Shown: positions 1 to 33,633 of the stretch, in pieces
Layout: each line of letters begins with the position of its first letter
Position numbering within the stretch: the stretch's first letter is position 1
DNA from: an uncultured Erysipelotrichaceae bacterium
GTDB lineage: Bacteria > Bacillota_I > Bacilli_A > RFN20 > CAG-826
Assembly (NCBI GenBank): GCA_900315885.1
Contig: ONAT01000014.1
Span: 1-33,633 of the forward strand
DNA: 33,633 nucleotides
Direction of reading: 5' to 3'
Translations under genes and position numbers: made by a program
The notes under the pieces: model-generated
What the model saw: the letters and a program-made list of their open reading frames with translations, nothing else
What the model was told of the DNA's origin: nothing
The model's database searches: none

Positions 1-122
1 ATGGATGCCTCCATCTAAATTTAGAGAAGCATCCATGTTAGCTTTATGATATAATCCAGTTAACAAACATTTAGTGTCTAGGAAACTGGGTACCCATCAG
101 ATGTCAAAGAGCCCTTTTTTTA
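1..122 (+). other. Unidentified structured element, possibly the 3' end of an RNA or leader
   Basis: Bases 1-8 and 29-36 are perfectly complementary and enclose a second palindrome at 14-25, giving one long hairpin. Further on, 87-96 is a perfect 10-base palindrome, and a run of seven T follows GCCC at 115-121, as at the end of a transcript. I compared it by memory with RNase P RNA, SRP RNA, tmRNA, T-box, SAM, FMN and TPP elements and saw no match. The window edge may cut it. It could equally be a terminator of an upstream gene. Confidence 0.3.
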
Positions 123-140
123 TGCTCAAAAATAAAATAC

Positions 141-169
141 GAGCAATAAGAATCAATATTTGCTATAAT
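141..169 (+). promoter_or_regulatory. Candidate promoter of nrnA (extended -10)
   Basis: TGCTATAAT at 161-169 is a perfect -10 hexamer with the TGn extension. The -35 position (141-146, GAGCAA) is poor, as is common with extended -10 promoters. The start codon is 31 bases further down, with AGGAGG at 189-194. Confidence 0.5.
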
Positions 170-200
170 ATATAAGATTAGATTACTCAGGAGGTTTAAT

Positions 201-1193
201 ATGCTAGATAAATCAATCAAAGAATTAATAAAAAAGAACAAAAAGAGTTATAAACAAGTTTTATCAATGATCAAAAAATACGATAAAATTGTTATCTTCC
301 GTCATGAAATGCCTGACTATGATGCTTTAGGAACACAAATGGGATTAGCGACATGGTTAAAAGAAAATTTCAAAGAAAAAGAAATCCATGTAACTGGTCA
401 AAACCACGTTTGTTTTACACCACGTCTTTATCCATACATGGAAGAAATGGAAGATGCTTGGTTTGATAATAATGAATTTTTAGCAATTGTTGTCGATACT
501 GGTAATACCGCACGAATTTCTGATAAACGTTACCAAAAAGCTAAAAATATTATTAAAATTGACCATCACCCAAATAAAGAGCCATATGGCGATATTGTCA
601 TAGTCAATGATGAACTCGCTTCTTGTGCTGAATTAGTGGCTAATATGCTTGTATACTTTAATAAAAAATTAAGTAAAGAAGCCGCTCACTACTTCTATTC
701 AGGAATTGCAGGAGATTCAGGAAGATTCTTATACAATTCAACTTCCGCTCACACATTTGCTATTGCGCAAATTCTTATTGAAACGGGATTTAATCTTTCC
801 AAAGATGTATATCAAAAAATGTATCAAAAGAACATTGATGATTTAAAAGTTACCGCCTATGTTTTAAATGATTTTAAAGTATCTAAAGCTGGAGTTGCTT
901 ATTATGTCTTACCAAGTGACATTCAAGAAAAACTTAAAATCACAACTGAACGCGGTAAAGAAAACGTTAATTTGTTTGCAAATATTGAAGGAATTAATGC
1001 TTGGTGTTCAATTACAGAAGATCCAAAAGAGGGTTTGTGGCGTGTTTCTATTCGATCAAAAGAAACCCCAATTAACGGAGTAGCTCAAATGTTCGAGGGT
1101 GGAGGACACGATCAAGCTTCAGGATGTAAATTACATGATATCAAAGACTTACCAAAGTTAATCGCCGAATTAGATAAATTGTTTATTAAATAA
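201..1193 (+). CDS. nrnA: DHH/DHHA1 phosphoesterase, NrnA-like oligoribonuclease/pAp phosphatase
   Basis: Predicted cytosolic enzyme of the NrnA family, which degrades nano-RNAs of 2-5 nucleotides and dephosphorylates pAp to AMP with Mn2+. The DHH domain shows H35, D39 and D41 (HEMPDYDALG), D99 in VVDTGN and the family-defining D121-H122-H123. The C-terminal DHHA1 domain carries GGGH at 300-303, which binds the nucleic acid substrate. At 330 residues it is close to B. subtilis NrnA. The start is fixed by AGGAGG six bases before the ATG. It stands alone with its own promoter and a shared terminator against the converging downstream gene. Family assignment is firm; which of the two activities dominates cannot be read from sequence. 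Confidence 0.93.
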   Translation: MLDKSIKELIKKNKKSYKQVLSMIKKYDKIVIFRHEMPDYDALGTQMGLATWLKENFKEKEIHVTGQNHVCFTPRLYPYMEEMEDAWFDNNEFLAIVVDTGNTARISDKRYQKAKNIIKIDHHPNKEPYGDIVIVNDELASCAELVANMLVYFNKKLSKEAAHYFYSGIAGDSGRFLYNSTSAHTFAIAQILIETGFNLSKDVYQKMYQKNIDDLKVTAYVLNDFKVSKAGVAYYVLPSDIQEKLKITTERGKENVNLFANIEGINAWCSITEDPKEGLWRVSIRSKETPINGVAQMFEGGGHDQASGCKLHDIKDLPKLIAELDKLFIK

Positions 1194-1197
1194 TCTT

Positions 1198-1233
1198 AAA
1201 AGGTGCAATCACACTTGAGGTTACACCTTTTTA
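1198..1233. terminator. Bidirectional terminator between nrnA and the metallophosphoesterase
   Basis: AAAAGGTG at 1198-1205 pairs with CACCTTTT at 1224-1231; the stem continues past one mismatch. It is flanked by A on the left and T on the right, so it can end transcription of both converging genes. Confidence 0.75.
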
Positions 1234-1236
1234 TAT

Positions 1237-1956
1237 TTAGTCTTCAATTATAACAACATTAACTTTTTTAGAATATGATGTACATGCATCTATAGCAATC
1301 ATATGTTCACTAATGAATGGTTCAAAGTTTGCTTTTGGACCAAATTCATCATATTTATTAGGATCTACTTCATGCCATAACGCACTGCAATGCCAATGTC
1401 CACACACGATAATTTTATCTGGATCATATACGTTCTTTTTATAAAGTACAACAGGATTTATCCAACGTGCTTCTTTCCATCTATTTGTACTAGCATATCG
1501 CCAATATTTATCATACTGTCCATCATTTAATAAAGGAATAAAGGCATGAACAAAAATATAATGTTCAGTTTCATAATAATTCACACATTTATCAATAACA
1601 TATTGTAAATTTGTTTTTTGTAAAACTTCTAACATAGAAATGTCTTTTTCTTTTAATGTTTTACGCAAATCAGCAATAGTTTGTCTTGTCCCGTTTTTCT
1701 CATCTGCATAGTTTGAATAATTTCTTCTTACCATATCTTCTAACAAATCTTCATGATTTCCACGCACTAAAATAATTTTATCTTCATGTGCCAAAATATA
1801 ATCGATTATTTCTTTTGGTTGGCGACCACGGTCAAATAAATCACCACAAATGATTATTTTGTGATTAGGATTATTAAGATCAAATCCTTTTTCTTTTAAT
1901 GCTTTTTGCCATTCATTAAAAAAGCCATGAATATCCGCAGAAACAAAATATTTCAT
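1237..1956 (-). CDS. Calcineurin-like metallophosphoesterase (Ser/Thr phosphatase or diadenosine-tetraphosphatase type)
   Basis: Predicted two-metal phosphoesterase of 239 residues. The five metal-binding blocks are visible in order: D8-x-H10 (SADIHG), GD-x2-DRG at 38-44, GNHE at 66-69, a histidine at 137 (FVHAF) and GHWH at 186-189. The GD-x2-DRG plus GNHE pattern is that of the PPP family, which in bacteria includes protein phosphatases and ApaH-like Np4N hydrolases. The substrate is not decided by the sequence. I chose the ATG at 1956 rather than the TTG six codons upstream because AAAGGA lies nine bases before this ATG and would be inside the longer form. It converges with nrnA across a shared terminator. 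Confidence 0.85.
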   Translation of the reverse strand: MKYFVSADIHGFFNEWQKALKEKGFDLNNPNHKIIICGDLFDRGRQPKEIIDYILAHEDKIILVRGNHEDLLEDMVRRNYSNYADEKNGTRQTIADLRKTLKEKDISMLEVLQKTNLQYVIDKCVNYYETEHYIFVHAFIPLLNDGQYDKYWRYASTNRWKEARWINPVVLYKKNVYDPDKIIVCGHWHCSALWHEVDPNKYDEFGPKANFEPFISEHMIAIDACTSYSKKVNVVIIED

Positions 1957-2094
1957 CTTAATCAATCCTTTCAATTTAATTTTTTCATTTATAATCTTAC
2001 ATACGTAACATTTAAAAAAGCAATATTTATATCAAAATATGAGACATACTAAAGTAAATACATACTTTTCATTAGGAAAATAACTGTATTAATA

Positions 2095-2772
2095 TTAATC
2101 GCCATTACAAATCTTTGCATAAACTTCAGCAAGAATCATTGGAAAGCCAATTTTTCTAACAACTGCTATCAATACTAAAGTCTTTAGCGTATTGCTTCCC
2201 CATTTCTTTTACAAGTTCAAGTCTAGGCTTTGTCACCACTTCTGCTCTAAAAGTAGAAAACATTGGACTATCAGGTATTGTAATAATTATATGATTGTTT
2301 GGGAAACAACAATTTAAACTGCGTTACCATTGCTTCAAAGTTATTCTTACTATTAGGAAAACCACATCCGCATATCATCACATAATGAAATTTAGAAAAA
2401 TCTGCTTGCTCAACATGCTCATATCGGTCATCAACTTTTCGCATAGCCATTGATGATAATGGCATCATGAGGTCAATTAGATTTTTTAAAGCCGAAGGCA
2501 TACCATAGCTATATAAACCAAAACTAAATATTAAGACATCACTTTTCAATATTTCTTCTAAAATATCGCGCATATCATCATTCAAAATGCAAGTTCCACC
2601 ATTTCTTTTACATGTGAAACAACCTTGACAAAAAGTTATTTTTTTCATTTACATTCATAGTTTTAACTTCATACTGGGTATTACTTTTTAAACCTTCTAC
2701 GAAAGCATTAGTAATCTTAATAGTGTCGCAATGATTCTTTTTAGAGTTTCCGTTAAATATAATAATTTCCAT
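2095..2772 (-). pseudogene. Frameshifted flavodoxin-family NAD(P)H-dependent FMN reductase
   Basis: The minus strand encodes a recognisable small flavin reductase in four pieces. The first begins MEIIIFNGNSKKN at 2772 with the FMN phosphate-loop style N-terminus, and shifts frame in a run of seven A near 2645. The second piece (to 2271) holds CQGCFTC and the flavodoxin segment FSFGLYSYGMPSALKN. After a shift near 2285 the frame continues as IPDSPMF and then VVTKPRLELVKEMG. After a further shift near 2150 it ends as KIGFPMILAEVYAKICNGD and TAA at 2095. The total of about 226 codons fits the intact family. Three separate shifts make decay more likely than a sequencing error. No working product is expected from the largest fragment. 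Confidence 0.75.
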
Positions 2773-2790
2773 AAATATTCTTTTCCGCTT

Positions 2791-3645
2791 TTAATTTTTT
2801 AAATATTCGCGATATGACTTATGCAGGTCGTATCCAGAATTATAATGATGTCCGATTTGTTTTTCTTTTGGAGGCAATTTCATATAATCTCCATACGATA
2901 ATTTTAAGAATTCATCATAATTTTTTGGCACTTTTGCTACTAAATCTTCAAAAGGCCAATCAATATATTCATCTAATAAATAAGTTGGATAAATATTATT
3001 CTTTATCCTATAATCTCCACATTGCATATTAGCGACATATTTAGATTCTTTAACACTAATTTTTTTCATGCTTTTTTCGTATACTTTTTTGCTCCAGTTA
3101 TTAATATTTAATAAGTAAAAAGGTAGCAAAATAATATCAATTAATATATCTATTAAAAAGAATTTTAAGCGTGGTTTTCGCATTAAATTTATCGGCCAAC
3201 TCAAAAAGAAAATAAATGCTTTTTGCATAACAATTCGATCCATTTTTTTCTTTTTTTCATTACTGTTTTTTGATATTCCATCAATAGGAAAAATATCAAT
3301 ATAAACGCCATGATTCATATCAACATGTTTATATAGTTTTTCAATAAAAGTTGTATTTGAATCACGAAGTTTTGAAAAAACATATGGGTAATGTTTATCT
3401 GTGCGATAATTTTGAAAAAATACATCTTTATCTTTTGTGAAATGTTTACTTGCTAAAACTATAAACTTATCATAGTCTTCTCTAGGCATTGCCACATCAA
3501 TATCATCATCCCAAGGAATGAAACCTTTATGTCTTATCGCGCCTAAAAGAGTTCCTCCAACTAAAAAGTAAGTCAATTTGTTTTCATCACAAAAATCAAT
3601 AAATATCTTTAATAAATCTCTTTCTTTTTGTTGTAACTCATTCAT
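2791..3645 (-). CDS. licD: LicD-family phosphotransferase (nucleotidyltransferase fold)
   Basis: 284 residues of the LicD family, whose characterised members attach phosphocholine or related groups to teichoic acids and glycans at the inner membrane face. The nucleotidyltransferase core is clear: GGT at 30-32 (FLVGGTLLGAIRHKGF), then W45 followed by DDDID at 46-50, which supplies the metal-binding aspartates. Residues about 145-185 form a hydrophobic stretch that could lie in or against the membrane. AAGGTGAG six bases upstream supports this ATG. It is a single gene divergent from a lipoprotein gene. Transferred group and acceptor are unknown, and no choline uptake or kinase gene is in view. 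Confidence 0.85.
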   Translation of the reverse strand: MNELQQKERDLLKIFIDFCDENKLTYFLVGGTLLGAIRHKGFIPWDDDIDVAMPREDYDKFIVLASKHFTKDKDVFFQNYRTDKHYPYVFSKLRDSNTTFIEKLYKHVDMNHGVYIDIFPIDGISKNSNEKKKKMDRIVMQKAFIFFLSWPINLMRKPRLKFFLIDILIDIILLPFYLLNINNWSKKVYEKSMKKISVKESKYVANMQCGDYRIKNNIYPTYLLDEYIDWPFEDLVAKVPKNYDEFLKLSYGDYMKLPPKEKQIGHHYNSGYDLHKSYREYLKN

Positions 3646-3662
3646 TTAACTCACCTTAAACA

Positions 3663-3691
3663 ATTATAAATTGTTTTTTATTTTATAACAA
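3663..3691 (-). promoter_or_regulatory. Candidate licD promoter
   Basis: On the minus strand TTGTTA (3686-3691) and TATAAT (3663-3668) are separated by exactly 17 bases. The predicted start of transcription, near 3656, falls at the edge of the AAGGTGAG ribosome site (3650-3657), so the leader would be very short. Confidence 0.5.
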
Positions 3692-3770
3692 TATTAAATA
3701 GTAATTCAAATATGATAACGTAATAGGTGAAGATGACTATAAATTTTTTGGGATTATGGAGGGACATTTT

Positions 3771-4577
3771 ATGAAAAAAGCGGCTAAAAGTTTATCAATA
3801 ATTTCAAGTATATTTGTTTTAATGACAATTGTTTCATGTACAAATGATAATAATTCAAATAGTATTTCCTTAGACTTTAATAACTGTTCTAAAGATGATG
3901 TTCGTAAATATATCGATTCATCCGATTATTTTGAATATTCCAACTACTCCTTCTTCACATATGAAAACAAAGATGTTGTACTTAAGTACGATGACTTAGA
4001 TAATGTTTGTCAATATGAATCTTTCAATAAGGCCACTCTTGATTTAAATAATATTGCACTAATAAATAAGGGAGACAATATTTTTGATGTTGTTTCAAAA
4101 ATTGGATTACCATCTTATGAAGGCGTTCAAACAAGTACTTCTTTAGATTTTGCTAAGTCAGTAACTATTCTTTGTCGCATAACTTTTGATGAAGATAATT
4201 TAGAAATGCTTGTTAATAACTATGAAATACTAGACAAAGATGACCCCGAAGCTTGGTTTGATGAAAACAAAACAATTCTTCCTACTTTAAAGATGGCAAA
4301 AAAAGTGAAATACGGAATGTCGCTTGATGAAGTAGTTTTTATTTTAGGTAAGCCTCAGCGTGATGTCGGAAGCGGAGCTTTCATTTATGAGTATAATTTG
4401 TCAGATGGGCAAAGTTTTTATACATCACTATTTAACAACGATGAATTAGAAAAAGAATATGAAGAAACACATGGAACAAAGATTTACGGAAGTTATTTCC
4501 TTTATGTCACAAGAATGTTTTATGGTACTTGGCCTAATATGACAGAAACACTAATAATGACATTTGGAATGTACTAA
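3771..4577 (+). CDS. Lipoprotein with two BamE/SmpA-like motifs
   Basis: 268-residue secreted lipoprotein. A charged start (MKKAAK), a hydrophobic segment and the lipobox IVSC with C23 mark a signal peptidase II site. The mature part contains two similar stretches, INKGDNIFDVVSKIGLPSYE and KYGMSLDEVVFILGKPQRDV. Both match the 'G-(M)-s-x2-eV-x3-lG-x-P' pattern of the BamE/SmpA/OmlA fold. In Bacillota this fold occurs in lipoproteins of unknown role, not in an outer-membrane complex. I start at the second in-frame ATG because GGAGG at 3758-3762 lies seven bases before it; the upstream ATG at 3756 would place that site inside the gene. Role unknown. Confidence 0.75.
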   Translation: MKKAAKSLSIISSIFVLMTIVSCTNDNNSNSISLDFNNCSKDDVRKYIDSSDYFEYSNYSFFTYENKDVVLKYDDLDNVCQYESFNKATLDLNNIALINKGDNIFDVVSKIGLPSYEGVQTSTSLDFAKSVTILCRITFDEDNLEMLVNNYEILDKDDPEAWFDENKTILPTLKMAKKVKYGMSLDEVVFILGKPQRDVGSGAFIYEYNLSDGQSFYTSLFNNDELEKEYEETHGTKIYGSYFLYVTRMFYGTWPNMTETLIMTFGMY

Positions 4578-4878
4578 GATAAAAAGTTCATCCAAAATAT
4601 TAAAGTAATGATTTTCCATCGATCAGCTATTTTTTAAGCAGACTTAAAAAAACTTGTAAATAAGTTAGATAAGAACTATAATATCTATGGGATAAGTTCA
4701 AAGGGCAATTGAACAATTATCCTTATGATGGTATAACGAAATATAAATTCATAATTATTACTTACTCATAACATAATTTAAATAATGTACGAGATCATAT
4801 CAAATACATACCCCATCTCAAACAAAATTAATATATTTCACTCCCATTTATATCATAAGCTTATCCCAACCCTCCTCG
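4578..4878 (+). other. Gene-free stretch with traces of a decayed coding sequence
   Basis: No intact gene is visible. Short plus-strand segments still read like protein: one from about 4644 gives DLKKLVNKLDKNYNIYGISS, and another from about 4732, in a different frame, gives NNVRDHIKYIPHLKQN. They are broken by several stops and at least one frame change. This looks like a relic of one eroded gene, but the family is not recognisable and chance cannot be excluded. Confidence 0.3.
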
Positions 4879-4914
4879 AAGTAATTAAACTAGCGTGGTT
4901 TAATTGCTTTTTTT
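4879..4914 (+). terminator. Strong intrinsic terminator upstream of dnaE
   Basis: A 12-pair stem with one G-U pair (4879-4890 with 4898-4909) and a seven-base loop is followed by TTTTTTT. It ends plus-strand transcription coming from the lipoprotein region and insulates dnaE. Confidence 0.8.
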
Positions 4915-5007
4915 GTTTATTTAAATGCTCACTTAAATATTATTAATATTTATTTGATTGATTAAGTGCCTCAAAAAAGTTAAAATTAATAAGTGAAGGT
5001 GAAAAGT

Positions 5008-7995
5008 ATGAACTTTATTCCATTACATGTTTATAGTGAATATAGTTTTTTAAATTCTGGCTTAACTCTAGATAAATACTTTTCATATGCAAAAAAATAT
5101 AAATACTCAACTTTAGGAATCAGCGATTATCAAGTATTATTTGGTTTACCAACATTTAACGCTTTAGCGTTAGATAATAACATAACTCCTGTTTTTGGTA
5201 TGGATATAAAATTAGGTAAATATTTACTTTCCATATATGTACAAAATGAGGAAGGTTATTTAAATTTAATTCAAATAACGAATTTTCTTCAAACAAATGA
5301 TATTTCTTATAATCATCTTTTGACGCATCAAAATGGCTTAATTTTTGTTCTTTCTCTTAACGTAACAAATTATAACTTTATAGATAAAACGATAGAACGT
5401 TTAAGTGCTGACTTAAAGAATTTTTATATTGGTGTAGAAATCTATAATCAAACGCAAAAACAGGAATTAATGGATTCTATCAATAAATACGCTAAAACAT
5501 ATCGTCTTGTTGCCTTCCCGTTTATTCAATATATTCATAAAGAAGATGCAATTGTGCTAGATATTGTTGATGCTATTAAAAACAATACTACCTTAGATAT
5601 AACTGAAAAAAGCGGAGATAATTATTTTCGTTCTCTTGAAGAAATAACTACACTATATGGAGATTTACCACTTTTTTCTCTATCGGATTTTACTAAATCC
5701 ATTAATTTCACTTTAAAGAAACATCGTGGCGCTTTATTAGAATATGTAAGTCACGATAAGGCTCAAGAAGTATTAAAAAATAAATGTTATGAAGGCTTAA
5801 AAAGTAAAGATTTAATTAATAATGAAACATACGCTAAAAGATTAAATACGGAATTAGATGTCATTCATCAAATGGGATTTGATAATTATTTTTTAATCGT
5901 TGAAGACTATGTAAATTATGCTAAGACACATGATATATTAGTGGGCCCAGGTCGAGGCTCTGCTGCTGGATCATTAGTGTCTTTTGCATTAAATATAACT
6001 GCACCGGATCCAATTAAATATGATTTATATTTTGAACGTTTCTTAAACGCTAGTAGAAAAACAATGCCAGATATTGATATTGACTTTGAAGATATTAAAC
6101 GTGACCAAGTTGTCAATTATCTTAAAGATAAATACGGAAAAGATCGAGTCGCTAATATCGTTACATTCCAAACTATTGGAGCAAAGCAAGCTCTAAGAGA
6201 TATTGGACGAGTATTCAATTTTTCTTCTTTTGATATTGATTATTTAAGTAAGGCTTTAGGTATTTTTTCTACTACTTTTGCTAAGAGTTATCGTACAAAT
6301 CAAACTTTCAAAACTCTGCTTGATAAAGAGCCTCATTTCTTACAAATAGTGCGTCTTGCTAGTAAAATCGAAGGTCTTATTCGCCAATCAAGTATTCACG
6401 CTGCTGGCGTAATCTTAAATAATGAGCCAATCGAAAATACTTTGCCAGTTTTAAAAGATGCATCTAATAATTTAATCGCACAATACGAAATGACTTATCT
6501 TGAAGAACAAGGATTCTTAAAAATGGATTTATTATCTTTAAGAAACTTAACAATCATTAAAGACATTTGTAATTTAGTTAATATTAATCCTTATGAAATC
6601 CCAATTGATGATGATAAGGCAATAAATGTCATCAAAAACAATTTAACAATGGGCATATTCCAATTAGAATCAAGCGGAATGCGTAATTCTATTGATGTTT
6701 TAAAACCTTCTTCTTTTGCCGATATTGCGGCTTTAATTGCATTATTTAGGCCAGGACCTATGGATAACATCCAAACATATGCTTTGCGTAAAGAAGGAAA
6801 AGAAAAATTTACATATCTCAATAAGATTATGGAAAAAATTCTTGCTCCAACTTATGGAATTATCATTTATCAAGAGCAAATTATGAAAATTGCAACCGAT
6901 ATGGGCGGATTATCTTTAGAAGACGCTGATAACTTCCGTCGTGCTATCTCTAAAAAGGATTTATCAAAGATGGCGGTTTTAAAAGGCAAATTCATTTTAG
7001 GTGCTTTAAAAAATGGTTATAAAGAAAATGACGCTAAAGAAATATATGAAACAATTGTGAAATTTGCTTCTTATGGTTTTAATAAAGCTCACTCAATTTC
7101 TTACGCTTATATTTGTTCCCAAATGGCGTATTTAAAAGCTCATTATCCTTTAGAATTCTATGCAACAATTTTGGAACATGAATCAGGATTTACAAGTGAC
7201 AAAATGTTTGAATATTTAAAAGAAATTAAAATGCAAAACATTAATCTTTTGTTACCTAACATAAATGAATCCACAAATTGTTTTAAAGTATTTAACGGAA
7301 ATCTAATGTTCCCACTTAACGCTATAAGAGGATTACAAACAAGAGTGTGTGAAGTAATCATTAATGAACGTGAAAAATTTGGTAAATTTAAAGATTTCTT
7401 TGACTTTGTTACAAGACTATATAAGCAAAACATTAATGAAGCTATTATTATGCGTTTGATTGATGCGGGGGCATTTGATGAGTTCGCTAATCGTGCGACA
7501 TTACGTGCTTCTATCGCTAACGCTATTAACCAAGCATCTTTTAATATCGCAATGGATGTAAGTTTATTAAATGCTAGTGATTTAGGATTACATTTTGATT
7601 TAGTGCATAAAGAAGATGATGCCATCTTTAATATTGATAAAGAATATGAAGCCTTAGGAATTATGATCTCTACTTCACCTTTAAAATATAAACACGAACT
7701 TCTCGTTAACAAAAACGCTATTACGATTAGTAAAGCAAAAACACTTAAACGCTCATGTTTGATTGGTGTAATGCTTTTAAAAATCAAAACAATTAAAACT
7801 AAAAAAGGTGACCAAATGGCCTATTTAACTTGTAATGATGAAACAGGAGATTTAGAAGTCGTGGTATTCCCACGCGAATATTCAAAATATTGGAATATTT
7901 GTAACAAAAACAATATCTTGCTAATAAAAGGTTATATGGACGATAAAAAGCCTGATACTTTTGTAGCCCAAGAAATATCAAAACTGGAGGATTAG
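5008..7995 (+). CDS. dnaE: DNA polymerase III alpha subunit, DnaE type
   Basis: Replicative DNA polymerase of family C, 995 residues, shorter than E. coli DnaE (1160). The order is a PHP domain (about 1-190), palm and fingers (about 270-800), a helix-hairpin-helix region near 805-830 and a C-terminal OB fold (about 916-990). Catalytic aspartates are D355 and D357 in MPDIDIDFED and D507 in KMDLLSLRNL; the nucleotide-binding block GPGRGSAAGS is at 313-322. The PHP metal site looks lost: the usual HVHS and TDH motifs read LHVYSEYS and ISDYQV. I start at the ATG at 5008 because AAGGTG lies just ahead of it; the GTG at 4993 is inside this ribosome-site region. It is first in an operon with polA, three bases downstream. 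A separate PolC, if any, lies elsewhere. Confidence 0.95.
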   Translation: MNFIPLHVYSEYSFLNSGLTLDKYFSYAKKYKYSTLGISDYQVLFGLPTFNALALDNNITPVFGMDIKLGKYLLSIYVQNEEGYLNLIQITNFLQTNDISYNHLLTHQNGLIFVLSLNVTNYNFIDKTIERLSADLKNFYIGVEIYNQTQKQELMDSINKYAKTYRLVAFPFIQYIHKEDAIVLDIVDAIKNNTTLDITEKSGDNYFRSLEEITTLYGDLPLFSLSDFTKSINFTLKKHRGALLEYVSHDKAQEVLKNKCYEGLKSKDLINNETYAKRLNTELDVIHQMGFDNYFLIVEDYVNYAKTHDILVGPGRGSAAGSLVSFALNITAPDPIKYDLYFERFLNASRKTMPDIDIDFEDIKRDQVVNYLKDKYGKDRVANIVTFQTIGAKQALRDIGRVFNFSSFDIDYLSKALGIFSTTFAKSYRTNQTFKTLLDKEPHFLQIVRLASKIEGLIRQSSIHAAGVILNNEPIENTLPVLKDASNNLIAQYEMTYLEEQGFLKMDLLSLRNLTIIKDICNLVNINPYEIPIDDDKAINVIKNNLTMGIFQLESSGMRNSIDVLKPSSFADIAALIALFRPGPMDNIQTYALRKEGKEKFTYLNKIMEKILAPTYGIIIYQEQIMKIATDMGGLSLEDADNFRRAISKKDLSKMAVLKGKFILGALKNGYKENDAKEIYETIVKFASYGFNKAHSISYAYICSQMAYLKAHYPLEFYATILEHESGFTSDKMFEYLKEIKMQNINLLLPNINESTNCFKVFNGNLMFPLNAIRGLQTRVCEVIINEREKFGKFKDFFDFVTRLYKQNINEAIIMRLIDAGAFDEFANRATLRASIANAINQASFNIAMDVSLLNASDLGLHFDLVHKEDDAIFNIDKEYEALGIMISTSPLKYKHELLVNKNAITISKAKTLKRSCLIGVMLLKIKTIKTKKGDQMAYLTCNDETGDLEVVVFPREYSKYWNICNKNNILLIKGYMDDKKPDTFVAQEISKLED

Positions 7996-7998
7996 AAC

Positions 7999-10602
7999 AT
8001 GAAAAAAGCAATTATTATTGATGGTAACTCTCTACTTTTTAGAGCGTTTTATGCCACATTTAATCCAAGCGCACCACTAATGCGTAGCAAAGATGGCACT
8101 CCGACAAATGCGATTTTTGCTTTTTCAAATATGCTCGCACGCATTATTAGTTCATTTAAAGGTGAAGAACGTTTGCTCGTCGTTTTTGATACTGGTAAAA
8201 AAACATTTAGACATAAAGAACTTGATACTTATAAAGCTAATCGTAAGCCAATAGAGCCAGATTTAGCCATTCAAATGCCAATTGCCCATGATTTATTAAA
8301 AGCTATGGGTGTTTATACTTATGAGCTTGAAGGATTTGAAGGCGATGATATTGCTGGCACTGCAGCAAAACTTGCTCAAAAAGAAGGTTATGATGTTAGC
8401 ATTTACACATCTGATAAAGACTTTTTACAATTAATTGATAAACATATTAAAATCAATCTTATCAAAAAAGGATTGAGTGATATCAAAGTTATGGATGAAG
8501 ACACTTTATATCAAGATTTGGGTTTAAAACCATATCAAATTCCAGATTATAAAGGTTTAATGGGTGATAGTTCTGATAATTTAAAAGGTATTCCTGGAGT
8601 TGGACAAAAAACCGCGGTAAAACTTCTTAATGAATTGGATAATCTTGAAAATATTATTGCTGAAGCTAGAAACCGCACAGGTAAAATATATCAATCAATT
8701 ATTGATAATCAAGAATCAGGAAAATTATGTAAACATCTTGCCACTATTGAAGTAGATTTACCACTTCCTTTTGACATTGATGATACGACATATATCGGTT
8801 ATAACTTTAATGAACTCGCAGAATTTTGCAAAAAATATGACTTAAAAACTTTAATGAATAAAATTAGTCAAAAATACGCAATAAATACTAAGCAAGAGAA
8901 AAAAGAATTCAAATTTGAAGTTGTTGACCATTTAGAAAAATTTAATGATGATACTATCGGCCTAAGCCTTAATTTTGATGAAAAAGATTATTATGATGGA
9001 TTTGTTGATGGCATCGCTATTGCTCTTAAAGATAAAACATATTATGAAACAATTGAAAATGCTAAAAAAGACACATATTTATTAAATGTTTTAAAAGATA
9101 AAAACATCAAAAAGGATTGCTACGATTATAAAGCAATTAAAGTTGCATTATCGCGTTTAGGTATTGAATTAAATAACTGTGATTTTGATGTTTTAATAGC
9201 TTCTTATATTATTGACTCATCTCTAAATAGCAATATTGATGCAATTTTTAACTTCTTCTCCTTATCTTTAACACAAGTTGAAGATGAAGTTAGTTTATTT
9301 CATGATTCAAGCAAAGGAATTAAAAGGACATGCGAGATTGCTAATTATTCCTTAAATCTCAAAAATGAAGTATTAAAACAAATTAAAGATGCGAATCTTT
9401 TTGATTTATTTGAATCCATCGAACTTCCTCTCGCCAATGTTTTAGCGAAAATGGAAATTGAAGGATTCCCTTTAAATAAAGAAAAATTATTAGAAATCGG
9501 TAAAGTTTTTAAAGAAAAGCAAACAATTTTAGAACAAAAAATATATGAATGCGCAAAAGAAAAATTTAATATTTCATCACCAAAACAAATTAGTGAAGTA
9601 TTAGTGAAACTTGGAGTATTTGAAAAAGATAAAAAATATTCTACTTCTGTTGATGTCTTGAAGAAATTTGTACACAAACACGAAATAGTCTCACTTGTTC
9701 TTGAATATCGTAAATATGCTAAATTGACATCCACCTATATTGATGGATTAATTGTTCATATTCATGAAGATGGAAAATTACATCCACACTTCAATCAAGC
9801 TGAAACCACAACTGGTAGATTATCTTCTTCTAATCCAAACTTACAAAACATTTCTGTCCGTGATGAAGAAGGTAAACTAATTCGTAAAGCTTTCTTTTAC
9901 AATGATAAATCTTATTACATTTTATCATTTGATTATTCTCAAGTTGAACTTCGTGTTTTAGCGGCAATTTGTAAATGTCAAAAATTACTTGAAGCCTTTA
10001 ACAATGATGAAGATATCCATGCTTTAACCGCCAAACACGTTTTCCATAAAGAAAACATTACTTCTTTAGAAAGAAGAAAAGCCAAAGCGGTGAACTTTGG
10101 TATTGTGTATGGCATTTCCGATTGGGGACTCGCTGAACAATTAGATATTCCCGCAAGTGAAGGTAAAGAGATTATTCGTCGTTTCTATGATACTTATCCA
10201 GAAATTAAAGATTTTATGCAACAAATCATTGTTAATGCCGAAAAAGATGGATATGTAAAAACACTATTTGGAAGAATTAGATACTTAAGAGAGATTCATG
10301 ACCCTAATTATCAAGTTCGAGAATTTGCTAAACGTGCAGCGACAAATGCACCTATTCAAGGTACTGCCGCGGACTTAATAAAAATGGCGATGGTTAATAT
10401 TGATAAAATGCTAACTGAAAACAATTATGAGACTAAATTAGTGCTACAAATTCATGACGAATTAATATTTAAAGTTCCCAAAAATGAATTAAAAACTGTA
10501 AGCAAAAAAATTAAAGCACTTATGGAAAATGTCTACCCACCACTAAATGTCAAACTTAAAGTTGATGGGAGTTACGCTTACACATGGTACGATGCAAAGT
10601 AG
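7999..10602 (+). CDS. polA: DNA polymerase I
   Basis: 867-residue family A polymerase for Okazaki-fragment processing and repair synthesis. The N-terminal 5'-3' exonuclease/flap domain (about 1-290) shows DGNSLLFRAF, FEGDDIAG, TSDKDF and MGDSSDNLKGIPGVG. The middle domain (about 300-460) keeps the fold length but lacks the D-x-E of a working 3'-5' proofreading site, as in Bacillus enzymes. The polymerase domain has motif A DYSQVELR at 645-652, motif B RRKAKAVNFGIVYG at 692-705 and motif C QIHDE at 817-821. GGAGG at 7985-7989 sits ten bases before the ATG, inside the end of dnaE, so the two are co-transcribed. Confidence 0.97.
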   Translation: MKKAIIIDGNSLLFRAFYATFNPSAPLMRSKDGTPTNAIFAFSNMLARIISSFKGEERLLVVFDTGKKTFRHKELDTYKANRKPIEPDLAIQMPIAHDLLKAMGVYTYELEGFEGDDIAGTAAKLAQKEGYDVSIYTSDKDFLQLIDKHIKINLIKKGLSDIKVMDEDTLYQDLGLKPYQIPDYKGLMGDSSDNLKGIPGVGQKTAVKLLNELDNLENIIAEARNRTGKIYQSIIDNQESGKLCKHLATIEVDLPLPFDIDDTTYIGYNFNELAEFCKKYDLKTLMNKISQKYAINTKQEKKEFKFEVVDHLEKFNDDTIGLSLNFDEKDYYDGFVDGIAIALKDKTYYETIENAKKDTYLLNVLKDKNIKKDCYDYKAIKVALSRLGIELNNCDFDVLIASYIIDSSLNSNIDAIFNFFSLSLTQVEDEVSLFHDSSKGIKRTCEIANYSLNLKNEVLKQIKDANLFDLFESIELPLANVLAKMEIEGFPLNKEKLLEIGKVFKEKQTILEQKIYECAKEKFNISSPKQISEVLVKLGVFEKDKKYSTSVDVLKKFVHKHEIVSLVLEYRKYAKLTSTYIDGLIVHIHEDGKLHPHFNQAETTTGRLSSSNPNLQNISVRDEEGKLIRKAFFYNDKSYYILSFDYSQVELRVLAAICKCQKLLEAFNNDEDIHALTAKHVFHKENITSLERRKAKAVNFGIVYGISDWGLAEQLDIPASEGKEIIRRFYDTYPEIKDFMQQIIVNAEKDGYVKTLFGRIRYLREIHDPNYQVREFAKRAATNAPIQGTAADLIKMAMVNIDKMLTENNYETKLVLQIHDELIFKVPKNELKTVSKKIKALMENVYPPLNVKLKVDGSYAYTWYDAK

Positions 10603-10611
10603 GTGTTTAGT

Positions 10612-12018
10612 ATGCCAGAATTACCAGAAGTTGAAACTGTTAAAAGAATTTTAACACCTCTATTAGTTAATAAAACTATTGCAAATGTCGAAGTATTATA
10701 TCCTAAAATGATTTTAAGCCCTGTGGAGGAATTTAAAAAATCTCTACAAAATCAAACTTTTTTAAGTATCAAACGCAAAGGCAAATATTTACTTTTCTAT
10801 CTTACTAATGATTTAGTATTAATTTCTCATCTCCGTATGGAAGGCAAATATATTTTATTAGGTAATAATGAAAGTAAGACAAGTCACGCTCGAGTTATCT
10901 TTAATCTAACTAATAATGAAAGTATTGCTTATGATGATACACGTTGCTTTGGAATTATGAAATTAGTTAAAGAAAAAGATTTAAATAATGAAGAAATGCT
11001 TAATAAATTAGGTCAAGAACCTTTTGATATTCATGATATAACTTATATTAAAAAACGTTTACAAAAATCTAATAATCCTATTAAAGTCTCGATTATGGAT
11101 CAAAGTATTATTTCAGGATTAGGAAATATATACGCTGATGAAGTATTATTTAGATCTAAAATCAATCCTCTCACTCCTTCTAGTAAAGTTAATGATGAAG
11201 ATATTCGTAATATTGTTTCTAATTCAGTTATCGTCTTAAATAAGGCAATTGAATTAGGTGGCTCTACTGTTCGTTCTTATCACGCTGCTCGAGGAGTGGA
11301 CGGAAAATTCCAAAACGAATTATTAGTGTATGGTAAAAAAGATGAATGCTGTCCATCTTGTCATTATGTTTTTAAAAAGATTTACGTTGGAAGGCGAGGC
11401 ACAACATTTTGTCCACACTGTCAAAAATATAAATTTAACACTTGTGTTGTCGGTATTGTTGGACAAATTGCTTCAGGCAAGTCTTTAGCGTTAAATTATT
11501 TTAAAAACAAGGGTTACGAAACAATATCTAGTGATGAAATTGTTCATACCTTATATCAAGATATAAATGTAATTAAAAAGCTTAAGATTCATTTTGCTCG
11601 CGCTATAAAAGATGATATTATCGATCGCAAAATCTTAAAAGATATCATTATTAATGACGCAAAAAAGAAAAAGCAACTAGAGGAAATTATTCATCCACTT
11701 GTGGAAGAAACTATCTTTAATTTTATTAAAAACGCTAAAGGACAGATTGTATTTATTGAAGTGCCATTATTATTTGATGCCCATATGGATTATTTATGTG
11801 ATTACATTATTGGTATTGATGCAAGTAAGGAAGATCAAATTGAACACTTAAAGATGCGCGGGGTAAAAGATATTGACTCTTATCTTACTTTAAATAAGAA
11901 TAATGCTTTTGAAGTTAATCGTAATAAAATAAACTTCATGACGAATAAAAACATATCTAAAGACGAATTATTTAAGGAACTCGATATTTTCCTTAACAAT
12001 ATCAAAAGCCACTTGTAG
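10612..12018 (+). CDS. mutM-coaE: Fused formamidopyrimidine-DNA glycosylase and dephospho-CoA kinase (MutM-CoaE)
   Basis: A single 468-residue frame joins two enzymes that are normally neighbours. Residues 1-274 are MutM, which removes 8-oxoguanine and nicks the DNA. It has the catalytic P2 and E3 (MPELPEVETV), K58, the void-filling triad M76/R111/F113 and a zinc finger C247-x2-C250-x16-C267-x2-C270. Residues 279-468 are CoaE, which phosphorylates dephospho-CoA in the last step of CoA synthesis, with the P-loop GQIASGKS at 284-291. Only a few residues separate them and both halves look complete. The ATG at 10612 is required because MutM uses the proline exposed after Met removal; a TAGGTG site just upstream overlaps the polA stop. 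No sign of an internal stop or frame change. Confidence 0.92.
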   Translation: MPELPEVETVKRILTPLLVNKTIANVEVLYPKMILSPVEEFKKSLQNQTFLSIKRKGKYLLFYLTNDLVLISHLRMEGKYILLGNNESKTSHARVIFNLTNNESIAYDDTRCFGIMKLVKEKDLNNEEMLNKLGQEPFDIHDITYIKKRLQKSNNPIKVSIMDQSIISGLGNIYADEVLFRSKINPLTPSSKVNDEDIRNIVSNSVIVLNKAIELGGSTVRSYHAARGVDGKFQNELLVYGKKDECCPSCHYVFKKIYVGRRGTTFCPHCQKYKFNTCVVGIVGQIASGKSLALNYFKNKGYETISSDEIVHTLYQDINVIKKLKIHFARAIKDDIIDRKILKDIIINDAKKKKQLEEIIHPLVEETIFNFIKNAKGQIVFIEVPLLFDAHMDYLCDYIIGIDASKEDQIEHLKMRGVKDIDSYLTLNKNNAFEVNRNKINFMTNKNISKDELFKELDIFLNNIKSHL

Positions 12019-12030
12019 AAGTGGCTTTTT
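12004..12030. terminator. Terminator closing the dnaE operon, shared with the converging aro operon
   Basis: Ten bases AAAAGCCACT (12004-12013) pair with AGTGGCTTTT (12020-12029); the mutM-coaE stop codon lies in the loop. T follows on the plus strand and AAAA precedes, so it can also stop the minus-strand operon that ends at 12032. Confidence 0.8.
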
Positions 12031-12031
12031 A

Positions 12032-13228
12032 CTATTTTTTTCGCTTTAAATGAATGATATCGTAAGGCTTAAATGTCTCATCTGTTTTAATATTAATGAA
12101 ATGTCCTGCGATTGTATAAGTATCATATTCTTCGCCTTTATAAATAATATTTAAAACTTTAAAAGATTTAGGTAAAGAATTAGGAGATAATTTAATATAT
12201 GTTTGACCTTTAATAATTTTATTTTTTAGTTCAAGTGTAACAAGCTTTTTATTTTTATCATATCCTCGAACTATGCCAATAAATTCTCCTGGGTTTTTAA
12301 ACTCATCTAATAGTTCAAATAACTGCTCTTTAATTGTGACATTTCCGTGTAAGAATCCATGTCCAGTCGAACGATTTTCACCATATGCCATAATCTTATA
12401 ATATTCTTTGTAATTCATTTTTTTATGTGCATAATAGTCATCAATGCATTTACGATAACTAGATATAATTGCGCATAAATAGTTATAAGATTTCATTCTT
12501 CCTTCAATTTTTAAAGAAGAGACATTTGCTTCAATTAAATTAGTAATCTCTCTAATTGTGCATAAATCTTTACTCGATATCGCAAAATATTCATCATTTT
12601 TGTTTATCTTTTTATCTTTATCAAAAAGGAAATATTTCCAGCGACATGAATGGGCACATCCACCTCTATTCGCGTCGCGTAAAGTCATGACATTACTTAA
12701 CATACATCTTCCAGAATATGAAGAGCACATCCCTCCATGAATAAATACTTCAATTTCTAATGGTGATTTATTACAAATATCTTTTATTTCTTTTAAAGAG
12801 CATTCTCTTCCTAATACTACACGTGTGACATTATAGTTTTTATAAAACTCAATAGAGGCTAAATTAAGTGTCGATAGTTGCGTTGATATGTGCATTTCGT
12901 TATGAACATATTTATCATTTAATTCCACTAATTCAAGTGATGATGTGATTATTGCGTCAACGTGACACTTTTTAAGTGCTTTTAAATACTTAAGCGCATT
13001 AGTTTTATCTTCATAATGCATAACCATATTACATGTAACATAAACTTTTTTATTTAAAGCATGCGCAAAATCTGTCGCTTTTTTAATATCTTCTAAAGTA
13101 AAATTTGATGCATGCGAACGAAGTGACATCTCTTTTCCCCCGATATATACCGCATCTGCACCATATAAAAGGGCTAATTTGAGCTTATCTAAGTCTCCAG
13201 CTGGAGCTAATAATTCTATTTTTTTCAT
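12032..13228 (-). CDS. U32-family protein, TrhP2 (YrrO/YegQ)-like tRNA uridine hydroxylase candidate
   Basis: 398-residue U32 protein, formerly called peptidase or collagenase. It starts KIELLAPAGD and carries the U32 signature E160-x-F-x2-GG-M-C168-x6-C175-x-LS, followed by C191 and C195 (RGGCAHSCRWKY) and C223. These cysteines are the likely iron-sulfur ligands. In E. coli TrhP and B. subtilis TrhP1/TrhP2 such proteins make 5-hydroxyuridine at tRNA position 34 and need prephenate. It is the last gene of the aro operon and its ATG overlaps the preceding TGA (ATGA), so it is translationally coupled to the aroA-U32 fusion, whose C-terminal domain resembles TrhP1. A C-terminal beta domain (about 310-395) also fits the YegQ/YrrO architecture. 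Substrate assignment is inference; U32 membership is firm. Confidence 0.85.
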   Translation of the reverse strand: MKKIELLAPAGDLDKLKLALLYGADAVYIGGKEMSLRSHASNFTLEDIKKATDFAHALNKKVYVTCNMVMHYEDKTNALKYLKALKKCHVDAIITSSLELVELNDKYVHNEMHISTQLSTLNLASIEFYKNYNVTRVVLGRECSLKEIKDICNKSPLEIEVFIHGGMCSSYSGRCMLSNVMTLRDANRGGCAHSCRWKYFLFDKDKKINKNDEYFAISSKDLCTIREITNLIEANVSSLKIEGRMKSYNYLCAIISSYRKCIDDYYAHKKMNYKEYYKIMAYGENRSTGHGFLHGNVTIKEQLFELLDEFKNPGEFIGIVRGYDKNKKLVTLELKNKIIKGQTYIKLSPNSLPKSFKVLNIIYKGEEYDTYTIAGHFINIKTDETFKPYDIIHLKRKK

Positions 13229-15312
13229 AAGCTCTTCTCCTTATAAATTGAATCTTGATATTTAAATCCATCTTTAATATTTAATGGTAATTTTGTTATT
13301 TCACTTTTGATATTTTTTCCTTCTAAAGCCAAATAAGTAAGTGAAAGAACTTTTTTAAATATATTTTTAGATATGTAATTACTATCAAGAAAAATATATT
13401 TTGCTTCTAATACATAATCAATATTCTCTAAATACGATAACACATATGGTCTAAATATTACTGAGCCGTATTGGTTTTCATTTATATGATAAAAATCATT
13501 ACGTAAATCTTCTTTTAAAAGTAAGTTATCTCTTTTTATAGGTCTAGAGATATATTCTTCATACATCGATAAAACTTTGCGATACGATTGATACATTGGA
13601 ATATAGCCAAATACTGTAACAAAAGCATCACTATTTTTTAAAGTATAATATGTATCTAATAGAGTTATTTCGTTAGAAATACCAATTGACACATTTGCTT
13701 GCATTTTGTAAGCATCTAATTCACCTTTTTGACAAATCAACGTATAAGGATAAAAAATAATTCTTTCTTCGCTTATTATTGACTTTAAAACATTAACTGC
13801 CCCGATATCTTGCACAATGAAGGAAATATTTAACTTCGCTAATTTCTTAACTTCTTTAACAAATTTATTAAGTTCATTTTGATGAATCATAGCGTTTAAT
13901 AATACAAATACATTTTTATTTGTTTGAGCTTTTTTAATTTCGTGATATGTAAAATATTTAGGTGCAAAAAGCGTATATGTTTCATAACCCATCACATAGC
14001 CATACGCATTTATATTTAATTCATCTAAGTCTTTAATTGATATTAAAACTTTCGGTTTTTTACTATATTTAATATCAATGAAGTGTTTTTCTAAAGTCTT
14101 AAGCATATTTAAATCAGATTTATTCATTGAGGTGTAATTAGTAATAATAAATGAAGATTTGTTAAAAGAATTAAGTAAAATAAGCGCATGAACAATACGA
14201 TGATCATTTGGAGCTTCAATAAATGTATCTGAATTTATAACTGATGGATAAACCACTAAAGTTTCTTCATCTAATTCATAACTCACTCCTAACTTATCAA
14301 ATATTTTCAGCATTTCTTTTAAGCGATTAGATTCTTTATATTTTAAACGTGATATATTTCTAAATACTGATTTATCTTTACAAGAAACCGCCAAAGCAAA
14401 AAGGACAGGAGCTAAATCAATATTATTATCAATATCCACAATTATGCTTGATAATCTTGATTTAAATACTTTAATTTCGGTTGGACTTTTTTTGATTTTG
14501 GCACCCGCTACTTCTAAAATATCAATTAATTCTTCGTCACCTTGCAAATGCGAAAATCTTAAATTTTTAAATGTCGTTTCTTTTTTATTAAGCGCTAAAG
14601 CAATTAATAAACTTGCATTTGAATAATCGCCTTCTACAAGATAATGTGTTCCTCTATATGTTGCATTACCAAGTATTTCTTTCGATGATATCTCTACTCC
14701 AAATGCTTGCATAACTCGTATAGTTAACAAAATATAACTTAGAGACGCTTTATTTAAACTAACATTTAGTATCGAATCACAATTTCTTTTCGGCAAAGCT
14801 AAAAGTAAGCCAGAAATAAATTGTGAAGAAATTTCATTAGAAACACTTATTAGCTCATTTTTAAATTCGCCTTTAAGATAATATTTATTTTTAATTAATT
14901 TAAATTCAATATCTTGTTTTTTAAATAAATCCACATAAGTATCCATTGGACGATTTAATAAATCTTCATTTATAGATACATATAATTCTTTATTTGGATA
15001 TAAAACAACAAATAATGGCAAAATAAATCTTAATAATGTCGCACATGATTTGACATTAATGTGAAATATTTCATTTTTGAGCACTTTTCTTTTATTAATT
15101 AATAAAGTATTGCCTTTAATTTTAATATTCCCTCCTAATTTGGTTAAGCAATCAATTGTTGCTAAAACATCTTCAGAATAATTGAAATTTTCAATTGTTG
15201 AAGGTGTATCACTTAAAAAAGCGCAAAATAAAGCACGGATAGTAATACTTTTACTACCCGACACAAATACTTCTTGATAATCTACTTTTTTATTTGATGT
15301 TGCAATATACAT
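13225..15312 (-). CDS. aroA: EPSP synthase fused to a TrhP1-like U32 domain
   Basis: 695 residues in one frame. Residues 1-415 are 5-enolpyruvylshikimate-3-phosphate synthase (shikimate-3-phosphate + PEP to EPSP): SGSKS at 18-22, LNRPMD at 119-124, the likely catalytic D299 (NIDLAPVL), KESNRLKE at 326-333 and DHRIVHAL at 370-377. Residues about 420-695 are a second domain. LLNAMIHQNELNKFVKEV, QDIGAVNVLK and VFGYIPMYQSYRKVL align by eye with the short U32 proteins of the YrrN/TrhP1 type, which also lack the four-cysteine cluster. It starts one base after the aroF stop and overlaps the TrhP2-like gene by 4 bases. EPSP synthases normally end near residue 430. The fused domain's identity is fairly good by motif, not proven. 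Confidence 0.88.
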   Translation of the reverse strand: MYIATSNKKVDYQEVFVSGSKSITIRALFCAFLSDTPSTIENFNYSEDVLATIDCLTKLGGNIKIKGNTLLINKRKVLKNEIFHINVKSCATLLRFILPLFVVLYPNKELYVSINEDLLNRPMDTYVDLFKKQDIEFKLIKNKYYLKGEFKNELISVSNEISSQFISGLLLALPKRNCDSILNVSLNKASLSYILLTIRVMQAFGVEISSKEILGNATYRGTHYLVEGDYSNASLLIALALNKKETTFKNLRFSHLQGDEELIDILEVAGAKIKKSPTEIKVFKSRLSSIIVDIDNNIDLAPVLFALAVSCKDKSVFRNISRLKYKESNRLKEMLKIFDKLGVSYELDEETLVVYPSVINSDTFIEAPNDHRIVHALILLNSFNKSSFIITNYTSMNKSDLNMLKTLEKHFIDIKYSKKPKVLISIKDLDELNINAYGYVMGYETYTLFAPKYFTYHEIKKAQTNKNVFVLLNAMIHQNELNKFVKEVKKLAKLNISFIVQDIGAVNVLKSIISEERIIFYPYTLICQKGELDAYKMQANVSIGISNEITLLDTYYTLKNSDAFVTVFGYIPMYQSYRKVLSMYEEYISRPIKRDNLLLKEDLRNDFYHINENQYGSVIFRPYVLSYLENIDYVLEAKYIFLDSNYISKNIFKKVLSLTYLALEGKNIKSEITKLPLNIKDGFKYQDSIYKEKSL

Positions 15313-15313
15313 A

Positions 15314-16276
15314 TTATTTTACCATTTCTTTAATTGCTTTTAATTGCTTCATTGAGATTGTTTGTTTAGCGTCAGAAATTGCTTTATTAGGCTTAGTACT
15401 TGTCTCAATAATAAAGCCTGATATATCTATTGCATTCGTAGCTTTTATTAAAGATGGAACAATGTTTCTTAAGCCACTTGAATGTGAAGGGTCAATTAAT
15501 ATTGGTAAATGTGTTAAAGATTTTAAAGCCAAAATATCAATTAAATCTAAGGCATTTCTTCCATAACTTAAAGGTGTACGTATTCCTCTTTCCACTAAAA
15601 TGACATTAAGATTACCATTTTTCAAGATATATTCCGCACTCGATAAAAACTCTTCAATTGTGTTATTAAATCCTCGTTTTAAAAGAATTGGTTTATTAAT
15701 TTTTCCTAATGCTTCAAGTAAAGCGTAGTTTTGCATGTTGCGCGCTCCAACTTGAATAACGTCGACATATTCTAAATATAAAGGCAAATAACTTAAATCT
15801 GTTATTTCTGAAACAATCAACATATTTGTATGCTTTTTAACTTCTTTAAGTATTGCAAAACCTTTTTCTCTAACCCCTTGATATGAGTATGGATTGGTTC
15901 GTGGCTTAAAGATACCAGCACGGAACATATCAATACCTATTTTATTTAAATTGTCTACTTCCACTAATGTATCTTTTAAGTTCTTAATGGCGCAAGGTCC
16001 TGCGATAATTACTTTTTTCTTTCCACCGATTGTAACATTATTAACTTTAATAACTGTATCTTCTTGATGATAAGCACGAAGCACTAATTTTAGATTAAAT
16101 TGTGGTCTAATTTCCACGACTAAAGGAGTTATATCTTTCTTAATTTTTATATAATCAATGTCATCAATTTCAATAACATCAATGCCATCAATTTTATGAA
16201 AATCATAAAATATATCTTTCTTTTCTAATATCTCAAATGCTTGACTTTTGCATCTTCTTTTTAATAAAATCTTCAT
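15314..16276 (-). CDS. aroF: 3-deoxy-7-phosphoheptulonate (DAHP) synthase, type I-beta
   Basis: First committed step of the shikimate pathway: PEP + erythrose 4-phosphate to DAHP. The 320 residues comprise an N-terminal ferredoxin-like domain (1-70) and a TIM barrel. The four metal ligands are kept: C95 (AGPCAI), H265 (DPSHSSG), E291 and D302. Also seen are KPRTNPYSYQG at 125-135, GARN at 177-180 and K200-R201. The usual EVH around the glutamate is ETS here, a mild departure. In Thermotoga-type enzymes the N-terminal domain mediates inhibition by tyrosine or phenylalanine. I use the ATG at 16276, preceded by AGGTGA, rather than the GTG at 16285, which would overlap that site. Confidence 0.93.
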   Translation of the reverse strand: MKILLKRRCKSQAFEILEKKDIFYDFHKIDGIDVIEIDDIDYIKIKKDITPLVVEIRPQFNLKLVLRAYHQEDTVIKVNNVTIGGKKKVIIAGPCAIKNLKDTLVEVDNLNKIGIDMFRAGIFKPRTNPYSYQGVREKGFAILKEVKKHTNMLIVSEITDLSYLPLYLEYVDVIQVGARNMQNYALLEALGKINKPILLKRGFNNTIEEFLSSAEYILKNGNLNVILVERGIRTPLSYGRNALDLIDILALKSLTHLPILIDPSHSSGLRNIVPSLIKATNAIDISGFIIETSTKPNKAISDAKQTISMKQLKAIKEMVK

Positions 16277-16277
16277 C

Positions 16278-16712
16278 TTACTCACCTAATCTTTTTTTCA
16301 TTTCTTCGATTGCAACCTTATATCCCTCAAATCCTTTGCCCATAATTACTTTAAAACTCGCTTCTGCGGTTAATAATACTTGACGATATTTTTCGCGTTT
16401 ACTGACATCGGAAAGATGCACTTCAATTGTTGGAAGGTTAACCGCTTTTAAGGCATCTAAAATAGCAATTGAATAATGTGAATAAGCGCCTGGATTAATA
16501 ATAATTCCATCATATTTACCTAAAGCACTTTGAATCATTTCCACAATTTCGCCTTCATAATTTGAACGACAAACGGTAACTTGTACTTTTTCTTTTTCAG
16601 CGACACGCAAAATATAATTAACTAAATCATTATAAGATTTATTTCCATATATCTCGGGTTCACGAACTCCAAGCATATTCAAATTAACGCCATTAACAAT
16701 CAATAGCTTCAT
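16278..16712 (-). CDS. aroQ: 3-dehydroquinate dehydratase, type II
   Basis: Third step of the pathway, dehydroquinate to dehydroshikimate, as a small dodecamer-forming enzyme. Its 144 residues match the family length. Visible active-site residues are R17, E18 and Y22 (REPEIYG), N73 and H79 (INPGAYSHYS), E97 and the catalytic H99 (IEVHLSD), and R110. The usual SNHEG reads SNYEG, a tolerated position. The ATG lies 20 bases inside the end of the aroE-aroK fusion in another frame, typical of the tight coupling in this operon. Confidence 0.95.
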   Translation of the reverse strand: MKLLIVNGVNLNMLGVREPEIYGNKSYNDLVNYILRVAEKEKVQVTVCRSNYEGEIVEMIQSALGKYDGIIINPGAYSHYSIAILDALKAVNLPTIEVHLSDVSKREKYRQVLLTAEASFKVIMGKGFEGYKVAIEEMKKRLGE

Positions 16713-17931
16713 AATACCCCTCCAAAATGTCTTCTAACGTACGATTTATATTTCCTGAGGTCACAACATAATTGCTATATTGTGCATAATACATTTCTCT
16801 CTTTGCAAGCAATTCTTTGTATTTTGTTTTACAAGAACAAAGTGGTCTATTACGCTTAAATTCGATAAGATCTGCATCTCTTTTTATCCATATAACAACA
16901 CCATTTTCTTTTAAGTAATCAATATTGCTTTTATCTAGAATTGCTCCTCCGCCAGTTGCGATAACTACATTTTGTCTAGCGGATAATTCTTTGATAACTT
17001 CATGTTCGATTTTTCTAAAATATTCTTCACCATATTCTTTAAAAATCTTACCAATTTTCATCTTCGTGCGTTTTTCTATTTCTACATCTACATCAATAAA
17101 TTCTTTCTTTAATTTTTTACTAACTAATTGACCAAACATTGTTTTTCCAGCATAAGGCATACCAATTAAAACAACATTTAATTTCCTTTTCATCATTAAA
17201 TAATGTGAATCTTCGACACAAGGATGTCCTCCATCCATAAATAATTCAGCAGCATCTGCGCCTTGTTTAATTAGCATTCTTAATCCTGGTACAGCTTTTA
17301 TACCTTTTTCTTTAGCTTTAACAAGCAATAAAGTGTTTAAAGGATTATAAATTAAGTCAACAACACACTCTAAATCATAAATTGTATCTAAATTTATAAT
17401 TGGAGCGTCATTGTTATTTGGAGTCATACCATATGGAGAGCAATTGATAATCACATTGATGACTTTGTCGTTTACTTCTTCATAAGTGATAGTATTTTCT
17501 TTTTTAGTTCTACTAACTAAGATAATTTTTTTAGCCTTTAGTTCTTTGAGTAGGTATATCGCTGTTTTTGCAACTCCTCCTGTACCTAAAACTGCCACGG
17601 TTTTATTTTCAATTGTGATTTTGTTGCACTTAAGTAAATATTTTAAGCCAGCATAATCGGTGTTATATCCTATTAATAGCCCTCGCTTATTAATAATAGT
17701 GTTCACAGACTGTGTTGCACTTGCAACACTATCAAGTCTATCTAAATAAGGTATAACAAATTCTTTGTAAGGTTTTGTAACATTTATCCCTACAAATTTT
17801 CTACTCTTAAGAAGCTCTACTAATTCTTCTTCATTTAAAGATAATAATTTATAATTATTATTTCTAAATAATTTGTGTAGTTCTTTAGAAAAACTACTTG
17901 TAACATCTTGACCAACTAATCCGTATTTCAT
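16693..17931 (-). CDS. aroE-aroK: Fused shikimate dehydrogenase and shikimate kinase (AroE-AroK)
   Basis: 412 residues carry two successive pathway steps. Residues 1-248 are NADPH-dependent shikimate dehydrogenase: NVTKPYK at 50-56 with the catalytic K56, NTD at 90-92 with D92, and the nucleotide loop GTGGVA at 116-121. Residues 250-412 are shikimate kinase: P-loop GMPYAGKT at 257-264, D280/D282 (DVDVEIEKR), GGG at 327-329 and the lid RNRPLC at 360-365. The P-loop is atypical (usual GFMGSGKT) but keeps GKT. The order dehydrogenase then kinase follows the reaction order, so the product of the first half is the substrate of the second. The start overlaps the aroC stop as ATGA. Confidence 0.94.
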   Translation of the reverse strand: MKYGLVGQDVTSSFSKELHKLFRNNNYKLLSLNEEELVELLKSRKFVGINVTKPYKEFVIPYLDRLDSVASATQSVNTIINKRGLLIGYNTDYAGLKYLLKCNKITIENKTVAVLGTGGVAKTAIYLLKELKAKKIILVSRTKKENTITYEEVNDKVINVIINCSPYGMTPNNNDAPIINLDTIYDLECVVDLIYNPLNTLLLVKAKEKGIKAVPGLRMLIKQGADAAELFMDGGHPCVEDSHYLMMKRKLNVVLIGMPYAGKTMFGQLVSKKLKKEFIDVDVEIEKRTKMKIGKIFKEYGEEYFRKIEHEVIKELSARQNVVIATGGGAILDKSNIDYLKENGVVIWIKRDADLIEFKRNRPLCSCKTKYKELLAKREMYYAQYSNYVVTSGNINRTLEDILEGYYEAIDC

Positions 17932-18911
17932 TTTAAAAATTCCTCTCCGTATTTATTTTTTAAAGCATCGATTAACACTAACGCCACAACGCTATCAACT
18001 ACAACTTGCCCTCTTATTGCAATGCAAGCATCGTGTCGACCATTAATTTGATAATCAATTACTTTTTTAGTTTTTAAATCTAGACATTTTTGCATTTTGC
18101 CAATTGAAGGTGTTGGTTTAAAAATAGTGTTAATTGCAATATCGTCACCATTTGAATAACCTCCGTTAATTCCTCCGCAATTGTTAGATGTAAATGCAAT
18201 TTTATTGTCTTTTAAAGCAAATTCATCATTAACTTTGCTTCCTAAAGATAACTCATAGTCAAAGCCTAAACCAAATGATACTCCTTTAACTCCTGGAATA
18301 GCAAAGATAGCGTTAGCTAAGTTTCCCTCTAATGTATCAAAGAAAGCTCCTCCCACACCAGGAATAAAGTTTTTCACTACTGTTACAACTTTGGCACCAA
18401 GAGAATCATTATTAGACTTTGCTTCTTTAACAAGTTCAAGTGTTTTATCATCAATTTTTGAAATAATCGTGATATTTTTATTTTTTAAAACGCTAATAGC
18501 GATTGCGCCTAACACCACTATTGGAGCGGTTAATCTACCAGAATAATAACCTCCACCTATTCTTTCGCCGTTTTCTTTGTTAACAAGATAATTTGTATAA
18601 TCCCCATGCGACGGTCTAGCAATATCAAGAGGATATTCTTCATCGTTATAATTTTCATTTTTTATTAGAACAGTTAAAGGATTACCATTTGTTTTACCAT
18701 TTTTAACACCACTAATGAACTCATATTCATCGTTTTCAATGCGTGATGTAGTTAAATTGCCTTTTCCTCTTCTTTTTGCTAATTGGCTAGCTATAAAATT
18801 ATGATCAATTTCAATATTTGCAGGTAAGCCATCAATCGTGGCTCCGATATATTTTGCGTGTGATTCACCAAAAAGAGTTACAACTATACTTTTTCCAAAA
18901 CTTGCGCTCAT
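17928..18911 (-). CDS. aroC: Chorismate synthase
   Basis: Last step to chorismate: removes phosphate from EPSP using reduced FMN as a cofactor. The 327 residues make a short form of the family. Motifs include GESHAKYIG near the N-terminus (usually GESHG), RRGKGNLTTSR, RPSHGDYTNY, GGGYYSGRLTAPI (as in clostridial forms) and GRHDACIAIRG near the C-terminus with the conserved R-H-D. The ATG overlaps the aroB stop by four bases and the TGA overlaps the aroE-aroK start by four bases. Confidence 0.95.
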   Translation of the reverse strand: MSASFGKSIVVTLFGESHAKYIGATIDGLPANIEIDHNFIASQLAKRRGKGNLTTSRIENDEYEFISGVKNGKTNGNPLTVLIKNENYNDEEYPLDIARPSHGDYTNYLVNKENGERIGGGYYSGRLTAPIVVLGAIAISVLKNKNITIISKIDDKTLELVKEAKSNNDSLGAKVVTVVKNFIPGVGGAFFDTLEGNLANAIFAIPGVKGVSFGLGFDYELSLGSKVNDEFALKDNKIAFTSNNCGGINGGYSNGDDIAINTIFKPTPSIGKMQKCLDLKTKKVIDYQINGRHDACIAIRGQVVVDSVVALVLIDALKNKYGEEFLK

Positions 18912-19906
18912 TTATTTGTACCCCTTTCGTAAATTTCTTTTAAATCTTCTATTCTTAAATTCAAAAACGAATAATCTTCAATATCGTTTAAATAAGTAAC
19001 ATTAATACCTTGTTCATTAGCTTTTTTATCTAAATTAAGATAACTAACAAGACTTTCAAAAGGCACATTCTTAACAACTGGTATTTGGTATTTGTGCATA
19101 AATGAAAGTATTAAAGGTTTAACTTTTTCATCACTTAAAACTAATGTTCCATTCATAACTGCTTCACCATGAAACAATTCACCTTTACTATTCAGTTCAA
19201 AAGCGTGTCCAAATGTATGGCCAAAATTTAAAACATGACGTAAAGATGTATCGTTTATGTCTTGACGAACAATTTTATTTTTAGCTTTAAGACATTTTTT
19301 AATAAGTAATTCAAGATTAAGCTTATCTTTATTAAAAATATCTAAGATAGATTTATCAAGTGTTAATCCCATCTTAAAAGCTTCACATAAGCCATTATTG
19401 TAATTGCGTTTATCTAAAGTCTTTAAAGTATCAACATCAATAATTACTAAGCTAGGAAAGTAAATTGTGCCTAATTGATTTTTTGCTTCATAGTAATTTA
19501 CTCCTGTTTTTCCTCCAATTGTTGCATCTAACATTGCTAAAGTTGTCGTAGGAATATTAATCCACTTAATGCCACGTTTAAATAATGAAGCAACAAATCC
19601 TGTAATATCAGAAGTTATACCCCCACCAATAGAAACAATTAAATCATCTTTAGTAAAACCAGCCTTAAACAAAAGACTAAGAATTACTAATGGCTTTTCT
19701 AAAGTCTTATTATTTTCATTTGCGTCAATATAATATAAATAACTATTATCATTGAGATATTTTTTAAACCAATTAGAATCTATTTTGCTATCAATAACAA
19801 AAAATATTTTTTTAGTTTTATCAATATAGTTAAAAAGATTTTGTAATGCGCCTTTTTCAATGATAATTTCATATTTAAAAAGATTACCATTTGCCAAAAA
19901 TCTCAT
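18908..19906 (-). CDS. aroB: 3-dehydroquinate synthase
   Basis: Second pathway step, DAHP to dehydroquinate, NAD+ and zinc dependent; 332 residues. NAD binding at GGGITSD (94-100), then PTTTLAMLDATIGGKTGVN at 119-137 and zinc ligands E175 (GLCEAFK), H230 (NFGHTFGH) and H246 (FHGEAV). I use the ATG at 19906, nine bases after AGGAG; the in-frame TTG at 19915 abuts that site and is unlikely. It is the first gene of the seven-gene minus-strand operon and has a good promoter directly upstream. Confidence 0.94.
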   Translation of the reverse strand: MRFLANGNLFKYEIIIEKGALQNLFNYIDKTKKIFFVIDSKIDSNWFKKYLNDNSYLYYIDANENNKTLEKPLVILSLLFKAGFTKDDLIVSIGGGITSDITGFVASLFKRGIKWINIPTTTLAMLDATIGGKTGVNYYEAKNQLGTIYFPSLVIIDVDTLKTLDKRNYNNGLCEAFKMGLTLDKSILDIFNKDKLNLELLIKKCLKAKNKIVRQDINDTSLRHVLNFGHTFGHAFELNSKGELFHGEAVMNGTLVLSDEKVKPLILSFMHKYQIPVVKNVPFESLVSYLNLDKKANEQGINVTYLNDIEDYSFLNLRIEDLKEIYERGTNK

Positions 19907-19939
19907 AACTCTCAACTCCTATAATAATTAATCATAATT

Positions 19940-19968
19940 ATTATAAGATAAAAACTAGTTTACTTCAA
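19940..19968 (-). promoter_or_regulatory. Promoter of the aro operon
   Basis: On the minus strand TTGAAG (19963-19968) and a perfect TATAAT (19940-19945) are 17 bases apart, about 34 bases before the aroB start codon. No attenuator, T-box or leader peptide fits in this short leader, so control by aromatic amino acids at the RNA level is not evident. Confidence 0.65.
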
Positions 19969-19988
19969 TATCGACTAATACAGATAAG

Positions 19989-20017
19989 TTGAGAATGAGG
20001 CTAGTATTTGCTATAAT
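19989..20017 (+). promoter_or_regulatory. Promoter of the chorismate mutase gene
   Basis: TTGAGA (19989-19994), 17 bases, then TATAAT (20012-20017) preceded by TG (TGCTATAAT). This is one of the best sigma-A type promoters in the window. Transcription would begin near 20024, only about ten bases before the ATG and within the AAGGTG site at 20022-20027. Confidence 0.65.
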
Positions 20018-20033
20018 AAGCAAGGTGATAAAG

Positions 20034-20312
20034 ATGGAAAAAGATTTAAATTATTATCGTAATGAACTTGATATTATCGATTTAGAAATGCAAGAATTAT
20101 TCAAAAAGCGCATGCAAATTGTTAAGAAAATTGCAAATTATAAAGCACAAAACAATTTATCTACATATGATAGAACACGTGAAAACACACAATTAGAAAA
20201 TATTGTGCAAAACAAGGATAAAATTGTGTCATCTTATTATCCTGAAGTCTTTAAAAGTATCTTAAAAGTTAGTAAAGATTATCAAAAAGATTTAACTAAT
20301 ACTCTTAAATAA
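20034..20312 (+). CDS. Chorismate mutase, AroQ-fold, stand-alone
   Basis: 92-residue all-helical chorismate mutase converting chorismate to prephenate. The catalytic set known from the E. coli domain is present in order: R9, R26, K37, D46, R49, E50 and Q84. No prephenate dehydratase or dehydrogenase domain is attached, so the product is free prephenate. The ATG at 20034 follows AAGGTG; a TTG at 19989 would lie within the -35 hexamer. It is divergent from the aro operon across 127 bases, and its last 21 bases overlap the 3' end of the opposing large U32 gene. Confidence 0.92.
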   Translation: MEKDLNYYRNELDIIDLEMQELFKKRMQIVKKIANYKAQNNLSTYDRTRENTQLENIVQNKDKIVSSYYPEVFKSILKVSKDYQKDLTNTLK

Positions 20313-22598
20313 TAAACCAAAAGATTCATTGCTAGAAACTGAGATATATGCCTTATTTTCTAGCATTTTTAATGTTTTTTCAAAAGTAACAACATCTAAA
20401 TTTCTTAAGTCAACAATCGAAGGATTTCTGATTTTTTTGTAGCAATTTATTAAGCGATTATTTAATAATTCAAAATAGCAATAATTAATCCTAATTCTTC
20501 TTAAAGAATAATTCTTATTATATTCATCTATATAAGAGATTGAATTATTATATTTACACATTTTGCAATCATTTTTATAAATTGTTTTAATAGGGCAATG
20601 TACATAATTCATTAATGTGTTATAACCTAAAGCGTAATAATATAGATTGGGATTTTCTTTTAAGAATGTTTCGTTACTTTCTAATGAAGCAAAAACATAC
20701 TTAATTCCTAAATGATTTAAAAATGACAAAGCATAATTGTTATTGATATTTAAATTGAATCCTGCGATTAATTGTGATTTATTTATAAACGTTAAAGCAT
20801 ATAAGTTATTTGCAATAAGATATACATCATTTAAGTAATTAACAATTTCATTAATGATTTTTAAATCTTCTTTAAATGCAATAATAGGTAAATTTAAGGC
20901 AACTTTCGCATTTATAAATTTTTCTTTAATTTCTTTTACATGCACAATAACTTCTTTATTAAAATATAAAGGTGAATAAATAATTAATCCTTTGTAGTCA
21001 AAAGGAAGTAAATCCAAATTATTATCTTCATTTATAATAAGTGCATCATCTAATGAATCTAAAGAATAAGTAAAATCTAAATCTTTATTAATAGCAACTG
21101 CATTTCTTTTTTCAAATGTTTCAATAATTGCGTTCTCTAGTAATGTCACTGCGCTTCTTCTTGCTTCATTAAGTGCACTTTTAACGATAAAGACTTGATC
21201 ATCATCAACGCTTAAATCTCTTAACACAAAATTTGTATCATTTAGTTTCTCTACTTGCTTTTTGATATCTTCAAATGTGGTAGGTTGATTGATTGCTTTA
21301 TTGCAGACAAAAGAAGATTTATAAGATATTTCTATTTTTTTATAAACTATTTTAATGAGAAGATTTTCATTTTCTTTCGCTACTACTTTAATATCAACCG
21401 GCAATTTCTTAACTTTATTAATTAATTCTTCTTCTTTTTGATAATCAAGTGTCAAATAAATATCTAAACCCTTTTCTTTAATTTTTTGTTTAGTAAAAAT
21501 CTTATAAGTATTATTTCCTCTTTTAATAATATTACCTACACCTAAACTTGCGATCTCTTTGTTCTTCCACATAAACTTTAAGCCATCGCCGGAATGTAAT
21601 TCGTGACTTGAAACAATTTCTAATTCCAGCAAATCATTTTTAAATGGTTTAACAGATGTTAATGTACCAATCTTAATTCCGATATGATTTTGATTAATCA
21701 GATTCATCATTCCCTCTTTATTATGATTTAAATATGCTTCATAAGAAAAGTCACCACGCGAAAAAGCCACTTTTAAAGCTTCAAGGTCATTTTTTGAAGC
21801 ATCTTTTAAACCATTATCAATGATTTTTCGATATGTTGATATAACTACTCCAACATATCCTTCTCTTTTTAATCTTCCTTCAATTTTAAATGATGTAACG
21901 CCAGCATCAACTAAAGTTTTTAATTTATTAATTAAACAAATGTCTTTAGTTGAAAGATAATACGCTTTGTCTTTTAAAGAATCATTATCTTTTACGATAT
22001 ATTGTTTACGGCAATATTGTTGACATAAGCCGCGATTACCACTATTTAAAGATAAGAAACTTGACATGTAACAATTGCCAGAAAAGCCAACACATAACGC
22101 TCCTTGCACAAAGAATTCTATTTCTAAATTAGTGTTATCTCTTATTTCTTTGATATCTTCTAAAGAAGTTTCACGCGATAAAATTACTCTTTTAAAACCT
22201 AGTTGTTCAACAATTTTTGCTCCTTCAAGGTTATGAATTCCCATTTGTGTGGAAGCGTGTAAAACTATGCCTTTATATCTTTTACTTAATAAATAAGCCA
22301 TACCTAAATCTTGAATTATATAGGCATCTACTTTTGCTTCAATACACTTATCCACCATTTTCAAGAAAGCATCTACTTCTTCGTTTTTAATAATGGTATT
22401 AAATGTAAGGTAAATTTTAACATTAAACAAGTGTGCGTAACGAACAACTTCTCTAATGGAATCTACAGTAAAATTACTTGCCTTGCGGCGAGCATTAAAA
22501 TCCGTTAAACCCAAATATATAGCATTTGCTCCATTATTTATGGCAACTTTTAAGCTTTCAAAATTGCCGGCAGGGGCTAGTAATTCAACTTCCTTCAT
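20292..22598 (-). CDS. Large U32/DUF3656 protein, RlhA-like rRNA cytidine hydroxylase candidate
   Basis: 768-residue U32 protein. The N-terminal TIM barrel starts VELLAPAGNF and carries the signature E161-x-F-x2-G-A-L-C169-x6-C176, then C192, C196 (GLCQQYC) and C221, the likely iron-sulfur ligands. Residues about 395-510 match DUF3656, including SALNEARRSAVTLLENAI. The C-terminal part holds a second cysteine set C668, C678, C681 and C707 typical of the long clostridial members. U32 plus DUF3656 is the architecture of E. coli RlhA, which hydroxylates 23S rRNA C2501 and depends on prephenate and iron-sulfur assembly. It converges on the prephenate-forming mutase with overlapping 3' ends. Function is inferred; a peptidase role was the older annotation and has little support. 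Confidence 0.85.
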   Translation of the reverse strand: MKEVELLAPAGNFESLKVAINNGANAIYLGLTDFNARRKASNFTVDSIREVVRYAHLFNVKIYLTFNTIIKNEEVDAFLKMVDKCIEAKVDAYIIQDLGMAYLLSKRYKGIVLHASTQMGIHNLEGAKIVEQLGFKRVILSRETSLEDIKEIRDNTNLEIEFFVQGALCVGFSGNCYMSSFLSLNSGNRGLCQQYCRKQYIVKDNDSLKDKAYYLSTKDICLINKLKTLVDAGVTSFKIEGRLKREGYVGVVISTYRKIIDNGLKDASKNDLEALKVAFSRGDFSYEAYLNHNKEGMMNLINQNHIGIKIGTLTSVKPFKNDLLELEIVSSHELHSGDGLKFMWKNKEIASLGVGNIIKRGNNTYKIFTKQKIKEKGLDIYLTLDYQKEEELINKVKKLPVDIKVVAKENENLLIKIVYKKIEISYKSSFVCNKAINQPTTFEDIKKQVEKLNDTNFVLRDLSVDDDQVFIVKSALNEARRSAVTLLENAIIETFEKRNAVAINKDLDFTYSLDSLDDALIINEDNNLDLLPFDYKGLIIYSPLYFNKEVIVHVKEIKEKFINAKVALNLPIIAFKEDLKIINEIVNYLNDVYLIANNLYALTFINKSQLIAGFNLNINNNYALSFLNHLGIKYVFASLESNETFLKENPNLYYYALGYNTLMNYVHCPIKTIYKNDCKMCKYNNSISYIDEYNKNYSLRRIRINYCYFELLNNRLINCYKKIRNPSIVDLRNLDVVTFEKTLKMLENKAYISVSSNESFGLLFKSIS

Positions 22599-22721
22599 TT
22601 TTCTCTCTTACCTTTCATTATCAAGTATAAAGCAAGTTAGGTAAAAACAAAAATATTTTTAAAATTTTTCAAATAAAAATCAAATTGAAATTATTTATTA
22701 AGTGAAAAGAGGAGAAAACTT

Positions 22722-23918
22722 ATGAAAAAAATTAAATTTATTTTTCCAGCAATGCTCGCTATGATTCTCGCAGGTTGCAATGGAAACAACAAAAACGCAA
22801 ACAACAATGAAAATGGTAATCAACTAGCCAAAAACGCTTTAATGGAGAATATCGCTGTCGATACTTTATCTTCCGCCGAATTGTTAGATACTCTTGAAGA
22901 AATCTCTGAAGTAACTGACACTACTACTGACGGAAATGAAGAGACACCTACACCAGATATTCCTAGCGAGGGAGAAACAGAAACTCCTGATGAGAATTTA
23001 ACAATTGTAAACAAATATATTCAATTGTTTGAAACGATGACTTCAGAAGATGGATTAGTAATTAATCTCTATGAAAGCGATAGAGAAGATTATAAATACC
23101 TTTTAACTATCAATGCTTCCTTATTAGGCAAAGAAAAACAAGAATTCAAGCTTTATTACAATGAAGTAATTAAAGACATTGATAATGAAGAAACTCCTGA
23201 TGTCGATGGTGAAGAAACAGGCGATACTATAACTGATGAAAAAGAAACTACAGAAGAAGCACCTGAACCAACCATTAAGGAAAAGAAACATCATCACAAA
23301 TTCAAATTTGTTGAATTAGAAGGAATTCTTATTAAAGATGAACAAGAAATCGCTGTCAAAGGAGAAACATTTGTCGATGATGAAGAAACAAAAACTTCTT
23401 TCAAAGCTGAATTAGAAGATGGAAAAGTAGTTAAAATCAAATCTAAGATTTCTAGTGAAGAAAAATCATACGAATACGAATTAAAAGAAAAACATCGCAC
23501 TATTGCTAAAAACAAATTAAAGATTGAAAAAGACGAGGAAGATGGCGAAACGAAACTAAAATTAGAAATCAAAAATAGTGAAGAGAACATCAAATACGAA
23601 ATCAAAAAGATTGTCAAAGACGAACAAGAAATCTACAAGATTCACTACAAAAACAATGCAGAAAAAGGTTATTACATCGCTTATGTTTCTAAAGATGAAG
23701 AAGGTAATACTGTCGTAACTTATGAAACAAAAGATGGAGGAAAACACCACCACGGAGATTATGGCTGGGGATGTGGAGATCATGGACACCATCACGGACA
23801 CGATTTTGAATGGGACTGGGATCAAGATGATGATTTCGATTATGGTGAATTAGATAAAGAATTCGGACAAACTCCTGATGAAATTGATGATATTCTCCAA
23901 AAATTACTTGAAGAATAA
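22722..23918 (+). CDS. Acidic, histidine-rich lipoprotein, probably truncated by an in-frame stop
   Basis: 398-residue lipoprotein of unknown function. The signal sequence ends in LAGC with C19, and AGAGGAG lies eight bases before the ATG. The mature protein is Asn- and Glu-rich, with Thr/Pro/Glu linkers (about 60-95 and 155-185), a Lys/Glu-rich repetitive beta-like region (about 190-330) resembling extended lipoprotein repeats, a histidine cluster (EKKHHHK near 190) and a Gly/His/Trp/Asp-rich tail from about residue 340 (KHHHGDYGWGCGDHGHHHGH). The His/Asp tail suggests metal binding at the cell surface. The frame stays open for 74 more codons after the TAA, with the same composition, so this reading frame is likely the front part of a longer gene. 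Confidence 0.7.
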   Translation: MKKIKFIFPAMLAMILAGCNGNNKNANNNENGNQLAKNALMENIAVDTLSSAELLDTLEEISEVTDTTTDGNEETPTPDIPSEGETETPDENLTIVNKYIQLFETMTSEDGLVINLYESDREDYKYLLTINASLLGKEKQEFKLYYNEVIKDIDNEETPDVDGEETGDTITDEKETTEEAPEPTIKEKKHHHKFKFVELEGILIKDEQEIAVKGETFVDDEETKTSFKAELEDGKVVKIKSKISSEEKSYEYELKEKHRTIAKNKLKIEKDEEDGETKLKLEIKNSEENIKYEIKKIVKDEQEIYKIHYKNNAEKGYYIAYVSKDEEGNTVVTYETKDGGKHHHGDYGWGCGDHGHHHGHDFEWDWDQDDDFDYGELDKEFGQTPDEIDDILQKLLEE

Positions 23919-24143
23919 AATATCGAAGACTTTGATATCGATGCATTCTTAGAAAAATATTATAGTGAAAAAGCTAACGAAGGCTGCGATTCAGAATTTG
24001 AATTCGATGAAGATGATTTCGAATTTGATGATGACTATGAATTTGAGGACGAATTCGATTTTGAAGATGACGAATTTGATTTTGGTGGTCATCAAAAAGA
24101 AGATTATAAAGAAGATCATCACCGTCCAAACGGACATCGTTAA
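23919..24143 (+). pseudogene. In-frame continuation of the acidic lipoprotein beyond a TAA codon
   Basis: Directly after the TAA at 23916-23918 the same frame continues for 74 sense codons to a second TAA at 24141-24143. It begins NIEDFDIDAFLEKYY and is dominated by alternating Asp/Glu and Phe, including SEFEFDEDDFEFDDDYEF, then ends in a His/Asp/Pro stretch. Composition and phase match the upstream gene. One base change (GAA to TAA) would explain the interruption. There is no ribosome site for independent translation. Confidence 0.7.
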
Positions 24144-24154
24144 TTAAGCATTTT

Positions 24155-24186
24155 AAAAGAGCATATCCAAATTATGCTCTTTTTTT
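24155..24186. terminator. Bidirectional terminator
   Basis: AAAAGAGCATA (24155-24165) pairs with TATGCTCTTTT (24173-24183) around a seven-base loop and is followed by T. It closes the lipoprotein gene and the converging PAP2 gene, whose stop codon is in the hairpin. Its position just after the second TAA supports 24143 as the original gene end. Confidence 0.8.
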
Positions 24187-25047
24187 GTAGTCGATTTTAT
24201 ACATAAGAACATATGTAACAAATATTATTATCATTGCAAGCATAATAGCGAACGTTACATCAGTTATAAAGTGCGCACCCATAATTAAGCGAGTAAAGGC
24301 AACAATAAATGTCCAACCTATACCGATAAGAAATAATATGTGTTCTTTATTTTCGTATTTCTTATCAAAATGTGGTAAATACATTAATAACAAAGCTAAG
24401 CAAGCTGAAGAAGAATGACCTGATGGACAACTCTTAAATTCATCAGAAATTACACCTAATTCCATATATTTTTCACGAACTCCAGTATTTAATTCCCACC
24501 AATTCCTAAATAAATCATAAGAATATAGATCCACAAATCGAGGTCTTGGACGAGCCCAAATTTTCTTTAATAAAGTTACAACAAGTAAAACTCCTGCAAT
24601 AGAAATAAGCATAGCAAATAAAGTTTTTAAAATTAACGGATTCTCACTTCTACTTGTTAACAAATATCCGCAATATCCACATCCTCCGCAGATTAAGATG
24701 GCAATAGGCAAAGATATATACCATTGCTTTTCAATATCTAACGCATTATGTGATTTTATTGCATTGCTAGATAAATATGTTCCAATAATAGTAACGATAA
24801 TCGCTAAAACTATTAATGCAATTTTTTCAGCTTTCTTTTCTCTTTTTAACGATACCGCAATTAACCCTCCACCAATAAATGCAAGTCCACCATAAGCAGG
24901 AGTTTCACCAATCGCGGCAAAGAACATACCGACAACACTTTTATTATTGTAGATGATTTTAGCAAAACTTAGATCAAAGAATAAGCCAATAACAAAAAAT
25001 GCTAATACAATAATAAATGTCGAAATATAAATTAGTTTCTTTTTCAT
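24172..25047 (-). CDS. PAP2-family membrane phosphatase
   Basis: 291-residue integral membrane protein with about six to seven hydrophobic segments. The three PAP2 motifs are present: K161-x4-RPRPR (KKIWARPRPRF), PSGH at 208-211 (SCPSGHSS) and R253-x5-H259-x3-D263. Members dephosphorylate lipid phosphates such as phosphatidate or undecaprenyl diphosphate (PgpB/BcrC type). The active site would face outward. It is a monocistronic gene with GGTGA ahead of its ATG. Sequence does not decide the substrate; lipid-carrier recycling would fit the cell-wall genes nearby but is inference. Confidence 0.85.
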   Translation of the reverse strand: MKKKLIYISTFIIVLAFFVIGLFFDLSFAKIIYNNKSVVGMFFAAIGETPAYGGLAFIGGGLIAVSLKREKKAEKIALIVLAIIVTIIGTYLSSNAIKSHNALDIEKQWYISLPIAILICGGCGYCGYLLTSRSENPLILKTLFAMLISIAGVLLVVTLLKKIWARPRPRFVDLYSYDLFRNWWELNTGVREKYMELGVISDEFKSCPSGHSSSACLALLLMYLPHFDKKYENKEHILFLIGIGWTFIVAFTRLIMGAHFITDVTFAIMLAMIIIFVTYVLMYKIDYKKRA

Positions 25048-25122
25048 ATAATCACCATCTAAATACTAACATAAATATAGCTATTTTTAAACTTTATTAA
25101 ATAAATATTACAATTGGTTACA

Positions 25123-25207
25123 TTTTTTAAGGCTGCTTAAAAAAATACTTGTTTTATAACAAATAATATTATAATATTATTACATATAATATTACCGATA
25201 TTAGGGG
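25123..25207 (+). promoter_or_regulatory. glnA upstream region with three inverted repeats
   Basis: Within 60 bases there are three symmetric elements: TTTTTTAAG/CTTAAAAAA (25123-25144, loop GCTG), TTGTT/AACAA (25149-25162) and a perfect 20-base palindrome of A and T (25162-25181). A TTGTTT (25149-25154) and TATAAT (25170-25175) pair has a short 15-base spacer, and a second TATAAT is at 25185-25190. Repressor sites of the GlnR type (TGTNA-N7-TNACA) are similar in character but no exact match is seen. The ribosome site is GGGGG at 25204-25208. Confidence 0.45.
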
Positions 25208-25215
25208 GAATTTAT

Positions 25216-26541
25216 ATGTATTCCAAAAATGATTTAATTAGAATTGCACAAGAAGATAATGTCAATTACATAAGGCTGCAATTCTCTGATATGTTAGGCA
25301 CGATTAAATGTGTTGAGATACCAGTTAGCAAACTCGAAGAAGCTTTAGATAATAAAATAATGTTTGATGGCTCTTCTATTGAAGGTTTTGTGCGTATCAA
25401 AGAAGCTGATATGTATTTACATCCTGATTTAGATACATGGCTTATCCTTTCATTTGAAGATTCAAGATACGGAAAAGTCGCACGCTTAATTTGCGATGTC
25501 TACACTCCAAATGGCACACCTTTTTCTGGTGATCCAAGATATATCTTAAAACGTCAAATTGAAAAAATGCACGAATTCGGAATTGCCGATTTCCAAGTGG
25601 GATTCGAACCTGAGTTTTATCTATTTAAAAACGATGAAAAAGGAAACTGCACTATGGAAGTTTCTGATCTTGGCGGATATTTCGATATGTCACCAATTGA
25701 TGGGGCAAATGAATGTCGCCGTGAAATCGCTATTGAATTAGAAAAACTCGGATTTCAAATTGAATTATCACATCACGAAGTCGGACCAGGTCAACAAGAA
25801 ATTAATTTTAGATATGGCAGTGCTTTAGAAACATGTGACCGTATTCAAACATTTAAGCAAGTCGTAAAAAATATTGCTCGTAAACATAATCTCACTGCTA
25901 CATTTATGCCTAAACCAGTTTATAAATTAGCAGGTAATGGTATGCACACTAATTGTTCTTTATGGGATACAGATGGCAATAACCTTTTTTACGATAAAGA
26001 TGATTCAATGCAATTATCAAATATGGCAAAGTTATGGATGAGCGGAATATTAAATCACGCACGTGGATTAAGTGCTATCACTAATCCTTGTGTCAATTCA
26101 TACAAACGTTTAGTTTTAGGTTATGAAGCTCCTGTATATGCTTGTTGGAGCGACGCTAATCGTTCATCAATGATTCGAATACCTGCCGCTAGAGGAAACG
26201 CAACAAGAACTGAAGTTCGTAACGTTGATCCGATGGCAAATCCATATTTAGCTTTAGCTTGTATTTTAGCTTGTGGATTAGAGGGCATTGAAAAAAAAGT
26301 AGATATTATACCTCCAGTTTACGATAACATCTTTGAGTTAACACGCGAAGAACGTGAAAGTAAAGGCATTCAAAACTTACCAGAAAATCTTAAAGATGCG
26401 ATTAAAGAATTACGAAAAGATAAATTACTCCGTGATGTTTTAGGAGAACATACATATTCAAAATATATTTTAGCCAAGGAATTAGAATGGGATGAATATC
26501 GCGTTCTTATCACACCTTGGGAAATTAAAAGATACTTATAA
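25216..26541 (+). CDS. glnA: Glutamine synthetase, type I
   Basis: Cytosolic dodecameric enzyme making glutamine from glutamate, ammonia and ATP. The 441 residues fit the short GSI-alpha type of Bacillota. MFDGSSIEGFVRI at 49-61 is nearly identical to the B. subtilis enzyme and belongs to the N-terminal domain. The catalytic domain shows EPEFYLF, AGNGMHTNCSLW, NPCVNSYKRL, the ATP-binding RSSMIRIPAARG and the C-terminal TPWEIKRYL. The adenylylation-site region of the longer type is absent, so feedback control by glutamine and a repressor is more likely than covalent control. It heads the glmS-glmM-glmU operon, whose first step consumes glutamine. Confidence 0.96.
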   Translation: MYSKNDLIRIAQEDNVNYIRLQFSDMLGTIKCVEIPVSKLEEALDNKIMFDGSSIEGFVRIKEADMYLHPDLDTWLILSFEDSRYGKVARLICDVYTPNGTPFSGDPRYILKRQIEKMHEFGIADFQVGFEPEFYLFKNDEKGNCTMEVSDLGGYFDMSPIDGANECRREIAIELEKLGFQIELSHHEVGPGQQEINFRYGSALETCDRIQTFKQVVKNIARKHNLTATFMPKPVYKLAGNGMHTNCSLWDTDGNNLFYDKDDSMQLSNMAKLWMSGILNHARGLSAITNPCVNSYKRLVLGYEAPVYACWSDANRSSMIRIPAARGNATRTEVRNVDPMANPYLALACILACGLEGIEKKVDIIPPVYDNIFELTREERESKGIQNLPENLKDAIKELRKDKLLRDVLGEHTYSKYILAKELEWDEYRVLITPWEIKRYL

Positions 26542-26562
26542 TTAGGAGGAAACTTATATCTT

Positions 26563-28341
26563 ATGTGTGGAATAGTTGGTGCAGTAAATTGTAAAAATCT
26601 TAAGTCTTTTTTGCTTAAAGGACTTAAGTCACTTGATTATCGTGGGTACGATTCAGCAGGTGTTGCTTATATTGAAAATGATGTTATTAATATGCATCGT
26701 GTCGTAGGACGCGTTGAATTATTAGAAAATGAATTAAGTGGACCTATCAACTCAAGAATAGGTATTGGACATACTCGTTGGGCGACGCACGGAGAGCCAC
26801 TTATCAAGAATTGTCATCCACAAAAAAGTTTTCATGAAACATTTACACTTGTACATAATGGTGTAATTGAAAACTATTTAGAATTAAAAAGAGATTTAAT
26901 TAAAAAAGGCTATGCTTTTACTTCTGACACTGATACAGAAGTTATCGCTAATGTCATTGATAAAGAATACGAAAATACTCATGATGTTCTTCTTTCAATT
27001 AATAATGCTTTAAAAATAATAGATGGATCCTTAGCCATTGCTATGATTTTTAAAAACGATAAAGAACATTTATACTTTGCCAAAAGAAAATCTCCTCTTC
27101 TCATTGGTATAGGTACAGATACAAATTATCTTGCTTCTGATGCATTACCAATGATTAAAGTTGCCCATAAATTTATTGATTTAAGTGATGACCAATATGG
27201 TTATATTTCAAAAGATGATGTTAAGATATTTAAAGATCAAAAAGAATGTGCATATAAATACACAACAAGAAATGCCGAATTATTAAACATAGATTTAAAT
27301 GGCTATCCTCATTATATGCTTAAAGAAATTGAGGAAATCCCCGCATGCATGTCACGTTTAATTGATAATTATTACGACGGCAAAGAATTTAAGTTTAGTA
27401 AAGAGATGTTAAAGGCTTTTAAAGACGCTGACACAATTTCATTTATCGCTTGTGGCACTTCTTATCACGCTTCTTTAATTGGTAAATATTATTTTGAAAA
27501 AATTAATAAAAGAGCAAATGTCTACATTGCTTCTGAATGGGCATATTTTCCAAAATTCGAAAGCAAAGGCAAAGAAGTTTTTGTTATGGTGTCACAATCT
27601 GGTGAAACTGCGGATGTCATAAGCTGTATGAAACTTATTAAAAAGCATGGTAATGATACCTTAACCATTACAAACACTAAAGGATCAACACTTGAACGCG
27701 ATGCAACATATTCTTGCTTACTTTATGCAGGAGTAGAAATTGCGGTTGCCTCAACAAAAGCTTATAATGCGCAAGTTGCTTTATTATATTTACTAACTAA
27801 CGCAATTGTTGAAAATACTTCTTCTATTGGGTTATTAAAAAACAACAATATCGTTTTAAAACAAGTTATCTCAATGAAGAAAGATATTAAAAAGATTGCT
27901 AACAAAATAAAAGATTCTTCTCACGCCTTCTTTTTAGGACGTGGACTTGATTATTATGTAGCCTTAGAAGGATCTTTAAAGTTAAAAGAAATTACTTATA
28001 TTCATTCTGAAGCTTTCCCTGGCGGAGAATTAAAACACGGTCCTTTGGCACTAGTAGAAAAAGGAACACCAGTGTTTGGCTTTATAACTAATAAATGCAT
28101 TGAAGCCGCAATACGCGGAAACTTCTCAGAAGTTAAAGCTCGTAAAGGCACAGTTTATTCTTTTGTTACAAAAGAAAACGCTAAAAAAGGCGATGACATA
28201 GTTATTGATGATTTAGATGTTGATTTAGCTCCTCTTGCTATTGTTATGATTGCCCAATATTTAGCATATTACACAGCTTTAGCAAGAAATAATGATATTG
28301 ATAAACCACGTAACCTCGCTAAATCGGTTACTGTAGAATAG
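26563..28341 (+). CDS. glmS: Glutamine-fructose-6-phosphate aminotransferase
   Basis: Makes glucosamine 6-phosphate from fructose 6-phosphate and glutamine. The 592 residues comprise an N-terminal glutaminase with the nucleophile C2 (MCGIVGA), RGYDSAG, HTRWATHG and TDTEVIAN, then two SIS sugar-isomerase domains (about 280-420 and 450-580) with CGTSYHAS, SQSGETAD and the C-terminal KSVTVE. The start is fixed by the need for cysteine at position 2. AGGAGG lies 13 bases upstream, longer than usual. Only 21 bases separate it from glnA, so the glmS ribozyme found in many Bacillota cannot be present. Confidence 0.97.
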   Translation: MCGIVGAVNCKNLKSFLLKGLKSLDYRGYDSAGVAYIENDVINMHRVVGRVELLENELSGPINSRIGIGHTRWATHGEPLIKNCHPQKSFHETFTLVHNGVIENYLELKRDLIKKGYAFTSDTDTEVIANVIDKEYENTHDVLLSINNALKIIDGSLAIAMIFKNDKEHLYFAKRKSPLLIGIGTDTNYLASDALPMIKVAHKFIDLSDDQYGYISKDDVKIFKDQKECAYKYTTRNAELLNIDLNGYPHYMLKEIEEIPACMSRLIDNYYDGKEFKFSKEMLKAFKDADTISFIACGTSYHASLIGKYYFEKINKRANVYIASEWAYFPKFESKGKEVFVMVSQSGETADVISCMKLIKKHGNDTLTITNTKGSTLERDATYSCLLYAGVEIAVASTKAYNAQVALLYLLTNAIVENTSSIGLLKNNNIVLKQVISMKKDIKKIANKIKDSSHAFFLGRGLDYYVALEGSLKLKEITYIHSEAFPGGELKHGPLALVEKGTPVFGFITNKCIEAAIRGNFSEVKARKGTVYSFVTKENAKKGDDIVIDDLDVDLAPLAIVMIAQYLAYYTALARNNDIDKPRNLAKSVTVE

Positions 28342-28349
28342 GAGTAATT

Positions 28350-29657
28350 ATGAAGTATTTTGGAACAGATGGTATTAGAGGGGAAGCTTATGTTACCCTC
28401 ACAGAATCACTTGCAAAAAAAGTAGGAAAAAGTTTATCTACTTTGCCTTGCAAGAAAATAGTAATTGGTTATGATACACGTATATCAAACCATATGCTTG
28501 CCGATGGCATCGCAAGTGGCGCTAAAAGCGTTGGTAAAGAAGTCATTGATGTTGGAGTTATTCCTACTCCAGGCTTATGTTATTTATCTACACTTTTAGA
28601 TTGTATTGGCGTTATGATTACTGCTTCTCATAATCCTTATGTCGATAATGGCATTAAAATCTTCTTTAATGGAGCAAAAATTAAAGATGAAGAAGAATTA
28701 GTAATTGAAGATTATCTTGATTCGCATGATGATAAAATTGTTATCAATGAAGAAGGTTCAATTATATCTGATGAGTCAATGGTCGAAAAATATGTGACAT
28801 TTTTAAAAGAAAAAATGTGTCATAGCGATCTTAAGGTTGGTTTAGATTGCGCAAACGGAGCAACAAGTTTTGTTGCTGAAGAAATATTCTCTTCAAAAAT
28901 TAAAAATCTATTTGTTAGCGCGCATGAACCAAATGGCAAAAACATCAACTTAGGAGTCGGTTCAACACATATTGAAAACATTGCTAAATTAGTTAAAGAA
29001 AATGGTTTAGATGTAGGTTTTGCTTTTGATGGTGACGGCGATCGTATGCTTGCTGTCGATGAAGATGGCGTGTTACATAGCGGAGATGAATTAATTGCTG
29101 TCATTGCTTCTTATTTACATCAAAAAGCATTATTAACTAATGACACCGTTGTTTTAACAATTATGTCTAATCTTGGTATTATCTCTTCACTTAATAAGAT
29201 GGGTATAAAAGTCACTACCACTACTGTGGGTGACCGCAATGTCTTACTTGAAATGCTCAAAGACAATTATGTTGTTGGTGGAGAAAATTCTGGCCATATC
29301 ATTCAATTAAGACATCTTTCAACTGGTGATGGAATGTTATCCGCTATTGCAATCTTAAATATTATGACTGAAACTAAAAAGTCTTTAAAAGAACTAACGA
29401 GCAATTTTGAAATTTGGCCAGACAAATTAGTCAATTTAAAAGTCAAAGATAAAAAGATAGCGTTAGATTCACGTATTCAAGATAAAGTTCAAGAAACCTT
29501 AAAGCAATATAATAACGAAATTCAATTAGTTATTCGTCCAAGCGGTACAGAAAACTTATTACGTGTTTCATGTTGTGCTAAAAAACAAGGTGATGTTGAT
29601 AAAATCATTGAAACATTTGTAACAATGATAGAAACTATTGATAAGGAGATTAAATAA
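28350..29657 (+). CDS. glmM: Phosphoglucosamine mutase
   Basis: Converts glucosamine 6-phosphate to the 1-phosphate. The 435 residues show GTDGIRGEA at the start, the phosphorylated S93 in TASHNP (91-96), the magnesium loop DGDGD with D227/D229/D231 and the phosphate-binding RPSGTENLLR at 396-405. It is somewhat shorter than the usual 445-450 but all four domains appear present. GGAG lies six bases before the ATG. Co-transcribed with glmS (8-base gap) and glmU (no gap). Confidence 0.96.
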   Translation: MKYFGTDGIRGEAYVTLTESLAKKVGKSLSTLPCKKIVIGYDTRISNHMLADGIASGAKSVGKEVIDVGVIPTPGLCYLSTLLDCIGVMITASHNPYVDNGIKIFFNGAKIKDEEELVIEDYLDSHDDKIVINEEGSIISDESMVEKYVTFLKEKMCHSDLKVGLDCANGATSFVAEEIFSSKIKNLFVSAHEPNGKNINLGVGSTHIENIAKLVKENGLDVGFAFDGDGDRMLAVDEDGVLHSGDELIAVIASYLHQKALLTNDTVVLTIMSNLGIISSLNKMGIKVTTTTVGDRNVLLEMLKDNYVVGGENSGHIIQLRHLSTGDGMLSAIAILNIMTETKKSLKELTSNFEIWPDKLVNLKVKDKKIALDSRIQDKVQETLKQYNNEIQLVIRPSGTENLLRVSCCAKKQGDVDKIIETFVTMIETIDKEIK

Positions 29658-31019
29658 ATGACAAATTACGCAATTATTTTAGCAGCAGGTCAAGGTAAGA
29701 GAATGAAAGATAACTTACCAAAATGCTTACACCTTATTTTAAAAAAGCCAATGGTTAAATATGTTTATGACGCCATTGACCGCGATTTATTTAACAAAGT
29801 CATTCTTGTTAGTAACGAAGAAGCCAAAGACCAATTTGTTACTATTTTAGGCGATGAAATTACTTTAGCTATTCAAAAAGATAAATTAGGTACTGGTGAT
29901 GCTTTAAGAGTTGGCGCTTCTAAACTAGAAGATTTAGATGGCTATACTCTTGTTCTTCCTGGCGATGTACCTTTAATTGATTATGAAGATTTAAAAGTTT
30001 TCTATGACACTATTACAACCTCAAATGCTGATTTAGGTGTCTTAACAACAACTATGGAAGATCCAACGAATTATGGAAGAATCATCCGTAAAAACAATAA
30101 TGTTATTGCTATAAGAGAACAATTTGATTTAAATTATGATGAATTTGATATTAAAGAAGTTAACACTGGCATTTATCTAATTAAAAACACAATTATAAAT
30201 GATTTATTAGCTAAAATGTCTAGTGGTAAATGCTATTTAAATACTATTGTGGAAGTAGCATTAAAAACAGGACTTAAAGTATTATCATACACTTCTAGTA
30301 AGCCTAACTGTTATCTAGACATTAATGACTACTACACTCTTTCTATTGTCGAAAGACAAATAAAAATTAACACTAATAAAAAGCACTTACTTAATGGTGT
30401 TAATATTATCTCTCCAGAAACTGTAACAATTTCTTCAGAAGTTGAAATTGAAGCTGGTGTTACTATTTACCCAAATACATTTATTACTGGTAAATCTTAT
30501 ATTCATCAAGGCGCAGAAATCGGTCCTGATTCAGAATTACATAACTCGATTGTTGATAATAATGCTGTTGTTCGTCATTCTTTAGTAACGGATTCTCATG
30601 TTGGGGCTAATACAACTGTTGGACCATTCGCCCATTTACGCATGAACACTTCCGTTGAAGCAAATTGCCGTATTGGAAATTTCGTTGAAATCAAAAATTC
30701 AAAAATTGGTGAAGGCACAAAAATATCACACTTAACATATTTAGGTGATACAACATGTGGTAAGAATGTTAACTGGGGCTGTGGCTGTGTTACTGTCAAT
30801 TATGATGGTAAATTTAAAAACAAGACATATATTGGTGACAATGTATTTATTGGATGTAACACTAATTTAATAGCGCCTCTAAGCGTTGGTAATAACGTCT
30901 TTATTGCCGCTGGTTCCACTATTACTGATGATATTCCTGATGAAGCATTTTCTATTGCTAGAACTCGCCAAATAACAAAAGAAGACTACGCAAGAAAATA
31001 CTCATATACAAAAAAATAA
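29658..31019 (+). CDS. glmU: Bifunctional GlcNAc-1-phosphate uridyltransferase / glucosamine-1-phosphate acetyltransferase
   Basis: Last two steps to UDP-GlcNAc, the precursor of peptidoglycan and teichoic acid linkage units. The 453 residues are full length. The N-terminal pyrophosphorylase has LAAGQGKRM at 8-16, P21-K22 and PGDVPL. The C-terminal left-handed beta-helix shows hexapeptide repeats, the acetyltransferase active-site stretch SHLTYLGD, NYDGKFK and IAAGSTITDD. The ATG directly follows the glmM stop and an AAGGAG site is inside glmM, so the two are coupled. Confidence 0.97.
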   Translation: MTNYAIILAAGQGKRMKDNLPKCLHLILKKPMVKYVYDAIDRDLFNKVILVSNEEAKDQFVTILGDEITLAIQKDKLGTGDALRVGASKLEDLDGYTLVLPGDVPLIDYEDLKVFYDTITTSNADLGVLTTTMEDPTNYGRIIRKNNNVIAIREQFDLNYDEFDIKEVNTGIYLIKNTIINDLLAKMSSGKCYLNTIVEVALKTGLKVLSYTSSKPNCYLDINDYYTLSIVERQIKINTNKKHLLNGVNIISPETVTISSEVEIEAGVTIYPNTFITGKSYIHQGAEIGPDSELHNSIVDNNAVVRHSLVTDSHVGANTTVGPFAHLRMNTSVEANCRIGNFVEIKNSKIGEGTKISHLTYLGDTTCGKNVNWGCGCVTVNYDGKFKNKTYIGDNVFIGCNTNLIAPLSVGNNVFIAAGSTITDDIPDEAFSIARTRQITKEDYARKYSYTKK

Positions 31020-31020
31020 A

Positions 31021-31830
31021 ATGAAAATCGAATCATTTGTAAAAAATGACAATGATTTAATATCTTGTCTTAATGAAATAGGCTTTAATTATTCTCTAGC
31101 TCATTATTTATATCACCATTTAGAAAATGTAAAAGTAAATGGCGCTTTACCTACAAGTTTTGCTTTAAAAAAAGGTGACAGAATTGAAATAATTTTGGAA
31201 GAAAAGACAAAAGAATATGGTAATTCAAATAATCCACTTGATGTAATATATGAAGATGATTATATTCTTATTGTCAATAAACCACATAATATTGCCACAA
31301 TTCCAACCATAAATCATTACGATAATAATCTTTCTAGTGATGTAAATGCGTATTATAAAAAACATAATATTCACGCTAAAATACATGTCGTTAATCGTTT
31401 AGATTACGAAACATCTGGATTAGTTATATTTGCAAAGCATCAATACATCCACTCTTTATTTAGCAATATTAAAATCACTAAGCATTATCACGCCTTAGTG
31501 GAAGGAAAAATTGAGGAAGATGGAGAAATAAATAAGCCAATCAAAAAAATTGGTCAAGAGAAAAAACGTATTATTGCTAGCGATGGAAAACCAAGCATTA
31601 CACAATATGAAGTAATTGCTAAAAACGAGCATTCTACTTTTTTAGATATTAATCTATTAACAGGTCGTACACATCAAATTCGCTTGCATTTTGCCTCTAT
31701 TTTACATCCTTTAATAGGTGATAATTTATATGGTAACGGCAAAAATAAAGACACACTATGTCTAGATTGTTATTATCTTGAATTTATACATCCGATAACT
31801 CATAAATTATGTATCATTAACAAAGATTAG
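31021..31830 (+). CDS. RluA-family RNA pseudouridine synthase
   Basis: 269 residues of the RluA family, which isomerises uridine to pseudouridine in rRNA or tRNA. The catalytic aspartate is D128 in NRLDYETSGL (usual first residue H). Other family blocks are EDDYILIVNKP, LLTGRTHQIRLHFA and HPLIGDNLYG. The first 60 residues look like a degenerate S4 RNA-binding domain (VKVNGALP, LKKGDRIEI). It starts one base after the glmU stop with no evident ribosome site, so translation probably relies on ribosomes leaving glmU. The modified position cannot be told from sequence. Confidence 0.88.
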   Translation: MKIESFVKNDNDLISCLNEIGFNYSLAHYLYHHLENVKVNGALPTSFALKKGDRIEIILEEKTKEYGNSNNPLDVIYEDDYILIVNKPHNIATIPTINHYDNNLSSDVNAYYKKHNIHAKIHVVNRLDYETSGLVIFAKHQYIHSLFSNIKITKHYHALVEGKIEEDGEINKPIKKIGQEKKRIIASDGKPSITQYEVIAKNEHSTFLDINLLTGRTHQIRLHFASILHPLIGDNLYGNGKNKDTLCLDCYYLEFIHPITHKLCIINKD

Positions 31831-31877
31831 ATGTTCTTATTTTCGAGAATATCAACCCACGAAAATTTAAAGAATCT

Positions 31878-32207
31878 TTATTTTTTATACTTATTCATTA
31901 TATTACATATGGCTTTAGTTAATAAAACTGATGTCATTAATTCCTTTCCAGCATCATTATCTTTGTTAGATTCAGTCAATAGATTAATTACTTCTAATTC
32001 ATAATCTAAAAAAGGAACAAATTCTTCTTTAAACCTATTTTCATGAATTAATCTTGTTACGTATCCAGCAAGATAATCTTCTTCTAATTCAAAGTTATGA
32101 TTAAGCAATTTACAAGGTGGTATATTTAGATAAGCTTCTAAAATTTGTTTTTCATATTTTTTAACATAATTAAATTTCTTTAAAAAACGAATGTAATAGT
32201 TTACCAA
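31878..32207 (-). CDS. Small hypothetical protein with TTG start
   Basis: 109 codons, predicted mostly helical, acidic in the middle, not recognised. An in-frame stop precedes the TTG at 32207 within nine bases, no ATG is available until near the end, and the ribosome site is weak. It may be a real orphan gene or the remaining back part of a longer gene that lost its start. It lies next to another ORF without a start codon, which suggests a rearrangement boundary around 32205. Confidence 0.45.
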   Translation of the reverse strand: MVNYYIRFLKKFNYVKKYEKQILEAYLNIPPCKLLNHNFELEEDYLAGYVTRLIHENRFKEEFVPFLDYELEVINLLTESNKDNDAGKELMTSVLLTKAICNIMNKYKK

Positions 32208-32440
32208 GTATTATCTTTTTCAAGTGTCAAGAAAGCATAGTTAATGATGAATATATCAACTTTAAATGTTTGGATTGTGATGCCAAACATGAATTAGAAG
32301 GCGACATTGTTTTTGAATTGTTTGATCCTGACTATGAAAACTATCCTATCCTTATTTGTAATGATTGTAATTATGGTCGATTCGTTCCTTTAGATATTTA
32401 TAACCAAATTAAAGCTAAAAAAATTAAAGAGCCTAAATAA
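32174..32440 (+). pseudogene. Cysteine-pair (zinc-ribbon-like) ORF lacking a start codon
   Basis: The frame is open from 32174 to TAA at 32438-32440 without ATG, GTG or TTG; the only rare start would be ATT at 32210. The product contains KCLDC and, about 33 residues later, ICNDCNYG, two CxxC pairs as in a zinc ribbon, then a lysine-rich end (KAKKIKEPK). The coding composition looks real, so the front was probably lost. No family is recognised. Confidence 0.45.
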
Positions 32441-32504
32441 TTTGCTCATTTTTTATTGATGCATTTGTCGTTTTTTAAAATACAATTTTTTAGTCAAAAT
32501 AAAA

Positions 32505-32534
32505 AGGTAAGTCTACCCAAAGGTAAACTCACCT
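32505..32534. terminator. Hairpin with flanking A/T tracts, likely terminator of the RHS-tip operon
   Basis: AGGT-AGT (32505-32512) pairs with ACT-ACCT (32527-32534) with one mismatch, and TACC/GGTA closes an inner stem around CAAA. TTTTT lies on both sides, so it can end the minus-strand genes above it and plus-strand transcription from the left. Confidence 0.6.
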
Positions 32535-32559
32535 AGTTTTTGCTTGTGAAAGTAATTTG

Positions 32560-32814
32560 CTATTTTTTATTTAATATTTTTTCACATTGTGGGCATAAGC
32601 CATCTTCATTTAATGGCAAAGGTTTAAAATATTTCTTAATAAAATATACTTCTAAAGAACCATCTACCGTTGTAATTTTATCTGGCATGGAAGGATTGTA
32701 TCCTTTTTCATGGCAACATAAACATTCATTAATCCATTTTTTTAATTTTGGAAATGCATTAATATATTTTTCACCTTCATTACCTTTTTGTCTTTTCACT
32801 ATAATTTGCCCCAT
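32560..32814 (-). CDS. Small cysteine-rich protein, candidate immunity protein for the RHS tip
   Basis: 84 residues with two cysteine groups, ECLCCHEKGY (CxC plus CC near 31-34) and LCPQC near the C-terminus, likely a zinc site. Between them is a conserved-looking stretch EVYFIKKYFKPLPLNEDG. It starts inside the last 16 bases of the RHS-tip gene, so the two are translated together. A small gene directly after a polymorphic toxin tip is usually its immunity gene; that role is inferred from position alone. The fold is not recognised. Confidence 0.6.
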   Translation of the reverse strand: MGQIIVKRQKGNEGEKYINAFPKLKKWINECLCCHEKGYNPSMPDKITTVDGSLEVYFIKKYFKPLPLNEDGLCPQCEKILNKK

Positions 32815-33518
32815 TTCTTTAAAATTTCTTTTAACAATTTAATTAGTTTCCTTAAATTATCATGAGTATTATAAGGATGCTTTTGTATTTCGTTATGTAA
32901 TCTTCGCCACAAATCTTTGTTTTCAATGCCTAATTGTTTCATTGCTTCCGCCCATTGCTGATTTTGGTGCTTATTATTAGGTAAGCCACCTTTTGCAAAC
33001 ATATAAATAGCGCCTAATAATCCTGCAGCGCCTAACACTTCTGTCCCAGTAACAGTTATTGCAATCGAACCAGTAACACCAAACATCAAGGCACCACCAG
33101 AATTTATCCATCCAAAAGTTGGAACACTTACAGAAAAACTCATTCCAGCAAAAACCCCTAATCCTGCACCAATCGCCCCTCCTAATATTGTTGCACCTAA
33201 ATAATCATACCAAGCAACACTTCCATTAAAGATTTGACCGTCATCTTGATAATCAATATATGCAACAGTTCCAAATCCAATTAAAGCTCCTATAATCAAG
33301 CCTATTAAAATAGCACTATGACTAGAAGGATCATAATTATTAACTGGATCATTCCCACAATAGCAGTAAAGATTCAATCCATTAAGTTCTTCTGCTTCTA
33401 AATAATTGCATTTGTCAGGGCTTATGAATCTTCTAAATTCAGGACTATAGTATCTTGACATACAATAATAAAGTTTTGTCTCTTCATCATAGTAATATCC
33501 TTTATATAATATGTGCAT
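32799..33518 (-). CDS. Orphan RHS-repeat C-terminal tip with unrecognised toxin end
   Basis: 239 codons. Residues 1-64 are the end of an RHS/YD-repeat core: YKGYYYDEETKLYYCMSRYY, RRFISPD, NGLNLYCYCGNDPVN and DP. This is followed by a glycine-rich hydrophobic part (about 68-176, several possible membrane segments) and a basic C-terminal domain from about 180 with several histidines (H184, H208, H214, H219). In RHS proteins the part after the DP motif is a variable toxin. The toxin type here is not recognised. The ATG at 33518 has no ribosome site, and RHS-like sequence continues upstream in frame, so this is most likely a displaced tip cassette rather than a complete gene. Confidence 0.6.
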   Translation of the reverse strand: MHILYKGYYYDEETKLYYCMSRYYSPEFRRFISPDKCNYLEAEELNGLNLYCYCGNDPVNNYDPSSHSAILIGLIIGALIGFGTVAYIDYQDDGQIFNGSVAWYDYLGATILGGAIGAGLGVFAGMSFSVSVPTFGWINSGGALMFGVTGSIAITVTGTEVLGAAGLLGAIYMFAKGGLPNNKHQNQQWAEAMKQLGIENKDLWRRLHNEIQKHPYNTHDNLRKLIKLLKEILKKWGKL

Positions 33519-33617
33519 TGGGAAATCATTTCTACCAGATACAGCATATATCTTACCAGATGCTTCATAAATGTAAATTTTATTATTACAATACCAAAAA
33601 ATTATGTTCTTTTTAAC
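33519..33617 (-). pseudogene. Upstream in-frame RHS remnant
   Basis: The frame of the RHS tip stays open for 33 codons above its first ATG, reading YIYEASGKIYAVSGRNDFP, which fits the stretch that precedes YKGYYYD in RHS proteins. It ends at a TGA at 33618-33620. No start codon is available, so the full RHS gene is broken or was never attached here. Confidence 0.55.
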
Positions 33618-33633
33618 TCATTAACTAGTATAT

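Follow-up and report, generated by a model that had tools for sequence, protein, structure and literature searches.

In a small, uncultured bacterium of gut type, a single locus (positions 12032-22598) of the window, that is, the whole stretch of 33,633 nucleotides analysed here, carries genes for all seven activities of the chorismate pathway, from DAHP synthase to chorismate synthase, together with a chorismate mutase (CM) and three U32 genes, as identified by profile searches. With these seven activities and CM, the shikimate pathway is complete down to prephenate. We propose, with a probability of about 0.78, that this locus is a dedicated prephenate supply for anaerobic RNA hydroxylation, and that relatives import via a DASS-like carrier instead. 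TrhP and RlhA are known to depend on prephenate, and prephenate in the medium rescues (PMC6599085); prephenate has also been proposed as the oxygen source for U32 oxidases (PMC11574389).

Judged from sequence, the encoded proteins would be catalytically active, and prephenate would act here as co-substrate of the U32 proteins. The aro operon and the divergent CM gene would make prephenate for two modifications, ho5U34 in tRNA, introduced by TrhP1 and the TrhP2 domain fused to AroA, and ho5C2501 in 23S rRNA, introduced by the RlhA-like product of the adjacent gene; RNA would be its main sink. In relatives devoid of the pathway, chorismate could be imported by the DASS-like carrier and then isomerised by CM, or prephenate itself could be imported.

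Organization and conservation of the locus

The minus-strand operon has the order aroB-aroC-aroEK-aroQ-DAHPS-aroA::trhP2-trhP1. It begins with 3-dehydroquinate synthase (AroB, 18908-19915; PF01761 and PF24621, with TIGR01357 at 265.8 bits, below the cut-off of 305), whose start is probably the ATG at 19906, followed by a short form of chorismate synthase (AroC, 17928-18911; TIGR00033 302.8 bits, above cut-off), a shikimate dehydrogenase-shikimate kinase fusion (AroE-AroK, 16693-17931; PF08501/PF01488 and PF01202), a type II 3-dehydroquinate dehydratase (AroQ, 16278-16712; PF01220 172 bits, NF003805 above cut-off) and a DAHP synthase of the KDO8P-like type (AroF/AroG, 15314-16285; TIGR01361 303 bits, above cut-off). 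The next gene (13225-15312) encodes EPSP synthase (AroA, residues ~1-425) fused to a TrhP2/YrrN-like U32 domain (~429-695). Its EPSP synthase part reaches 197 bits with PF00275 and 240 bits with TIGR01356, below the cut-off of 287, and keeps the EPSPS active-site residues, N94 excepted. The trhP1 ORF (12032-13228) overlaps this upstream gene by 4 bases, and a bidirectional terminator-like hairpin (12004-12029) marks the end of the operon.

A stand-alone AroQ-class CM (20034-20312; PF01817 64.5 bits) is encoded alone on the plus strand, divergent from aroB and convergent with the rlhA-like gene (20292-22598, minus strand). All eight active-site residues of E. coli PheA-CM that were checked are conserved in it. 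A first-pass annotation of this DNA had listed the DAHP synthase-to-chorismate synthase set, the stand-alone CM and three U32 proteins, all of which were found in place. The two facing units that it described hold only for CM, since the rlhA-like gene and the aro-trhP operon lie on the same strand. The aroB-CM intergenic region contains a divergent promoter-like pair (19940-20017, both strands), defined by consensus matches only: 10/12 positions toward aroB (minus strand, 19968-19940) and 11/12, with an extended -10, toward CM (plus strand, 19989-20017). Because this latter strong match spans 19989-20017, CM probably starts at ATG 20034 and not at TTG 19989. Control by a T-box or riboswitch was rejected, none being found in the window and no T-box in the relatives' loci tested.

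The gene order and the AroA::TrhP2 fusion are identical in all four genomes of the genus, with every reading frame intact, and dN/dS is 0.06-0.20 for every locus gene (two congeneric genomes compared), a sign of purifying selection; the locus is therefore not a product of chance. The aro genes could otherwise be seen as decaying leftovers of a former Phe/Tyr operon, lying beside U32 genes by accident. Indeed, fuller operons with CM-PheA and TyrA exist in related genomes, and nothing of the set is left in many members of the order. Nevertheless, the intact frames in four genomes, the dN/dS values, the conserved EPSPS and CM active sites and the repeated loss of PheA/TyrA across relatives that kept aro or CM make such decay very improbable.

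In G012, a genome from another genus, the genes follow the same order, aroA, yrrN and yrrO being separate and rlhA-CM-aroB lying on a second contig. In the aro gene tree, G012 does not branch next to the clade of the window, so the shared layout could be ancestral, transferred or convergent. A search of genome contigs with the full-length AroA::TrhP2 fusion gave no match, and a TrhP1 alignment query returned 80 named loci, of which only two, both already in the comparison, lie beside an aro operon; the arrangement is thus rare among the loci retrieved.

The three U32 proteins

The locus holds all three PF01136 proteins found in the window's genome. The 398-residue product of trhP1 (PF01136 and PF16325) carries the motif CX6CX15CX3C, with E162, C170, C177, C193 and C197 of E. 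coli TrhP all conserved, and groups in the tree with the long, Bacillus-type YrrO in a 99/99 clade. It is not filed as an E. coli-type TrhP, because it misses the NCBIfam TrhP equivalog cut-off (267 vs 534 bits). This protein is probably a tRNA U34 hydroxylase subunit with a [4Fe-4S] motif.

The AroA-fused U32 domain, encoded just upstream of TrhP1, falls with the short, Bacillus-type YrrN in the tree and matches the TrhP profile (hhalign, 99.9%); it is devoid of the Fe-S cysteines. AlphaFold modelled this part alone with a pLDDT of 92.7, and the whole fusion, built from four sequences, only poorly (62.5). A PDB fold search gave only weak barrel-type matches, none at E <= 0.001. Given that yrrO corresponds to TrhP1 and yrrN to TrhP2 (Sakai 2019, PMC6599085), this tree grouping shows that the TrhP1 and TrhP2 labels had been swapped in the first-pass annotation: the 398-residue protein is of the YrrO type and the fused domain of the YrrN type. 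Since the latter is joined to AroA here as well as in the three congeners, instead of being a free-standing protein of ~280-310 residues, it is referred to as a TrhP2-like domain and not as a TrhP2 protein.

The third member (768 residues; PF01136 and PF12392) combines U32 with DUF3656, conserves the Glu and four Cys, and clusters with E. coli RlhA at 100/98, which makes it a probable 23S rRNA C2501 hydroxylase. No trmR-like gene was found in the window or in the scanned stretches of relatives; methyltransferase-like genes adjoin yrrN in two loci, where no family cut-off shown was reached.

Outlets of chorismate and prephenate, and the DASS-CM cassette

Potential outlets were searched in the window's genome and in 279 genomes of the order, mostly MAGs. 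PF00425, the trpE/pabB/menF/entC family, was found in 0/279 genomes, with 14/14 controls detected. The window's genome likewise has no match to PF00800 (prephenate dehydratase, PDT) or PF02153 (prephenate dehydrogenase, PDH); with trpE, pheA and tyrA all undetected in the genome, the locus does not classify as an aromatic amino acid biosynthetic operon, and the Trp, Phe or Tyr genes that would have spoken against the prephenate-supply reading did not appear elsewhere. Within the three outlet families searched, no other fate of chorismate was detected in this genome. The pathway might still feed another product, such as futalosine-route menaquinone, Cx-SAM/cmo5U via CmoA or an unknown metabolite, with U32 as one of several users. 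This is quite unlikely in view of the absence of PF00425 from the 279 genomes and the position of DASS-CM cassettes next to U32 or rlhA-like genes, and use via CmoA would be RNA modification as well.

All 12 genomes (6 genera) with AroC and neither PDT nor PDH possess U32. Conversely, only three AroC-positive relatives are devoid of U32 (G049, G061 and G103), and each of them has another use for the pathway, namely the CM-PheA and TyrA that their aro operons encode. The proposal of the first-pass annotation that the shikimate pathway is kept mainly as a prephenate source for RNA hydroxylation thus withstood both the search for Trp, Phe and Tyr genes and the comparison with U32-negative relatives, and we infer the same.

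It is conceivable that Phe and/or Tyr are still made, either by divergent or non-homologous PDT/PDH or by slow chemical decay of prephenate to phenylpyruvate followed by a general aminotransferase, the U32 linkage being incidental shuffling. Prephenate is chemically labile, and partial branches do exist in the order, since G082, G097, G143 and G234 keep TyrA with PheA undetected. However, the window's genome contains neither PDT nor PDH, its locus includes no aminotransferase, unlike the apparently PheA-type operon of G100, where one lies just before CM, and no T-box was found in the window or the tested loci of relatives. Moreover, the AroA::TrhP2 fusion and the grouping of CM, U32 and a transporter in AroC-negative relatives are left unexplained by amino-acid synthesis, which renders this possibility unlikely.

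Across the order, CM and U32 occur together in 59 genomes, CM only in 4, U32 only in 10 and neither in 206. At genus level the counts are 17/2/6/31 in the same order (Fisher p 1.3e-7); p-values at genome level are inflated by relatedness. The CM-only genomes are the three with PheA and TyrA (G049, G061, G103) and G170, with a CM fragment at a contig end. Nine genomes (G034, G041, G043, G046, G048, G053, G186, G187 and G224) have U32 and no AroC, CM or DASS match; there, U32 may use another donor, prephenate may enter by another import route, or the assemblies may have gaps.

Beyond the reach of the first-pass annotation, a transporter-CM-U32 association was found in AroC-negative relatives. 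A DASS/SLC13-like transporter, a putative dicarboxylate importer, occurs in 25 genomes, 25/25 of them AroC-negative and U32-positive, and never together with chorismate synthase; in the 17 loci read it is encoded with CM and adjoins a U32 or rlhA-like gene. Despite the absence of AroC, the cassette CM keeps all active-site residues, except for a decayed second copy in G028. One DASS-positive genome, G171, has a PDT match at a contig end. The transporter exceeds the PF00939/PF03600 cut-offs (PF00939 67.7-78.8 bits, gathering cut-off 27) and matches the NadC-family transporter 5uld of the PDB (phmmer, E 4e-11); it is described as DASS-like only, because it falls below the curated TIGR00785 cut-off (115.4 vs 198.6 bits). 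From the genomic context, our guess is that it could import chorismate (or prephenate) for U32 use; no such importer of the DASS kind was found in the literature searched. Since relatives devoid of the pathway have this putative importer and CM beside U32, the pathway itself seems to serve RNA modification. It is more probable than not that, in many lineages of the order, chorismate and prephenate serve mainly, perhaps only, RNA hydroxylation, some lineages keeping the full pathway, with EPSP synthase fused to a tRNA-hydroxylase subunit, and others having exchanged it for a dedicated importer of chorismate (or prephenate) and CM.

If so, a genome-reduced lineage with no other detected outlet would be maintaining eight or more enzyme activities for the sake of wobble or ribosomal hydroxylation, which touches the question, open in the literature, of how U32 oxidases use prephenate (PMC11574389). 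The AroA::TrhP2 fusion would be a natural candidate for substrate channelling, and from the DASS-CM cassette one would expect bacteria to have an importer of chorismate or prephenate.

Comparison with known systems

As in B. subtilis TrhP1/TrhP2 (YrrO/YrrN) and E. coli TrhP (PMC6599085), the TrhP1-like protein has CX6CX15CX3C and the catalytic Glu, and, as in B. subtilis, its gene is adjacent to that of a cysteine-poor TrhP2-like partner; the prephenate need is known from the B. subtilis and E. coli systems. In contrast to B. subtilis, TrhP2 is here a fused part of EPSP synthase, and it and TrhP1 are encoded within a complete aro operon. Whereas those organisms share prephenate with Phe/Tyr synthesis, these branches were not found in the window's genome. 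The RlhA-like protein resembles E. coli RlhA, the 23S rRNA ho5C2501 synthase, in its U32 and DUF3656 parts and its Glu and four Cys, but its gene is convergent with CM and beside the aro operon. The enzymes are the same as in the classical aro operons of relatives, where aroB-aroC-aroEK-aroQ-aroA-tyrA lies next to CM-pheA; the window, however, is devoid of pheA, tyrA, trpE and pabB, its CM is stand-alone and its operon ends in U32 genes. Finally, unlike DASS/SLC13 divalent-anion transporters, the carrier of the relatives is located with CM and U32 and, within the order, occurs only in AroC-negative genomes that possess U32.

Aro-U32 locus and its U32 proteins

The window is contig 26 of a 1.32 Mb genome that is 97% complete. 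Its aro-trhP operon occupies 19915 to 12032 of the minus strand. It begins with aroB and aroC, continues with a gene that joins aroE to aroK, the type II dehydroquinase gene aroQ and a DAHP synthase gene, and finishes with an aroA-U32 fusion and the gene of a 398-aa U32 protein. There are few-base overlaps between most adjacent pairs, and a bidirectional terminator-like hairpin (12004-12029) lies at the operon's end. The chorismate mutase (CM) gene (plus strand, ATG 20034 to 20312), in which 8/8 checked active-site residues are conserved, is divergent from aroB and convergent with the gene of a 768-aa U32-DUF3656 protein (20292-22598, minus strand). Consensus matching gave good promoter matches in both directions in the aroB/CM gap, and Rfam searching of the locus yielded neither a T-box nor any other element. 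The gene order is common to 4/4 genomes of the genus, and comparison of two of them yields dN/dS of 0.06-0.20 for every gene.

In a U32 tree with E. coli TrhP, RlhA, UbiU and UbiV and Bacillus-type proteins as references, the 398-aa protein clusters with YrrO and the AroA-fused domain with YrrN; the 768-aa protein joins RlhA (support 100/98). Sakai et al. (PMC6599085) found yrrO, named TrhP1, and yrrN, named TrhP2, to be both needed in B. subtilis; according to this naming, the first-pass annotation had interchanged the two labels, since the 398-aa protein is of the YrrO type and the fused domain of the YrrN type. The U32-oxidase Glu and four Cys (CX6CX15CX3C) are present in both the 398-aa and 768-aa proteins. 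The cluster ligands are missing from the AroA-fused domain, as in the other YrrN-type proteins of the order, but its match to the TrhP1 profile (hhalign probability 99.9%) and its AlphaFold-predicted fold (pLDDT 92.7) identify it as a U32 domain. This fusion of a pathway enzyme with a TrhP2-like tRNA-hydroxylase partner occurs in 4/4 genomes of the genus, and the checked EPSPS active-site residues are conserved except N94. G012, a genome from a different genus, has unfused aroA, yrrN and yrrO genes side by side and carries rlhA-CM-aroB on a second contig; this arrangement may be a precursor state of the fusion.

Several other frames were observed. The aroE-aroK fusion extends beyond this genus, to aro operons across the order (stretches L082, L077, L086, L095 and others), and a 457-aa frame of genome G143 (L093:9357) holds a CM domain and aroB, a possible CM-AroB fusion. 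Adjoining polA, MutM (formamidopyrimidine-DNA glycosylase) is apparently fused to CoaE (dephospho-CoA kinase) in one 471-aa frame (10603-12018; translation read by eye). Divergent from the rlhA-like gene lies a putative 398-aa lipoprotein (22722-23918), acidic and His/Asp/Glu-rich, with a signal-like start and a lipobox-like AGCNG, possibly metal-binding.

Fate of chorismate

The absence of Trp, Phe and Tyr branch genes, previously noted for the window, holds genome-wide: PF00425, prephenate dehydratase (PDT, PF00800) and prephenate dehydrogenase (PDH, PF02153) were not found in the source genome, and no other fate of chorismate was detected there among these families, as judged from sequence. 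PF00425 (chorismate-binding enzymes: trpE, pabB, menF, entC) was found in 0/279 genomes of the order, the same search being positive in 14/14 controls. Twelve genomes from six genera carry chorismate synthase (AroC) without PDT and PDH, and 12/12 have U32 genes.

Relatives with aro genes and no U32 gene bear on the earlier suggestion that the pathway is kept mainly to supply prephenate to U32 enzymes. U32 is present in 34/37 genomes with substantial AroC; the three U32-negative ones (G049, G061, G103) all have CM-PheA and TyrA inside the aro operon, which is consistent with that suggestion. Five further AroC- and U32-positive genomes give no PDT match: G082, G097, G143 and G234 have TyrA in the operon, and the G081 contig stops before that point. 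Unless transfer was involved, the aro gene tree implies that PheA/TyrA was lost several times independently, with aro, CM and U32 retained.

Transporter-CM cassette and U32 co-occurrence

U32 genes persist in some relatives without AroC. Most of these carry a short operon in which the gene of a 410-aa U32 protein is accompanied by one for a DASS/SLC13-like transporter (480 aa; PF00939 above cut-off; 5uld is the one sequence relative with a solved structure) and by a stand-alone CM gene whose active site is complete. The operon is divergent from an rlhA-like gene in several genomes; G104 and G110 have the transporter-CM pair divergent from an rlhA-like gene alone. The transporter occurs in 25/279 genomes, all AroC-negative and U32-positive, and 24 of them have CM, the exception (G159) ending its contig within the transporter gene; in G194 a stop lies inside the CM frame. 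Chorismate and prephenate are dicarboxylates, and chorismate import is therefore the simplest reading of this gene context. The putative transporter would import chorismate, which the cassette CM would isomerise to prephenate for the U32 enzyme.

G028 has a second CM copy (L129:6490-7424), decayed (R11 to C and Q88 to H) and close to a C-terminal piece of a transporter, a partial tandem duplication of the putative importer cassette. Weak PDT-domain matches in 570-613 aa frames of AroC-negative G112, G117, G118, G140, G271, G079 and G080 could represent an odd PDT-like fusion.

Across the 279 genomes, mostly fragmented assemblies, CM and U32 occur together in 59, CM only in 4, U32 only in 10 and neither in 206; the corresponding genus counts are 17, 2, 6 and 31 (p 1.3e-7). 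Presence is variable within genera g17, g22 and g24, where CM and U32 mostly vary together. CM is accompanied by AroC or the transporter in 61/63 genomes, the other two (G100, G170) being at contig ends. Besides the truncated G159, nine U32-positive genomes (G034, G041, G043, G046, G048, G053, G186, G187, G224) have no AroC, CM or DASS-like transporter; another prephenate import route, another donor or incomplete assembly may account for them. In two of these CM-less genomes, small beta-flower repeat proteins (PF21785/PF21786-like) directly adjoin the 410-aa U32 gene (L139:8212-8550 in G041; L142:11133-11474 in G224).

Comparison with known systems

Of the 80 closest TrhP1 loci obtained from named genomes, only those in the lineages of the window and of G012 have aro genes alongside. 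The aro-U32 operon layout is therefore rare, in contrast to the common U32 proteins. Searches of the open-access literature turned up neither a dedicated aro-U32 locus nor a fusion of AroA with U32 nor a chorismate importer. The underlying prephenate dependence is reported (PMC6599085, PMC11574389), and in Pseudomonas the loss of aroB/aroC is reported to affect tRNA (PMC12300143).

Follow-up and report, generated by a model that had tools for sequence, protein, structure and literature searches.

A fusion of EPSP synthase with a YrrN-type U32 domain in a shikimate operon of gut bacteria, and its possible link to RNA hydroxylation

The stretch of DNA analyzed here (the window) comprises 33,633 nucleotides from an uncultured Erysipelotrichaceae bacterium (contig ONAT01000014.1). 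Between 19915 and 12032, read along the minus strand, it carries an operon in the order aroB, aroC, aroE-aroK, aroQ, the DAHP synthase gene, aroA-yrrN and yrrO (Table 1), with overlaps or gaps between genes of no more than about 20 bases. A chorismate mutase gene lies beyond aroB, and a gene for an RlhA-like protein adjoins it. The window therefore encodes every enzyme needed to reach prephenate, starting with step one of the shikimate pathway, as well as the two kinds of U32 RNA hydroxylase. This gene order is common to the other three species of the genus, which also fuses MutM to CoaE and AroE to AroK. As to nomenclature, TrhP1 denotes YrrN and TrhP2 denotes YrrO in two papers, and the text of PMC6599085 reverses them; the names YrrN and YrrO are used throughout.

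Table 1. Genes and domains of the shikimate locus, in window coordinates
Feature	Position	Strand	Remarks
yrrO-like gene (TrhP-family U32 protein)	12032..13228	minus	398 aa; putative catalytic partner; 4 bp overlap with the fusion gene
aroA-yrrN fusion gene	13225..15312	minus (15312 -> 13225)	695 aa, single ORF
U32 YrrN-type part of the fusion	14061-13228		residues about 418-695
AroA part of the fusion	15312-14068		residues about 1-415
DAHP synthase (aroF)	15314..16285	minus	B. subtilis type with N-terminal extension; pathway step one
Type II 3-dehydroquinase (aroQ)	16278..16712	minus	
aroE-aroK fusion gene	16693..17931	minus	shikimate dehydrogenase and shikimate kinase
Chorismate synthase (aroC)	17928..18911	minus	327 aa
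3-dehydroquinate synthase (aroB)	18908..19915	minus	
Chorismate mutase	20034..20312	plus	makes prephenate; CM_2 domain 20055-20288; divergent from the operon
RlhA-like U32 protein with DUF3656	20292..22598	minus	768 aa; second likely prephenate user

The fusion gene is an uninterrupted frame of 695 codons in which a complete EPSP synthase domain precedes a U32 TIM barrel of the short YrrN type. When the whole protein was compared with Pfam, EPSP_synthase (PF00275) matched residues 14-398 well over its cut-off (E 5.1e-58), and Peptidase_U32 (PF01136) matched residues 482-638 slightly under its own (E 3.1e-4). The TIGR01356 model gave an E value of 2.6e-71, yet its 240.6 bits fall under a cut-off of 287. 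The AroA half keeps GSKS at 19, RP at 121-122, SSQF at 162, NIDLAP at 297, KESNR at 326, NDHR at 369 and NKSDL at 397, which we take to be substrate-binding or catalytic motifs, their roles being assigned from what is generally known of E. coli EPSPS. A model of the full-length protein (pLDDT 91.3, pTM 0.82) found EPSP synthases as its top matches in the PDB, with TM scores of 0.85-0.87 by target length against E. coli EPSPS. In its full domain, its fold and its motifs, including GSKS, SSQF, KESNR and NDHR, this half is thus like known EPSP synthases, and the protein differs from them in bearing a U32 domain. The gene most likely encodes a two-domain protein whose N-terminal half functions as an EPSP synthase (shikimate step six), although enzymatic activity is inferred.

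The C-terminal domain, when isolated, passes the PF01136 cut-off (23.1 bits against 22.4), and a Peptidase_U32 match was found in 28 of its 29 aligned homologues; its assignment to U32 therefore does not depend on a single weak match. In fusion numbering, D502, T524, R578 and E601 are invariant across 29 YrrN-like proteins and G569 and R604 are almost invariant; all six are kept in the fused copies. YrrN-like homologues were recovered across the class at E < 1e-40; the B. subtilis YrrN sequence was not directly aligned. An AlphaFold model of the domain, with 29 homologues, reached a pLDDT of 93.5 and a pTM of 0.91. Foldseek returned only generic TIM barrels for this model, none at E < 0.001, and the U32 protein Mk0906 (5d88) ranked first only upon re-alignment of the Foldseek candidates with VIA-align (Z 14.6, 3.1 A over 190 residues). 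Since unrelated barrels come next at Z 13.8, the structural margin is small, and the family assignment is carried by the sequence evidence. A search of PDB sequences with a YrrN profile gave no match. In the full-length model, AroA ends near residue 416 and the barrel starts from 421, without a long linker.

Production of a separate U32 protein from the same gene by internal initiation was also considered and rejected: the stretch from residue 404 to 439 of the fusion contains no in-frame start codon, so such a product is unlikely.

The YrrO-like protein encoded next to the fusion keeps E160, C168, C175, C191 and C195, which are invariant in 22 YrrO-like proteins, and the spacing of its E160, C168 and C175 equals that of E162, C170 and C177, residues essential in E. 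coli TrhP (PMC6599085). No conserved Cys is present in the 29 aligned YrrN-like proteins, and YrrN itself is thus not the Fe-S catalytic subunit. In B. subtilis, prephenate-dependent formation of ho5U34 requires yrrN as well as yrrO (PMC6599085), and U32 oxidases are often oligomers, for example the UbiU-UbiV and TrhP1-TrhP2 heterodimers (PMC11574389). The unfused YrrN homologues examined in detail show the same order, yrrN and then yrrO. The locus resembles the B. subtilis system in having a short YrrN-like subunit followed by a YrrO-like one, the essential Glu/Cys pattern and a supply of prephenate. It differs in that YrrN is fused to the C-terminus of an EPSP synthase within a shikimate operon, and in the lack of a detected protein of the TrmR (YrrM) family. 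UbiU and UbiV are likewise two U32 proteins of low mutual identity that act jointly in oxygen-independent hydroxylation; however, their substrate is a quinone precursor and both subunits have Fe-S clusters, unlike YrrN. The pairing of the fused YrrN half with YrrO is inferred from these comparisons. An alternative is that the C-terminal domain no longer takes part in tRNA hydroxylation and serves instead to regulate AroA or as a prephenate sensor. Two points would fit this idea: the fused copy scores poorly when compared with Pfam directly, and the absence of conserved Cys means that YrrN cannot itself be the catalytic subunit. It appears very improbable, however, as all invariant YrrN residues are kept and an intact yrrO directly follows the fusion gene.

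The same fusion was found in all four species of the genus that were examined, at 52-55% identity, and the frames in the relatives run to 697-709 codons without internal stops. Within the genus, the U32 half is the better conserved (pairwise identity 59-76%, against 48-63% for the AroA half). An initial scan of the genome contigs with a single domain found nothing. Among the stronger YrrN-like hits from samples of 395 class genomes and 392 phylum genomes, no AroA-fused YrrN was seen outside the genus: the long frames among these hits belong to the genus itself, and the others are too short for an added AroA, being mostly of 254-337 codons with a few near 410 or 505. Because the genomes are metagenome-assembled (MAGs), an assembly or binning artefact has to be considered. 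This possibility is ruled out for practical purposes by the identical architecture in four species, including the deposited contigs JAFLUZ010000011.1, JAFLVA010000014.1 and CANQQL010000006.1.

A preliminary description, made from the sequence alone, had read 13225-15312 as an EPSP synthase fused to a TrhP1-like U32 domain, with a complete AroA at residues 1-415, a motif alignment of residues about 420-695 with the short U32 protein of the TrhP1/YrrN type and a TrhP2-like neighbour that preserves the TrhP1-TrhP2 order. All four claims held: the first by the single ORF, Pfam, the model and the relatives; the second by the PF00275 match, the motifs and the EPSPS fold; the third by the PF01136 score of the isolated domain (from the U32 profile search that it had proposed), the homologues and the invariant residues; and the fourth by the overlapping YrrO-like gene. 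The strand, which it had not given, is minus. It had also stated that a fold unrelated to U32, or separate genes in all close relatives, would refute it; the model is a U32-type TIM barrel (5d88 being the best match, by a small margin), and every close relative examined has the fusion. Its remark that no described protein of this architecture was known to it also stands so far, as no AroA-U32 fusion protein was described in the literature searched, the coverage of which was partial. Each half was already known; the combination appears to be new to that literature. AroA is joined to other enzymes in AroA-cytidylate kinase (PRK11860), TyrA-AroA (PRK14806) and AROM, but their partners are not U32 RNA-hydroxylase subunits, and these models match the present protein through its AroA half only.

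What the genus does with its prephenate was approached through the known outlets of the pathway. Prephenate dehydrogenase (PF02153), prephenate dehydratase (PF00800) and chorismate-binding enzymes of the TrpE/PabB/MenF/EntC kind (PF00425) matched nothing in the four genomes of this genus, each profile being positive in 14 of 14 control genomes; MqnA (PF02621) likewise gave none in the four, with four control genomes positive. These outlets were tested by family (profile) searches only, for the best-known families, and TrhO, UbiC and CmoA lay outside the search. As the genomes are draft MAGs (89-97% complete), absence of a single gene is not proof. Eight more genomes of the order (G012, G035, G038, G042, G045, G047, G050 and G056) encode AroC but neither prephenate dehydrogenase nor prephenate dehydratase, and all eight carry the YrrN-YrrO pair. 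Weak, sub-threshold MqnA-like fragments occur in G035 and G047. Over the whole panel, the pair is present in 11/11 genomes that have AroC but no prephenate dehydrogenase, in two of them with a shortened YrrN found on inspection. In G056 and G042 a short YrrN lies upstream of yrrO (profile E 3e-58 and 2e-24, respectively); only the G042 value is independent, since the G056 protein was part of the profile. At profile sensitivity, the U32 RNA hydroxylases are thus the only known prephenate users in the genus. Besides YrrN/YrrO, these probably include the RlhA-like protein, which has U32 and DUF3656 domains and an E...C...C motif like RlhA, the prephenate-dependent 23S rRNA C2501 hydroxylase; its gene is separate from the fusion, and its rRNA target is inferred.

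An unrecognized outlet could exist, such as an unknown compound derived from chorismate or prephenate, or excretion to neighbours, with RNA hydroxylation as a side use. In its favor, seven enzymes are costly for a trace RNA modification, and the search was limited to the best-known families. We consider it unlikely, as the U32 genes lie physically in or beside the operon, one of them fused, and the genomes without other outlets all retain the YrrN-YrrO pair. As for the product, no methyltransferase of the TrmR family (PF01596) was found in the genus; mo5U, the usual end product in B. subtilis, is therefore unsupported, and the final nucleoside may be ho5U. A gene for 224-229 aa upstream of yrrN in G066 and G070 was taken up as a TrmR candidate and dropped, its motifs resembling a TrmN6-type methyltransferase.

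Co-occurrence in the order points the same way, with exceptions. Among 196 genomes, 23 have both AroC and YrrN, 5 have YrrN only, 8 have AroC only and 160 have neither (Fisher p 1e-18 by genome, uncorrected for relatedness; 0.0014 by genus, a count that lessens the effect of relatedness). Chorismate mutase was found in 32/32 AroC-positive genomes tested and in 0/5 of those positive for YrrN and negative for AroC. These five (G034, G043, G046, G048 and G053) are YrrN/YrrO positive with neither AroC nor chorismate mutase detected, and the pair is thus not always accompanied by its own prephenate supply. RlhA-like U32 frames are also present in members of the family that lack AroC, which counts against a pathway dedicated to RNA hydroxylation.

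In G012, aroC, aroE-K, aroQ, aroF, aroA, yrrN and yrrO are consecutive but separate genes, and aroA and yrrN overlap by ATGA. This arrangement as the direct ancestor of the fusion is unsupported by the YrrN tree (long branches, midpoint root), in which the fused clade groups with G175, not G012. G175 has no aro gene near yrrN in the 8 kb examined, and its aroC is on a different contig. It may therefore be that yrrN became linked to aroA on more than one occasion, a tentative inference given the long branches. On a neutral account, tightly packed genes with a 4-bp overlap merely lost a stop codon, and the halves act independently without gain; the link between operon and hydroxylation may still hold under it. 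Other overlapping or adjacent genes of the genus are also fused (MutM-CoaE, AroE-AroK), which makes a neutral origin a serious rival and the fusion perhaps partly incidental; the ATGA overlap in G012 and the fact that EPSP is not a U32 substrate are also in its favor. Against it, four species have retained the fusion, at about 54% identity, and the fused clade is not sister to the linked yrrN of G012, so that the linkage to aroA looks repeated. On balance we hold the neutral account to be less likely than not.

The explanation that we favor, and regard as likely, is that anaerobic RNA hydroxylation is the main or sole reason for making prephenate, and that the fusion ties production of AroA to the hydroxylase; the activities, the tRNA target and what the pathway is for are all inferred. 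The operon and the adjacent chorismate mutase would convert central metabolites to prephenate, and the fused YrrN half with YrrO would form an oxygen-independent, prephenate-dependent hydroxylase that makes 5-hydroxyuridine at tRNA position 34. The prephenate would then leave through YrrN/YrrO (tRNA) and the RlhA-like protein (rRNA), apparently by no other outlet. Prephenate is required for TrhP-type tRNA hydroxylation and restores ho5U34 in E. coli mutants (PMC6599085). In anaerobic ubiquinone synthesis the hydroxyl oxygen comes from prephenate according to a review, which notes that the reaction has not been proven directly (PMC11574389). Direct channelling of EPSP from AroA to the U32 domain was rejected on pathway logic and is chemically unlikely, as AroC and chorismate mutase act in between. 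Two further steps separate the AroA product from prephenate. The fusion is therefore best interpreted as setting an expression ratio and a location: it would most probably keep pathway and hydroxylase together and in a fixed ratio, without any channel for the AroA product. The preliminary description had proposed a 'Rosetta stone' link between prephenate supply and tRNA hydroxylation. The genome-wide evidence supports and strengthens this proposal, but the link is to the pathway, with no direct hand-over, since EPSP is not a U32 substrate.

A bolder version, toward which the evidence tilts only modestly, is that the genus and several lineages of the order keep the whole shikimate pathway and chorismate mutase solely for prephenate as the oxygen donor of RNA hydroxylation, obtain aromatic amino acids from outside, and bear the AroA-YrrN fusion as the physical mark of this re-dedication. 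Dedication of the pathway would be a stronger novelty than the fusion; it remains a hypothesis, well supported by comparison but without a biochemical test. In a genus of small-genome gut bacteria, a seven-step pathway may thus be kept only to modify RNA. If so, the shikimate pathway is separated from the synthesis of aromatic amino acids, folate and quinones, and RNA modification alone can retain seven steps in a reduced genome. Prephenate would gain support as the real co-substrate of U32 RNA hydroxylases, a point still open, and these bacteria would offer natural systems for studying its use by U32 proteins without competing PheA/TyrA activity.

The same reading, if true, bears on the possible action of glyphosate on gut bacteria that do not synthesize aromatic amino acids, though the fused EPSPS has an Ala of the glyphosate-insensitive type. 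Unlike the E. coli enzyme, which has Gly96 at the aligned position, the fused AroA has Ala91, the residue found in glyphosate-insensitive enzymes.

At residue 91 of the EPSP synthase (AroA) half of the AroA-YrrN fusion (15040-15042), the E. coli counterpart of which is Gly96, an alanine is encoded. This Ala91, lying within an SCAT/SSAT motif, is common to all four species of the genus; in G012, a genome in which aroA, yrrN and yrrO are adjacent but separate, the equivalent position is Gly. The identical Gly-to-Ala change is found in the glyphosate-insensitive E. coli EPSP synthase mutant 1mi4, and for that reason the AroA half may be naturally glyphosate-tolerant, a possibility inferred from sequence alone.

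Among the neighboring genes (table below), the aroE-aroK fusion recurs in every shikimate operon read from the order. Most relatives have a chorismate synthase ~30-40 residues longer than this one, in which alignment to the Pfam model leaves a gap at positions ~147-168; the whole genus shares this gap.

Other features in the window
Feature	Position	Strand	Remarks
MutM/Fpg-CoaE fusion	10603-12018	+	471-aa single frame
aroE-aroK (shikimate dehydrogenase-shikimate kinase) fusion	16693-17931	-	
aroC (chorismate synthase)	17928-18911	-	
RlhA-like U32 gene	20292-22598	-	other family genomes have homologous 750-800-aa frames
Putative lipoprotein	22722-23918	+	acidic, His-rich
Rhs-core-like C-terminal fragment	32799-33518	-	close to contig end

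Five genomes carry a YrrN-YrrO pair (loci L033/L107 in G048, L045/L108 in G053, L047 in G034, L049 in G043 and L053 in G046), and in none of them was AroC or chorismate mutase detected. These pairs would require another oxygen donor, prephenate import or missing sequence. RlhA-like U32 frames also occur in family members without the shikimate pathway, even though prephenate is required by E. coli RlhA (PMC6599085).

The putative lipoprotein, which had no Pfam match, contains the motifs HHHKFKF and GHHHGHDFEWDWDQDDD near its C-terminus and may bind metal, judging only by its sequence. The sole profile support for the Rhs-core-like fragment is a weak, sub-threshold prePAAR/Rhs match. The joining of formamidopyrimidine-DNA glycosylase to dephospho-CoA kinase is kept in 4/4 species of the genus.

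Follow-up and report, generated by a model that had tools for sequence, protein, structure and literature searches.

The window analysed here, the whole stretch of 33,633 nucleotides from the genome of an uncultured Erysipelotrichaceae bacterium, holds a gene for an acidic lipoprotein in which an in-frame TAA is followed by further open codons in the same frame. This raises the question of whether the stop is a fresh truncation, an error of the sequence, a signal that ribosomes sometimes pass, or an old end of the protein. A sequence-only reading had placed the TAA at 23916 with 74 codons beyond it, and the ORF coordinates and frame bear this out (Table 1). We consider it probable that an ordinary, recent, single in-phase nonsense change truncates the lipoprotein at residue 398, inside an acidic tail specific to this species.

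Layout of the interrupted gene

The ORF begins with the lipoprotein signal MKKIKFIFPAMLAMILAGC, has the lipobox MILAGC and is preceded by a ribosome-binding-like stretch. Two in-frame stops are directly observed, the second (24141–24143) lying 74 sense codons beyond the first. No array over position 23916 was detected by Tandem Repeats Finder, the nearest being located at 23876–23894 (9-base unit, 2.1 copies). The tail had been described as ending just before the gene's terminator; a terminator-like hairpin does lie there, but its occurrence is at chance level (one match found versus a mean of 0.9 in shuffles), and part of it falls within the end of the PAP2 gene.

Table 1. Features of the interrupted lipoprotein gene and its immediate surroundings (positions in the window)
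Feature	Position	Strand	Remarks
Lipoprotein ORF, 398 aa	22722–23918	+	ends at TAA 23916–23918
Family domain, residues ~1–337	in ORF 22722–23918	+	family profile comparison
His/Asp-rich segment, residues ~338–383	in ORF 22722–23918	+	
Predicted short helix-like C-terminal end of the 398-aa ORF		+	low-confidence structure model
In-frame TAA	23916–23918	+	next base A
74 open codons and TAA	23919–24143	+	same frame, D/E/F-rich, gene-like codon usage
Imperfect in-frame D/E/F repeats	23994–24088	+	further copy before the stop at 23826–23848
Terminator-like hairpin with T run	24155–24183	+	11 nt past second TAA; overlaps convergent PAP2 gene end
Peptidase U32 / DUF3656 gene	20292–22598	-	left neighbour
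PAP2-superfamily gene	24172–25047	-	right neighbour; adjoins U32 gene in three congeners

Coding character of the tail and age of the stop

At the base composition of the window the probability of 74 open codons is ~0.002, and the tail stayed open in its frame in 11 of 5000 dinucleotide-preserving shuffles. Open length alone is nevertheless weak evidence, since the D/E-rich codons also leave the tail almost free of stops in its reverse frames. Scored against the codon usage of the 21 other tallied window genes, the tail had a log-likelihood of +0.65 bit per codon in frame and negative values in the other five frames; the 222 bases directly before the stop scored +0.67. Six copies of the D/E/F repeat, one before the stop (at 23826) and five after it (23994–24066), keep the frame, every spacing being a multiple of 3, and show 10, 26 and 60 differences at codon positions 1, 2 and 3, respectively (8, 16 and 44 for the five post-stop copies), counts given without a P value because the copies are related and non-independent. 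The tail is 43% aspartate plus glutamate, and none of 7814 segments of 74 residues in the 21 other proteins reached this share.

Judged from these properties of its sequence, the tail is very probably former coding sequence, as had been supposed from its unbroken phase: it is open only rarely by chance, and codon usage, frame and repeats agree in giving the downstream frame the coding signature that a nonsense mutation leaves behind. The description of the tail as conserved-looking is correct only in part: neither the family ORFs nor a tail-only search of 224 family genomes yielded a relative with a homologous tail. Besides the window's own genome, the latter search gave weak matches in seven genomes (E 0.0015 to 0.04). 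Five of these did not belong to this lipoprotein family, going by names given by eye from the reading frames on the matching strand (L181 and L182, flavoprotein-like; L179, a membrane protein; L178, a glycosidase-like lipoprotein; L177, an unlikely frame), and no ORF was found by script at L176 and L180. All seven were treated as chance.

Of the single-base substitutions possible in the tail, approximately 5–6% would create a stop. When neutral change was simulated, the median wait for a second stop was 12 substitutions (95th percentile 47), corresponding to 0.05 and 0.21 per site. Since neither a second stop nor a frameshift is present within the 222 bases of the tail, the stop is young, absent from much of the population, or followed by a tail that is still selected; we infer that it is recent. 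An old stop, with the 398-residue form as the normal protein, followed by a 74-codon relic of a longer tail, agrees poorly with this absence of decay and seems very improbable, even though every shared feature is already present in the 398-residue form, and proteins elsewhere in the family stop close to the domain or, in a few cases, finish with a His-rich tail.

Truncation and its alternatives

The ancestral gene would have encoded a lipoprotein of ~473 residues (a length derived from one sequence), composed of a signal peptide with lipobox, the family domain, and a His/Asp-rich and then D/E/F-rich tail. A single in-phase nonsense change in the lineage or strain would have moved the end of translation to residue 398, and the shorter lipoprotein would still comprise the membrane anchor, family domain and His/Asp-rich segment, with 74 acidic residues lost. 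As the tail is fast-evolving, its loss is probably tolerated; the short form may well be stable and surface-exposed, and the acidic, His-rich segments may bind metal ions. The stop spares the conserved domain together with a His/Asp-rich segment that resembles the C-terminus of an intact 417-aa relative from G125. In nonsense-truncated (pseudogene-like) genes of bacterial surface proteins there is likewise a single in-phase stop with a remaining frame that is gene-like; unlike in those genes, the truncated product here retains the full family domain, which makes loss of function doubtful. Dispensable tails often acquire nonsense changes, and the stop by itself therefore matters little.

An assembly base error, or the allele of a minority strain taken up by the consensus, with the usual gene running to 24143, is an appreciably less likely account, albeit one that deserves some weight. 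One base would be enough, the genome is a 39-contig draft of 96.85% completeness, and there is no second lesion in the tail; on the other hand, the stop lies outside tandem arrays, the assembly contains the gene in only one copy, and nothing points specifically to an error. Of the four options listed by the sequence-only reading, two fit the data, namely a nonsense mutation of recent date and an error in the sequence; the other two, phase-variation-like loss of a surface domain and read-through, found no support.

Programmed or basal read-through, by which a minor share of the product would be extended by the acidic tail, would suit the intact frame past the stop, and the base following TAA is A, not the U described as the strongest-terminating next base (PMC5289835). 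Every testable feature that would support it is missing, however. UAA is itself reported in the same source as the bacterial stop with the least read-through, and TAA is an ordinary stop here, as it ends 11 of the 21 other tallied window genes (TAAA in 4 of 21). Folding of the RNA that follows the stop is unremarkable (z = 0.11), with no sign of a stimulating structure. Anticodons TTA, CTA and TCA, as would be carried by a suppressor tRNA, were absent among the 39 tRNA genes found, an incomplete set that lacks several expected tRNAs, Asn and Glu(UUC) among them. Among the 122 family ORFs (distinct translations from the loci analysed, some of them cut off where a stretch ends; more places are listed in the family tables) the arrangement of a stop with a coding extension occurs once, in the window itself, and is not conserved. 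In none of the 121 other family ORFs was the stop followed by an acidic in-frame run; with runs of at least 20 codons considered, the next highest D+E fraction was 0.23 over 22 codons. No paper on bacteria, judged by title, came up when the literature was searched for read-through that extends the C-terminus of a bacterial protein.

With no unusual RNA structure, no suppressor anticodon among the 39 tRNA genes found and no counterpart among the 121 other family ORFs, read-through was rejected as highly unlikely, and we give hardly any credence to a leaky or conditionally suppressed TAA by which one gene might produce two lipoproteins, the long one with a 74-residue, strongly acidic surface tail. 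The case carries a caution, namely that a frame open past a stop is no evidence for read-through. Slippage, and with it phase-variation-like loss, was rejected since the reading frame does not shift across the stop and no simple repeat array covers 23916, and an independent start within the tail is improbable given the absence of an in-frame ATG, GTG or TTG across its 74 codons. Decoding of AGG as methionine is reported for some uncultivated Bacilli (PMC8629427); there is no sign of such a code here, as AGG accounts for 10 of 9347 codons in the window and ATG for 195.

Family of the lipoprotein and its genomic setting

Of 58 related genomes, 10 gave homologues in single-sequence searches, the window's own included, with L002 matched at 3e-20 over residues 2–340. 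Among genomes searched with a family profile (A1), 78 of 224 in the family and 103 of 279 in the order had matches (E 1e-5). The window protein combines a full-domain match to A1 with a lipobox, its score arising by construction since it is one of the eight sequences from which the profile was built; the part before the stop spans profile positions 1–290 of 291, plus 61 residues. At least 25 residues past the domain were seen in 6 of the 122 family ORFs (the window, one each in L002, L064 and L008, and two in L053), so a long tail is no general need of the family. Three of the 122, the window's included, have at least 10% His in their last 60 residues.

The closest architecture belongs to the orphan lipoprotein of G125 (L119:2839–4092, the same gene as in L064), which is 29% identical to the window protein over 295 aligned columns and shares with it an acidic linker, a central His cluster and a His/Asp-rich C-terminus, but is uninterrupted at 417 aa and has no D/E/F repeat tail. 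Two tandem proteins of G058 (L053) end in a His-containing stretch and then a D/E/F-rich end in one frame; these ends resemble the window's full tail in composition, a likeness for which homology is not claimed.

Eight family members were scanned against Pfam and NCBIfam, giving no match below E 0.03 in the former and no match in the latter. A profile search of solved structures returned nothing at E 0.1, and a single-sequence AlphaFold2 model of the lipoprotein (mean pLDDT 38.8) was too poor for a fold search. No close relatives were found in the genome contigs, a set with one genome per species from which very near genomes may be absent. At E 1e-5 no family match turned up in congeners G001 and G003, and the only copy in G002 is distant and lies at another locus. 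A 482-aa lipoprotein of G001 with repeated domains and a run of X (L012:184–1632) was matched by its signal peptide only.

In the window, the lipoprotein gene sits between the U32 and PAP2 genes (22599–24171) in opposite orientation to both. In the three congeners these two genes are adjacent, with gaps of 92 (G003), 106 (G001) and 16 bases (G002) and no lipoprotein gene between them, and the window gene therefore entered or was retained there only in its own lineage.

Across the order, a sigma-like gene was present on the same stretch as the family gene at 45 of 83 distinct places, many of the remaining stretches being too short to show one. At L120:4232–6814, L131:2349–4849 and similar loci, an ECF sigma factor, a membrane protein and a lipoprotein stand in a row. 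The lipoprotein profile matches both the membrane protein and the lipoprotein, which thus have a common domain. The lipoprotein of these clusters is of the same family as the window's by profile, with a signal peptide and a similar domain, but the window gene is an orphan with neither an ECF sigma nor an anti-sigma neighbour, only the U32 and PAP2 genes, and with a long acidic tail interrupted by a stop. A literature search on operons of an ECF sigma factor, an anti-sigma factor and a lipoprotein or third gene found nothing. Of greater use as a lead on envelope signalling in uncultured bacteria with small genomes is the family itself, in which a lipoprotein shares its domain with an ECF-adjacent membrane protein.

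The family lipoprotein of G038 (L002:2589–3704) has as its neighbour a protein whose central domain is RsgI-like (PF23750, 5e-28), an anti-sigma partner of another kind. The window's own genome has four sigma-70 region 2 matches, all on other contigs, and at L174:1393–3088 another sigma-70-like gene of this genome overlaps one for an anti-sigma-like membrane protein that has no family match.
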